Positions 1-49,004 of a stretch of 49,004 nt of DNA are shown piece after piece. The position numbers were made by a program, and so were the translations under genes. Position 1 is the first letter of the stretch. Each line of letters begins with the position of its first letter. This stretch comes from Hyphomicrobiales bacterium (GTDB lineage Bacteria; Pseudomonadota; Alphaproteobacteria; Rhizobiales; JACESI01), in the NCBI GenBank assembly GCA_039973685.1, contig JBDWKL010000029.1:1-49004 (forward strand), given 5' to 3'. The notes beneath the pieces were generated by a model that saw only the letters and a program-made list of their open reading frames with translations, had not been told where the DNA came from and did not search any database.

Positions 1-1386
1 TTCATTGGCGTCAAAGGCTTCCAGCGAATTGCCAATCTCTTCGCGTGCGCCATCCACCATTTCAGGCGTGCCGTAAAAACGGGCTTCCAAGCGGGAAATG
101 TCATTGCCCATCGGCATCATGCCGAAATTGCTCTGGGTCAAAGTGAGGGTCGCGACAGGACGGTTATCGCCGTCGAAGTCGCCTTCCATCATGTAAGAGC
201 GATCACAAGCAAAGGCGAGTTCTGCCAGTACGCCCACAAAGCAAGAGCCATTTTCAACCATTGCGACAAGCGAGCGTGATGTAACGTCGATGCGCTTTAG
301 GAGGCGTTTCCAATAATTGAGAATTTCATTAGCAAGCCAGTGGTCTTTGTTTTCAATCAAAAAGGCTTCATGAGCTTTCACAGCTTCAGGATCGCCTTGG
401 GTTTTAAAGGCAACCAGCCCGATCTCAAGTTCATTGATACGCAAATGCAAGATGGCATCATCAAGCTCACGCACCGTGCGAAGCATCCATGTGTCAGCCC
501 CTTCTGCTTGAAGGGCATCGGTTGATGCGGGCGCCGCAGTATCAGGTCCGTTGATCGTGATCGTCGCCATATTGATTGTACGATCAATGGCCACTTCAAC
601 CGTGCTATAGGTGAGCGAACCATCATCCGCGATTGTGCGTTTTAGTGGTGTTAGCTCAATGCCTGTTAGGCCGTTCGGGCGGGTAGACTTGTCGACAAAC
701 TCTTTGGCGCGTTCCAGCACGGTTTCATCAAAGGTCGAGTTTTTAACGACCTCATCGACGAGGTTCCATTCTTTCGCTTTTTTGCCCTTGATACCTTCTT
801 CAACCGTGCAAAATACATCGGCCAAATCGCGGCGCACCTTGCGCTTGTCGGTAACACGGGTGAGGCCGCCTGTGCCGGGCAGAACCGCAAGCAAAGGTAA
901 CTCTGGTAGTGAGACGCTCGACGCGCCATCGTCTGTCAGCATGATGTAATCGCAGGCAAGAGCCAGCTCATATCCACCCCCTGCACATGATCCTTTTACC
1001 GCGCAAATCCATGTTTGGTCGGAATCAGTGCTGGCCGCTTCGTAGGTATTGCGGGTTTCATTGGTGAACTTACAAAAATTGACTTTGTGCGCGTGGGTCG
1101 CACCGCCCAGCATTCTAATATTAGCGCCTGCGCAAAACACTTTGTCTTTGCCAGATTGCATGATGACAGATTTTACTTCTGGATGTTCAAACCGCATACG
1201 CTGAATGATATCTGAAAGCTCGATATCAACGCCTAGATCATAAGAATTGAGCTTTAGCTCATAACCATCAAACAAGCCGCCATTCTCATCCACGTCCATC
1301 GTGACAAAGGCTATAGGCCCGTCATAACGGGCGCTCCAATGCTTGTATTTTGATGGGTCGGTTTGAAAATCAATCCGCTTGCTCAT
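1..1386 (-). CDS. boxC: Benzoyl-CoA-dihydrodiol lyase BoxC (3'-truncated by window edge)
   Basis: BoxC opens the ring of 2,3-epoxybenzoyl-CoA hydrolytically, giving 3,4-dehydroadipyl-CoA semialdehyde and formate in the aerobic hybrid (box) benzoate pathway of the cytoplasm. The frame is open from ATG at 1386 to base 1, giving 462 codons without a stop; the family is usually about 550 residues, so roughly the last 90 lie off the left edge. The N-terminus (MSKRIDFQTDPSKYKHW) and a crotonase-like stretch with FCAGANIRMLGGA and KGSCAGGGYELALACDY match BoxC rather than ordinary enoyl-CoA hydratases, and a second crotonase-like segment (VAMVENGSCFVGVLAELAFA) follows. An AGGAGG-like site (cctccta at 1393-1399, read on the minus strand) precedes the ATG. 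A TGCA-N6-TGCA site lies 78 bp upstream. BoxA and BoxB are not in the window and may lie further left. Confidence 0.9.
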   Translation of the reverse strand, partial: MSKRIDFQTDPSKYKHWSARYDGPIAFVTMDVDENGGLFDGYELKLNSYDLGVDIELSDIIQRMRFEHPEVKSVIMQSGKDKVFCAGANIRMLGGATHAHKVNFCKFTNETRNTYEAASTDSDQTWICAVKGSCAGGGYELALACDYIMLTDDGASSVSLPELPLLAVLPGTGGLTRVTDKRKVRRDLADVFCTVEEGIKGKKAKEWNLVDEVVKNSTFDETVLERAKEFVDKSTRPNGLTGIELTPLKRTIADDGSLTYSTVEVAIDRTINMATITINGPDTAAPASTDALQAEGADTWMLRTVRELDDAILHLRINELEIGLVAFKTQGDPEAVKAHEAFLIENKDHWLANEILNYWKRLLKRIDVTSRSLVAMVENGSCFVGVLAELAFACDRSYMMEGDFDGDNRPVATLTLTQSNFGMMPMGNDISRLEARFYGTPEMVDGAREEIGNSLEAFDANE

Positions 1387-1463
1387 GGCAAAGCCTCCTA
1401 AAAGCCTATTAAGGCACTTTAGTACAAAGGATAGCAATAAAAAGCATAAAAATACATCAATTT

Positions 1464-1477
1464 TGCAAAAATATGCA
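1464..1477. promoter_or_regulatory. Candidate BoxR/BzdR-type operator (TGCA-N6-TGCA)
   Basis: Two TGCA half-sites are separated by exactly six A/T bases (TGCAAAAATATGCA) in the AT-rich 143-bp gap between the hydrolase stop and the boxC start, 78 bp before the boxC ATG. From memory, the BzdR/BoxR repressors of benzoate genes in Azoarcus recognise TGCA repeats with this spacing. A single further TGCA is at 1515-1518. No boxR gene is visible in the window, so the assignment is inferred from motif and position only. Confidence 0.45.
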
Positions 1478-1529
1478 CTTTTTCAGTCTTCATACATCAT
1501 TATGTGTTTTATAATGCATAAATTAAGCG

Positions 1530-2369
1530 TTATTGTGATGGTGCAGCATTGCTAGTTGAGACAAGTTCACGTTCTAAGCGCTCAAGGCGCTGACAAAACT
1601 CTGTAATGACACCCAGCGTTTCATCCGCCTTTTCAAGATGTGGCGAATGCTTGCAGTCTTCCAAGATCGCACAATCAAAGGGCGAATAAAGCCGCGCTTC
1701 CAATTCATCGAGTTGGGCAAGTGTGCCGTATTCGTCATTGCGCCCTTGAATGCCAAGCACGGGAATTCTCAAATAGTCGATGTTCTCTGCAATATTCCAG
1801 TCTTTAAAATCATCATCCAACCAAGCGCCGTTCCAGCCATAAAAAGCATCATCCACATGGGTGTGATATTTGGCCAGTTTTTGTTTGAGGTCGCCTGTTT
1901 CATAAATCTCTTTTGCAGCCTTTATGGCGGTAAGACCCACAGGCTCAGTGAAGAAATGTGGCGCCATTAAAACTAAGCCCCGAATGCGCATGTCTTCTGT
2001 GCTGCCTGCATAGATCGTTACAATTGAAGCTCCGTCACTATGGCCAAGCAAGATGCCGCGTTGAAAGCCGATTTGATCGAGAACCAACGGTAAAACATCC
2101 ATTGCCTCGCGCGTCATATAATCAAGTGGCTTTGGTGGCGGGCTTCCGTCTGATCCGCCATAGCCTGCACGTGAATAGGCAAGTACACCGTATCCGGTTG
2201 CCTCTGCCAGTCGTGATGGAAAATCGCGCCACAAAGCAATGCACCCCAATCCCTCATGCAACATAATGATTGTTGGTGCGTTAGATGGCGGCGGGCCAAA
2301 GCATTGGGCTTCCAGTTTGGTCGTGCCGATCTGAATGTGTTGCGGGTTTGGGTTGTTCCAATCCATCAT
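1530..2369 (-). CDS. Alpha/beta hydrolase of the box cluster
   Basis: A 279-residue alpha/beta hydrolase. An oxyanion-hole region MLHEGLGC is near residue 36, the nucleophile elbow GHSDGA has Ser at about 111, and a C-terminal HSPHLEKADE carries the likely catalytic His. No signal peptide is seen, so it should be cytoplasmic. It starts nine bases after the bclA stop on the same strand, and a GAGGA ribosome-site-like sequence falls in the last bclA codons, so it is almost certainly co-transcribed with bclA. Two consecutive ATGs (2369 and 2366) are both possible starts. Alpha/beta hydrolases often accompany box genes; a CoA-thioester or lactone clean-up role is plausible, but the substrate cannot be read from sequence. 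Confidence 0.85.
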   Translation of the reverse strand: MMDWNNPNPQHIQIGTTKLEAQCFGPPPSNAPTIIMLHEGLGCIALWRDFPSRLAEATGYGVLAYSRAGYGGSDGSPPPKPLDYMTREAMDVLPLVLDQIGFQRGILLGHSDGASIVTIYAGSTEDMRIRGLVLMAPHFFTEPVGLTAIKAAKEIYETGDLKQKLAKYHTHVDDAFYGWNGAWLDDDFKDWNIAENIDYLRIPVLGIQGRNDEYGTLAQLDELEARLYSPFDCAILEDCKHSPHLEKADETLGVITEFCQRLERLERELVSTSNAAPSQ

Positions 2370-2378
2370 TGGTTTACA

Positions 2379-3917
2379 TTATCCTCGAAGTTTGAAGCGT
2401 TGAATTTTGCCTGTCGCAGTCTTTGGTAGGTCAGGCACGATCTCCACCCACCGTGGGTATTTCCATTTGCCGATGGCTTGCTTGACATGCTCTTTTAATT
2501 CTTCCGCCAACCCGTCGCCATTCGCGCTTTCTTGCAGCACGACGAAGGCCTTTGGCTTTTCCAATCCATCACTATCTTGTGCAGCAACAACGGCAGCTTC
2601 TAGCACGCTTGCATGAGCGCTGATTGCTTGCTCAACCTCGAACGGTGAAACCCAAATGCCGCTCACCTTGAACATGTCATCGGTGCGGCCACAATAAACA
2701 TAACGACCATCATCGCGGCGTTCATATTTATCGCCTGTGCGTGTCCAATTGCCTTCAAAGGTCGCGCGAGATTTTTCGCGTTGGTTCCAATAGCCATCGG
2801 CAGCAGACGCGCCATTGACCAGAAGCTCACCAACCTCGCCGTTTGCCACCTCATCACCATGCTCGTTGACAAGGCGAAGTTGATAGCCGGGCACAGCAAT
2901 GCCGGACGTACCGTAGACCACATCATCTGGTCCGTTCGACAAAAAGATATGCAACATCTCTGTTGAGCCAACACCATCAAGAATGTCGACGCCGGTTAGT
3001 TGATGCCACTTCTTCCCAATTTCGGCGGGCAATGCTTCGCCTGCTGAAATTGCACAACGCAAATTTTCAAGGCCGCCGGTCTTGTCGCCCATCTGCGCAA
3101 CAAGGGCTGCATAAAGAGTTGGCACGCCGCAATAAAGCGTTGGCTTGGCTTTGGCGATGGTTGCAAAAACACTGTCAGGTGTTGGGCGCTGGGCGAGAAG
3201 CCACGTGGTTGCTCCAACCGACATGGGGAAGGTCATGCCATTGCCTAAGCCATAAGCGAAGAACAGTTTCGCGGCAGAATAAACCACATCATCTTCGCGC
3301 ATTTTCAAGATGTTGTTTGAGTAAGTATCAACGGTTGCTTGAAGCGCGCTATGTACATGCTGAACGCCTTTCGGCTGGCCTGTGGAGCCGGACGAATAAA
3401 GCCAAAACGCACATTCATCGCCGCTTACTTCAATCGTTGGACGGGCATCACCTTTTTCAAGCTCCGCATTGAAATCATGGCAGCCTTTTGGCGTGTCCTC
3501 GCCGATAACAAAAACAGCTTTCAAATAAGGGTTGTCAGCCAACAATGGTTCAACGGTTGCATAGAGCGCCTTTGACACAAAAAGCACTCGTGCGCGGCTA
3601 TCGTTTAAGATGGTGCGATAGGTTTCAGTTGGCAGCAATGTGTTGATGGCGATTGGAACGATGCCCGCTTTCATGCTGCCCCAAAAGATGATTGGAAATT
3701 CAATCTGATCCAAAACCAGCATGGCAGCGCGGTCTTCTTGGCCAAGGCCATAGCGCTCATAAAGGGCGGCCATCTTGCCAGAAGCGGTGCCAAGTTCGCC
3801 GTAACTTAAACAGCGTTCAGCGCCGTCAGCCTCTTGGAAAGCACATTTATCTGGAATGGCGTTAGCGTGGCGGTCCACAAAGTAGCAGGCCGCGTTTTGG
3901 TTCAAATCACTCACCAT
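2379..3917 (-). CDS. bclA: Benzoate-CoA ligase
   Basis: An ANL-superfamily acyl-CoA synthetase of about 512 residues that activates benzoate with ATP and CoA to benzoyl-CoA (EC 6.2.1.25), the committing step of the box pathway. The AMP-binding P-loop YSSGSTGQPKG is near residues 175-185. The hinge/A8 region GRTDDMFKVSGIWVSP is present, and the adenylation lysine sits in KTATGKIQRFKLRG at the extreme C-terminus. The mid-region (WLLAQRPTPDSVFATI, then PTLYCGVPTLYAALV) resembles the benzoate/4-hydroxybenzoate ligase branch. Tandem ATGs occur at 3920 and 3917; GGAGG lies four bases before the second, so 3917 is preferred. It leads a two-gene unit with the downstream hydrolase. The precise aryl substrate (benzoate or a substituted benzoate) is inferred from boxC being adjacent. 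Confidence 0.92.
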   Translation of the reverse strand: MVSDLNQNAACYFVDRHANAIPDKCAFQEADGAERCLSYGELGTASGKMAALYERYGLGQEDRAAMLVLDQIEFPIIFWGSMKAGIVPIAINTLLPTETYRTILNDSRARVLFVSKALYATVEPLLADNPYLKAVFVIGEDTPKGCHDFNAELEKGDARPTIEVSGDECAFWLYSSGSTGQPKGVQHVHSALQATVDTYSNNILKMREDDVVYSAAKLFFAYGLGNGMTFPMSVGATTWLLAQRPTPDSVFATIAKAKPTLYCGVPTLYAALVAQMGDKTGGLENLRCAISAGEALPAEIGKKWHQLTGVDILDGVGSTEMLHIFLSNGPDDVVYGTSGIAVPGYQLRLVNEHGDEVANGEVGELLVNGASAADGYWNQREKSRATFEGNWTRTGDKYERRDDGRYVYCGRTDDMFKVSGIWVSPFEVEQAISAHASVLEAAVVAAQDSDGLEKPKAFVVLQESANGDGLAEELKEHVKQAIGKWKYPRWVEIVPDLPKTATGKIQRFKLRG

Positions 3918-3955
3918 CATTCCTCCCAGAAATGGTTATCTACAACCAATTGAGC

Positions 3956-3988
3956 CACATCATGTGAGAAGAGGCAAGATAATGTGAG
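3956..3988. promoter_or_regulatory. Palindrome and phased direct repeat upstream of bclA
   Basis: In the divergent bclA/mscS gap there is an 11-bp perfect palindrome CACATCATGTG at 3956-3966. The heptamer ATGTGAG occurs twice, at 3962-3968 and 3982-3988, with starts exactly 20 bp apart, that is two helical turns on one face. The elements lie about 40-70 bp upstream of the bclA start, as expected for an operator. This is a positional inference; no regulator gene is adjacent. Confidence 0.35.
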
Positions 3989-4181
3989 TACAACATTGTT
4001 ATACGGTCGAAATTGGTGCGAATTTGTCTAGGTGTATGAATTATATTGCTATTTTCCATATCTACCAGTGGTGTCTTTGCACCAAATTCTGGGTTGTGGA
4101 AGATTTTTGAGAAAATACTTTAAATTGTGTTGAGCAACCTATATATACCTATGAGTGCATATTGCAGGGAGTGGGGATATT

Positions 4182-5000
4182 ATGGAAAGTAAAGTTTTAG
4201 AACAAACGAGTGCGGGCGCTTCATGGCTCTCGTCTAATGTGATGAATGTATTCTACGCGATCATCATCATTATTGTTGCCTATTGGGTGGCTGGTTTCAT
4301 CAAGCGGATGATCACCAAAATCGCCAACTCCAATGAGAAGCTTGACGACACGTTATTTGAATTTCTAGGCAGTCTAGCCCGTTACGCGATATTGGCTTTC
4401 GCGGGCATCATGGTGCTTGAACGTTTCGGCATAACCACAACGTCGCTGGTCGCCCTCATCGGTGCCGCCGGTCTTGCTGTTGGTCTCGCCTTGCAAGGCA
4501 CATTGTCAAACCTTGCAGCTGGTGTGATGTTGCTCTTGTTCCGCCCGTTTAAAGTCGATGACTTCATTGATGGTGCGGATGTGTTTGGTAAGGTTAAAGG
4601 CATCACACTTTTCACAACCGATCTTGTGACGTTCGACAATCAGCACATCATCGTTCCAAACAGCGAACTTTGGGGTACGAAGATTATCAACCACAGCCAT
4701 TATCCAGAGCGTGGTGTCGATATGATCTTTTCCGTTTCCTACGATACAAAACTCGATAAGGCGAAGGCTACAATTCAAAAAGTTTTTGATGAGCATGAGC
4801 ATGTGTTGAGTGAACCTGCTGCCTTCATCGAAGTGGACACACTGGGTGAATCGTCAGTGAACATCATCTCTCGCCCGTTCTGCAAAGGCGAACACTATTT
4901 CGATTTGAGATACTCGCTTCCCCAATTGGTGAAGCAGGAGTTTGACAAGCAAAAAATCAAAATACCATTCCCACATCGGGTAATGATTACGGAAAAATAA
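4182..5000 (+). CDS. mscS: Small-conductance mechanosensitive channel (MscS family)
   Basis: A 272-residue inner-membrane channel that opens under membrane tension to release solutes after hypo-osmotic shock. There are three N-terminal membrane segments (about residues 20-40, 60-82 and 85-110). The third is the glycine/alanine-rich pore helix (GAAGLAVGLALQGTLSNLAAG), followed by the beta-domain signature FRPFKVDDFIDG and the C-terminal vestibule domain. Its length equals that of the minimal E. coli MscS type. The frame is open from a GTG at 4155, but ATG at 4182 has GGGAG about ten bases upstream and fits the family N-terminus. It is transcribed away from bclA and ends in a strong terminator before the convergent livF. 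Confidence 0.9.
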   Translation: MESKVLEQTSAGASWLSSNVMNVFYAIIIIIVAYWVAGFIKRMITKIANSNEKLDDTLFEFLGSLARYAILAFAGIMVLERFGITTTSLVALIGAAGLAVGLALQGTLSNLAAGVMLLLFRPFKVDDFIDGADVFGKVKGITLFTTDLVTFDNQHIIVPNSELWGTKIINHSHYPERGVDMIFSVSYDTKLDKAKATIQKVFDEHEHVLSEPAAFIEVDTLGESSVNIISRPFCKGEHYFDLRYSLPQLVKQEFDKQKIKIPFPHRVMITEK

Positions 5001-5027
5001 TTGTCAAATTGATGATCTCAAACCTAG

Positions 5028-5061
5028 CTGGCGTGGGCCCATCCCCTGCGCCAGTTTTTTT
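5028..5061 (+). terminator. Rho-independent terminator of mscS
   Basis: CTGGCG (5028-5033) pairs with CGCCAG (5049-5054) around a C-rich loop and is followed by TTTTTTTA. The T-run overlaps the convergent livF stop codon. Confidence 0.75.
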
Positions 5062-5761
5062 ATACGCCGAGATAGCGTTGTTGCACGTCTTCTTGCGTTT
5101 TCAATTCATCAGATGACCCAGACCAAACAACACGGCCTTTTTCAACGATGAAGTGCTTGTTTGCGAGCTTCATAAGGTCGTTGATGTTTTTATCAATCAA
5201 CAAAATTGAAACACCACTTTGGCGAATTTCTCCAAGAGCTGTCCAAATTTTATCACGGATAAGCGGGGCAAGTCCTTCGGTTGCTTCGTCCAAAATGAGG
5301 AGTTTCGGGTTGGTCATGAGTGCGCGACCCACGGCGAGCATTTGCTGCTCTCCACCTGATAAAAGATTGCCCATTGAGCTTGCGCGTGTCGCAAGTTCGG
5401 GGAAGAGATCGTAAATGCGGTCCATGGTCCATGGATTACTCATGCCAAGGTGGTTGCTTGCTGTCGCGATTAGATTTTCGCGGGCTGATAGATTTGGAAA
5501 AATCTGACGCCCTTCTGGCACGAGACCGAGGCCCAGTTTCGCGATCTTAAATGATTTCTCACCCGCTAATTCATGGCCAGAAAACTGAATGCTGCCAGCA
5601 CTCGGCTTCACGATGCCCATGAGCGAGTTGATGGTTGTGGTCTTGCCCATGCCATTGCGCCCAAGAAGGGTGACGACTTCACCTTCTTCAATCTCAAAAT
5701 CCATCCCGAAGAGGGCTTGGCTCGCGCCGTAAAATGTCTCTAAGCCAGATACTTTCAACAT
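5060..5761 (-). CDS. livF: Branched-chain-type ABC transporter ATPase LivF
   Basis: A 233-residue cytoplasmic ATPase of a HAAT (Liv) importer. Visible motifs are Walker A GRNGMGKTT near residue 34, the ABC signature LSGGEQQ, Walker B LLILDEATEGLAP, and the Liv-typical switch region IDKNINDLMKLAN. In this last motif Asn replaces the usual His of the H-loop (EQN/EHD), a substitution seen in some LivF proteins. It starts three bases after the livG stop, so it is the last gene of livKHMGF. It energises import together with LivG. The substrate is not encoded in the ATPase; see the binding protein. Confidence 0.92.
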   Translation of the reverse strand: MLKVSGLETFYGASQALFGMDFEIEEGEVVTLLGRNGMGKTTTINSLMGIVKPSAGSIQFSGHELAGEKSFKIAKLGLGLVPEGRQIFPNLSARENLIATASNHLGMSNPWTMDRIYDLFPELATRASSMGNLLSGGEQQMLAVGRALMTNPKLLILDEATEGLAPLIRDKIWTALGEIRQSGVSILLIDKNINDLMKLANKHFIVEKGRVVWSGSSDELKTQEDVQQRYLGV

Positions 5762-5764
5762 TGC

Positions 5765-6508
5765 TTAAGCCTCCCCAAGATAGGCAGCACGCACATCAGC
5801 ATTGCCGCGAATGTCTTCGGGTTTTCCAGTTGCGATGATCTTGCCGTAGACAAGAACGGAGATGGTGTCGGCAAGCGCGAAAACAGCGTCCATGTCATGT
5901 TCAACAAGCAGCATGGTTTTCTCGCCTTTAAGTCCATTGAGCAGATCAACCATGCGGGCTGATTCTTCAATGCCCATGCCAGCCATCGGCTCATCCAACA
6001 AAAGAAAGTCGGCTTCTGTTGCCAGCGCCACCGCAATTTCAAGCTGCCGTCTTTCACCGTGAGAAAGGCTGCTTGCCATATCATCGGCCCGCGCACCTAA
6101 CCCAACACGGTCGAGGGCTGCTTGTGCTTTGTCACGAAGAGACTTGATGTTAGCAGCGGGTCGGATGAATTTGAACGAGTGGCTTTCTTGTGCCTGTGCT
6201 GCAATCGCCACATTGTCGGCGGCACTCATGGTCATCAATAAGCTGGTGATTTGAAACGACCGCGCCATACCAAGGTGAGCGCGTTTATAAGCGGGTAGGT
6301 TGGTAATGGTCTGGCCGCGAAAATGAACATTGCCGCTATCGGGAGCCAAGCCACCTGATAGCTGAGAAATGAGCGTCGTTTTGCCCGCACCATTCGGCCC
6401 GATGATCGCATGGATTTCACCTTGCTCAACACTGAGTGAGACATCCACGGTCGCCGCAACGCCACCGAAGCTTTTGTTGAGGCCGTCAATTTCAAGGAGT
6501 GCACTCAT
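5765..6508 (-). CDS. livG: Branched-chain-type ABC transporter ATPase LivG
   Basis: A 247-residue ATPase and partner of LivF. Walker A is GPNGAGKTTLI near residue 37, the signature is LSHGERRQLEIA, Walker B is FLLLDEPMAGMG, and the H-loop is LLVEHDMD. The MAGMG sequence after Walker B and the C-terminal GNADVRAAYLGEA are typical of LivG. Its ATG overlaps the end of livM by four bases (6505-6508), indicating translational coupling, and livF follows three bases later. Confidence 0.92.
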   Translation of the reverse strand: MSALLEIDGLNKSFGGVAATVDVSLSVEQGEIHAIIGPNGAGKTTLISQLSGGLAPDSGNVHFRGQTITNLPAYKRAHLGMARSFQITSLLMTMSAADNVAIAAQAQESHSFKFIRPAANIKSLRDKAQAALDRVGLGARADDMASSLSHGERRQLEIAVALATEADFLLLDEPMAGMGIEESARMVDLLNGLKGEKTMLLVEHDMDAVFALADTISVLVYGKIIATGKPEDIRGNADVRAAYLGEA

Positions 6509-7500
6509 TTTTTGCGCTCCTTGCTTTTAAACAGTCCAATTACGCCGCCTGGCACAAACAGCACCACAGCAATCAAAAACGCCCCAAACGGTAGGTGCCA
6601 ATATTTCGCCCAATCGTGATTGATGAGCGCGATGGCGTTTTCAATGACGAACTCAAGCCCGATAAAGAGGATTGATCCAAGCACAGGCCCAACACTGGTG
6701 CCACCGCCGCCGAGGATCACCATAAACATCAGTTCGCCGGATCGTGTCCAATCCATCATTTCTGGTGAGATAAAGGTGGTGAAATTGCCAAGTAGTGCGC
6801 CTGCATATCCAGCCATTGCGCCTGAGATGACATAAGCGACAAGACGGTAGAGATAGACATTATAACCAATCATCCGCATGCGTTCTTCGTTACCCATGCC
6901 ACCGCGTAACACCATGCCAAAGCGTGAGCGCACGATCATGCGCACGAACAACACAGCCGCAACCAGCGAGGCATAACAAAGCAAATACATCTGCAACGGG
7001 TCATCCATGCTTATCAATGGAAGCTCTGAGCGGATGTCGATTGTGAGGCCATCATCACCGCCATAAGTTTCTTGGCTGATGAAGAAGAAAAACATCATCT
7101 GCGAAAAGGCCATCGTTATCATAATAAAGTAGACGCCCTTGGTTCGCAGGCAAATAGCACCAACGATGAGAGCGAAAATAGCGGAAAGGCCAATGGCAAT
7201 ACCAAACTGGAAGAGCCCGTTGTAACTCGCAATTGCATCCCATTCGCCATAGGTTGCGTGATAACTTGGAATGCTGACTGCATAAGCGCCAATGCCGATG
7301 AAAACCGCATGGCCAAATGAGACCATGCCACCATAACCAAGGATCAAATTTAGACTAACAGCGGCAATTGCAAGACAGACAATACGGGTTGCAAGGTCGG
7401 CATAAAATGGTTCGCCAATCCAAATGAAAATCGGGGGCAAGATGCCGAGAAGCACCATAATGATGATGCTGAAAATTCTATGGTTGAGGTTGCGGCTCAT
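6505..7500 (-). CDS. livM: Branched-chain-type ABC transporter permease LivM
   Basis: A 331-residue polytopic inner-membrane permease with about eight to ten hydrophobic segments. The Liv permease signatures LNLILGYGGMVSFGHAVFIGIGAYA (about residues 49-73) and the coupling-helix region GLFGVVLRG-like RFGMVLRGGMGNEERMRMIGYN are present, and the C-terminus runs into a basic tail (FKSKERKK). The start codon directly abuts the livH stop (7500/7501) and the end overlaps livG, so it is firmly in the operon. It forms the membrane channel as a heterodimer with LivH. Confidence 0.92.
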   Translation of the reverse strand: MSRNLNHRIFSIIIMVLLGILPPIFIWIGEPFYADLATRIVCLAIAAVSLNLILGYGGMVSFGHAVFIGIGAYAVSIPSYHATYGEWDAIASYNGLFQFGIAIGLSAIFALIVGAICLRTKGVYFIMITMAFSQMMFFFFISQETYGGDDGLTIDIRSELPLISMDDPLQMYLLCYASLVAAVLFVRMIVRSRFGMVLRGGMGNEERMRMIGYNVYLYRLVAYVISGAMAGYAGALLGNFTTFISPEMMDWTRSGELMFMVILGGGGTSVGPVLGSILFIGLEFVIENAIALINHDWAKYWHLPFGAFLIAVVLFVPGGVIGLFKSKERKK

Positions 7501-8424
7501 CTAACGCACCTTCGGAGGAAAGAGGCCTTGCGGACGCACAGCCAAAATGATCGCCATCAAAATATAGATCAACATGGCGGAGACGGCAGGGGCCGCTGTT
7601 TCAGCACTGTTTTCTGTCATGAATAATTTGAACGCATCATCTAAGAACGAGCGCCCCAATGTGTCGATCAAGCCGATCAACATGGCCGCAATAAAAGCGC
7701 CCTTCATGGAGCCGATGCCGCCAACGATGATGACGACGAAAGCTGTGATGATGATGCCGTTACCCATGCCGATTTCTGCCTCTGTAATGGGCGAAATCAA
7801 CATGCCCGCAATGCCAGCGAGAACAGCGCCAAGGGCAAAGACAAGGCCGAACAACATTTGAATATCAATACCGAGCGCTGACACCATGGTGCGGTTAGAT
7901 GCGCCCGCGCGGATCAACATGCCAAGGCGTGTATAATTCACCAGCCAGAAGAGGCCCGCCGCAATGCTGAGACCGGACCCAATGATGAGAAGCCTGAAGA
8001 TTGGGAAGACAACCCCTGGTAAAATCTCGACCTGCCCATCAAGCCATTCAGGTAGCGGGACCACAATGCCTGCTTCCCCCCAAATGATTTGTACCAGCGT
8101 GTCAAAGATCAAAATTAGCCCAAAAGTGGCCAACACATGAGAAAGGTGATCGCGGGTATAAAGCCAGCGCGCAAGGCCGAATTCCACGGCATAGCCCAGC
8201 AAGGCCATCACGGGGATAGCAAGCAAAATGCCTAAAAAGAAGTTGCCCGTTGCAAAAGTGAGGGTCGCACAAATGAAGGCGCCCATCATGTAGAGCGAAC
8301 CATGGGCAAGGTTCACAAAATCCATAATGCCAAACACAAGGGTAAGGCCGGATGCGAGTAAAAACAGCAATACGCCGAGCTGCAATCCATTTAACGTTTG
8401 GGTTAAAAGAAGGACGTAGTCCAT
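7501..8424 (-). CDS. livH: Branched-chain-type ABC transporter permease LivH
   Basis: A permease of about 307 residues with around eight membrane segments. Family signatures are QTLNGLQLGVLLFLLASGL at the N-terminus, DFVNLAHGSLYMMGAF near residue 37, and the cytoplasmic loop TRLGMLIRAGASNRTMVSALGI. The reading frame extends to a TTG at 8463, but ATG at 8424 gives the family-typical start MDYVLLLTQTL; neither start has a clear ribosome site. It sits about 98 bases after livK, behind a terminator-like hairpin that probably lowers its expression relative to the binding protein. Confidence 0.9.
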   Translation of the reverse strand: MDYVLLLTQTLNGLQLGVLLFLLASGLTLVFGIMDFVNLAHGSLYMMGAFICATLTFATGNFFLGILLAIPVMALLGYAVEFGLARWLYTRDHLSHVLATFGLILIFDTLVQIIWGEAGIVVPLPEWLDGQVEILPGVVFPIFRLLIIGSGLSIAAGLFWLVNYTRLGMLIRAGASNRTMVSALGIDIQMLFGLVFALGAVLAGIAGMLISPITEAEIGMGNGIIITAFVVIIVGGIGSMKGAFIAAMLIGLIDTLGRSFLDDAFKLFMTENSAETAAPAVSAMLIYILMAIILAVRPQGLFPPKVR

Positions 8425-8468
8425 AAAAATGTATAAGATGCAAGTGAAACGAAGTGCTTGCAAATCCC

Positions 8469-8502
8469 AAAAAACAAGGGAGAGAGCCCTGAGGCTCCCT
8501 CC
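8469..8502 (-). terminator. Intercistronic hairpin (attenuator) between livK and livH
   Basis: Read on the minus strand, GGAGGGAGCC, the loop TCAG and GGCTCTCTCCC form an imperfect stem, followed by TTGTTTTTT. It lies 20 bases after the livK stop and inside the operon, so it most likely gives partial termination and 3'-end protection, leaving more livK than livHMGF message. This is a common arrangement for periplasmic-binding-protein operons. Confidence 0.6.
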
Positions 8503-8522
8503 GAAAATACGACTAATTTAGC

Positions 8523-9707
8523 TTAGTTCAAAGAACATTCGCCTGCATAGGGGTCTTGGTGTGCTTCCAAAACAGTTTGAACAACTTTCGTTGTCCACTT
8601 GCCTTCAGAATCTTCAATGACTTCACGAAGGTAGAAGTTTTGGATCGGCATATTGTTGTTGCCGTAGCTGTATTCACCGCGAACAGATGCATAGCTTGCA
8701 GATTTCATTGCTGCACGCATTTCATCTTTTTTGGTAAGGTCGCCACCAACCGCTTCAACGGCCGACTTGATCAAGAACATTGAATCGTAAGCCTGCGCTG
8801 CATAAAATGATGGGTAGCCACCGTGCTTTGCTTTGAAGTCTGCGACGAAGCGCTTGTTCTGATCATTGTCGAGGCTTGGATCCCATTGTTGGGTTGTTTG
8901 TGAACCAAGCACGGCTTTAAAGTTTGCCGCTTGCAATTTTGGCAAAGATAAACCGTCAACCGTAAACACAGAATAAAGCGGCAAGCTCTCAGTTAGGCCA
9001 GCTTGCTGATACTGCTTGATAAACGCGCCACCGGCAGAACCTGGGTAAAAGACGAAGATGCCTTCCGCACCTGATGCTTTTGCTTTTGCAAGTTCAGCAG
9101 AAAAATCAAGCTGGCGGTCTTTACCCCATTTGGTGAGGTCTTTGCCTTTGATTTCGCCTTTAAAGGTGCGCTCAACGCCTGCGACCATGTTTTTGCCCGC
9201 AGCATAGTTTGGCGCCATGACGTAAATTGACTTCACACCCTTTTGGTTGAGCACTTCGCCCATTGCCATTGGTGTTTGGTCATTTTGCCAAGATGTTGAG
9301 AAGAAGTTCTCGTGGCAAAGCTTGCCAGCGATCGGTGATGGACCAGCATTTGCGGAAATGAGGAACTTACCGGCATCAAGCGCTGATTTGCGCGATGCAA
9401 GAAGAACGTGCGACCAAATGTAGCCCGCGACGAAATCAACATTGTCTTGTTTGACAAGCTTGTCGGTGACTTGTTTGCCGGTTTCAGGCTTAAAACCATC
9501 GTCGCCATAGATGAGGTTAATATCAAGATCACCCATTTTGCCACCCATATGCTCAACAGCCAAATTCACGGCGTTTTGCATGTCTTTACCGATAACGGCA
9601 GCAGGTGTGGTGAGTGTGGTAACGAAACCAACTTTGACTTCAGCGGCATGAGCGGTACTCGCCATGAACGCGGCTGCAAGTGTTCCTAGCAGGGCCTTTT
9701 TGATCAT
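8523..9707 (-). CDS. livK: Periplasmic substrate-binding protein of the Liv-type ABC importer (possible aromatic-acid binder)
   Basis: A 394-residue type I periplasmic binding protein. The signal peptide MIKKALLGTLAAAFMASTAHA is cleaved before AEVKVGFVTTL. The mature part has the HAAT fold pattern (GKDMQNAVNLAVEHMGG, DKLVKQDNVDFVAGYIWS, then FVFYPGSAGGAFIKQY). It resembles the group of Liv-like receptors linked to aromatic-acid degradation more than classic leucine receptors, and the benzoate genes lie just beyond mscS. Benzoate or another aromatic acid is therefore a reasonable substrate guess, not a demonstrated one. ATG at 9707 follows a GGGAGGAT ribosome site. First gene of livKHMGF. Confidence 0.85.
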   Translation of the reverse strand: MIKKALLGTLAAAFMASTAHAAEVKVGFVTTLTTPAAVIGKDMQNAVNLAVEHMGGKMGDLDINLIYGDDGFKPETGKQVTDKLVKQDNVDFVAGYIWSHVLLASRKSALDAGKFLISANAGPSPIAGKLCHENFFSTSWQNDQTPMAMGEVLNQKGVKSIYVMAPNYAAGKNMVAGVERTFKGEIKGKDLTKWGKDRQLDFSAELAKAKASGAEGIFVFYPGSAGGAFIKQYQQAGLTESLPLYSVFTVDGLSLPKLQAANFKAVLGSQTTQQWDPSLDNDQNKRFVADFKAKHGGYPSFYAAQAYDSMFLIKSAVEAVGGDLTKKDEMRAAMKSASYASVRGEYSYGNNNMPIQNFYLREVIEDSEGKWTTKVVQTVLEAHQDPYAGECSLN

Positions 9708-9852
9708 ATAATCCTCCCGATCTGTATTCCAACTGCAAAAAGTGTATCTGCTTGCAATGCGTTGTCAATCACAAAGCTGGCAGAAAGCCGACACAATGCG
9801 AAGAGGGGCAGGGTGGGATTAGCCGAATTATATAATAGGTTTAGCTTGGTTT

Positions 9853-10509
9853 TTAGGCGTCAACGCCAACGGGGCAACTAACGCCAACGCCGCCGAGGCC
9901 ACAATATCCACTTGGATTCTTTGCGAGATACTGTTGATGGTAGTCTTCTGCATAATAAAAGCTAGAAGCAGGCAGTATTTCTGTCGAAATTTGCCCATAG
10001 CCTTTTTTGAGCAGAGCTTTTTGATAGCGCTCTTTTACGGCTTCTGCGACTTCTTTTTGATCGTTCGATTTATAATAAATTCCAGAGCGATATTGCGTGC
10101 CAACATCATTGCCTTGGCGCATGCCTTGGGTTGGATTGTGGCTTTCAAAGAAGTGCATCAGCAAGTTGTCGAGTGAAATTTGATCTGGATCATACATAAC
10201 CATCACCACTTCATTGTGGCCAGTTTTGCCTGAGCAGACTTCTTGGTAGGTTGGATTTGCAGTGTGGCCAGCTGAATAACCAACGGCAGTTACATAGACA
10301 CCGCGCATTTTCCATAATGCTTTTTCGGCTCCCCAAAAGCAGCCAAGGCCCAATATAATTTGCTTCAATTGATCAGGGAACGGCCCCTTCATTGGGTTGC
10401 CATTGGTGAAATGAAACTCTGGAATCATCATTTCTTCATCCCGTCCTGGCAGTGCGTCTTCTGCCTTGGGGATCGAGATTTTGTTCTTTAAAACGTCAAA
10501 AAGGAACAT
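9853..10509 (-). CDS. msrA: Peptide-methionine (S)-S-oxide reductase MsrA
   Basis: A 218-residue cytoplasmic repair enzyme that reduces methionine-S-sulfoxide in proteins using thioredoxin. The catalytic Cys57 is in LGCFWGAEKALW, followed by the MsrA blocks TAVGYSAGHTANPTYQEVCSG, HNEVV, ESHNPTQGMRQGNDVGTQYRS and YHQQYLAKNPSGYCGLGG. A C-terminal Cys (VSCPVG) and that of GYCG are candidate resolving cysteines. The N-terminal extension before the catalytic block (about 50 residues, beginning MFLFDVLKNK) is as in rhizobial MsrA, which supports the 10509 start although the ribosome site is weak. It stands alone between livK and mepA. Confidence 0.95.
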   Translation of the reverse strand: MFLFDVLKNKISIPKAEDALPGRDEEMMIPEFHFTNGNPMKGPFPDQLKQIILGLGCFWGAEKALWKMRGVYVTAVGYSAGHTANPTYQEVCSGKTGHNEVVMVMYDPDQISLDNLLMHFFESHNPTQGMRQGNDVGTQYRSGIYYKSNDQKEVAEAVKERYQKALLKKGYGQISTEILPASSFYYAEDYHQQYLAKNPSGYCGLGGVGVSCPVGVDA

Positions 10510-10695
10510 GACAAAAATTCACTTAATTAGCTGACAGGGCGTTAAGCCATTGTTTTTTGGAAGTTTAGTACCAAATTTTAAACTGGGCTTCTAGGTTATT
10601 GTGCAAGATATTTTCCAAAGATAATAGGTCCTATGACTGACAGTTAAGACATTTTTTCGTGATCAAGCTTGCTGTGATCCACGACTGACGAGACC

Positions 10696-11637
10696 TTAAG
10701 AGGGCTTTCCTCTCGGAAATGGTGGCCGTTTTGGAGGGAAAGATGGCAGTTTTGCTGTTCCTCTTTTTAGAACCGTTACACAATAATTAGGAAGGCTCGC
10801 CAACGTGAGTGGTGGTTTCGGTTTGCGGGGCTTAACTTTGCCTTTTGGTTTTGGTGGTGGTGCAAACCAGCGAGCAAGGTCTGCGCCACATCCATCACCA
10901 GCAGCAGGACGGGCTTGATCTTTGCAGTCTTTAGAACCCGCTGGGCACGATAAACGCACATGCATATGATAATGATGGCCTGCCCAAGGGCGAACTTTAC
11001 GTAAGAATGCGCGATCATTCCCGGCCGCGCGGCAAAGTTCTTTCTTGATAATCGGATTGACGAAAATGCGAGCAACTTCTGGGTAAGAAGCGGCGCGGCG
11101 GATCAAGCGTACATGGTTGGGTGACCAAACTTTCCGGTCGACTTCTTTCTTATCAAAATTGACCGTTGAAACAGCACTCAATTTCTCGCGCTCTTCGCGG
11201 GTCAGGCGTCGATTAGGCATTTGGTTGAGCCAAATGTCGGCGTCAAGTCCGATCTGGTGAGAGTTATGCCCTGTTAGCATGGGGCCGCCGCGCGGTTGAG
11301 CAAGGTCGCCAACCATAAGCCCAGACCAATCGCCCGCTTGCCCTGCATCATTAGCAAGACGTCTGACATATTTAACAAGCGATGGGTGTCCCCAATTGCG
11401 ATTGCGTGACAGGCGCATCACTTGCCAGTAGCGACCATCAATCTCAATGGATGTGCCGCCAGCCAAGCATCCTCTCGCATAAGACCCAACGGCGCGAGCC
11501 TTCAAAGGCGCGGGCGCTGCCTTGAACCCAAATAATCGTTTAGCAGGCACAACATCAGCGGCCAACACAGGTGTTGCAAGGCCGATAAAAAGCGTGCCGA
11601 CAAGGGATGGTTTTGCAATTTGAGATAACAGCTTCAT
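10696..11637 (-). CDS. mepA: Penicillin-insensitive murein endopeptidase MepA
   Basis: A 313-residue periplasmic LAS-type (M74) zinc endopeptidase that cuts D-alanyl-meso-diaminopimelate cross-links in peptidoglycan. A signal peptide (MKLLSQIAKPSLVGTLFIGL, cleaved after about residue 26) is followed by GGPMLTGHNSHQIGLDADIW with the zinc ligands His and Asp, and WAGHHYHMHVRLSCP with the third His. Paired Cys residues match the family. An upstream in-frame start exists at 11649, but ATG at 11637 has GGAG eight bases upstream and begins the signal peptide cleanly. The last 60 residues are a Pro/Lys-rich low-complexity tail (PPPKPKGKVKPRKPKPP), which is unusual and could help it bind the wall. 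Confidence 0.93.
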   Translation of the reverse strand: MKLLSQIAKPSLVGTLFIGLATPVLAADVVPAKRLFGFKAAPAPLKARAVGSYARGCLAGGTSIEIDGRYWQVMRLSRNRNWGHPSLVKYVRRLANDAGQAGDWSGLMVGDLAQPRGGPMLTGHNSHQIGLDADIWLNQMPNRRLTREEREKLSAVSTVNFDKKEVDRKVWSPNHVRLIRRAASYPEVARIFVNPIIKKELCRAAGNDRAFLRKVRPWAGHHYHMHVRLSCPAGSKDCKDQARPAAGDGCGADLARWFAPPPKPKGKVKPRKPKPPLTLASLPNYCVTVLKRGTAKLPSFPPKRPPFPRGKPS

Positions 11638-11757
11638 GTCGATCTCCACAGTTCACAGCATAAATGAATTATTGTTTGAGTTTTCCTGATTGGCGGCTGG
11701 TTTGCAACATCTGTTTTCTAGTGTGTCGGGATGTGGGAGAAATCAAGAATATAACTG

Positions 11758-12021
11758 ATGATTCGTCACGTTTTGAATTCTGAAACACTTCGTACTGAAA
11801 GCCGTGTTAGTGGCATTCAAAACGAGATCGACACGAGTATCGATAATCTAGCCAGATGGGCAATTTCCAAAGATCCAAAACTGATTGCGAAAATTCCGAA
11901 AGAGAGAAGAAGTTTAAACAATCTGCGGGCAGAGCAGCCGATTGCTCGTTCTAATGTTAAAATTGCAAGACGGGAGCTTCAAGATTATTTGGCGGCCAAC
12001 CCGCAAATTCGAGCGTTCTAA
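11758..12021 (+). CDS. Small hypothetical protein, 87 aa
   Basis: A short basic, probably helical ORF. No family is recognised. The sequence is rich in Arg, Lys, Ile and Asn, has no Cys and no membrane segment, and has a middle KIPKERRSLNNLR and a helical C-terminus ARRELQDYLAANPQIRAF. Heptad-like spacing of hydrophobics hints at a coiled coil. The ribosome site is weak. It is divergent from mepA and about 100 bp upstream of ytoQ, in a gap otherwise without genes. It could be real (a small DNA- or RNA-binding protein) or chance; codon use looks compatible with the neighbours. Confidence 0.4.
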   Translation: MIRHVLNSETLRTESRVSGIQNEIDTSIDNLARWAISKDPKLIAKIPKERRSLNNLRAEQPIARSNVKIARRELQDYLAANPQIRAF

Positions 12022-12123
12022 ATTTTCTATCCTAAAAATCGCCAATCAAGGCCTTCCTTGGTTGGTGATTTGCTTCAGATGCACTAAGTGATGGGAACAA
12101 TTCATCACATAGGGTGCGAAATC

Positions 12124-12588
12124 ATGACATGGCAAGTTTATCTCTCAGGCGAAATTCACACGAATTGGCGTGAAGAAATTGAAGAGGCGACTAAAGCTCA
12201 GGGGCTTGATGTGTCCTTTGCAGCACCCGTGACAAACCATCCAGCATCAGATGATTGTGGTGTTGCGATTTTGGGCGAAGAGCCAAACAAGTTTTGGCAC
12301 GACAATAAAGGCGCAAAGGTCAATGCAATCCGCACCCGCACCTTGATTGAGCGTGCTGACATTGTGGTGGTTCGCTTTGGTGAGAAATATAAACAATGGA
12401 ATGCCGCCTTTGATGCGGGTTATGCCTCTGCACTTGGCAAATCTCTAATCGTGATCCACGGCGCTGATCATCAACATGCGTTGAAAGAGGTTGATGCCGC
12501 AGCCCTTGCCGTCACCGATACACCGACGGATGTTGCTGATATTTTGGCCTATGTGATCAATGGAACGCTTAAAGGTTATACTGACTAA
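12124..12588 (+). CDS. ytoQ: YtoQ family protein
   Basis: A 154-residue cytoplasmic protein of the YtoQ family, which is distantly related to nucleoside deoxyribosyltransferase folds and has no proven function. It starts MTWQVYLSGEIHTNWREEI, typical of the family, and contains the conserved stretches VTNHPASDDCG, GEEPNKFWHDNKGAKVNAIRT and VVRFGEKYKQWNAAFDAGYA. The open frame extends to an ATG at 12088, but ATG at 12124 gives the family length and has an AGGGTG-like ribosome site. It stands alone and ends in a strong terminator shared with the convergent glcB. Confidence 0.88.
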   Translation: MTWQVYLSGEIHTNWREEIEEATKAQGLDVSFAAPVTNHPASDDCGVAILGEEPNKFWHDNKGAKVNAIRTRTLIERADIVVVRFGEKYKQWNAAFDAGYASALGKSLIVIHGADHQHALKEVDAAALAVTDTPTDVADILAYVINGTLKGYTD

Positions 12589-12627
12589 GGATAAGCTGCC
12601 GCGTCATTCCAACAATCAGCCTTAAAC

Positions 12628-12664
12628 AAAAAAGCCCCGGTTCATTGAACCGGGGCTTTTGATT
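12628..12664. terminator. Bidirectional terminator between ytoQ and glcB
   Basis: A long near-perfect hairpin: AAAAGCCCCGGTTCA pairs with TGAACCGGGGCTTTT. It is flanked by an A-run on the left and a T-run on the right, so it works for both converging transcripts. Confidence 0.9.
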
Positions 12665-12681
12665 TTTAACGGTGAGCAAAT

Positions 12682-14850
12682 CTAGCTGGCAGCTTTCACT
12701 TCCAAACGACGCTGGTGCAAGATCGGCTCCGTGTAGCCTGCTGGTTGTTCTTTGCCTTTAAACACCAAATCACAGGCTGCTTGGAAGGCAATGGAGGCAT
12801 CAAAGTCTGCGGCCATTGCTTGGTAAAGTGGATCGCCAGCATTTTGGCCGTCTACTTTTGCCGCCATCTTTTTCATGGCACCCATGGCTTCTTCTTCGCT
12901 GCAAACACCATGGTGTAGCCAGTTTGCCATGTGCTGTGAAGAAATACGCAATGTGGCGCGGTCTTCCATTAGGCCGATATCATTGATGTCTGGCACTTTT
13001 GAACAGCCAACACCTTGGTCAACCCAGCGCACCACATACCCAAGAATGCCTTGTGCGTTGTTTTCAAGCTCTGCTTGAATGTCTTCCTTCGGCCAGTTCG
13101 GGCGTTCTGCGACTGGAATAGACAAAATGTCATCCAAGTTTGCGCGGCCACGTTTTGCAATTTCTGCCTGACGTTCTGCAACGCTCACTTGATGGTAGTG
13201 TGTTGCATGAAGCGTTGCAGCCGTTGGGGAGGGAACCCAAGCACAGTTTGCACCTGCCATTGGGTGACCAATTTTTTGCTCCAACATGGCAGCCATCAAA
13301 TCAGGCATGGCCCACATGCCTTTGCCGATTTGTGCATGGCCTGAAAGACCACATTCAATGCCAATGTCTACATTCCACTCTTCATAAGCAGCAATCCAAG
13401 CGGCTTGCTTCATGTCCGCTTTGCGGATCATTGGGCCAGCTTCCATGGCGGTGTGAATTTCATCGCCTGTACGATCAAGGAAGCCGGTGTTGATGAACAC
13501 AACACGAGATTTCGCAGCACGGATGCATTCTTTAAGGTTCACCGTGGTGCGGCGTTCCTCATCCATGATGCCCATTTTCATGGTGTTTGGCGCCATGCCG
13601 ACCAGTTCTTCAACGCGGCCAAATAGCTTATTAGCAAAGGTTACTTCTTCCGGCCCGTGCATTTTTGGTTTCACAACATACATAGAGCCATGCGCAGAGT
13701 TTGCGCGGCGGCCATTTGTGCCAACATCGTGGAGCGCTGCAAGCGCTGTCATGGCAGCATCCATAATGCCTTCTGGCACTTCAGCGCCATCTTTGTCATG
13801 GATTGCAGGGTTGGTCATAAGGTGCCCAACATTGCGAACCAGCATGAGCGAGCGACCTTTGAGAGAGATCGCAGAACCATTTGGTGCTGTGTAATCTAGG
13901 TCTGGATGTAATTCACGCGTGACCATCTTGTCACCCTTCATGAACTCATCCTTGAGATCGCCTTTCATAAGGCCCGCCCAGTTTTTATAGGCAAGAATTT
14001 TGTCTTCGGCATCAACGGCTGCAACAGAATCTTCGCAATCCATGATGGTTGTCATGGCAGATTCTAACCAAACATCTGAAATGTTGGCGGCATCGGTTGA
14101 GCCAATTGGATGGTCTGCATTGATGTGAACGCCAATATGCAGGCCGTTCTTTGCAAACATCAAAGCATCTGGCGCGTCAGCATCGCCTTTATAGCCAACA
14201 AACTGCGATGGATCAGTAAGCGCTGTCTCGCCACCATCAGTGGTTTTGATTGTCAAAGCACCATTGGCAACGCTGAAGCCTGCAACATTCACCCAATCGT
14301 CCAGCAAAGGAACAGAAGCATTCAAATGTTTGCGTGCCCATGCAATTACTTTTGTGCCGCGTGCTGGGTTATAACCACCGGCTTTTTCCGCGCCGTCTTC
14401 TTCAGAAATCGCATCAGTGCCGTAAAGTGCATCGTAGAGTGAACCCCAACGTGCATTGGCTGCATTCAGTGCATAACGTGCGTTCATAACGGGCACGACC
14501 AGCTGGGCGCCAGCAACTGAGGCAATTTCAGGATCAACATTGTCCGTGTCGACAGAAAAATCGCCACCTTCTTCGACCATATAGCCAATCTCTTTCAAGA
14601 AGGCTTTATAAGCGTCCATATCCATGCCATTGGCGCGGTTATCGCGGTGCCATGCATCGATTTTTAGCTGCAAATCTTCACGCTTCGCCAAAAGAGCGCG
14701 GTTTTCTGGCGTAAGGTCGTGAACGATCGCTGCAAACCCATCCCAGAATTTTGCTTGTTCTACACCGGTGTTCGGCATTACTTCGCTGTTGATGAAATCA
14801 TAAAGTTCCTGATTAATTTTCAGGCCACCATGTTCTACCGTATCTGCCAT
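12682..14850 (-). CDS. glcB: Malate synthase G
   Basis: A 722-residue cytoplasmic enzyme that condenses glyoxylate with acetyl-CoA to malate, completing the glyoxylate shunt or glycolate use. The length equals that of E. coli GlcB (isoform G). Family blocks include [14 protein letters not shown]-like [33 protein letters not shown] with the metal-binding acidic residues, [27 protein letters not shown] and [12 protein letters not shown] frame extension reaches 14883, but ATG at 14850 has GGAGGT eight bases upstream and begins [12 protein letters not shown]. It stands alone, with no glycolate oxidase or isocitrate lyase nearby. It would allow growth on acetyl-CoA-yielding substrates such as aromatics or PHB. 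Confidence 0.97.
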
Positions 14851-15094
14851 GCCGAAACCTCCAAAAGTTGCATGAAAGTGCACAGTTATCGTGCTTTAAG
14901 TGTTGTTGTAACCCAAAGACGCGCGCAATCAATTTATCATTTGGAATATGTCCTATGAATTTATGGATATAATAAAGGTGTGATTAGAATGTAATATCCG
15001 TGAGTTGTAAAAATTTGCTGCTATATCAAAGGTTGAATGGGCAGTTTGGATTTAGTAGAGAAAGTTAAGAATTCTAGCGCAAGGAAATTGAATT

Positions 15095-15907
15095 ATGGCT
15101 GAATTGCTAACTATCGATAACCTCTTCACACTTGCCATGCTGATTCTGCTTCAAGCAGTACTCGGTTTTGACAATCTTCTCTATATCTCAATCGAATCAA
15201 AACGCGTGCCCCTGCATCAACAAGCAGCCACACGGCGTTGGGGTATCGGCATCGCGATCGCATTGCGGTTGGTCCTTCTCTTCGTCCTTGTAAACGCGAT
15301 TAAGCTTTTTCAAGATGTGCTGTTCGAGCTTGAATTTGAAGGCATCATAGAAGCGTCGATTAATGGTCATTCTATCATTGTGTTAACTGGTGGTGTGTTC
15401 ATTTTATACACCGCGCTCAAAGAGATTAGCCACATGATGACAATCGAAGATTTGGATCAAGAAGGCGAGAGCGGCGCGAAGCGTACGATGGTTTCTGCGA
15501 TTATTTGGATTGTGGCCATGAATGTTGTGTTCTCGTTCGATTCAATCTTGGGTGCGATGGCGCTAACAGACACATTCATCCTTATGGCCGTCGCTGTGAT
15601 CGTTTCAGGCATTATGATGATTGTCTTGGCTGACTATGTCGCAGACTTTTTGAAAAAGAACCGCATGTATGAAGTGCTTGGGCTCTTCATCCTGTTTGTT
15701 GTTGGTATTTTGCTTTTGTCAGAAGGCGGCCATATCGCGCATTTGAAACTTGCAGGCGTGCCTGTTGAGCCAATGGCTAAGAGCACCTTCTACTTTGTCA
15801 TCGCGGTTATGGTCTTGGTGGATATCGTCCAAGGTCGTTACCAAAAGAAACTGACGTTGGAGCGAAAGCTGCAATCAGCAGGAGACCACAAGCCTGATCT
15901 TGGATAG
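15095..15907 (+). CDS. TerC family integral membrane protein
   Basis: A 270-residue polytopic inner-membrane protein with about seven hydrophobic helices. The TerC family includes Alx/MeeY/MeeF-type metal (manganese) exporters and proteins of tellurium resistance clusters. The conserved acidic motifs in membrane helices are VLGFDNLLYISIES near residue 22 and VVFSFDSILGAMALT near residue 148. A cytoplasmic acidic loop (TIEDLDQEGESGAK) sits between the two halves. An AAGGA ribosome site precedes the ATG. Metal homeostasis is the best general guess; no tellurite genes are nearby and no yybP-ykoY-like riboswitch was recognised upstream. It is monocistronic and ends in a strong terminator. Confidence 0.88.
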   Translation: MAELLTIDNLFTLAMLILLQAVLGFDNLLYISIESKRVPLHQQAATRRWGIGIAIALRLVLLFVLVNAIKLFQDVLFELEFEGIIEASINGHSIIVLTGGVFILYTALKEISHMMTIEDLDQEGESGAKRTMVSAIIWIVAMNVVFSFDSILGAMALTDTFILMAVAVIVSGIMMIVLADYVADFLKKNRMYEVLGLFILFVVGILLLSEGGHIAHLKLAGVPVEPMAKSTFYFVIAVMVLVDIVQGRYQKKLTLERKLQSAGDHKPDLG

Positions 15908-15944
15908 GTTGGGCGTTTGGTTTTTTAAGGGATATAAACGTTTT

Positions 15945-15978
15945 AAGGTCGCTTAGGTTTAAGCGACCTTATTTTTTT
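15945..15978 (+). terminator. Terminator of terC, overlapping the 3' end of the convergent cyclase gene
   Basis: A perfect 11-bp stem, AAGGTCGCTTA (15945-15955) with TAAGCGACCTT (15960-15970), a four-base loop, then ATTTTTTT. The right arm encodes the last codons of the convergent diguanylate cyclase, so the hairpin serves both as its coding end and as the terC terminator. Confidence 0.85.
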
Positions 15979-16909
15979 CAAACTGGCAGCTTTCAAACTC
16001 AAGCTGGTTGCGGCCATTGTCTTTTGCGATGTACAAATTTTTGTCGGCGCGATTAAGAGCAATGTCGATCTTATCTTCACCACTCATCCACATTGTGCCG
16101 CCAACGCTGGTGGTAAAGCTAATTTCTTGCCCATCGTATTTGATTTTGGTTTTTCCAGTGCGGTCGATGATACGTTGCGCAATACGTCGTGTCGCAACTT
16201 CGGGGGCATCTGGGAGCAAAATGGCAAATTCTTCGCCACCTAATCTTGCGACAACATCTGAGCCGCGAACGCAATCTTCAATTAGTTTGGTGAATGCAAT
16301 CAAAACCTCATCACCAGCCGCATGGCCGTGTGTATCATTGAGGTTCTTGAAATTATCAAGATCGAGCATCAAAACGCCAATTTCAAGATCACCGATCTCT
16401 GCGTATGTTAGCAATTCTTCTGATTTGTCATAGAAAGAGCGGCGGTTTGCAATGCCGGTCAATGGATCAATCGCGGCAAGTTCTTTCAACTTGCTCTGCT
16501 GTTTGCGCAGTTCGCGATGCTTGTCTTCGAGTTCTTGTTCATAAGAAACGAAAAGACTGATGTCGCATAAGCTCCACAGCGTATGTTCATTACCATCTTC
16601 GCCAGTGACGAGCTTAGGTTTGCCAAGCACCATGCATTCTTTGATGTCGTCAGTCACGAGCTTGCACAACACTTCAGCTTCAGGCGTTTGCCCTGGTTGC
16701 GAAAGATTATCAGCTTCTGAGCGTACGGGTTGGAATAAAGCGCTTTGCGGCCCTGTTTTATGCCCAATAACACGATCTTCTTTGGTGTTAAGCAGGGTTA
16801 CATAAGCCGCATTTGCGAACACAACAACGCCTTCGCTGTCCTCCATGCACATGGGAGTCGGGAAATCTTGGAGAAAATCCGAAAGTTTAGCATCGAATGC
16901 GCCACGCAA
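15959..16909 (-). CDS. PAS-GGDEF diguanylate cyclase
   Basis: A 316-residue soluble signalling enzyme. An N-terminal PAS-like sensor (about residues 10-125, with DSEGVVVFANAAYVTLL) is joined by a coiled coil (about 122-145) to a GGDEF domain (about 147-308). The active site is intact as GGEEF at 224-228 (RLGGEEFAILLPD), with the usual LDLDNFKNLND metal and substrate segment. An RxxD inhibitory site (RGSD, 215-218) lies exactly five residues before GGEEF, so product feedback is expected. It should make cyclic di-GMP from two GTP in response to an unknown PAS signal. The start is TTG, with AAGGA nine bases upstream. Divergent from mmcB. Confidence 0.9.
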   Translation of the reverse strand: MRGAFDAKLSDFLQDFPTPMCMEDSEGVVVFANAAYVTLLNTKEDRVIGHKTGPQSALFQPVRSEADNLSQPGQTPEAEVLCKLVTDDIKECMVLGKPKLVTGEDGNEHTLWSLCDISLFVSYEQELEDKHRELRKQQSKLKELAAIDPLTGIANRRSFYDKSEELLTYAEIGDLEIGVLMLDLDNFKNLNDTHGHAAGDEVLIAFTKLIEDCVRGSDVVARLGGEEFAILLPDAPEVATRRIAQRIIDRTGKTKIKYDGQEISFTTSVGGTMWMSGEDKIDIALNRADKNLYIAKDNGRNQLEFESCQFEKNKVA

Positions 16910-17062
16910 TTTTTTATTCCTTCAGGGTTGTATTCTCACCATGAGAAAGTGCCCGAGTTGCACATATTCTCTCACAAGCTTACTAACGGAAGTTAAATTT
17001 TTAGATTTTTTTGTTTCTGTACACGTAGTTTTGATCTTGGGCTTACAGAATGATTGGGTGCG

Positions 17063-17524
17063 ATGGAACAGTTTGACGGAAGACATTCAACGCGAGCGAC
17101 AGAAATAGAACGTGGTGTTGGGCGTTATCTGCGAAGTCTCAATTATGTTTATGTGCCAGAGCTCACGCTACCAGATAAGCGCCGTGCCGACATGGTGGCT
17201 CTTGGACCTAAAGGGCAAATTTGGATTATTGAAATCAAATCATCAGTTGAGGATTTTAGAGCAGATCATAAATGGCAAGACTATCAAAACCATTGTGATG
17301 CTTTGTTTTTTGCAACGCTCAATGATGTCCCGGCAGACATTTTTCCGGTTGAAGCTGGCTTGCTGATCGCGGACAATTTTGGCGCTGCTTGCATGCGCGA
17401 AGCGCCCGACGATAAGTTGTCGGCGCCGATGCGTAAAAAACTAACTTTGATGATTGCGCGGTTTGGTGCCAAACGGTTTCATAATCTTCAAGATCCGGCA
17501 CTCAAGGAAAAATCAGTTATGTAA
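17063..17524 (+). CDS. mmcB: MmcB family DNA-repair nuclease-like protein
   Basis: A 153-residue alphaproteobacterial protein with a PD-(D/E)xK nuclease-like core: RRADMVAL provides Asp43 and IIEIKSS provides Glu57 and Lys59. The MmcB family is linked to DNA-damage (mitomycin C) resistance, but its chemistry is unproven. An upstream in-frame TTG at 17054 is possible, but ATG at 17063 begins the family N-terminus MEQFDGRHSTRATEIERGV. The gene stands alone and is divergent from the cyclase. No GTTC or GAAC LexA half-sites were seen upstream, so SOS control is not supported by this sequence. Confidence 0.85.
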   Translation: MEQFDGRHSTRATEIERGVGRYLRSLNYVYVPELTLPDKRRADMVALGPKGQIWIIEIKSSVEDFRADHKWQDYQNHCDALFFATLNDVPADIFPVEAGLLIADNFGAACMREAPDDKLSAPMRKKLTLMIARFGAKRFHNLQDPALKEKSVM

Positions 17525-17811
17525 CAAAGTTGGTCTCAATCGAGGATGGTTTGGGCGCCAATACACCACAGGCAACGTTGGTAAAATTTTAACCTTCTTT
17601 GGAGTGTTCTCATGTTTTTACCCTATTGTAACCTCTGTCGACTAGGGTGGTTTGATTATTTTGGTAGGGGTGCTTAGCGCTTTCGCTTTGAGGCGAAGAG
17701 CAAGTGGTGGTTAAGGCGACTATCGAATTTTACGGTATTTAGAAATATAATTGTTAGAACGTCCCTATACTCTCCAAAGGACTAGTTGTTCATTCGTTTT
17801 TATCTGATATG
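17525..17811. other. Intergenic stretch between mmcB and phaZ
   Basis: Most of this 392-bp gene-free gap (to 17916) holds no coding frame I would support. There is a small imperfect hairpin near 17680-17705 (around gctttcgctttgaggcgaag) without a T-run, and no clear terminator for mmcB. The right-hand end holds the operator-like pair described separately. Confidence 0.5.
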
Positions 17812-17845
17812 GTGCACTGCAAAATAGATGGTTGCACTGCAAAAT
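17812..17845. promoter_or_regulatory. Paired PhaR-like operators upstream of phaZ
   Basis: Two near-identical 15-bp boxes, GGTGCACTGCAAAAT (17811-17825) and GTTGCACTGCAAAAT (17831-17845), have starts exactly 20 bp apart. The second contains the perfect palindrome TTGC-ACT-GCAA; the first differs by one base. TGC-N3-GCA is the type of site bound by PhaR, the PHB-sensing repressor of phasin and PHA genes in alphaproteobacteria. The last box ends 71 bp before the phaZ ATG, as expected for an operator in its promoter. The assignment is inferred; no phaR gene is in the window. Confidence 0.6.
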
Positions 17846-17916
17846 TTTAAGATTTGAGCACTCATCGAATATCGGTCTTGCACGGGCAAGCCGTTTTCCA
17901 GTTGAAAGGCTTTTTA

Positions 17917-19233
17917 ATGTCGTTTTATTTCTTGCACGAAATGACCCATGCGACCATGAGCCCATGGCGTACAATGGCTGAAACCACGCGTGCACTCGTC
18001 AATAATTCGATGAGCCCACTGGCGAACACGCCGGTTGTGAGATCGCTTGATGCGGGTTTTGAAGTGTTTGAACGGGCAACACGCCAATATGGCAAACCGG
18101 CTTTCGGCATTACAGAAATTGAAATCGACGGCGTGCCATTAAGCGTGTCTGAAAAAACGGTGTGGTCAGATACCTTTTGTAACTTGATCCAGTTTCAACG
18201 CATGGCGCCAGCTGGCCAAGGGCCTGACATGGAAGGTCGCCTTTCCAAAGTTGTGGTTGTGGCTCCAATGTCTGGGCATTATTCAACATTGTTACGAGGA
18301 ACTGTTGAAGGATTGCTCCCTTATCATGATGTCTACATCACTGATTGGGTCGATGCCCGCCAGGTTCCAATCACAGACGGTTCTTTCGATCTTGATGATT
18401 ATATTGATTACGTCATCAACATTGCTCATCATTTTGAGGGTGATGTTCACTTTGTCGCTGTATGCCAGCCGTCAGTTCCTGTTCTAGCAGCTGTTGCACG
18501 CATGGAAGAACTTGGAGATCCGCTTGCGCCAAAATCAATGACATTGATGGGTGGGCCAATTGATACGCGGATCAATCCAACGGTCGTGAACGACCTAGCG
18601 CAGAAAAACGATCTCGATTGGTTTGAAAACAACGTCATAATGACTGTTCCTTTCCCGCATCCTGGTGTCATGCGCCGAGTTTATCCAGGCTTCTTGCAAC
18701 TCTCAGGTTTCATGAGCATGAATTTGGATCGCCATGTGAGTGCGCAGCGTGAGTTTTATAATCACCTTGTCGAAGGTGATGGGGAATCGGCTGACAAACA
18801 CCGTGAGTTTTATGACGAATATATGGCTGTGATGGATTTAACGGCTGAGTTTTACCTCCAAACGGTTGACACAGTTTTCATTCGTCATGCTCTTGCAACA
18901 GGCGACATGATGCACCGTGATGAATTGGTGAAAACGGAAGCCATCAAGAATGTGGCTCTATTGACGGTTGAAGGTGAGAAAGACGACATTTCTGGTGTTG
19001 GTCAAACAGAAGCCGCTCATTCCCTCTGCTCGAATATTCCAGATAGCAAACGGATGCATTATGTGCAGCCTGAAGTCGGCCATTATGGCGTGTTCAATGG
19101 TTCGCGCTTTAGAAAAGGTATCCGACCTAAGATTACAGAGTTCGTTCTAAAAGCTGACCAGCGCACAAAATTAGCGCCAAAACCCGCTAAGGGTAAAAAG
19201 GTTGTGCCTGCTAAAAAAGCAGCCAAAAGCTAA
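17917..19233 (+). CDS. phaZ: Intracellular poly(3-hydroxybutyrate) depolymerase
   Basis: A 438-residue granule-associated depolymerase that mobilises intracellular PHB. There is no signal peptide. The family triad is visible: Cys183 in FVAVCQPSVPVLA replaces the usual serine nucleophile, as in PhaZa1-type enzymes, with Asp356 in VEGEKDDISG and His389 in VGHYGVFNG. The N-terminus MSFYFLHEMTHATMSPWRTM is typical of the family. The frame reaches back to 17854, but ATG at 17917 has GAAAGG seven bases upstream. The last 20 residues form a Lys/Ala/Pro-rich tail (PAKGKKVVPAKKAAKS), unlike the globular domain and possibly used for granule or nucleoid contact. It follows two PhaR-like operators and ends in a terminator. 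Confidence 0.95.
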   Translation: MSFYFLHEMTHATMSPWRTMAETTRALVNNSMSPLANTPVVRSLDAGFEVFERATRQYGKPAFGITEIEIDGVPLSVSEKTVWSDTFCNLIQFQRMAPAGQGPDMEGRLSKVVVVAPMSGHYSTLLRGTVEGLLPYHDVYITDWVDARQVPITDGSFDLDDYIDYVINIAHHFEGDVHFVAVCQPSVPVLAAVARMEELGDPLAPKSMTLMGGPIDTRINPTVVNDLAQKNDLDWFENNVIMTVPFPHPGVMRRVYPGFLQLSGFMSMNLDRHVSAQREFYNHLVEGDGESADKHREFYDEYMAVMDLTAEFYLQTVDTVFIRHALATGDMMHRDELVKTEAIKNVALLTVEGEKDDISGVGQTEAAHSLCSNIPDSKRMHYVQPEVGHYGVFNGSRFRKGIRPKITEFVLKADQRTKLAPKPAKGKKVVPAKKAAKS

Positions 19234-19262
19234 GCTAAGAGCATCTTTAGACGCAAGGTTAG

Positions 19263-19294
19263 CCCCTGAAACGCCTAGTTTCGGGGGTTTTTTC
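19263..19294 (+). terminator. Terminator of phaZ
   Basis: CCCCTGAAAC pairs with GTTTCGGGG (one G-T pair) around the loop GCCTA and is followed by GGTTTTTTCTT. Confidence 0.85.
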
Positions 19295-19425
19295 TTGAAT
19301 AATCACCTCATCATCACCATATCTTGAAGTAAGCGGGAACCAATTGTTCGCGGTTATGCGGCACGGCGGTTCCTGACTGCATCTGACTAAGATGCGATTT
19401 TTGAATCAAAACTGTGAGGTATAAA

Positions 19426-19848
19426 ATGGTTCATTCACAGACTGCTTCTACTGCGTCTGCTGACACGTCGGGTCCGTTCCTTAAACCGGGTTGGGCTCCA
19501 CTCAATATCTTCTTGATGATTGTTGGCTTCATGCTGTTTTGGCCTTTGGGCCTTGCCATGCTTGGCTTCAATCTTTGGGGACATAAACTAGGAGAGTTCA
19601 AGGACGATATGAAAAAATCTTTTGCTGTTCAAACGGATTGGATGACGTCTAATCCAGATCGTGCATCTTCAACAACAGGTAATGCAGCGTTTGATGCGTT
19701 TCGTGAAACTGAGTTGCAGCGCCTTGAAGAAGAGCGCGCGAAGCTTGATGCAATGCGTAAAGATTTTGATGATCATCTTGAAAGCTTGAGACAGGCTCGT
19801 GATCAAGAAGAATTCGATCGCTTTATGTCTCAACGCAAAAAGAAATAA
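19426..19848 (+). CDS. DUF2852 family membrane protein
   Basis: A 140-residue protein of the alphaproteobacterial DUF2852 family, of unknown function. KPGWAPLNIFLMIVGFMLFW and the following PLGLAMLGFNLWGHKLGEF form the family core with one long or two short membrane segments (about residues 18-48). The C-terminal half is an acidic/basic coiled coil (ETELQRLEEERAKLDAMRKD) ending in a basic QRKKK. The start at ATG 19426 has GTGAGG eight bases upstream. Monocistronic, between two terminators. Confidence 0.85.
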   Translation: MVHSQTASTASADTSGPFLKPGWAPLNIFLMIVGFMLFWPLGLAMLGFNLWGHKLGEFKDDMKKSFAVQTDWMTSNPDRASSTTGNAAFDAFRETELQRLEEERAKLDAMRKDFDDHLESLRQARDQEEFDRFMSQRKKK

Positions 19849-19924
19849 CGATCTCCGCGATTATTTGGTTCTGGAAACCTTGGGTTCTGACCCTAGATGC
19901 GATGGACCTTATTGAAAAAGGAAT

Positions 19925-19950
19925 ACGGGGCTTTTGGCCCCGTTTTCTTT
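19925..19950 (+). terminator. Terminator after the DUF2852 gene
   Basis: ACGGGGC (19925-19931) and GCCCCGT (19937-19943) form a perfect 7-bp stem with a TTTTG loop, followed by TTTCTTTT. Confidence 0.85.
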
Positions 19951-20010
19951 TGCCGATCTAAAACTCATTTTCCCTATGCGAACAATTAGCGAGTCACCTA
20001 TAATAGGGGA

Positions 20011-20775
20011 ATGTTCGGTTCTCTTTTCTCTTCGCCTAAATCGGCAGGTTCAAAACCCGCCTACCAGCAAAGCATAATGCTTGAGATCAACGGCAATGAC
20101 GTGCCGATCCAAATCAAACATAATGACCGCGCGAAAAGATATACACTGCGCATGCCGCAAGTGGGCACAACGCCAATTTTGACAATTCCCAAATATGGAA
20201 CCCATGACGAAGCCATCGATTTTGCGCGGCGTCATACAGGTTGGCTTGCGGCCCGCATTGCTGATCGACCTGAATTGACCGCGTTTGAACCGGATGTTTT
20301 AGTGCCTTTGCGCGGTGAACCGCATCGATTGGTCTCCAGCGGTAAGGCGCGCGGCGTGATTCAAGTCATCAATGAGGAGCCAACGCCTCATTTAAGTGTG
20401 TCTGGTGACCCGCGCCACTTTGAGCGGCGGGTAACAGACTGGCTGAAAGAGCAAGCAAGAGCAGACATCACCGCTGCTTGCCATCATCATGCCAACAATC
20501 TGGGGCTTCATTTCCGTTCTATCTCAATTAGAGACCAAAGAACCCGCTGGGGATCTTGTTCAACGGGTGCCCGTTTGAATTTTTCGTGGCGTTTGATCTT
20601 AGCGCCACCTGAGGTTTTGGACTATGTAGCGGCACATGAAGTCGCTCATCTTCAAGAAATGAATCATAAACCGCAGTTTTGGGCCCTTGTTGAGAAAACA
20701 TGTCCTGAGATGGAATTGCATAAAACGTGGCTTAGACGACATGGTACAACGCTTCATTCTTATGGTTCGTTATAA
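20011..20775 (+). CDS. YgjP-like (M48/WLM-type) zinc metallopeptidase
   Basis: A 254-residue soluble protein with a YgjP-like domain. The zinc site is HEVAHLQEMNH, with His209, Glu210 and His213, and His219 as probable third ligand. The family block RTRWGSCSTGARLNFSWRLI (about 177-196) and the terminal GPEMELHKTWLRRHG-like TCPEMELHKTWLRRHG are intact. The N-terminal half is the beta-rich part typical of the family. No signal peptide, so it is probably cytoplasmic. The physiological substrate is unknown; YgjP-type proteins are often found beside restriction or house-keeping genes. GGGGA lies directly before the ATG. The upstream terminator isolates it from the DUF2852 gene. Confidence 0.85.
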   Translation: MFGSLFSSPKSAGSKPAYQQSIMLEINGNDVPIQIKHNDRAKRYTLRMPQVGTTPILTIPKYGTHDEAIDFARRHTGWLAARIADRPELTAFEPDVLVPLRGEPHRLVSSGKARGVIQVINEEPTPHLSVSGDPRHFERRVTDWLKEQARADITAACHHHANNLGLHFRSISIRDQRTRWGSCSTGARLNFSWRLILAPPEVLDYVAAHEVAHLQEMNHKPQFWALVEKTCPEMELHKTWLRRHGTTLHSYGSL

Positions 20776-21095
20776 GATTTGAGCGAGAATTTAATTCCTC
20801 AACCTCGACGATGGTAAACGCACCCTAAACATGGTCATCAAGGTTTAATTCAATTTTTAATATAAATAGTGCCGAATTCGTGGAAAATGTTCATTTATCC
20901 TGCTAATTTAACCAGAATAACACCTATTTAATACTCTATTTACCGTGTGTAAGCCGAATATTTGAGTTAGTTTTTATTGGTTCGAATTAACTGTAGTGAA
21001 AGAACTTTTTTGTAGTGTTGGCTCATCGATGGCCCCGGACATGAACTAGAGGGTCACGGTTCAGTTTAACACATGTGATCAATTAGGAGCTCACT
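20776..21095 (+). promoter_or_regulatory. Long leader and promoter region of the flp pilin gene
   Basis: This 320-bp gene-free, very AT-rich region precedes the pilin gene. It contains several TTAA elements; the best is TTAA-TACTCTA-TTTAC at 20928-20943, one base off the CtrA consensus TTAA-N7-TTAAC. The remaining leader, from about 20990, has no ORF. Promoter control by CtrA is an inference from this weak match and the general link of Tad pili to the cell cycle in Caulobacter. Confidence 0.35.
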
Positions 21096-21299
21096 ATGAA
21101 ACTTTTTAAACAATTCCGTAAAGACGAAAAAGGCGCGACAGCAATCGAATATGGTTTGATCGCGGCTCTTATCTCAGTTGTAATCATCGCTGCGCTTAAC
21201 GCGCTCGGCCCACAGCTTGACGCTGCATTTACTGGCGTATCTAACGCTGTTACTGAAGCTAACGTAACAGCTGGTACAAATGATCTTACAAGTAACTAA
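21096..21299 (+). CDS. flp: Flp/Fap type IVb pilin
   Basis: The major pilin of the Tad (tight adherence) pilus, a 67-residue prepilin. The leader MKLFKQFRKDEKG is cut after Gly13 by the CpaA peptidase, giving mature ATAIEYGLIAALISVVIIAA, where Glu5-Tyr6 is the Flp signature and the hydrophobic helix builds the fibre core. The variable C-terminus is short and polar (SNAVTEANVTAGTNDLTSN). A GGAG ribosome site lies ahead of ATG 21096. A strong terminator follows, so the pilin is made from an abundant separate message upstream of cpaA. Confidence 0.97.
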   Translation: MKLFKQFRKDEKGATAIEYGLIAALISVVIIAALNALGPQLDAAFTGVSNAVTEANVTAGTNDLTSN

Positions 21300-21375
21300 T
21301 ACTGCGAAAACCTTCTTGAAGCTGCATTTCGGCTAGTTTGGTTGATGATGCAGCTTTATAGAGAGTGTGCAATTG

Positions 21376-21406
21376 AAAAACGGGAGCTTTTGCTCCCGTT
21401 TTTTGT
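21376..21406 (+). terminator. Terminator of flp
   Basis: AAAAACGGGAGC pairs with GCTCCCGTTTTTT around a TTTT loop. It separates the pilin transcript from cpaA and probably allows only read-through or separate promotion of the assembly genes. Confidence 0.9.
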
Positions 21407-21462
21407 GATTAAATGAAGAAATTTAAAATCTGACGGCAACTTCGAAGAATTATAGGATCTAT

Positions 21463-21966
21463 ATGGCTTACATTGTGCTTATATTGTTTTCGGCTTTAAT
21501 GTTATATGTCACTTATTCGGATTTAACGTCATATACTCTGCCAAATTTCATCTCAATTTTGTTGGTGGTTGGTTTCTGCCTTGTGATGTTAATCATCCAA
21601 CCCCCTCTTGCCGCGTTTGGTTGGCATGTTGGTGTTGGTGCTATTTTATTCGTCGTTGGCTTCGTTTTATTCGCAACAGGTTTGTTTGGCGGCGGTGACG
21701 TGAAGGTTATAGCAGCCCTTGGCCTTTGGTTGGGGCCGTCGAATGTTTTGCCGTTTATAACAATGATGGCGATACTAGGCGGTGTTTTAGCCTTAGCCTT
21801 GCTCATTTTCCGGAAAATTAAAATCCCGCAAAATTGGTTGAAAAACAGCGCTATCGCGGGACTTCATTCCAAAGAAGAAGGCATCCCCTATGGTGTCGCA
21901 ATTGCTTTTGCTGCTTTAATAGAATTTCCAAAAACGGAAATACTTGCGAGAATTTCAGCGTTGTAG
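21463..21966 (+). CDS. cpaA: Type IVb prepilin peptidase CpaA
   Basis: A 167-residue inner-membrane aspartic peptidase of family A24 (TadV type) that cleaves the Flp leader. The two catalytic aspartates are in VTYSDLTSYTLPN (about residue 21) and GGGDVKVIAALGLWLG (about residue 72), with about five hydrophobic helices around them. It lacks the methyltransferase-type N-terminal domain of long PilD enzymes, as usual for CpaA. It starts 59 bases after the flp terminator. The 130-bp gap to cpaB is AT-rich and could hold another promoter. Confidence 0.93.
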   Translation: MAYIVLILFSALMLYVTYSDLTSYTLPNFISILLVVGFCLVMLIIQPPLAAFGWHVGVGAILFVVGFVLFATGLFGGGDVKVIAALGLWLGPSNVLPFITMMAILGGVLALALLIFRKIKIPQNWLKNSAIAGLHSKEEGIPYGVAIAFAALIEFPKTEILARISAL

Positions 21967-22096
21967 CTTGGGCTTTTGATTACATTTAATTTTTGTTAAG
22001 TATAAAACATCACTAAACATTAACTATAAATATACGTTTGTCATGCCAGAGTAACCTCAAATAACCCCCTTAATGGGTCACTAGTGAGGTAGTCTG

Positions 22097-22915
22097 ATGA
22101 GTCCGACGCGCATATTAATTTTGGGAATTGGTTTTGTTGCTGCAATCGTTGCGGCTGTTTTAGCTGTAAACTTGACATCTAGCGAACCGCAAGTGGTTCG
22201 CCAAGTGGCCAGTGAGCCATCCATCAAAACAACAAAAATATTGGTTACGAAGAAACGTCTTAAACGAGGCGATGCTGTAACTGGTAAAGACCTCGCATGG
22301 GCTGACTGGCCAAGTAGCTCAGTCACTGACCGACACATTACCAAAAGCAAAAAACCTAAAGCGATTACTGAATTTGCAGGAACGCGGGTCCGTATTGGTA
22401 TGGAAAAAGGTGATCCCGCTCATGCAAGCAAGTTCATTGGCAAAGGCCAAGGGTTCTTAGCTTCAGTTCTGACTAAAGGTATGCGGGCTGTTTCTACTAA
22501 AGTGTCGCCAGGAACAGCGGCTGGAGGATTTATTCTTCCAGATGACCGCGTCGATCTGATGATGACAAGAACCTTAGGTGAAGGCGAAGACGAAGAATAT
22601 AAGACAGAGCCAGTTCTCACCAATATTCGTGTTCTCGCAATTGATCAGATTGTTCAGGAAAAAGACGGTCAGTCTGTTGTTGTTGGTAAGACTGCAACAC
22701 TTGAACTTAATGATGAGCAAGTGAGAATTTTGACTATTGCTCAACAAGTTGCAGATCGCATGACACTGGCTTTGAGAAGCTTGAGTGACGCGTCTGAGGA
22801 GCCAAAATCTCCTGCAGTTTATCTAATTGGACGTGGTGAAGACGGCAAAGACCTTAAGAAAAGTACAGTTTCTGTCGTGCGTTATGGCACGCGTGAAGAA
22901 GTGAAAGCAAAGTAG
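22097..22915 (+). CDS. cpaB: Tad pilus assembly protein CpaB (RcpC)
   Basis: A 272-residue periplasmic protein anchored by an N-terminal membrane segment (about residues 4-24, ILILGIGFVAAIVAAVLAVN). A SAF-type domain follows (KKRLKRGDAVTGKDLAWADW, about residues 52-71), then the RcpC/CpaB core with LPDDRVDLMMTR. It is thought to interact with the secretin and help assemble or stabilise it. A GAGG ribosome site precedes ATG 22097. It ends 11 bases before cpaC, which starts with GTG, so the two are translated together. Confidence 0.93.
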   Translation: MSPTRILILGIGFVAAIVAAVLAVNLTSSEPQVVRQVASEPSIKTTKILVTKKRLKRGDAVTGKDLAWADWPSSSVTDRHITKSKKPKAITEFAGTRVRIGMEKGDPAHASKFIGKGQGFLASVLTKGMRAVSTKVSPGTAAGGFILPDDRVDLMMTRTLGEGEDEEYKTEPVLTNIRVLAIDQIVQEKDGQSVVVGKTATLELNDEQVRILTIAQQVADRMTLALRSLSDASEEPKSPAVYLIGRGEDGKDLKKSTVSVVRYGTREEVKAK

Positions 22916-22926
22916 AGGAAATCATC

Positions 22927-24477
22927 GTGATTAAAACAAGAAACTCATTTTCCACCTTGGCTGTGCTTATCCGCTTCGCGCGTATGTCTGTACTGCCTTT
23001 ATTAGCCGCAGTTGTCGCATTGACAACCTTGCAAACAGACGCGATTGCTGCAGATAAAAAAAATAGCCTTCAAGTCATTAGAACGAGCACTGTTGGTGCT
23101 ACCAAAAACGTGTCACTTGGGTTGGACAAGTCACTTGTTATCGAATTACCGCGTGATGTTCGTGATGTTTTGGTTGCAAACCCTGAAATCGCTGATGCGA
23201 TTGTCAGAACAGCACGGAAAATCTTTTTGATCGGCAATCAAGTTGGTCAAACAAACATTTTCATGTTCGATAAAGCAGGTAACACAGTTCTTAGTCTTAA
23301 TTTGGCTGTTGAACGTGATATTTTGCCGCTCGCAGATCTTATTGAAAAATATGTGCCGGGTTCTGACGTTACAGTCGAAATCGTCAATGACAACATCGTG
23401 TTAACTGGCTCAGTTCCAAACCCAATCTCTGCACGCCGTGTTTCTGATTTAGCGCAAGCGTTTGTATCAGGCGGTGAGGCTACAACCGGCCAGTTCACGC
23501 AGACGGCGGTTAGTGGACAAAATGGTGGCGATTCAGCAATCTCCAATCCGGATGGCCAAGGCCGTCAGCAATCGCAAATCATCAACCTTTTGAAAATTGA
23601 AGGCGAAGATCAAGTGCACCTTAAAGTGGTTGTCGCTGAGATCAGACGTAGTGTTTTGAAACAGCTTGGGATTAGTCTCCAAGCGATCCGAAACAACGCT
23701 TCAACCTTTAATTTAACCCGCGAAGCGGTTGCGGGTGCTGTTGGGTCTTTCCAACCGGGCGGCGGCGCAGCTTCCTTCAGTAGGACTTTTGGAAGCACAA
23801 CCTTTAATTCGACAATTAACGCCTTGGAACGGGCAAATGTGTTGCGGACACTGGCTGAACCAACACTAACGGCACAATCTGGACGTGAAGCAACGTTCCT
23901 TGCTGGTGGTGAAGTCAACCTTCCAACATCATCATCAATCGAAGATGGGGTTGTTACAGTCGAAACAACTGCACGAACTGTTGGTGTATCTCTTTCCTTC
24001 ACACCAGTGGTGCAGTCTGCTGAACGCATCAGTATTACGTTGAATACAGAGGTGAGTGCCGTTGATCCAACGCAAGCTAATACTGACTCTGGTGGCGTTG
24101 CTTTCCCAGGTATATCTATTCGCAGAGCATCGTCAACAATCGAACTTCCATCTGGTGGTACGATGATTGTTGGTGGTCTTTTGAAAGATGAGCTACGCCG
24201 CACATCAAATGGTCTGCCTTATCTGAAAAACTTACCGGTTCTTGGTCCGCTATTTGGTAGCTCAGGCTTTACTCGTAATGAAACTGAGTTGGTGATCATG
24301 GCAACACCTTATCTGGTGCGCCCAACAGCTCGCAAAAACCTTGCTCGCCCTGACAAGAACTTCGCAACTCCATCGGACACTGGGACATATTTGTTTAACC
24401 AGATCAACCGCATCTATGGCGGAAAGACCGGTGCCAACGGGAAATATCATGGGCGTGTCGGCTTTATCTACGACTAA
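22927..24477 (+). CDS. cpaC: Tad pilus secretin CpaC (RcpA)
   Basis: A 516-residue outer-membrane secretin through which the Tad pilus leaves. An N-terminal signal region ends near TTLQTDAIAADKK (about residue 40). The N-domain shows the Tad-secretin pattern (GLDKSLVIELPRDVRDVLVANPEIAD), followed by the BON-like segment VTVEIVNDNIVLTGSVPNP. The C-terminal secretin domain has the diagnostic LRTLAEPTLTAQSGREATFLAGGE and GGTMIVGGLLKDELRRTSNGLPYLKNLPVLGPLFGS. A Gly/Gln-rich insertion (VSGQNGGDSAISNPDGQGRQ) lies about residues 195-220. The start is GTG with GAGGAAA upstream; MSVLPLLAAV at residue 20 is an alternative. A lipoprotein pilot is not obvious other than CpaD. Confidence 0.95.
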   Translation: MIKTRNSFSTLAVLIRFARMSVLPLLAAVVALTTLQTDAIAADKKNSLQVIRTSTVGATKNVSLGLDKSLVIELPRDVRDVLVANPEIADAIVRTARKIFLIGNQVGQTNIFMFDKAGNTVLSLNLAVERDILPLADLIEKYVPGSDVTVEIVNDNIVLTGSVPNPISARRVSDLAQAFVSGGEATTGQFTQTAVSGQNGGDSAISNPDGQGRQQSQIINLLKIEGEDQVHLKVVVAEIRRSVLKQLGISLQAIRNNASTFNLTREAVAGAVGSFQPGGGAASFSRTFGSTTFNSTINALERANVLRTLAEPTLTAQSGREATFLAGGEVNLPTSSSIEDGVVTVETTARTVGVSLSFTPVVQSAERISITLNTEVSAVDPTQANTDSGGVAFPGISIRRASSTIELPSGGTMIVGGLLKDELRRTSNGLPYLKNLPVLGPLFGSSGFTRNETELVIMATPYLVRPTARKNLARPDKNFATPSDTGTYLFNQINRIYGGKTGANGKYHGRVGFIYD

Positions 24478-24540
24478 GCAATGAAGTCGAACAAAAAACA
24501 AACGCATATCCAGACGGCGCAACGCGCAAAGGAAAAGAAC

Positions 24541-25293
24541 ATGAGTGACATTAGTAAAGTTATCGCGGATACGGCAAAGGCAAAAAGCCAACCATCTGCA
24601 GTATCGTCCTCGAAGAGATCACTATCGATGAATTTTGCACTTGCAGCGCTAGCTGGGGTTGCCCTTGCAGGATGCGCGGCGCACCAACCAGCTGCTGGTA
24701 TCAATGTAGCGCCATCTTCATATCAAACACGGCACCCAATTGTGGTGGATGCATCTCCAACCAATTTGGATCTGCCCGCGGGTGATCAAAAAACCCATTT
24801 CACACCGGGAATGAAGAGCGCCATCGTAGGATTTGCTGGTGACTATCGCCGCTCCGGTGGCAAAGGTATCGACGTTTTGGTGCCAGCGGGGTCATCCAAT
24901 GAAGCATTTGCAAGTCATATTGCGGGTCACGCTCGCGAGGCCTTGAGCGAAGCCGGAATACCAAGCTCTCACATCAGAACGCGTTCTTATAAAGCGGTGA
25001 GTGCAGAGCATCCAGGACACGTCCGTTTAACATTCACAGCGATAAAAGCGCGTGTTGCTAGCGAGTGCGGCGTTTGGCCTACAGACATTGGTAGCGGGTT
25101 TGAAAACGAAAATTACGAGAATTTTGGGTGCGCATCTCAGCAAAACCTTGCTGCGATTATTGCCGATCCAAATGATTTAATTTCGCCACGCGGACCGGGT
25201 GAAATCAATCCAGAGCGCACAGATGTTGTGATTAGTGATTTTGAATCCAACGCGACACCAGCTGCGACTGCAGTTAGTACAACATCGTTCTAG
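24541..25293 (+). CDS. cpaD: Tad pilus lipoprotein CpaD
   Basis: A 250-residue CpaD-type outer-membrane lipoprotein. A lipobox VALAGC (Cys45 from this start) follows a hydrophobic run MNFALAALAG. The family core is TNLDLPAGDQKTHF-like, with VPAGSSNEAFASHIAGHAREALSEAG and the Cys-containing SECGVWPTDIGSGFENENYENFGCASQQNLAAIIADP. The frame is open from ATG 24481, just after the cpaC stop, but ATG 24541 has AAGGA eight bases ahead, and a third candidate at 24628 would make a compact signal peptide. The protein probably anchors or pilots the secretin. Confidence 0.9.
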   Translation: MSDISKVIADTAKAKSQPSAVSSSKRSLSMNFALAALAGVALAGCAAHQPAAGINVAPSSYQTRHPIVVDASPTNLDLPAGDQKTHFTPGMKSAIVGFAGDYRRSGGKGIDVLVPAGSSNEAFASHIAGHAREALSEAGIPSSHIRTRSYKAVSAEHPGHVRLTFTAIKARVASECGVWPTDIGSGFENENYENFGCASQQNLAAIIADPNDLISPRGPGEINPERTDVVISDFESNATPAATAVSTTSF

Positions 25294-25305
25294 GAGTTTG
25301 GTGAT

Positions 25306-26541
25306 ATGGAAAACAACAATACAGACGTTCGCCCAATTCCTCGGATTTCACTGCAAGCTTTTTGCGAAAACGATCAAGTGTTGGCTTCGCTTAATGAGTT
25401 CGCGAATGATCGCCGTATGTCTCGTGCTCACGTAAAAATTCATAATGGTGGCACTAAAGCAGCTATTGAATTTTATGAGAGCGCGCCTACGCCGAATGTG
25501 ATTATTGTGGAAAGCTCTTTGCTTGGCGAGGAGTTGGTCAATGAACTCAACCTCCTTGCGAACGTATGCGATGCGGACACGCGAGTGATCGTAATTGGTC
25601 AAAAGAACGATGTGGAACTATATCGCCGCCTCATTCGCTTCGGTGTCTCAGAATATATGGTAGCACCGGTTGCTCCTATGGATTTGATCGCAACCATTGG
25701 TGAGATGTTTGTCGCACCAGACGCGGACCCGCTTGGACGTTCAATCGTTTTCATTGGCGCTAAAGGTGGCACTGGTTCTTCGACTGTTGCTCAGAATATG
25801 GCTTGGTCTATTTCTGAATTGTTTGAAGATGAAGTCATCATTGGTGACTTCGATTTGGCGGGCGGAACGGTTGGTTTGAATTTCAATCAAGACCCAACGC
25901 AAGGCATCGCTGAGGCGCTCTTTTCCAACGAAAAATTGGATGATATTTACTTAGATCGCTTGCTTGCAAAATGCACAGATCACTTGAACCTGCTCACAGC
26001 ACCTGCAGCACTCGACCGAACTTATCAGTTTGGTAGTTCAGAGGTGGATCAACTTATTGAGGTTGCTCAAAAGTCTGTACCATTCTTCGTTGCAGATTTG
26101 CCGTGTCAGTGGGCTGATTGGACTGAGAAAACTTTGGTTTCAGCGGATGAAGTTGTCATAACAGCAACGCCTGATCTGGCAGGTCTTCGTAACGCAAAGA
26201 ACCTATATGATTTATTGGTTCAAAAACGCTCGAACGACCCGAAACCACACATTGTTCTAAACCAAGTTGGCCGCAGTAAAGAGACCGAGATCAAAGCGGA
26301 TGCTTTCGAAGATGCGTTGGATACTGAAATCGCAATTTCGATTCCATTCGATCCAGGCCTGTTTGGTATGGCGATGAATAATGGCCAGATGCTTGGTGAA
26401 AGCAGCGCTAAGTCTCCTATTGTTCAGCAGTTCAAATCAATGGCAGCCAGTCTCACCGGGCGAGGTGAAACTAAGGTAGCCGATCGTAAAAAACCAATGC
26501 TCCCATTCCTCGATAAGTTGCGCCAAAAGAAAGCATCTTAA
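25306..26541 (+). CDS. cpaE: Tad pilus localisation ATPase CpaE (TadZ)
   Basis: A 411-residue cytoplasmic MinD/ParA-like protein that places the Tad machine at the pole. Residues 1-135 form an atypical receiver-like domain (NVIIVESSLLGEELVNELN and the following DTRVIVIGQKNDVELYRRLI). The ATPase domain follows with the CpaE-type deviant Walker A GAKGGTGSST (151-160), Walker A' GDFDLAGGTVGLNF and a Walker B-like PFFVADLPCQW. The standard Lys/Thr of GKT is replaced by Ser-Ser, which is normal for this family and predicts slow or absent ATP hydrolysis. It starts 12 bases after the cpaD stop. Confidence 0.93.
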   Translation: MENNNTDVRPIPRISLQAFCENDQVLASLNEFANDRRMSRAHVKIHNGGTKAAIEFYESAPTPNVIIVESSLLGEELVNELNLLANVCDADTRVIVIGQKNDVELYRRLIRFGVSEYMVAPVAPMDLIATIGEMFVAPDADPLGRSIVFIGAKGGTGSSTVAQNMAWSISELFEDEVIIGDFDLAGGTVGLNFNQDPTQGIAEALFSNEKLDDIYLDRLLAKCTDHLNLLTAPAALDRTYQFGSSEVDQLIEVAQKSVPFFVADLPCQWADWTEKTLVSADEVVITATPDLAGLRNAKNLYDLLVQKRSNDPKPHIVLNQVGRSKETEIKADAFEDALDTEIAISIPFDPGLFGMAMNNGQMLGESSAKSPIVQQFKSMAASLTGRGETKVADRKKPMLPFLDKLRQKKAS

Positions 26542-26582
26542 GTAGCGGTATTAGAGTTTAAGCAGGGTAAAAAGGCATAGCA

Positions 26583-28052
26583 ATGTTTGGTAAACGTCCC
26601 ACAGGTGGAACAGGTGGCCAAGGTGCTTCTGTAAAAGAAGCGCCACAGCCAGCTTTGGAACAAAGTGAAGCAATTGCGGCACCCGTAAAGGTTGAAGCGT
26701 CGCCTCCGATGAAAATTGAACAGGCACCTCCTGTCCAACAAACGGAAGCACGCGATCACGACGAAGATTATTACGACATCAAGACATCGGTATTTGCTGC
26801 GTTAATCGATACGATCGATCTATCACAACTCGCATTGCTTGACCCACAAACGGCGCGCGAAGAAATTCGTGATATCGTCAACGACATTATTGCTTTGAAA
26901 AATCTCGCTTTGTCGATTTCAAAGCAAGAAAACCTACTCGATGATATTTGTAACGATGTGCTTGGCTATGGCCCGCTTGAGCCGCTTTTGGCCCGGGATG
27001 ATATCGCTGATATTATGGTCAATGGCGCCAATGCGACCTTTATTGAGGTGAACGGTAAAGTTCAAAAAACCGGCTTTAAATTCCGCGATAATTCGCAATT
27101 GATGAATATTTGCCAACGCATTGTGAGCCAAGTTGGCCGCCGTGTTGATGAAGCAAGTCCAATATGTGATGCGCGCTTGCCTGATGGCTCGCGTGTTAAC
27201 GTGATTGCACCGCCATTGGCTCTTGATGGCGCGTCACTTACCATTCGTAAGTTTAAGAAAGACAAGCTAACCCTCGACCAGCTAGAATCTTTCGGTTCGA
27301 TCTCGCCTGAAGGTGCTGAGATCTTGAAGATTATTGGCCGCGTTCGCTGTAACGTCGTGATCTCGGGCGGTACTGGTTCAGGCAAAACAACACTGCTTAA
27401 CTGTTTAACCCGTTATATCGATACCGATGAACGCATCATTACCTGCGAAGATTCGGCCGAATTACAACTTCAGCAGCCTCACGTCGTGCGTCTTGAAACG
27501 CGCCCACCAAACCTTGAAGGCGAAGGCGAAATCACCATGCGTGATCTTGTCAAAAACTGTCTTCGTATGCGTCCAGAACGTATTATCGTTGGTGAGGTTC
27601 GTGGACCAGAAGTATTCGATTTGTTGCAAGCGATGAACACGGGCCACGATGGTTCAATGGGTACGATCCACTCCAACTCACCACGTGAGTGTCTTGCTCG
27701 TATGGAAGCGATGATCGCTATGGGTGGGTACACTTTGCCAGCTCGTACCGTTCGTGAAATGATCTCAGGATCAGTTGATATTGTTGTTCAAGCTTCACGC
27801 CTTCGCGACGGTTCCCGTCGTATCACCCACATTACTGAAGTGATCGGTATGGAGGGTGACATTATTACGACGCAAGATTTGTTCGTCTACGATATGCAGG
27901 GCGAAGATGCAGATGGCAAAATCTTGGGTAAGCACCGCTCTACAGGTATCGGTCAACCTCATTTCTGGGATCGTGCCCGCTATTACAATGAAGAAGAACG
28001 GCTTGGTCGTGCATTGGATGCATCGAATATGGAAGATGAGAACTCATTTTAA
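26583..28052 (+). CDS. cpaF: Tad pilus ATPase CpaF (TadA)
   Basis: A 489-residue hexameric secretion ATPase that powers both extension and retraction of Tad pili. A Pro/Glu-rich flexible N-terminus (about 1-60) precedes the N-terminal domain and the VirB11/GspE core: Walker [10 protein letters not shown] at 262-270, acidic box [20 protein letters not shown], Walker [16 protein letters not shown] and the histidine box [17 protein letters not shown]. The start at ATG 26583 has AAGG nearby. It forms one run of genes with cpaE, tadB and tadC. Confidence 0.95.
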
Positions 28053-28126
28053 CGAATGGATTCACACTAAAATAGCAAAACACCCCTATGAATTTGGGGA
28101 ATAGTAAATGAAGTGAGGATACTGGT

Positions 28127-29128
28127 TTGTTTGGTATACCGTTGAATGTGTTAATTATCGCAGCGCTTGTTGCTTTATGCGCAATGTTGTTAGCCGTCGC
28201 CTTCTTGCTTCCCAAGCTCGATTCAGAAAAACGTACAGATGCACGACTTAAAGGTATCAAGCAGGTAGGTGCAGGACGCGCGGCTAAAATATCAGAGCGC
28301 AGTCGCCAAGGTGATCAAGCAAAACGCCGAAAAAACATTCAAGAAACACTTGAAGAAATTGATCAAAAAAGCAGCAATAGTCAAAAAGTATCGCTCGCAT
28401 TGAGACTGCGACGCGCAGGTTTGAAAATATCAAAGGTAACGTTCATCGTATTGTCGGTCGTCACTGGTATGATCTTTGCTCTCGTTGGCTTCATCGTTAA
28501 AGTTCCTCTGCTTATGATTGGTTTATTATTCATCGTCGGCGCCTTAGGCTTGCCTCGTTTTATCCTTTCAGTCCTCGCAAAACGCCGAATGACAGCTTTT
28601 GTTAATGAACTTCCTGACGCGGTCGACATGGTTGTGCGCGGCATCAAAGCAGGTTTGCCCCTCAACGACGGATTGAAAATGGTTGCAGGTGAGGCGAAAG
28701 AACCTCTCGCGTCCGAGTTCCGTAACGTTGTTGAAACGCAGCAGCTCGGTGTTCCAATGGCTGATGCGATACAAAAAATCAGTGAGAATTTGCCAATGCC
28801 AGAGACTAATTTCTTGGCGACGGTCATCTCTATTCAGCAGACATCTGGTGGTTCTTTGTCTGAAGCACTCGGCAATCTTTCAAAAATTCTACGTGAGCGT
28901 AAGAAGATGAAAGCGAAGATCAAAGCGATCAGTTCTGAAGCTAAGGCGTCTGCCGGTATTATTGGTTCACTGCCAATTGTTGTTGGCACTATCGTTTATA
29001 TCATTAGCCCAGACTACATTGGTCGTTTGTTTGAAAGTTCCACCGGGCACCTCATCTTGGGCATTGGTTTCATGATGATGTTCACCGGCAGTATGGTCAT
29101 GCGTAAAATGATCAACTTTGAAATTTAA
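28127..29128 (+). CDS. tadB: Tad pilus platform protein TadB
   Basis: A 333-residue inner-membrane platform protein of the GspF/T2SSF superfamily. There is an N-terminal membrane helix (IPLNVLIIAALVALCAMLLA), a cytoplasmic linker, two helices near residues 105-145, the T2SSF helical domain (ELPDAVDMVVRGIKAGLPLNDGLKMVAGEA and ATVISIQQTSGGSLSEALGNLSKILRERKKM), and terminal helices. The start is TTG with GAGG eight bases upstream; no ATG start in frame fits. It pairs with TadC to form the base on which CpaF acts. Confidence 0.93.
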   Translation: MFGIPLNVLIIAALVALCAMLLAVAFLLPKLDSEKRTDARLKGIKQVGAGRAAKISERSRQGDQAKRRKNIQETLEEIDQKSSNSQKVSLALRLRRAGLKISKVTFIVLSVVTGMIFALVGFIVKVPLLMIGLLFIVGALGLPRFILSVLAKRRMTAFVNELPDAVDMVVRGIKAGLPLNDGLKMVAGEAKEPLASEFRNVVETQQLGVPMADAIQKISENLPMPETNFLATVISIQQTSGGSLSEALGNLSKILRERKKMKAKIKAISSEAKASAGIIGSLPIVVGTIVYIISPDYIGRLFESSTGHLILGIGFMMMFTGSMVMRKMINFEI

Positions 29129-29149
29129 TGGTTTGGGGATTGTAAGAAT

Positions 29150-30160
29150 ATGGCAGATATAATTACGACAATCGCAGAAGGCATAAGCAACCCGCAGACC
29201 CTTATCGCGGTTGGAGCGGCTGTGGGAACCTTTGCAACCGTTGTCGGTTTGAGTCGTCCTCTTTTTGCTCGTGACCAATTGAAATCTCGTATGAAGTCAG
29301 TCTCGCTTGAACGGGACCGTATCCGTGAGAGAGAGCGTTCGCGCTTGGTCAAAGGTAAAGATGATAACAACAATTCGCTTCGTCAAGCAGAAGGCAAACG
29401 TCAAACTTTGATGCGTACCATTGTCAGTAAGTTCAATTTGCGTAAAGCGTTGGATGATGGCTCCCTAGCGAATAAACTTGCTATGGCTGGTTTCCGCGGT
29501 CCAAGACCATCGAACATTTTCTTGTTTGCGCGTTTTGTGCTTCCTTTCGCCTTTATGGTTGTTGCGGCGATCTATATTTTCAGTCTCGGTCTGTTGGCAG
29601 ATCAAGTGCTCACCATTCGCCTTGGCGCTTGTCTCGGCGTTGGTTATATTGGTTTTATTTTTCCAAACATCATATTGAAAAATAAAACCGTTAAACGGCA
29701 GCAATCAATACAAAGAGCCTTTCCAGATGCACTAGACCTTATGCTCATCTGTGTGGAATCGGGTATGTCTGTTGAAGCCTCCTTTAAGCGGGTTGCTAAA
29801 GAAATTGGTTCACAATCACCGCCACTTGCTGAAGAATTGGCCCTAACAACGGCTGAGCTTTCATTCCTTCAGGTGAGAACCAAAGCCTATGATAATCTTG
29901 CCGCGCGTACTGGCCTTGACGGCGTTAAGGCGTGTACTTTGGCGCTTACTCAGGCAGAGAAATTTGGTACGCCTGTTGGTTCTGCTTTACGTGTTATGGC
30001 GCAAGAAAATCGCGACATGCGTATGAATAAAGCGGAGGAAAAAGCAGCATCACTTCCACCAAAACTAACGGTGCCGATGATCTTGTTCTTCTTGCCAGTC
30101 TTGTTCCTGATTATTATTTCGCCAGCAATTATGCAGCTTTTCGAGGCTGGTGTCTTTTAA
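29150..30160 (+). CDS. tadC: Tad pilus platform protein TadC
   Basis: A 336-residue paralogue of TadB in the T2SSF superfamily. An N-terminal membrane helix (LIAVGAAVGTFATVVGLSRP) is followed by a basic cytoplasmic linker rich in Arg (RERERSRLVKGKD), two central helices, the T2SSF domain (FPDALDLMLICVESGMSVEASFKRVA and TKAYDNLAARTGLDGVKACTL) and a hydrophobic C-terminus (ILFFLPVLFLIIISPAIMQLF). It ends the + strand Tad operon with a strong terminator 40 bases downstream. No TadE, TadF or TadG pseudopilin genes follow, so minor pilins must be encoded elsewhere. Confidence 0.93.
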   Translation: MADIITTIAEGISNPQTLIAVGAAVGTFATVVGLSRPLFARDQLKSRMKSVSLERDRIRERERSRLVKGKDDNNNSLRQAEGKRQTLMRTIVSKFNLRKALDDGSLANKLAMAGFRGPRPSNIFLFARFVLPFAFMVVAAIYIFSLGLLADQVLTIRLGACLGVGYIGFIFPNIILKNKTVKRQQSIQRAFPDALDLMLICVESGMSVEASFKRVAKEIGSQSPPLAEELALTTAELSFLQVRTKAYDNLAARTGLDGVKACTLALTQAEKFGTPVGSALRVMAQENRDMRMNKAEEKAASLPPKLTVPMILFFLPVLFLIIISPAIMQLFEAGVF

Positions 30161-30196
30161 GAAGCGTCCCGGTTTTACTCGGCTCTTCGAACACAG

Positions 30197-30229
30197 AAAA
30201 TGCAGCGCCAAGGCGCTGCATTTTTTTTA
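30197..30229 (+). terminator. Terminator of the Tad operon
   Basis: AAAATGCAGCGCC and GGCGCTGCATTTTTTTT form a near-perfect stem with an AA loop. An A-run on the left means it may also serve tadD coming from the other side. Confidence 0.9.
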
Positions 30230-30265
30230 TTTCAATTCATTGAATAAACGAGAGGTTTTGAAAGC

Positions 30266-31075
30266 TTAGCTTTCTGTCTTACCTTCTTCCTTCAGCTTGT
30301 CCCATGTATTTTGCTGGGTCAAAAGCGAACGAAGATAAGCGATATTTGCCGCGGCTTGTTGCGGTGGAAGGTCAGAACGAGCGATCTGCTCGGCTTCTTC
30401 AAAGCGACCTTGAAGTCCAACAACCAGTGATAGGTTTTGTCTGACGCGACCATCTGCTTTAGGCTGCTTCAACGCTTGGCGTAGATAAGTTTCAGCAGAT
30501 TTTAGGTCGCCCGTTAAGACATAAGACATACCAAGATTGCTTAAAACAGAAGGTTGGTTGCTGGAAATGGTAAGCGCATATTGATAGCGATTTCTCGCAT
30601 TTTGATGCTGACCGGTTTGGTCATAAATTGCACCTTCAGCAGAAACCAAACGCCAGTCTGGTAGATCTGGACGTTGCGCCGATTGGATAACATTGAGCGC
30701 GCTTTCTAAATCACCCTGTGCTGCGAGTGCTTTGCCGTAGGCTGCTTGCACGCCGGTGTCTTCGGTGTGGATTGTTGAAGCCTGTTGCAACACAGCGACC
30801 GCTTGAGTTGATTTGCCCGATCTGCGAAGAGCGGAGGCAAAATTCAATGCAGCCGTGCGGTCTGATGGAGATTTCTCATATTTCTTGCCCCAAAAATCAA
30901 CCGCGGCAAGCGCATCTTGATGAGTTACTGCTCGCACGGAGCTTGCAGATTTTGGGTTGCTAGAACAACCAGCAAGAACAATTGCTGTTGCAAGAGGTAG
31001 CCAAGCAACACCGCGCAGGAGCTTTTTACCTGTGGTGTTTTTAGGTGCTTTGAGATTTGATATCGAATTTGCCAT
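30266..31075 (-). CDS. tadD: Tad pilus TPR lipoprotein TadD
   Basis: A 269-residue outer-membrane lipoprotein with tetratricopeptide repeats. The lipobox VLAGC has Cys at residue 37, after a basic and hydrophobic signal (KLLRGVAWLPLATAIVLAGC). About five TPR-like helical pairs follow (for example AALNFASALRRSGKSTQAVAVLQQA, QHQNARNRYQYALTISSNQPSVLSNLGMSYVLTGDLKSAETYLRQALK). The frame extends to 31114; ATG 31075 with an upstream GGATGG is preferred, ATG 31084 is possible. TadD is needed for Tad secretin assembly in other species. It is encoded on the opposite strand, convergent with tadC and divergent from the aminopeptidase gene, so it has its own promoter. Confidence 0.88.
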   Translation of the reverse strand: MANSISNLKAPKNTTGKKLLRGVAWLPLATAIVLAGCSSNPKSASSVRAVTHQDALAAVDFWGKKYEKSPSDRTAALNFASALRRSGKSTQAVAVLQQASTIHTEDTGVQAAYGKALAAQGDLESALNVIQSAQRPDLPDWRLVSAEGAIYDQTGQHQNARNRYQYALTISSNQPSVLSNLGMSYVLTGDLKSAETYLRQALKQPKADGRVRQNLSLVVGLQGRFEEAEQIARSDLPPQQAAANIAYLRSLLTQQNTWDKLKEEGKTES

Positions 31076-31136
31076 AATGACCATCCGGATTTTGAGCGCG
31101 GATTGAGTGCGCAATTTGGTTGTCTATTCGTAAAGC

Positions 31137-31159
31137 GTTAACCCTAATCATTGGTTAAC
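31137..31159. promoter_or_regulatory. Perfect inverted repeat in the tadD/aminopeptidase divergent region
   Basis: GTTAACC (31137-31143) and GGTTAAC (31153-31159) form a perfect 7-bp inverted repeat with a 9-bp AT-rich spacer. It lies 62 bp from the tadD start and 73 bp from the aminopeptidase start, where an operator controlling both could sit. Each arm carries a TTAAC/GTTAA half-site of the type recognised by CtrA, but the spacing is not the CtrA consensus. Confidence 0.4.
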
Positions 31160-31232
31160 ATTCCCGTCTTCAACGTTTAAATTGGCACAAATGAGTCGTG
31201 TTATTTTTGAATGATTGAGAAATGGATATCTA

Positions 31233-32609
31233 ATGAGTGTTGAGCTGATTGCTGCAACTGATGCAGACGCGTCGATTGAAATTCATGTGCTTGCTGCACA
31301 AGACGGAGCGCTTGATGCACTCGAAGAGGCAGAGCGTGCTTGGGCAATAAGCAATGGCTTTGCAGCGAAGGCTGGTGAAGTTTGCTTGTTGCCTGGCAAA
31401 GATGGAACCTTGAAAAAGGTTTTGTTTGGTGCCCCTAAACAAAGCTCAGAGCGGAGCGAACTTGCCTATGGCGTGTTGGCGGCGAAACTCCCATCGGGCA
31501 CTTACCATTTTGACAAGCCTCATAGAAATGAAGCGCTTGTAGCTCTTGCCTTTTGTCTTCATGGGTACGAATTTTCTCGTTACAAAGAAAAGGCGAGCGG
31601 CAAAGAAATCAAACTTGTTGTTGAAGACAGCCAAGCCTTGGAAGAAGCGCTTCGTCTAAGTGAGGCACACCTACTTGCGCGCGATCTCATCAATACACCT
31701 GCTAATGATATGGGACCGCTTGAGCTTTCTAACGCAGTTAAAGCTGTTGCCGATGACTACGGTGCTTCTTTCAAAGAGACAGTCGGCGATAAGCTTCTTG
31801 ATGAGAATTTTCCGCTCATCCATGCGGTCGGTCGTGCAAGTGATAGCGAACCAAGATTGATTGATATGACATGGGGCGATGAAGCCCACCCGAAAGTCAC
31901 ACTGGTTGGCAAGGGCGTGATTTTTGATACGGGTGGCTTGAACATCAAAACTGGTAATTTCATGACCTTGATGAAGAAGGACATGGGGGGAGCTGCAAAT
32001 GTTTTGGCGCTGGCAAAAATGATTATGGATGCGAAATTGCCGGTCCGCTTGCGGTTGCTCATTCCAGCTGTCGAAAACGCCATATCTGGGAATGCGTTCA
32101 GACCCGGTGATATTCTACCTTCACGACTTGGCTTGAGTGTTGAAATTACCAATACAGACGCTGAGGGCCGTTTGGTTCTCGCAGATGCTTTGGCCTTAGC
32201 TGATGAAGAAGAGCCGGATATTCTAATCGATATGGCGACATTAACAGGCGCTGCTCGTGTTGCCCTTGGCCCCGATTTGCCACCCTTCTACACCCACGAT
32301 GAAGCCTTTGCAGATGAGCTCAAAGTGCGGGCTAAAGATATGGCTGATCCACTTTGGCATATGCCACTTTGGGCGCCTTATCAGTCCATGCTGGATACGC
32401 CAATTGCGGATGTAAACCATGCCCCAGGTGGCGGTTTTGCAGGCTCCATTACGGCAGCACTCTTCTTAGAGCGATTTGTCAAAAAGGCCGCGACGTGGGC
32501 GCATTTTGATGTTTATGGTTGGACACCAACTGCTAAGCCAGCGCGGCCTAAAGGCGGGGAAGCACAAGCCATTCGTGCGATTTACGGCCTGTTAAAAGCG
32601 CGTTTTTAA
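31233..32609 (+). CDS. Leucyl aminopeptidase family protein (M17)
   Basis: A 458-residue cytoplasmic M17 aminopeptidase with two catalytic metal ions that removes N-terminal residues from peptides. The catalytic C-terminal domain shows LVGKGVIFDTGGLNIK (metal-binding Lys227 and Asp232), KKDMGGAANVL, and the signature NTDAEGRLVLADAL at 307-320 with Arg313. The N-terminal domain (1-150) is the usual divergent M17 lobe. ATG 31233, with GGAT about eight bases upstream, is preferred over an in-frame TTG at 31215. It heads a + strand group with a MarR-like regulator and an NlpC/P60 hydrolase; the aminopeptidase-NlpC/P60 pairing is common in Hyphomicrobiales. Confidence 0.93.
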   Translation: MSVELIAATDADASIEIHVLAAQDGALDALEEAERAWAISNGFAAKAGEVCLLPGKDGTLKKVLFGAPKQSSERSELAYGVLAAKLPSGTYHFDKPHRNEALVALAFCLHGYEFSRYKEKASGKEIKLVVEDSQALEEALRLSEAHLLARDLINTPANDMGPLELSNAVKAVADDYGASFKETVGDKLLDENFPLIHAVGRASDSEPRLIDMTWGDEAHPKVTLVGKGVIFDTGGLNIKTGNFMTLMKKDMGGAANVLALAKMIMDAKLPVRLRLLIPAVENAISGNAFRPGDILPSRLGLSVEITNTDAEGRLVLADALALADEEEPDILIDMATLTGAARVALGPDLPPFYTHDEAFADELKVRAKDMADPLWHMPLWAPYQSMLDTPIADVNHAPGGGFAGSITAALFLERFVKKAATWAHFDVYGWTPTAKPARPKGGEAQAIRAIYGLLKARF

Positions 32610-32700
32610 CCCTGATTTGCAACGTTTTTCCTGCAATCTTGAAAAGCACTATGGCTCTGTTTAAATTAAAACGGTTCCGTAATGAAGAAGGGTTGTACTG

Positions 32701-33051
32701 TTGGCGATCAATTTGCGTGCAAGTCAAGCATTGAGTTTATGGCGCGAGGTCAACCTTGATCTCGTCCATAATGACGATATTGATTTGTCCTACCGTCAAA
32801 TCACCATCCTGCTAACGATCTACCTTGAACAGCCACCGCACACCGTGCGCGGCTTGGCAAAACAGCTAAACGTCACAAAGCCAGTAATCACCCGTGCCTT
32901 GGATACTATGGGTAAGCGGGGACTTGTTTCGCGAGTGCGCGATGAGGATGACAAACGAAATGTTATCATTCAGCGTACCGTAGAGGGCGCCCTCTATGTC
33001 GAAATGCTGGGAGATGCTATACAAAATAGGGCACGTTTACTTCCTATTTAA
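32701..33051 (+). CDS. MarR-type winged-helix regulator (short)
   Basis: A 116-residue DNA-binding protein. The MarR winged-helix core is clear: YRQITILLTIYLEQPPHTVRGLAKQL, then the recognition region NVTKPVITRALDTMGKRGLVSR and the wing VRDEDDKRNVIIQRTVEGALYVEML. The family is normally about 140-150 residues; here the C-terminal dimerisation helix is short and the protein stops at QNRARLLPI. The start is TTG with AAGGG about ten bases upstream; no in-frame ATG is available. It lies between the aminopeptidase and NlpC/P60 genes, 91 and 46 bp from them, and might be co-transcribed with both. Effector unknown. Confidence 0.85.
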   Translation: MAINLRASQALSLWREVNLDLVHNDDIDLSYRQITILLTIYLEQPPHTVRGLAKQLNVTKPVITRALDTMGKRGLVSRVRDEDDKRNVIIQRTVEGALYVEMLGDAIQNRARLLPI

Positions 33052-33097
33052 TATAATAAGCGATGCTGCAGTAGCAATTTGGCAAAAGGGCAGCAAT

Positions 33098-34048
33098 ATG
33101 GACGATCGTTATCTAAATATTCCAAGTGAACTCTCGGATGATATGCGTTTGACGCCAATCCGCGAAGGTGTTGCTGCTGAAAGACTTCAAGGCATCGTTC
33201 AAGCAGAACGTTTTGCAGAAGGAAAAAACCTTCATATCACCGCACCCGTTTGTGTGTTGAAACGTGAACCCGATGATGGCGCTGCTATTGATAGCCAGTT
33301 GCTTTACGGTGAGCGTTTTGTTGCTTATGGCGAGAGAGGCCAGTGGCTTTGGGGGCAAGCTCCTCGTGATCATTATGTTGGCTGGATTCGTAAAAATGTA
33401 GTGGCCGAGGGCCATTTGGATGCGACCCATCAGGTTATGTCTCGCGGAACATTTGTGTACTCAGAAGCAGATATGAAATCTCAACCTGTGATGAAAATTC
33501 CAATGGCATCACGTTTGGTTGTAACTGATCGCGTTAACGTGCGGGATACAGACTATCTGAAAACAGACCGTGGCTGGTTGATCAAAAAACATGTCCGCCC
33601 TTTGTCAAAAAGTGCGCGTGACTTTGTGATGGTCGGAGAAAGCATGCTTGGCATGACCTATCTGTGGGCGGGTCGTTCGACATTTGGGCTTGATTGTTCA
33701 GGCCTTGTCCAACTGGCGATGCAAATGGCTGGTATTGCTGTTTTCCGTGACACAGACATGCAGGAAGCATCCATCGGTGAGGCCGTTGAGCTTGCACCGG
33801 ATCTTTCGGGTCTTAAGAGAGGCGATCTCATCTTTTGGCCAGGTCATGTTGGCATGATGCGTGATAGCGAAAATATACTTCACGCCAATGGCCACACGAT
33901 GACAGTTTTCGCTGAACCTTTGGAAAATGCTGTTAAGCGGATCTCTTATCTTTATGGCACTCCGCGTTCTGTTCGCAGACCATTTGCTTTGACAGGCCAA
34001 GTGTCTAATCCGGCTGAAGGTGCTGCACCAATCGCGCAAGCAAGCTAA
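33098..34048 (+). CDS. NlpC/P60 family cysteine peptidase with SH3b domains
   Basis: A 316-residue C40 peptidase likely to cut peptidoglycan stem peptides. Two SH3b-like regions (about residues 45-105 and 110-170) precede the NlpC/P60 domain (about 173-290) with catalytic Cys200 in GLDCSGLVQLAMQMAG, His250 in RGDLIFWPGHVGMM and His262 in ILHANGH. No signal peptide is seen, so it may work on recycled or cytosolic muropeptides or be exported in another way. The open frame reaches back to 32996, but ATG 33098 has AAAGGG ten bases upstream. Convergent with yejF only 16 bp away, without a clear terminator. Confidence 0.92.
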   Translation: MDDRYLNIPSELSDDMRLTPIREGVAAERLQGIVQAERFAEGKNLHITAPVCVLKREPDDGAAIDSQLLYGERFVAYGERGQWLWGQAPRDHYVGWIRKNVVAEGHLDATHQVMSRGTFVYSEADMKSQPVMKIPMASRLVVTDRVNVRDTDYLKTDRGWLIKKHVRPLSKSARDFVMVGESMLGMTYLWAGRSTFGLDCSGLVQLAMQMAGIAVFRDTDMQEASIGEAVELAPDLSGLKRGDLIFWPGHVGMMRDSENILHANGHTMTVFAEPLENAVKRISYLYGTPRSVRRPFALTGQVSNPAEGAAPIAQAS

Positions 34049-34064
34049 CATTTAAAAGCTAATA

Positions 34065-35693
34065 CTAGTCTGCAACAGCACCTGTCGTTGCCTCAATATT
34101 GAAGGCAGCGGCCATGAGTGCTTTGGTGTAATCGGTCTGTGGTGCATCAAAAATTTGTGCGGCGGAGCCATGTTCCACAATCTTACCCTGCTGCATCACC
34201 ATCACATGGTTGGATAGCGCGCGAACCACTTTCAAATCATGGCTGATGAACAGATAAGTGAGCTGGTGCTTCTTTTGAAGGTCACGCAACAAATCCACTA
34301 CCTGTGCTTGAACACTCATATCGAGCGCTGACGTTGGTTCATCCAACATCACAAATTTAGGTTCAAGCACCATTGCCCGCGCAATCGAAATGCGCTGACG
34401 TTGCCCACCGGAAAATTCGTGCGGATAGCGAACGCGGGTTGAAGGATCAAGCCCAACTTCTTCAAGCACATTGCAGACAACTTCATCGCGTTGTTGTGCG
34501 TTCAAATCTGGTTTGTGAATGAGTAGGCCTTCTTCAATGATGCCTTGCACAGAAAGACGCGGGCTAAGTGAGCCGAACGGGTCTTGGAAAACAATCTGCA
34601 TATCGCGGCGCAAGGGGCGCATTTCTTTGAAGCTAAGATCATTGATTTCTTGGTCGCAAAACCGAATGTTGCCTTCAGACGAAATCAACCGCATCAGCGC
34701 AAGGCCGAGTGTCGTTTTGCCGGAACCACTTTCACCCACGACACCGAGCGTTTGCCCTGCGCGCACGGCAATATCGACACCGTTTACAGCTTTGACATGA
34801 TCAACCGTGTTACGCATCAAGCCAGCCTTGATCGGGAACCAAACTTTGAGGTCGTCAACTTCCATCACCAAAGGAGCGGTTGCATCTTCAGCAATCGGAT
34901 CGCCTTTTGGTTCAGCAGAAAGTAGGTGGCGCGTATATTCGTGCTGCGGGTTGTCGAAAATTGCCTTCGTATCACCGCGCTCAACAATCTCACCATTGGT
35001 CATCACGCACACTTCGTCGGCAATCTTACGAACGATGCCGAGGTCATGAGTAATGAATAAAAGACCCATACCAGTCTCATCTTGTAGCTTTTTCAAAAGC
35101 TCCAAAATTTGCGCCTGCACCGTTACATCAAGGGCGGTGGTTGGTTCATCTGCAATCAACAGGTCTGGCTCATTCGCCAGTGCCATGGCGATCATCACGC
35201 GTTGGCGTTGCCCGCCAGAGAGTTGGTGTGGGAATGATTTAAGCCGGCTTTCAGGGTCGCGAATACCCACTTGCTCAAGCAGCTCCAGCACTCGAGAGCG
35301 GGAAGCTTTTTCGCTCATGCCTCGGTGAATTTTGAGGGTCTCTGCAATCTGGCGTTCAATTGTATGAAGTGGATTGAGCGACGACATGGGCTCTTGGAAA
35401 ATGAACGAGATGCCATTGCCCCGCACTTGCCGCAACCGCTTTTCTGGCACCGATAGAAGGTCTTCACCCTCATAGATAATTTCACCATGCGGGTGATGGG
35501 CCGCGGGATAGGGTAAGAGCTTCAAAACAGAAAGAGATGAGACAGACTTGCCAGAACCAGATTCGCCCACCAACGCCAGCGTTTTTCCCTTAAACACATC
35601 AAACGATATGCCTTTGACTGCATCCGTGACCTTGCCGCCTTGGCGAAATTGGACGCCGAGGTTTTTGACCGAAAGGAGAGGGGTTTCGCTCAT
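34065..35693 (-). CDS. yejF: Peptide ABC importer dual ATPase YejF
   Basis: A 542-residue fusion of two ABC ATPase domains that energises the YejABE peptide importer. Half one has Walker A GESGSGKSVSSL near residue 40, signature LSGGQRQRVMIA and Walker B LLIADEPTTALD. Half two has Walker A GESGSGKTTLGLAL near residue 322, signature FSGGQRQRISIA and Walker B FVMLDEPTSALD. Both are intact. Its ATG overlaps the stop of the PIN-domain gene by four bases (ATGA), so it is translationally coupled to that gene rather than directly to yejE. Confidence 0.95.
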   Translation of the reverse strand: MSETPLLSVKNLGVQFRQGGKVTDAVKGISFDVFKGKTLALVGESGSGKSVSSLSVLKLLPYPAAHHPHGEIIYEGEDLLSVPEKRLRQVRGNGISFIFQEPMSSLNPLHTIERQIAETLKIHRGMSEKASRSRVLELLEQVGIRDPESRLKSFPHQLSGGQRQRVMIAMALANEPDLLIADEPTTALDVTVQAQILELLKKLQDETGMGLLFITHDLGIVRKIADEVCVMTNGEIVERGDTKAIFDNPQHEYTRHLLSAEPKGDPIAEDATAPLVMEVDDLKVWFPIKAGLMRNTVDHVKAVNGVDIAVRAGQTLGVVGESGSGKTTLGLALMRLISSEGNIRFCDQEINDLSFKEMRPLRRDMQIVFQDPFGSLSPRLSVQGIIEEGLLIHKPDLNAQQRDEVVCNVLEEVGLDPSTRVRYPHEFSGGQRQRISIARAMVLEPKFVMLDEPTSALDMSVQAQVVDLLRDLQKKHQLTYLFISHDLKVVRALSNHVMVMQQGKIVEHGSAAQIFDAPQTDYTKALMAAAFNIEATTGAVAD

Positions 35694-36121
35694 GCTAAGG
35701 CCTCCAGTTCATCGAGGCTCAAAACATCAATTGGGCTATAGTGGCGCATGTCTTTATCTTGTGAAAGTACGAACGCGCAATCGGCTGCTTCCGCCGTTGC
35801 ACAATGCACTGCATCAATCAGCTCTAAACCAGATGTCGCGGCAAAAGTGGCGGCTTCGCGCATCACGGTGCCATCCGCTGCAAGGGGGGTGAGGCCGGTG
35901 CTGTTGTCAAACAGTTCTTGATAGCGAGTGACCAAATCCATGTTCTCGTTTTGCATAGGCTTTAACAGCACTTCGCCACGTGTGATTTCGCTGGTGACTA
36001 GATAAACAAGGCCTTGTTCGGCTGCGCGAAACAAGTCGATTGCTTTCGCATTGAAGGCTTCAACCATTGCAATGAAGATGTTGGTGTCGAGGTAGACTTG
36101 TTCGTGGAGGAGGCGTTGCAT
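35690..36121 (-). CDS. PIN-domain protein (VapC-like ribonuclease) inside the yej operon
   Basis: A 143-residue PIN domain protein. The four-acid active site looks complete: Asp12 in VYLDTNIFIAMVEA, Glu45/Glu50 in TSEITRGEV, Asp103 in LELIDAVHCATA and Asp122/Asp124 in LSQDKDMRHY. VapC-type PIN proteins are Mg-dependent ribonucleases, usually toxins paired with an upstream antitoxin. Here there is no antitoxin: the gene sits directly between yejE and yejF. The frame opens with a GTG overlapping the yejE stop by four bases, and ATG 36121 has GAGGG five bases ahead. Its stop overlaps the yejF ATG. An inserted orphan toxin, a domesticated RNase and a transporter-linked regulator are all possible. 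Confidence 0.88.
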   Translation of the reverse strand: MQRLLHEQVYLDTNIFIAMVEAFNAKAIDLFRAAEQGLVYLVTSEITRGEVLLKPMQNENMDLVTRYQELFDNSTGLTPLAADGTVMREAATFAATSGLELIDAVHCATAEAADCAFVLSQDKDMRHYSPIDVLSLDELEALA

Positions 36122-36129
36122 CTTTTCCC

Positions 36130-37260
36130 TCACACAAATGTCTTGCGCGGATCAAGCGCATCTCGAACGGCTTCGCCGATGAAGATGAGCAAGCTCAGCA
36201 TGAATGAGATGATCAAGAAGGCTGAAATGCCGAGCCATGGTGCTTGCAGTTCGTCTTTACCTTGGCGCAGCAATTCGCCTAGTGATGGCGACCCCGGTGG
36301 CAGGCCGAAGCCTAGGAAATCAAGCGAGGTCAATGTCGTAATCGACCCGTTCAAGATAAATGGCATGAAGGTGATGGTCGCGACCATGGCGTTTGGCAGG
36401 AGGTGCCGCCACATGATGGTTCTGTTGGAAACACCAAGCGCACGCGCTGCGTTGACATATTCCAAATTTCGCGCACGGAGAAATTCTGCCCGAACAACGC
36501 CCACAAGGGCCACCCAAGAAAACAACAGTAAGATGCCAAGCAGAACCCAAAAGCCGGGCGCGATCACAGAGGCAATAATCAGCAGCAGATAGAGCTGTGG
36601 GACCGAGGACCAAATCTCGATGAAACGCTGCAATAGAAGATCTGTCCAACCACCGAAATAACCTTGCACCGCTCCGGCTGCAACGCCGATGATGGAGGAG
36701 AAGATTGTCAGCACGAGGCCGAAGATAACGGAAAGACGGAAACCATAAATCACACGAGCGACAACATCGCGGCCCTGATTATCTGTTCCAAGAAAGTTTA
36801 AATTACCAAAGGTGCAATTCACATCGTCAACGCCGTTTGGATATTTACCACAGGCTTCTGCGCGGTCCATCAACCAAAAAGGAGCCGACGGGGCAGGGCG
36901 TGGAATGTCTTTGTTGACGGTTCTGAATGAATAACGAAACAGCGGCCAAATCATCCAGCCTTTAGCGTTGATTTCATCTTGAATGAAAGGATCGCGGTAA
37001 TCTGTGATGGCTAAGAAGCCGCCAAATTTTTCCTCTGGATAGTCCACCACCACAGGGAACAGCAATTCACCGTCATAGCTTGCAATAATCGGCTTATCGT
37101 TCGCGATTACTTCCGCAAATAGCGATGTTAAGAACAAAAAGATGAAAATCCACAGCGACCATGAGCCGCGTTTATTGGCTTTGAAGTTCTCCCAACGCCG
37201 TTGTGTTATCGGCGAAAGGCGAGGTTTTTTAACTTCTGCTAGAGGTGTCGCATGATCCAT
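36130..37260 (-). CDS. yejE: Peptide ABC importer permease YejE
   Basis: A 376-residue inner-membrane permease of the DppC/OppC type. The long N-terminal region with one membrane helix (LWIFIFLFLTSLFAEVIAND) and a periplasmic domain containing YPEEKFGGFLAITDYRDP is characteristic of YejE. The BPD_transp_1 domain follows (about 175-370) with LGTDNQGRDVVARVIYGFRLS and the EAA-like loop EYVNAARALGVSNRTIMWRHLLPN. ATG 37260 has GGAGG eight bases upstream, in preference to the TTG at 37263. It begins three bases after the yejB stop codon. Confidence 0.95.
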   Translation of the reverse strand: MDHATPLAEVKKPRLSPITQRRWENFKANKRGSWSLWIFIFLFLTSLFAEVIANDKPIIASYDGELLFPVVVDYPEEKFGGFLAITDYRDPFIQDEINAKGWMIWPLFRYSFRTVNKDIPRPAPSAPFWLMDRAEACGKYPNGVDDVNCTFGNLNFLGTDNQGRDVVARVIYGFRLSVIFGLVLTIFSSIIGVAAGAVQGYFGGWTDLLLQRFIEIWSSVPQLYLLLIIASVIAPGFWVLLGILLLFSWVALVGVVRAEFLRARNLEYVNAARALGVSNRTIMWRHLLPNAMVATITFMPFILNGSITTLTSLDFLGFGLPPGSPSLGELLRQGKDELQAPWLGISAFLIISFMLSLLIFIGEAVRDALDPRKTFV

Positions 37261-37263
37261 CAA

Positions 37264-38358
37264 TCAGACCTCCCGCGCTTCAAAGTCGATGCGTGGATCA
37301 ATCGTCATGTAAACGATGTCTGAAATTAAATTCACGATCAAACCCATGAGGGAGAAGATATAGAGCGTTGCAAATACCACGGCATAATCTCGATTGAGTA
37401 CGGACTCGAAACCTAAAAGACCCAGCCCATCAAGCGAGAAGATAACTTCAATCAAAAGCGATCCTGTAAAGAAGGCCGTGATGAAGGCACCAGGGAAACC
37501 TGCAATGATGATCAACATGGCATTGCGGAAAACATGGCCGTAAAGCACGCGATGCTCGCTTAAGCCTTTGGCTCGTGCGGTGACCACATATTGTTTTCTG
37601 ATCTCATCCAAAAACGAGTTTTTGGTGAGAAAGGTGGTGGTGGCGAAGGCTGCTAGCGCCAAAGCGGTGATCGGCAAAGCAAGGTGCCAGAAATAGTCGA
37701 CAATCTGCCCAAACCAAGAGAGCTCTTCAAAGTTATCAGACGTCAGCCCCCTGAGCGGGAACCAGTCAAAAAACTCGCTACCTGCGAAGAAGACAATGAG
37801 CAAAATGGCAAAGAGAAAACCTGGTATCGCGTATGCGACCACGACCACACCCGATGTCCAAATATCAAATTTGCTACCATCGGATACAGCTTTTTTGATG
37901 CCAAGCGGAATGGAGATGCCATATTGCAAAAGGGTGAGCCACAGGCCGAGTGAGATGGACACGGGCATTTTCTCAATGATGAGATCAATGACAGAGACAT
38001 CACGGAAGAAACTGTCACCGAAGTCAAACCTCAGATAATCCCAAACCATGATGAAGAAGCGCTCTACCGGTGGTTTGTCAAAGCCGAACTGGGCTTCCAA
38101 GTCTTTGATGAAATCTGGATCTAACCCCTGTGCGCCGCGATATTTTGAGCCAAGGTCGTTGAGTGAAAGATCTTTGCTGATGTCACCTGCACCACCGCTT
38201 ACGCGATCAGACGCACCTCCAGCAGCACCAGTTAGTTCCGCGATGATTTTCTCAACGGGACCACCAGGTGCGAATTGGATGACCAAAAATGCAATCGCCA
38301 TGATGCCAAGCATGGTTGGGACTATAAGTAAAAGTCGCCGTAGTATGTAGGCGGCCAT
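37264..38358 (-). CDS. yejB: Peptide ABC importer permease YejB
   Basis: A 364-residue inner-membrane permease of the DppB/OppB type. The N-terminal helix ([21 protein letters not shown]) and the motif [15 protein letters not shown] are typical. A long YejB-specific periplasmic insertion (about residues 40-110, including [19 protein letters not shown]) precedes the BPD_transp_1 domain with the EAA loop [31 protein letters not shown] ribosome site precedes the ATG. It follows yejA by 28 bases and forms the pore with YejE. Confidence 0.95.
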
Positions 38359-38386
38359 GTGTTCTCCGTGATGAACGAATCAGTTG

Positions 38387-40276
38387 TTAGATATTGGCTG
38401 CTTTTTCTTTGTCATACCACCATGTAGAAAGATAGGGGAATGCATAGGCTGGTTTTTCAACTTGTGGGAAACCAAACTTATTCCAATAAGCAACGCGGTG
38501 GTTGTCGATATGCCAATTTGGGATGGTGTAGAAGTTCGCACGTAGCACTCGGTCTAATGCACGGGCGGCTACTTCCATATCTTCACGATTTTTCGCGCCT
38601 TCAACAGTTGCAATCAATGCGTCTGCTGCTTTCAGTTTCACACCAGATAAGTTGCCTGTTCCTGGCAGATCTGCAGCTTCAGATGAAAAGGCTGTTTTGA
38701 AACCTTGCAACGGTGTGGCTGAGAAACGGCGGGCTTGGCCCACAATATCAAAGTCGTAATTGCGCACGCGGTCATTATATTGGGCTGCTTCCACGTGGCG
38801 AATATTTGCTTTAATGCCGAGTAATTCGAGGCTTTGAATGTAAGGGGCGAGAACCCGTTCAAAGCTACGTGAGCGAATAAGGAATTCAAGACTTAGCTGA
38901 GTGCCATCATCGCGGGTCTGGACGCCGTCAATTCGTTTCCATCCAGCTTCTTTGAGCAGTTTTGCTGCTTTGCGCAATTGATTGCGGTCCCGTCCACTTC
39001 CATCAGAAACAGGCGGTTTAACAGCTTCATCAAAAACGCGTGGCCCCAATTCTTCGCGGAAAGGTTCAAGAAGGGCAAGTTCAGCCCCTTCGGGCTTGCC
39101 TTTGGCTTCAAATGTTGACGTTGCAAAATAAGATTCAGAACGGGTGTATGAGCCATAAAAGAAGGTCTCATTGATCCACTCATAATCAAAAGCCAAGCCC
39201 AAAGCTTCGCGCGTTTTGGGATCTGCAAATTTGTCGCGGCGAGAGTTGATGAAGAAAGCTTGCAAAATGGCAGATTTGTCGCCTGGCAGGGTGGTCTTGA
39301 TAACCTTGCCTTCTTTAACAGCGTCAAATGTATATTGGGTCGCCCAGTTCTTCGCGGTATCTTCCAAACGAAAATCAAGATCACCTTTTGCAAAGGCTTG
39401 AAAACCTACAGCCCAGTCGCGGTAAAATTCAATGCGTATGACATCGAAATTGCCTTGCCCGATATTGATCGGCAGGTCTTTGCCCCAATAATCATCCTTG
39501 CGATTATATTCGATAAACGTGCCCGGTTTGAAATTGCCAACCTCATAAGCTCCCGAAGAAACGGGAATATCCATTGAGTTACCCGCAAAATCGCGGCCAG
39601 CGTAATAAGCTTTGGAAAAAATTGGCAGTCCGGCTGCAGAGAACGGCGCGAATAAAGATTGTTTGCCGTTAAAAGAGATTTCCACCGTGTGGTCATCCAC
39701 CGCGCGACAGCCGACCAAATCAGACAGAGATTGGCTGATGGATGGATAGCCTTTTTTCGGGTCTATCATTGTCTCAATAGACCACACCACGTCATGGGCC
39801 GTGATGGGCGTGCCATCTGAGAAGCGGGCTTCTTTGCGCATGTTGAAGGTGAAGACATTGCCGTCTTCAGAAACATCAATGGTTTTTGCCACAAGACCGT
39901 AGACTGAATCAGGCTCATCAGCGGTGCCAGCGACCAAGCTGTCATAGCAAATCTCAATGCCCATCGGGCCATCGCCTTTGGCCGCGAAGCCGTTCAGCGT
40001 GTTGTAGGTTTGATAATTTTGATTGTAGCCCCAGCTTGATGGGATGAAATTAAATTGCCCACCGCGTGGCGCTGAAGGGTCAACATAATCAAGATGTTTG
40101 AAGTCGGCTGCATATTTTAAATCGCCAAATGCTGAAAGACCATGAAGCCCTTTTTTGCCTGCTGCCCATGCTAGTGGCGCCATGCTTGTTAAAGCGGCTG
40201 TTGCAGCAATACCTTTTAAAAAAGTTCGACGTGTTGTCTCACACCGCAACATCGGTGGTCTACGATCAAAATGCAT
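38387..40276 (-). CDS. yejA: Peptide ABC importer binding protein YejA (Tat-exported)
   Basis: A 629-residue periplasmic SBP_bac_5 binding protein. The N-terminus carries a twin-arginine signal (TRRTFLKGIAATAALTSMAP, about residues 15-34) ending near AWAAG, so it is folded before export. The mature sequence has the YejA/Dpp features DSLVAGTADEPDSVYGLVAKTI and the block DGTPITAHDVVWSIETM, ending with YAFPYLSTWWYDKEKA. The Yej system of enterobacteria imports microcin C and helps resist antimicrobial peptides. GGGAG lies nine bases before ATG 40276; ATG 40252 is an alternative that keeps the Tat motif. First gene of yejA-B-E-PIN-F. Confidence 0.94.
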   Translation of the reverse strand: MHFDRRPPMLRCETTRRTFLKGIAATAALTSMAPLAWAAGKKGLHGLSAFGDLKYAADFKHLDYVDPSAPRGGQFNFIPSSWGYNQNYQTYNTLNGFAAKGDGPMGIEICYDSLVAGTADEPDSVYGLVAKTIDVSEDGNVFTFNMRKEARFSDGTPITAHDVVWSIETMIDPKKGYPSISQSLSDLVGCRAVDDHTVEISFNGKQSLFAPFSAAGLPIFSKAYYAGRDFAGNSMDIPVSSGAYEVGNFKPGTFIEYNRKDDYWGKDLPINIGQGNFDVIRIEFYRDWAVGFQAFAKGDLDFRLEDTAKNWATQYTFDAVKEGKVIKTTLPGDKSAILQAFFINSRRDKFADPKTREALGLAFDYEWINETFFYGSYTRSESYFATSTFEAKGKPEGAELALLEPFREELGPRVFDEAVKPPVSDGSGRDRNQLRKAAKLLKEAGWKRIDGVQTRDDGTQLSLEFLIRSRSFERVLAPYIQSLELLGIKANIRHVEAAQYNDRVRNYDFDIVGQARRFSATPLQGFKTAFSSEAADLPGTGNLSGVKLKAADALIATVEGAKNREDMEVAARALDRVLRANFYTIPNWHIDNHRVAYWNKFGFPQVEKPAYAFPYLSTWWYDKEKAANI

Positions 40277-40338
40277 TCTGGTACTCTCCCGTGTACTCTA
40301 GTGGGCCAGAGCATAACGGTGAGATTTTAAAATGGCGA

Positions 40339-40380
40339 ACAAAAAAACCGCCCAAAAGACTATTTTGAGCGGTTTTTTGT
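40339..40380 (-). terminator. Terminator of the cytochrome c gene
   Basis: Read on the minus strand, AAAAAACCGCTCAAAA and TTTTGGGCGGTTTTTTT form a stem (one mismatch) with a short loop and a T-run. It lies about 20 bases after the cycM stop and before yejA, so it insulates the yej operon. Confidence 0.8.
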
Positions 40381-40397
40381 ATTTTATGCAGTCTTGG

Positions 40398-40943
40398 TTA
40401 CTCGCCAGGAAGCGGTGCCGGTGACCCAGAGAGTGTGCGCATATAAGCGATAATATTGGCACGGTCTTGAATCTTTTTAAGACCAGCAAAGCCCATCGCA
40501 GTGCCTTTGATCCACTTGCTTGGTTTCTTCAAGAAACCGTCAAGCTCATCGTAGCTCCACACTTTGCCTTCAGCGTAGCCTGTTAACCCGCCTGAATAAC
40601 CAAACCCGTCAGCGCTACCGATGGCTTTGTTGACAACGTTGTAAAGCGCTGGGCCAACTTTATTCTTGCCGCCTTCTTCAAATGAGTGACAAGCAACGCA
40701 ACGTTTGAGGAGCTTTTCACCGGCTGCAACATCAGCTGTTGCAAGCATTGGTCCAATTTCTTCTACAGGTGCAGCTTCAGCGCCCGCATCAGAATTGCCA
40801 GCATCTGCAACTTCGATTTTATAGCCCTTTGTTTCAGGTGCTTCGTGATGGAAAACCAACTCGCTCATAAAACTCACGCCTAAAACGACGAAGATGGTGA
40901 ACAAAAGGCCCATGAAAACGGTGTTAATGTCAGGTTTTTGCAT
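40398..40943 (-). CDS. cycM: Membrane-anchored c-type cytochrome (CycM-like)
   Basis: A 181-residue class I cytochrome c tethered to the inner membrane by an uncleaved N-terminal helix (TVFMGLLFTIFVVLGVSFM). An Ala/Glu-rich linker (about 40-70) leads to the haem domain: CVACH at 82-86 binds haem, with KVGPALYNVV following and Met in KGTAMGFAGL as the sixth ligand. Membrane-bound cytochromes of this type (c552/CycM) carry electrons from the bc1 complex to terminal oxidases in rhizobia and Paracoccus. It is monocistronic, divergent from kdsB across 226 bp; the cytochrome-kdsB-pheA order is a common Hyphomicrobiales arrangement. Confidence 0.93.
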   Translation of the reverse strand: MQKPDINTVFMGLLFTIFVVLGVSFMSELVFHHEAPETKGYKIEVADAGNSDAGAEAAPVEEIGPMLATADVAAGEKLLKRCVACHSFEEGGKNKVGPALYNVVNKAIGSADGFGYSGGLTGYAEGKVWSYDELDGFLKKPSKWIKGTAMGFAGLKKIQDRANIIAYMRTLSGSPAPLPGE

Positions 40944-41169
40944 CGCTAAAGCGACTCCTCTAAAAACTGCGCCCCATACAGTGGCAGGCAGGAAATCTTA
41001 TATTTGGGCGGAAACTACCCTTTTTGCTGGGAAAATCAACTATGATCAGCACGTCTTCTGAATTTTGCGGCTAAAAGCTGCACGAAGTTGTGAATTTCAC
41101 CCTTGATATGCCCTTTATAAAGGTGCAGGAACGAGCCCGTTGTATGACAAATGACAGTTTAAACAGAGA

Positions 41170-41910
41170 ATGTTAATGAATCCGCTCGTCTTGATCCCTT
41201 CTCGTATGGCCTCAACACGCCTCCCTGGGAAACCGTTGGCTGATATAAATGGGCTGTCGATGGTTGTTCAGGTCTATAAGCGTGCGAGCGAGGCCAAGAT
41301 TGGGCGTGTGGTTGTTGCCGCTGACGATCAAGCCATAGTGGATGCTGTTTTAGAAGCCGGTGGCGAAGCAATTATGACGCGAGCAGATCACACCAATGGC
41401 TCAGATCGCATCCATGAAGCGATGGAAGCAATTGACCCTGAGGCAAAACACGATGTGATCATCAATGTTCAAGGCGATTTGCCGACAGTCGATGTTCAAT
41501 CAATACAGGCAACCTGCAAAGTATTAGAAAAAGATAGCGTCGACATTTCTACAATTGCGGTTGAGATCGTTGAGGAAGCAGAAAAGACCAATCCGAACGT
41601 GGTGAAAATTGTTGGGTCGCCCCTTGGTGATGGACGTTTAAAGGCGCTTTATTTTACCAGAGCAACCGCTCCTTATGGAGAGGGGCCGCTATATCATCAT
41701 ATTGGACTTTACGGATATAAGCGTGACGCATTGAAACGATATGTGTCGCTTTCGCCCTCGACACTTGAGACGCGTGAAAGTTTGGAGCAATTGCGTGCTC
41801 TTGAAGCAGGTATGTCAATCGAGGTCGCACTCGTTGACACAATCCCCCTTGGTGTCGATACTCCTGCCGACCTTGAAAAGGCCCGCACCTTGCTGGCATC
41901 CCGATCGTGA
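41170..41910 (+). CDS. kdsB: 3-deoxy-manno-octulosonate cytidylyltransferase KdsB
   Basis: A 246-residue cytoplasmic enzyme that makes CMP-Kdo from CTP and Kdo for lipopolysaccharide inner-core synthesis. It starts [21 protein letters not shown], the nucleotide-binding signature, followed by [34 protein letters not shown] with the metal-binding Asp, and [13 protein letters not shown]. The start may be ATG 41170 or ATG 41176, as both are in frame and the ribosome site is weak. It lies 11 bp before pheA, with which it forms a two-gene operon. Confidence 0.96.
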
Positions 41911-41921
41911 GAAACAAATAA

Positions 41922-42788
41922 ATGGCTGACCAAATGCGCGCGAAAATTTCCTTTCAAGGTGAGAAAGGCGCTAATTCAGATTCGGCTTGCCGCGACATGT
42001 TCCCCGATATGGAGCCGTTACCTTGTGCGACCTTTGAAGATGCTTTTTTAGCCGTTGAAACCAGTGTGGCCGATCTTGCGATGATCCCGATTGATAATTC
42101 ACTCGCGGGCCGTGTCGCAGATATTCACCACCTTTTGCCAGCATCCAATTTAAACATTATCGGCGAATATTTCCTGCCAATCCATTTTCAATTGATGGTG
42201 CTGCCAGGTGTTGCAAAAAATGAAATTACGGAAGTGCATAGCCACATTCATGCGCTTGGTCAGTGCAGAAATATAATCCGCAACAACGGATGGACTGCAA
42301 TGGTTGCAAGCGATACGGCCGGTGCTGCCAAAATGGTGGCTGAAAGAGGGGACCGCCATGTTGCTGCCCTCGCGCCGTTTCTAGCCGCTGATCTTTATGG
42401 CCTCGATATTTTAGAAAAAAATGTTGAAGACGCAGATCACAACACCACCCGCTTTGTTGTTTTATCTCGCGACGCCAAAGTGCCAGTAAAGTCAGAGCAT
42501 CCAACGGTCATGTCCTTTGTGTTTCGCGTGCGAAATGTTCCGGCTGCGCTCTATAAGGCAATGGGCGGTTTTGCGACTAACGGCGTGAATATGACAAAAC
42601 TGGAAAGCTATCAACTCGACGGCAAATTCACGGCGACGCAGTTTTATGCGGAAATTGACGGTCATCCTGATGATCAAGGTGTCAAATATGCGCTTGAGGA
42701 ATTAGGGTTTTACTCGGATGAGATCAGAATTCTCGGGACCTATCCTGCAAGTTCATTCCGTCAATCAATCAACAAAACCAATAGCTAG
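41922..42788 (+). CDS. pheA: Prephenate dehydratase
   Basis: A 288-residue monofunctional enzyme that converts prephenate to phenylpyruvate in phenylalanine synthesis; there is no chorismate mutase domain. The catalytic domain (about 5-190) shows ISFQGEKGANSDSA, MIPIDNSLAGRVADIHHLL and the catalytic NTTRFVVLS. The C-terminal ACT domain (about 200-280) begins VRNVPAALYKAMGGFATNG. The phenylalanine-binding ESRP motif of enteric enzymes is replaced by ESYQ; rhizobial enzymes have similar ESY-type sequences, so the domain looks lineage-typical rather than broken, although feedback strength may differ. It shares a transcript with kdsB and ends in a strong terminator. Confidence 0.95.
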   Translation: MADQMRAKISFQGEKGANSDSACRDMFPDMEPLPCATFEDAFLAVETSVADLAMIPIDNSLAGRVADIHHLLPASNLNIIGEYFLPIHFQLMVLPGVAKNEITEVHSHIHALGQCRNIIRNNGWTAMVASDTAGAAKMVAERGDRHVAALAPFLAADLYGLDILEKNVEDADHNTTRFVVLSRDAKVPVKSEHPTVMSFVFRVRNVPAALYKAMGGFATNGVNMTKLESYQLDGKFTATQFYAEIDGHPDDQGVKYALEELGFYSDEIRILGTYPASSFRQSINKTNS

Positions 42789-42807
42789 ATCCTAGCCCGA
42801 GTTAGTC

Positions 42808-42841
42808 ATAAAAAAGCGGAGCTTGAAGCTCCGCTTTTTCG
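42808..42841. terminator. Bidirectional terminator between pheA and the peptidoglycan-binding protein gene
   Basis: AAAAAGCGGAGCTT and AAGCTCCGCTTTTT form a perfect stem around a one- to three-base loop, flanked by an A-run and a T-run. It serves the converging kdsB-pheA and 42865-44223 transcripts. Confidence 0.9.
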
Positions 42842-42864
42842 TGATTGGTCTTGAGTGAAGTTGA

Positions 42865-44223
42865 TTAAAACTTCAATTCACCGTTTTGCGCACCAGCTTG
42901 TGTTGCGCCATCGCTCAAGGATGCAATGATTGGTGAGGCATCAAAGAATGTCAGCTCAACTTCATTGACTGTTGGTCCCGCAGGTATGTTGATTGCGAAG
43001 TAGTAGTTACATGCATGAGAGAAGCCAACGGTTGAGGCATCATATTTGTTGCCAACCATGCTTTGCTTGACCATCGTGTCAAACGTGCCAGCATTCGCTG
43101 AAACCAACGCACCACACGCAGGAGCCGACGCAACTTTATGGTTCGCCGCATCGATGAGTGGCTTATAGGTAGCAGGCATTGGAGCGAACACATTTGCCGG
43201 CGTCGTTGGTTGGTTGAATGATAGTTTACGCGTGATGGTGTGGATTTTACCACCACTTGCAGCCACCGCGATTTTATCTGAGCCGAAGCCTGTCGTTCTT
43301 TCGCAGAATGTAGCATTCGCAAATGATTCACAGTTCACAAAACCTTGGCTTTGCAACAAAGTCGGAACATTCGCAAACGAACCACCAACCGTTACACCGA
43401 GAACTGCTGGACGATCAGCCATTGTTGAATATGGCGCACCGTTTGCGGCAGGAGATGTTGGTGCTGGTGTTGATACTTCCAACAACGGAGCTGGTTGAAC
43501 CACTTGTGGCTGCACTGGTTGAACAATTTGCGGCTGAACAGGTTGTAAGGCTGGTTGCGCTGGCTGAATTACCTGCGGTTGAACGGGTTGAGCCACTTGC
43601 GGTTGCACTGGCTGGAGCGCTGGTTGCTGAGGCTGGAGCGCATTATAAGCTGCAACACCCGTTGCTGCTGGTACAACTGTTTGTGGAACATAACCTTGTG
43701 GAGCTATTGGTGCCTGTGGAGCAACGGCAACCTGAGTTGTTGGCGTTTGAGGTGCAACGCCTGCAACAGCTACTGCTGCTTGTTGAGAAAGCAATGCGGT
43801 TTGCTGTGGGCTTAAAGCGCCAGTTGATGGCAAGCCGTTTGCAATTTGGAACTGACGAACAGCATTTCTTGTGCGGCGACCAGAAATGCCATCGGCAGAC
43901 CCGGCATTATAACCCAATTGGTTCAACCATGTTTGTGTGTTGTAAGTGTTTTGGTTGAAGGCTGCACGTGTGCGTTTCGAGTATGTTTTGCGTTTTGAAT
44001 ATGTGCGGCGGTTATTATATTGACGACGCTTGCTATAATAACGACGGGCACGCTTCTTGCGCTTTTGGTTCTTGTAAACTTTATGAGCAATGAAACCAGC
44101 GGCGGCACCTGCTGCAAGGCCGCCAAGAACTTTCCCTGCATTGCCTGCTTGTGCTTGCGGCGCGGGAACGGCGATTAAGAATGTTGCGCTAAGTACAACG
44201 GCTGTTAGTGAACGTAAAAGCAT
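42865..44223 (-). CDS. Exported peptidoglycan-binding protein with Pro/Gln-rich repeats
   Basis: A 452-residue exported protein of no named family. It has a signal peptide (MLLRSLTAVVLSATFLIAVP, cut near AQA-GNAG at 26), then a glycine-zipper-like segment (GGLAAGAAAGFIAHKVY, 34-50) and a strongly basic Arg/Lys/Tyr tract (51-86). A peptidoglycan_binding_1 domain follows (about 90-148; TQTWLNQLGYNAGSADGISG, then RTRNAVRQFQIANGLPSTG). A repeat-rich Pro/Gln/Val stretch (196-246) leads to a C-terminal domain of about 190 residues with four Cys. AGGAGG precedes the ATG. It probably binds the wall and spans part of the periplasm with the Pro/Gln arm. It follows PBP1A on the same strand across a 342-bp gap. 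Confidence 0.85.
   Translation of the reverse strand: MLLRSLTAVVLSATFLIAVPAPQAQAGNAGKVLGGLAAGAAAGFIAHKVYKNQKRKKRARRYYSKRRQYNNRRTYSKRKTYSKRTRAAFNQNTYNTQTWLNQLGYNAGSADGISGRRTRNAVRQFQIANGLPSTGALSPQQTALLSQQAAVAVAGVAPQTPTTQVAVAPQAPIAPQGYVPQTVVPAATGVAAYNALQPQQPALQPVQPQVAQPVQPQVIQPAQPALQPVQPQIVQPVQPQVVQPAPLLEVSTPAPTSPAANGAPYSTMADRPAVLGVTVGGSFANVPTLLQSQGFVNCESFANATFCERTTGFGSDKIAVAASGGKIHTITRKLSFNQPTTPANVFAPMPATYKPLIDAANHKVASAPACGALVSANAGTFDTMVKQSMVGNKYDASTVGFSHACNYYFAINIPAGPTVNEVELTFFDASPIIASLSDGATQAGAQNGELKF
43486..43638 (-). repeat. Imperfect tandem repeats encoding a QP-rich arm
   Basis: About 150 bp of imperfect repeats of a 12- to 15-base unit encode alternations of VQPQV, AQPVQ and LQPVQ at residues 196-246 of the peptidoglycan-binding protein. 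Such DNA is prone to length change by slippage or recombination. Confidence 0.75.
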
Positions 44224-44565
44224 TGAGCCCTCCTGAGAAAAATAAATGTAAAATACCGACTTCTTGAGAAGCCTAATGAAGCAAATCTGTACAATATACG
44301 GGCCGATAAAATGCCCTTGTTTTGAAAGTAACGGCGACTATAAGGTTTTGTCAAAGCACAAATTCGCTTCTTTTGTGCACTATAAATAGCCGCTTTAAAG
44401 AATACGTGATGTGTATAAATGCATGTTGCTGAAAAGAGATTGTATTTCAATGGTTTGAATATTTTGAAATACCTGTGTTGGGTAACGAGCTTAAAGCAGT
44501 AGTAAATGAAAGCTCTAGCTATACCTAACACTAGCGATCATTAATCTTTGAAAAGCGCAAATTTG
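44224..44565 (-). other. Gene-free stretch between PBP1A and the peptidoglycan-binding protein
   Basis: 342 AT-rich bases. A perfect 9-bp inverted repeat, GTATTTCAA (44442-44450) and TTGAAATAC (44464-44472) with a 13-base spacer, lies about 220 bp before the 44223 start. It has no T-run, so it is not a terminator. The short minus-strand frame here (44205-44531) has no family features and I do not support it as a gene. No clear terminator for PBP1A was found. Confidence 0.4.
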
Positions 44566-46761
44566 CTATTCGCGCCCAAAAATCTTTTTAAAGAAGCCTT
44601 TGATACCCTTTTTATCCTCATTTGCGCGAACAACTTGCGGCGGAGGAGTGGTTGGTATTGGGGTGCCGCCATTTTGGACGATTATATCGTTGATGTTTTG
44701 CGGCAAATTGTCAGCGAAGATTTGATCTTTATATCGGCCTGGTAAATCGGCAATCGGCACACCTTGATGAGCCTCTTCCATAAATTGCTTCCAGATGGCT
44801 GCAGGTAAATTGCCGCCAGACGCTTTTTTGGTTGGTTTGTTGTTGTCATTGCCAACCCAGACCACCGTGGTGAGGTTTGCGGTAAAGCCTGCAAACCATG
44901 CATCGCGAAATTCTTGGCTGGTACCCGTTTTGCCACCCGCAGGCCATTTTTTCAAAGCGGCCCGTTTGCCAGTGCCTGTCACCAAAGTCTCTGACAGCAT
45001 CGCATTCATCATGCCTAGGTGTTTAGCGTTGATGACTTTGACATATTGCTCATTGCCATCTCGCTGATAGAGCACTTTGCCACTCTTGGTGATCACGCGT
45101 TTGACGATATAAGGGGCAACTCTATAGCCGCCATTTGCAAACGGCACATAGGCCGTTGCCAATTCAAAAGGCGTTACTTCAGACGTACCAAGTGACAGTG
45201 AATAATTAGGTTTGAGCTTTGAGCGCACACCCAATCTATTGGCCACATCCACAACACTTTGCGGTCCAACCTCATAGGCCAATTGGGCGGCAATCGTGTT
45301 GAGAGATTTTGCAAGCGCTGAACGAAGTTTGATTTCGCCTTCATATTTCTTTGAGTAGTTCTTGGGTTTCCAGCCCTTGATTGAAATCGGTTTGTCCACC
45401 CGAATGGTGTCGGGGGTTAGGCCGCTTTCAACGGCTGCTAAGTATACAAAAGGCTTGAATGACGAACCAGGCTGACGTTTTGCTTTGACCGCACGGTTAT
45501 ATTGGCTTTTGCCATAATCCCGCCCACCGACCATTGCGCGCACCGCGCCAATGCCATCCATTGAGACGAGTGTGCCCTGTGATACGCCGAGTTTCTTGCC
45601 GTCGTCATTAAGGCCCTTTGCAATGGCGTTTTGAGCAAATTCTTGTAAGTGGCGATCAATTGTCGTGTCGACAATGACGTCTTCTTTGATCTCGCCCACA
45701 TATTTCGGCAGAACATTCATCACCCAATCAGCAATGTAATTGTGAGCGCCGGTTTTGCGTGGTGGTATTTTGTTGGAAGGAATGTCGAGGGCAATTTCGC
45801 GTTCACGCTCTGAAATATAGCCTTCGCGCTCCATGGCGGCCAAAACAAGCTTGGCCCGTTTGCGCGCGCCTTCAGGATTTTTTGAAGGAGCAAGGCGTGA
45901 AGGTGCTTTAACGAGACCCGCCAAGGTTGCTGCTTCACCAAGATTGAGATCACGGGCAGATTTTTTGAAATAGCGTCTTGCTGCTGCATCAACGCCATAA
46001 GCATTGGCGCCGAAATAAACGCGGTTGAGATATATCTCGACGATTTGGTCTTTGGTGTATTTTGTCTCCAACCAAAACGCCAAAACCAATTCTTGTACTT
46101 TGCGTTCAAAGGTGCGGGCCGGTGATAGAAAGAGGTTCTTCGCCAATTGCTGACTAAGAGAGGAACCACCCTGAGCCAGACGGCCTTTAGCAATATTTGT
46201 CACCATGGCACGGGCAAAGCCTAAAACATCAAAACCAAAGTGCTGATAAAAACGGTGGTCTTCAATCGCGACAATGGCTTGCGGCATATAAGCCGGCATC
46301 TCGTGTAAGGGTACAGCTTCGCCGCCCGTTGTGCCGCGGTTGCCGATCAATGAACCATCAACAGCGACAATCTTCACATTCGGCGGACGGTCTGGCACGG
46401 CCCATTGCGAGCTGTTTGGTAGCTTCGCGGTATAGTAGCCCAGAATGCCAACCACACCGATGACGGCCCATAGGCCCAATACCAAGGACCAGTAAATACC
46501 TTTACGCATGAAACCAACGAGGCCACCTGATGAGCGTGCTTTTTTGCGTCGGTCCTTTGCAGTGGCTTTTTGAGGCTTGCGGCGGGCGCTCGATTTTGCG
46601 GGTGCTTTTTTGCGCGTGGCTTTGCGCTTCTTGCCAGACTTCCCACCGGGGCGGTCTTCTTCGCTGAGGGCAAGATTGAGATCACCCTTGCGGCCACGTC
46701 CAAAATTCGCATCGATTTTAGGTTCGATCCGCTTTGTTTTTTTCTTCGCACGTTTGAACAC
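44566..46761 (-). CDS. mrcA: Penicillin-binding protein 1A (bifunctional transglycosylase/transpeptidase)
   Basis: A 731-residue class A PBP that polymerises and cross-links peptidoglycan at the inner membrane. A long Lys/Arg-rich cytoplasmic tail (about 1-80) precedes the membrane helix (about 88-110). The GT51 domain has catalytic Glu167 in AIEDHRFYQHFG, the motif GGSSLSQQLAKNLFLSP and the block KDQIVEIYLNRVYFGANAYG. The transpeptidase domain has SxxK at Ser433/Lys436 (RQPGSSFKPFVYLA), a SLGTSEVTPFELA region and GKTGTSQEFRDAWFAG. The basic tail may bind membrane phospholipid or a partner. The start is GTG at 46761. Divergent from the acyltransferase gene. Confidence 0.95.
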   Translation of the reverse strand: MFKRAKKKTKRIEPKIDANFGRGRKGDLNLALSEEDRPGGKSGKKRKATRKKAPAKSSARRKPQKATAKDRRKKARSSGGLVGFMRKGIYWSLVLGLWAVIGVVGILGYYTAKLPNSSQWAVPDRPPNVKIVAVDGSLIGNRGTTGGEAVPLHEMPAYMPQAIVAIEDHRFYQHFGFDVLGFARAMVTNIAKGRLAQGGSSLSQQLAKNLFLSPARTFERKVQELVLAFWLETKYTKDQIVEIYLNRVYFGANAYGVDAAARRYFKKSARDLNLGEAATLAGLVKAPSRLAPSKNPEGARKRAKLVLAAMEREGYISEREREIALDIPSNKIPPRKTGAHNYIADWVMNVLPKYVGEIKEDVIVDTTIDRHLQEFAQNAIAKGLNDDGKKLGVSQGTLVSMDGIGAVRAMVGGRDYGKSQYNRAVKAKRQPGSSFKPFVYLAAVESGLTPDTIRVDKPISIKGWKPKNYSKKYEGEIKLRSALAKSLNTIAAQLAYEVGPQSVVDVANRLGVRSKLKPNYSLSLGTSEVTPFELATAYVPFANGGYRVAPYIVKRVITKSGKVLYQRDGNEQYVKVINAKHLGMMNAMLSETLVTGTGKRAALKKWPAGGKTGTSQEFRDAWFAGFTANLTTVVWVGNDNNKPTKKASGGNLPAAIWKQFMEEAHQGVPIADLPGRYKDQIFADNLPQNINDIIVQNGGTPIPTTPPPQVVRANEDKKGIKGFFKKIFGRE

Positions 46762-47007
46762 TAAGCGAATTCCCGTCGATGGTTTGCAAATTTAATTGGT
46801 TCCTTGGCATGAAATCTAAATGCGGCGATTTAAGGGGCAGTTAAGGTGAAGCTGCTGTTAAGCAAAAAAGAGCTGATTTTCTGCAATTAGTTTAGGTCGC
46901 TGTTAATCATAGCCGCGGATTTCCGCCATTTTCACACAGCCGTTACAAGTATTAATACGCTTCCGTGGTATTTTCCGAGCCTACTTAAATAACTTGGGTG
47001 AGTGATT

Positions 47008-48120
47008 ATGACGACAGCAAGTACACTTAAAGCCTCATTTCCTGCTGGAAGTGATGGGCGCATCGACTGGGTTGATTATGCAAAAGGCTTTTGCATCATC
47101 TTTGTGGTTATGATGCATTCAACTTTGGGTGTTGGCAAAGCTGCCGGCGGCGAAGGCTGGCTCCACTACGTTGTAGAATTTGCCCGCCCTTTCAGAATGC
47201 CTGATTTCTTTATGATTGCTGGCCTGTTCTTAGCGCTTGTTATTGATCGTCCTTGGAAGAGTTACCTAGATAAAAAGGTGATGCATTTTGTCTACTTCTA
47301 TCTGATTTGGACATTCATCCAGTTCGGCATCAAAATCCCGACTAATGGCGCAGAAATTGGCTTTGCTAATCTTCCATTGCTTTATTTCCAAACATTCTGG
47401 GAGCCATATTCTACCCTTTGGTTCATCTATATGCTGCCAATTATGTTTGTTGTGACGAAGCTTTTGAAACCGCTCCCGTGGTATCTAGTTTTCGGCGCGG
47501 CAGCTGTTTTGCAAATTGCGCCTATCCATACAGGCAGCCTGATCGTGGATGAATTTGCATCGCGTTATGTCTATTTCTTCGCAGGCTATTTCTTTGCACC
47601 GCACATCTTCAAGCTGGCTGAATGGGCACGCAACAATGTGAGCCTTAGTGTTCTTGCTCTGCTTTTGTGGGGTGTGGTCAATGCCATGTTGATGTTCAAC
47701 TCAGTTGAAATCACGCGTCATGGTTTGCCGAGCGTTAGACAGATTGGTGATCTTCCAATTATCGCATTGGGTCTTGGATTTGCTGGTGCTGTGGGTGTGA
47801 TTATTGTGTCCGCTCTGCTTGCAAAGGTTCGTTGGATGTCATTCCTGCGTTTTTGCGGACAGAACTCAATCGTGGTCTATCTCGCCTTCTTCTTCCCGAT
47901 GGCCGTCTCTCGCGCCGTGTTGTTGAAGTTTGGTGGCTTCCTTGATCTTGGTACAATCTCAGCTCTGGTTACTGCTACAGCCGTGATCGCGCCGCTTGTG
48001 CTTTATTGGGTTATCAAGAAGGTTGGCTTTGGTCGCTTCTTGTTTGAACGACCTGCGTGGGCTCATATTGATCGCCCTTCATCATCAAGCAGCAAAGCAT
48101 CGCTTGCCCCTGCTGAATGA
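47008..48120 (+). CDS. Acyltransferase family (AT3/OpgC-like) membrane protein
   Basis: A 370-residue polytopic inner-membrane acyltransferase with about ten hydrophobic segments. The AT3 start is clear: RIDWVDYAKGFCIIFVVMMH, with the conserved His (about residue 45 of the frame) and an Arg in FARPFRMPDFFMIAGLFLA typical of the family. AT3 proteins O-acylate sugars of the cell envelope (for example O-antigen, periplasmic glucans, exopolysaccharide) with acyl groups from the cytoplasm. The C-terminus is a Ser/Ala-rich cytoplasmic tail (RPSSSSSKASLAPAE). ATG 47008 is preferred to GTG 47002. It stands alone with a terminator after it, so the target polymer is unknown. Confidence 0.87.
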   Translation: MTTASTLKASFPAGSDGRIDWVDYAKGFCIIFVVMMHSTLGVGKAAGGEGWLHYVVEFARPFRMPDFFMIAGLFLALVIDRPWKSYLDKKVMHFVYFYLIWTFIQFGIKIPTNGAEIGFANLPLLYFQTFWEPYSTLWFIYMLPIMFVVTKLLKPLPWYLVFGAAAVLQIAPIHTGSLIVDEFASRYVYFFAGYFFAPHIFKLAEWARNNVSLSVLALLLWGVVNAMLMFNSVEITRHGLPSVRQIGDLPIIALGLGFAGAVGVIIVSALLAKVRWMSFLRFCGQNSIVVYLAFFFPMAVSRAVLLKFGGFLDLGTISALVTATAVIAPLVLYWVIKKVGFGRFLFERPAWAHIDRPSSSSSKASLAPAE

Positions 48121-48166
48121 ACAAAGCGCCTTGCTAAGTAAAACCAGCATACGCAACTGACGAATA

Positions 48167-48210
48167 CAAAAATGCCGCTGCCTCTTTAATGGAGACAGCG
48201 GCATTTTTTT
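48167..48210 (+). terminator. Terminator of the acyltransferase gene
   Basis: AAAATGCCGCTG pairs with CAGCGGCATTTTTTT, with an imperfect inner stem CCTC/GGAG and a TTTAAT loop. A T-run follows; an A-run on the left suggests it also works for the convergent minus-strand gene. Confidence 0.85.
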
Positions 48211-48246
48211 GCAAAATGTTTGAAACGTCTAAGGGTTCTAAAAGTT

Positions 48247-48690
48247 TTAAACCTTTAAGGCTTCACGGTCCTTCTTGGGTGCGAAAAGGAAGAAGCTAAA
48301 GATAGCGTAGCAAATGGAGACGAAGAGCCCGAAACTTGGATGTAAAAACGAGTCTGCCCATTGCCATACAAGCAAGAAATTGAGACCCGCTAGCAAGCAA
48401 CGGTCTAAGATAGAGTGATAGCCTTTATCCAACTCCATAAAGGAAAAGTACTTGTGGCTACGTGCTGAGATTGCGCAAAGGGCAACCACGAAGAGTTGCC
48501 ACGTTATATATTTGTTGAAAGCACCATCGCCGTCATCGCCAAGTAGGAAGGCGACCCCAACCAGAGCCGCACCGATGAGTTGAGCCATAAAGATGTTGCC
48601 TTTGGCTGCCAAACTGGCAATGAACATCGTCTTGAAGTTGACTTCTTTGGGGTTGGTTGCGCCCAAATACCACGTTTTTAGCATTTCCAT
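48247..48690 (-). CDS. Small integral membrane protein of unknown function
   Basis: A 147-residue hydrophobic protein of no recognised family. Four membrane segments can be seen (about residues 34-52, 63-80, 97-112 and 120-136), with charged loops KTWYLGATNPKEVNFK at the N-terminus, ARSHKYFSFMELDKGYHS in the middle and a short basic tail (APKKDREALKV). The frame begins at GTG 48699, but ATG 48690 has GAGAGGTGG ending about five bases upstream. It is convergent with the acyltransferase gene and lies 120 bp downstream of the partial gene at the right edge on the same strand. A channel-like or transport accessory role would be speculation. Confidence 0.7.
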   Translation of the reverse strand: MEMLKTWYLGATNPKEVNFKTMFIASLAAKGNIFMAQLIGAALVGVAFLLGDDGDGAFNKYITWQLFVVALCAISARSHKYFSFMELDKGYHSILDRCLLAGLNFLLVWQWADSFLHPSFGLFVSICYAIFSFFLFAPKKDREALKV

Positions 48691-48810
48691 AACGTCCACC
48701 TCTCATCATCTACAGCATTGGGAAAATATCCCGTTGGATAATAGATTAGTGAAAAGGGTTAAAAATTTGGTGGATGTTTGTAAGAAATAGCGTGTTAATT
48801 TCAGGTGCGT

Positions 48811-49004
48811 CTAATCCCCGTAGACAGCTTTAACGCACGTCATTTCGCACATTGCTTCAAAAGGCTCAACCAGTGCTGGATATTTGTTACGCCATCCGAT
48901 CGCTTCAAACCTGAAGTCTAGATATTTTAGCATGGCAACAAAGGACGCTTCAGACAAATCAAACGGACCGCTCAACAGATCGGCCACATTCTCGTTGACC
49001 CATG
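48811..49004 (-). CDS. C-terminal part of a glutathione S-transferase family protein (5'-truncated by window edge)
   Basis: The frame is open from the right edge to a TAG at 48811-48813 and encodes the last 64 residues. The helical pattern VNENVADLLSGPFDLSEASF, then VAMLKYLDFRFEAIGWRNKY and PALVEPFEAMCEMTCVKAV matches the C-terminal all-helical GST domain, where the YLDFRF-DWR-like helix and the terminal SFE.M..RPS-like helix are characteristic. The N-terminal thioredoxin-like domain that binds glutathione lies outside the window, so the class and substrate cannot be given. Confidence 0.6.
   Translation of the reverse strand, partial: WVNENVADLLSGPFDLSEASFVAMLKYLDFRFEAIGWRNKYPALVEPFEAMCEMTCVKAVYGD

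Follow-up and report, generated by a model that had tools for sequence, protein, structure and literature searches.

Upstream of phaZ, the gene for an intracellular PHB depolymerase in a Hyphomicrobiales genome, lie two near-identical boxes that raise the question of whether the depolymerase is under direct control of PhaR (AniA), and of what a paired operator with a regular spacing might mean there. The window, by which we mean the whole 49,004-nucleotide stretch analysed, is contig C29, one of 55 that make up a 3.23-Mb genome, and within it phaZ lies between an MmcB-like gene on its upstream side and a DUF2852 gene on its downstream side (Table 1).

Table 1. Position, strand and supporting basis of phaZ and of the predicted elements upstream of it (window coordinates).
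Feature	Position	Strand	Basis
Possible -35 element TTGTTC (inferred)	17786..17791	+	TTG cluster in phaZ upstream alignments
Possible -10 element TATGGT (inferred), sharing its last base with the start of the box 1 core	17808..17813	+	TAT left-arm bias
PhaR box 1 (predicted), 21-bp site, core TGCACTGCA 17813-17821	17807..17827	.	S. meliloti matrix 22.9 bits; consensus core YGCRNYGCR
PhaR box 2 (predicted), 21-bp site, core TGCACTGCA 17833-17841	17827..17847	.	S. meliloti matrix 15.2 bits
phaZ, intracellular PHB depolymerase, 438 aa	17917..19233	+	TIGR01849 614 bits (cut-off 300.75), E 8.8e-185; PF06850 E 3.9e-99

The initial annotation described two 15-bp boxes with 14 identical bases and a 20-bp period, and this was exact on re-comparison: segments 17811-17825 and 17831-17845 match at 14 of 15 bases with an offset of 20 bp, the sole mismatch being 17812 (G) against 17832 (T), while 17811 and 17813-17825 equal 17831 and 17833-17845. 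Its further statement that both boxes face the same side of the DNA holds roughly, two turns of 10.5 bp making 21 bp against the 20 bp seen. The TGCACTGCA cores begin 104 and 84 bases 5' of the phaZ ATG at 17917. Strict boxes (TGCRNYGCA) occur five times in the window (8794, 17813, 17833, 35805 and 47595), and the three away from phaZ lie within ORFs of 394, 147 and 372 codons; at the window's own box density the probability of two strict boxes inside 300 bp is about 5e-4. The two copies share 17 bases reaching beyond the core (17809-17825 against 17828-17845 minus one inserted T), and this extended identity with its single inserted base suggests that box 2 arose by local duplication.

A single phaR match was found in the genome (PF05233 and TIGR01848, both above cut-off, the latter at 148.6 bits against 109.45), its presence being one of three points, with the motif near other pha genes and PhaR binding, on which the initial annotation had staked its proposal of PhaR-like operators. 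With a scoring matrix built from 17 S. meliloti PhaR sites in efficiently bound promoters (training median 20.9 bits), box 1 came top among 48,984 window positions and box 2 next, the third-ranked position scoring 13.4 bits; both cores fit the published core and both have AT-rich arms. Box 1 is thus a strong predicted PhaR site. The best score over 20 shuffled windows was 15.6 bits, so box 2 falls inside the shuffled range; it would be a weaker site, marginal on score alone, that gains credit from its place. The exact 11-mer TTGCACTGCAA, put forward in the initial annotation as a genome search string, proved unsuitable as a regulon marker and was dropped: it occurs only twice, in box 2 and at C18:38404 inside a 995-codon open frame, and with one mismatch allowed on both strands it was hardly more frequent than its reversed control (74 versus 61). 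The sites are marked by the degenerate PhaR motif, which was taken in its place, and not by this exact string.

The second point, the presence of the motif near other pha genes, was borne out except at phaC. A profile search returned two phasin matches and one phaC match in the genome. Box pairs precede both phasin genes (20 bp apart on C43 and 30 bp apart on C50). The gap between phaR and the divergently transcribed phaA-like gene for acetyl-CoA acetyltransferase holds a single box, with the first base of the core 57 bases ahead of the phaA-like ATG. This single box (L001:2014-2034) is strong at 23.5 bits and lies closer to the thiolase start. No PhaR site was found at phaC, where the best score of the locus with the S. 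meliloti matrix was 4.3 bits. Together with the top two matrix ranks and the phaR match, these sites support the PhaR-like identification, and we consider it very probable that the boxes are PhaR operators through which phaZ would be repressed, releasably by PHB, by way of box 1 and the weaker box 2.

Six close box pairs were found in the genome, the reversed control giving none: those at phaZ and the two phasin genes, one at an etfA-hbd junction, and two (C12 and C48) inside long open frames. The pair at the etfA-hbd junction (C20:82486-82514; L114:1501-1529) is spaced by 20 bp, and hbd encodes 3-hydroxybutyryl-CoA dehydrogenase (NF005715, 522.3 bits). As its boxes score 12.2 and 9.3 bits with the same matrix they would be weak sites, and the pair is possibly a further PhaR target. 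The etfA-hbd junction also carries a 20-bp pair in G043 and G118 (L150 and L160), two of the three genus mates, and the pair list of the third, G083, holds none at this junction; among the literature matches listed, judged by title, no link of PhaR to 3-hydroxybutyryl-CoA dehydrogenase or etfA was found.

At phaZ itself the three genus mates differ from the window. One box each was found in G118 and G043, and in G083 none lay within 300 bp of the gene, which counts against the PhaR reading; two boxes occur in 0 of 3, and because box 2 is absent from all three genus mates this predicted site is specific to the window's lineage. Pairs stand before both phasin types in 4 of 4 genomes of the genus. 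The two types hold distinct spacings (loci L116 and L118 in the own genome; L151, L153, L154, L158, L159 and L161 in the others), of 18-20 bp for the first type (20, 19, 19 and 18 bp in G000, G043, G083 and G118) and 30-32 bp for the second (30, 31, 32 and 30 bp in the same order). A wider survey took in at least 80 phaZ loci of named genomes, of which 78 were long enough upstream to be used (L092 and L107 were left out of the box, TAT and TTG counts as too short, and L037 of the TTG count for N bases). Among the matches listed, a strict box lay within 400 bp upstream of phaZ in 52 of 78, versus 0 of 78 equal coding stretches, a rough control in that coding DNA differs in composition from upstream DNA; the remaining 26 of 78 phaZ genes listed, with no strict box, count against the PhaR reading.

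The same survey bears on the promoter. When the count was confined to phaZ genes preceded by a strict box at 20-200 bases, among the matches listed, TTG was found 27-31 bases before the core 26 times in 46 regions. The best single offset reached up to 8, where shuffled sequence gave a 95% limit of 5 for the best offset. Of 47 boxes, 17 had TAT in the left arm and 5 had it at the mirrored place on the right. The window has a matching layout (TTGTTC-16-TATGGT), and those of G118 and G043 are similar, so box 1 may overlap the -10 element of phaZ. Because a promoter scanner returned no + strand promoter in the phaZ upstream region, which also counts against the PhaR reading, this promoter position is one that we infer. 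Comparison by eye with the C43 phasin suggested an arrangement in which box 2 forms the phaZ -35; it was abandoned for lack of a -10.

A conventional mechanism can be proposed on this basis. When polymer is absent, free PhaR would occupy box 1, probably covering the -10 region and start of phaZ, and would also bind the weaker box 2, which lies 20 bp further downstream and faces roughly the same way, so that RNA polymerase would be blocked. As PHB accumulates, PhaR would, following the published model, be drawn onto the granules and off the DNA, and phasins and depolymerase would then be produced together. At the phaZ boxes, PhaR binding, repression, PHB release and any cooperativity are steps that we infer.

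Searching 121 genomes of the order with the pattern TGCRNYGCA-N(1-31)-TGCRNYGCA, and with the reversed pattern as control, gave 525 pairs versus 49. A pair was present in 101 of 104 genomes with a PF05233 match (510 pairs in total) and in 8 of 17 without one (15 pairs in total), an association that counts genomes singly and ignores their kinship; G016, an 88% complete genome, has 5 of these 15 pairs and no PF05233 match, which counts against the PhaR reading. Pairs at 29-32 bp numbered 99 in PF05233 genomes versus 0 in the others. In another genome of the order, a pair 40 bp apart stands directly before a phaR homologue (L147:1501-1549).

The spacings of these pairs were binned from the full per-genome tables, with control sums added by hand. 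The commonest class was 18-22 bp (245 pairs, 49.0 per spacing; reversed control 12), with 72 pairs at 23-28 bp (12.0 per spacing; control 8), 99 at 29-32 bp (24.8 per spacing; control 7) and 109 over the rest of the 10-40 bp range (6.8 per spacing). The 18-22 and 29-32 bp classes lie about one helical turn apart and phasing therefore appears favoured, in keeping with the 20 bp at phaZ, itself near whole turns. It is a bias and not a rule: a strict helical law was rejected, as 72 of 525 pairs fall at 23-28 bp, where the density of 12.0 per spacing exceeds the 6.8 outside the three bins. The out-of-phase pairs include AT-rich clusters at 23 bp (10) and 26 bp (6). In two related genomes (L178 and L179, 1952-1987), 26-bp pairs upstream of a second phasin-like ORF are exceptions to the bias.

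The pair counts are not independent, because two phasin types supply many of the pairs. When fetched loci were assigned by phmmer, C43-type phasins had pairs at 18-21 bp and C50-type phasins at 30-33 bp, with L140 (20 bp) as an exception and L130 holding a further 18-bp pair, and the spacing classes are thus partly those of two conserved phasin promoters. TTGAC lies on the gene strand between the boxes in 5 of 11 fetched C50-type promoters, in the manner of the S. meliloti phasin pairs, which flank the -35. Other lineages have, among the matches listed, phaZ pairs spaced by 19, 20, 29, 30 and 50 bp when the limit is set at 60 bp. Eight strict phaZ pairs within 60 bp, the window's included (19, 20, 20, 29, 30, 30, 30 and 50 bp), gave a Rayleigh R of 0.96, 0.95 and 0.87 at periods of 10, 10.5 and 11 (p about 6e-4, 8e-4 and 2e-3, respectively), with five longer spacings (94 to 285) left out and three loci of one Thalassospira-like group, by the analyst's grouping, entered once. 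A wider proposal, to which we would give somewhat less than an even chance, is that PhaR of this order binds pairs on one DNA face, about two to three turns apart with the PhaR units touching, that such pairs arose separately at phaZ, at the two phasin paralogues and at etfA-hbd, and that PhaR of the genus would also control 3-hydroxybutyryl-CoA dehydrogenase.

The main competing account of the phaZ pair keeps PhaR and dispenses with cooperation: box 1 would be the sole operator, and box 2 a copy of 17-18 bases, recently duplicated in place and of little consequence. We regard this as possible, if on the doubtful side. The genus mates, with at most one box at phaZ, the score of just 15.2 bits for box 2 and the shared bases reaching beyond the core are all as it would predict, but no spacing class is commoner in the order than 18-22 bp, with 245 pairs, and other lineages also have pairs spaced by about 20 and 30 bp at phaZ. 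A chance or mutational tandem repeat with no regulatory function is another account, as a local duplication could by itself yield two boxes 20 bp apart; the low probability of two boxes in 300 bp (about 5e-4) and the occurrence of a phaZ box in G118 and G043, as well as in 52 of 78 phaZ genes among the matches listed, make this hardly credible.

That the boxes serve some other regulator whose palindrome is similar would fit the pairs kept in 8 of 17 genomes lacking a PF05233 match (15 pairs), but pairs are far commoner where phaR is present (510 in 104 genomes), the boxes match PhaR-bound S. meliloti sites, and the motif recurs at both phasin genes and beside phaR, so we hold another regulator to be quite improbable. 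We accordingly retain PhaR as the probable regulator.

A PhaR-phaZ link is already known, since it has been published in S. meliloti and Bradyrhizobium diazoefficiens, with Rhodobacter sphaeroides, in which PhaR represses phaZ in the same regulatory link, as cited in PMC6201568. In S. meliloti, PhaR (AniA) sites with the consensus core YGCRNYGCR are reported at phaP1, phaP2, SMa1961 and phaZ; PhaR binds and represses the phaZ promoter, and accumulated PHB sequesters PhaR, lifting the repression of phasin and depolymerase (PMC12542648). In the same study, phaZ promoter activity tracked repression and PhaZ protein did not (r2 0.2543), which counts against the PhaR reading. The present genome resembles that system in its core, its AT-rich arms and the two copies before phasins, which in S. 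meliloti flank the -35 and of which either is enough for binding in vitro (PMC12542648). It differs in that the phaZ of S. meliloti is described with one site, just downstream of the -35, and the PhaR-bound phaP pairs listed there are 18 and 28 bp apart (Table 3, PMC12542648), 28 falling in our out-of-phase 23-28 bin. In B. diazoefficiens, PhaR sites TGCRNYGCASMA are given at phaP1, phaP4, phaZ1 and phaZ3 (PMC6201568, PMC10888616), and PhaR binds the phaZ1 and phaZ3 promoters (PMC6201568); a later study places phaZ1 under PhaR control and phaZ3 outside it (PMC10888616), which counts against the PhaR reading. The core TGCRNYGCA, the direct phaZ promoter binding and the two sites around the phaP1 -35 are likenesses to our locus, at which that binding is predicted, whereas one site is listed per phaZ gene and the consensus ends in SMA where window box 1 reads AAA after the core. 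A limited literature search, covering sources in part, found neither a double PhaR site at phaZ nor an order-wide spacing bias, which is weak evidence of absence.

The phaZ box pair is most likely an ordinary, already described control by which the presence of polymer turns on its own breakdown enzyme, and as such it confirms published biology and opens no new question. From sequence, direct control of PHB breakdown by PhaR would thereby reach a lineage not studied before. The operator and its arrangement in pairs, judged in the same way, are widespread in the order, where the spacing bias offers a simple testable prediction on how PhaR binds pairs. Should the wider proposal be true, PhaR in this genus would connect the state of the granules with one more step in C4 acyl-CoA metabolism.
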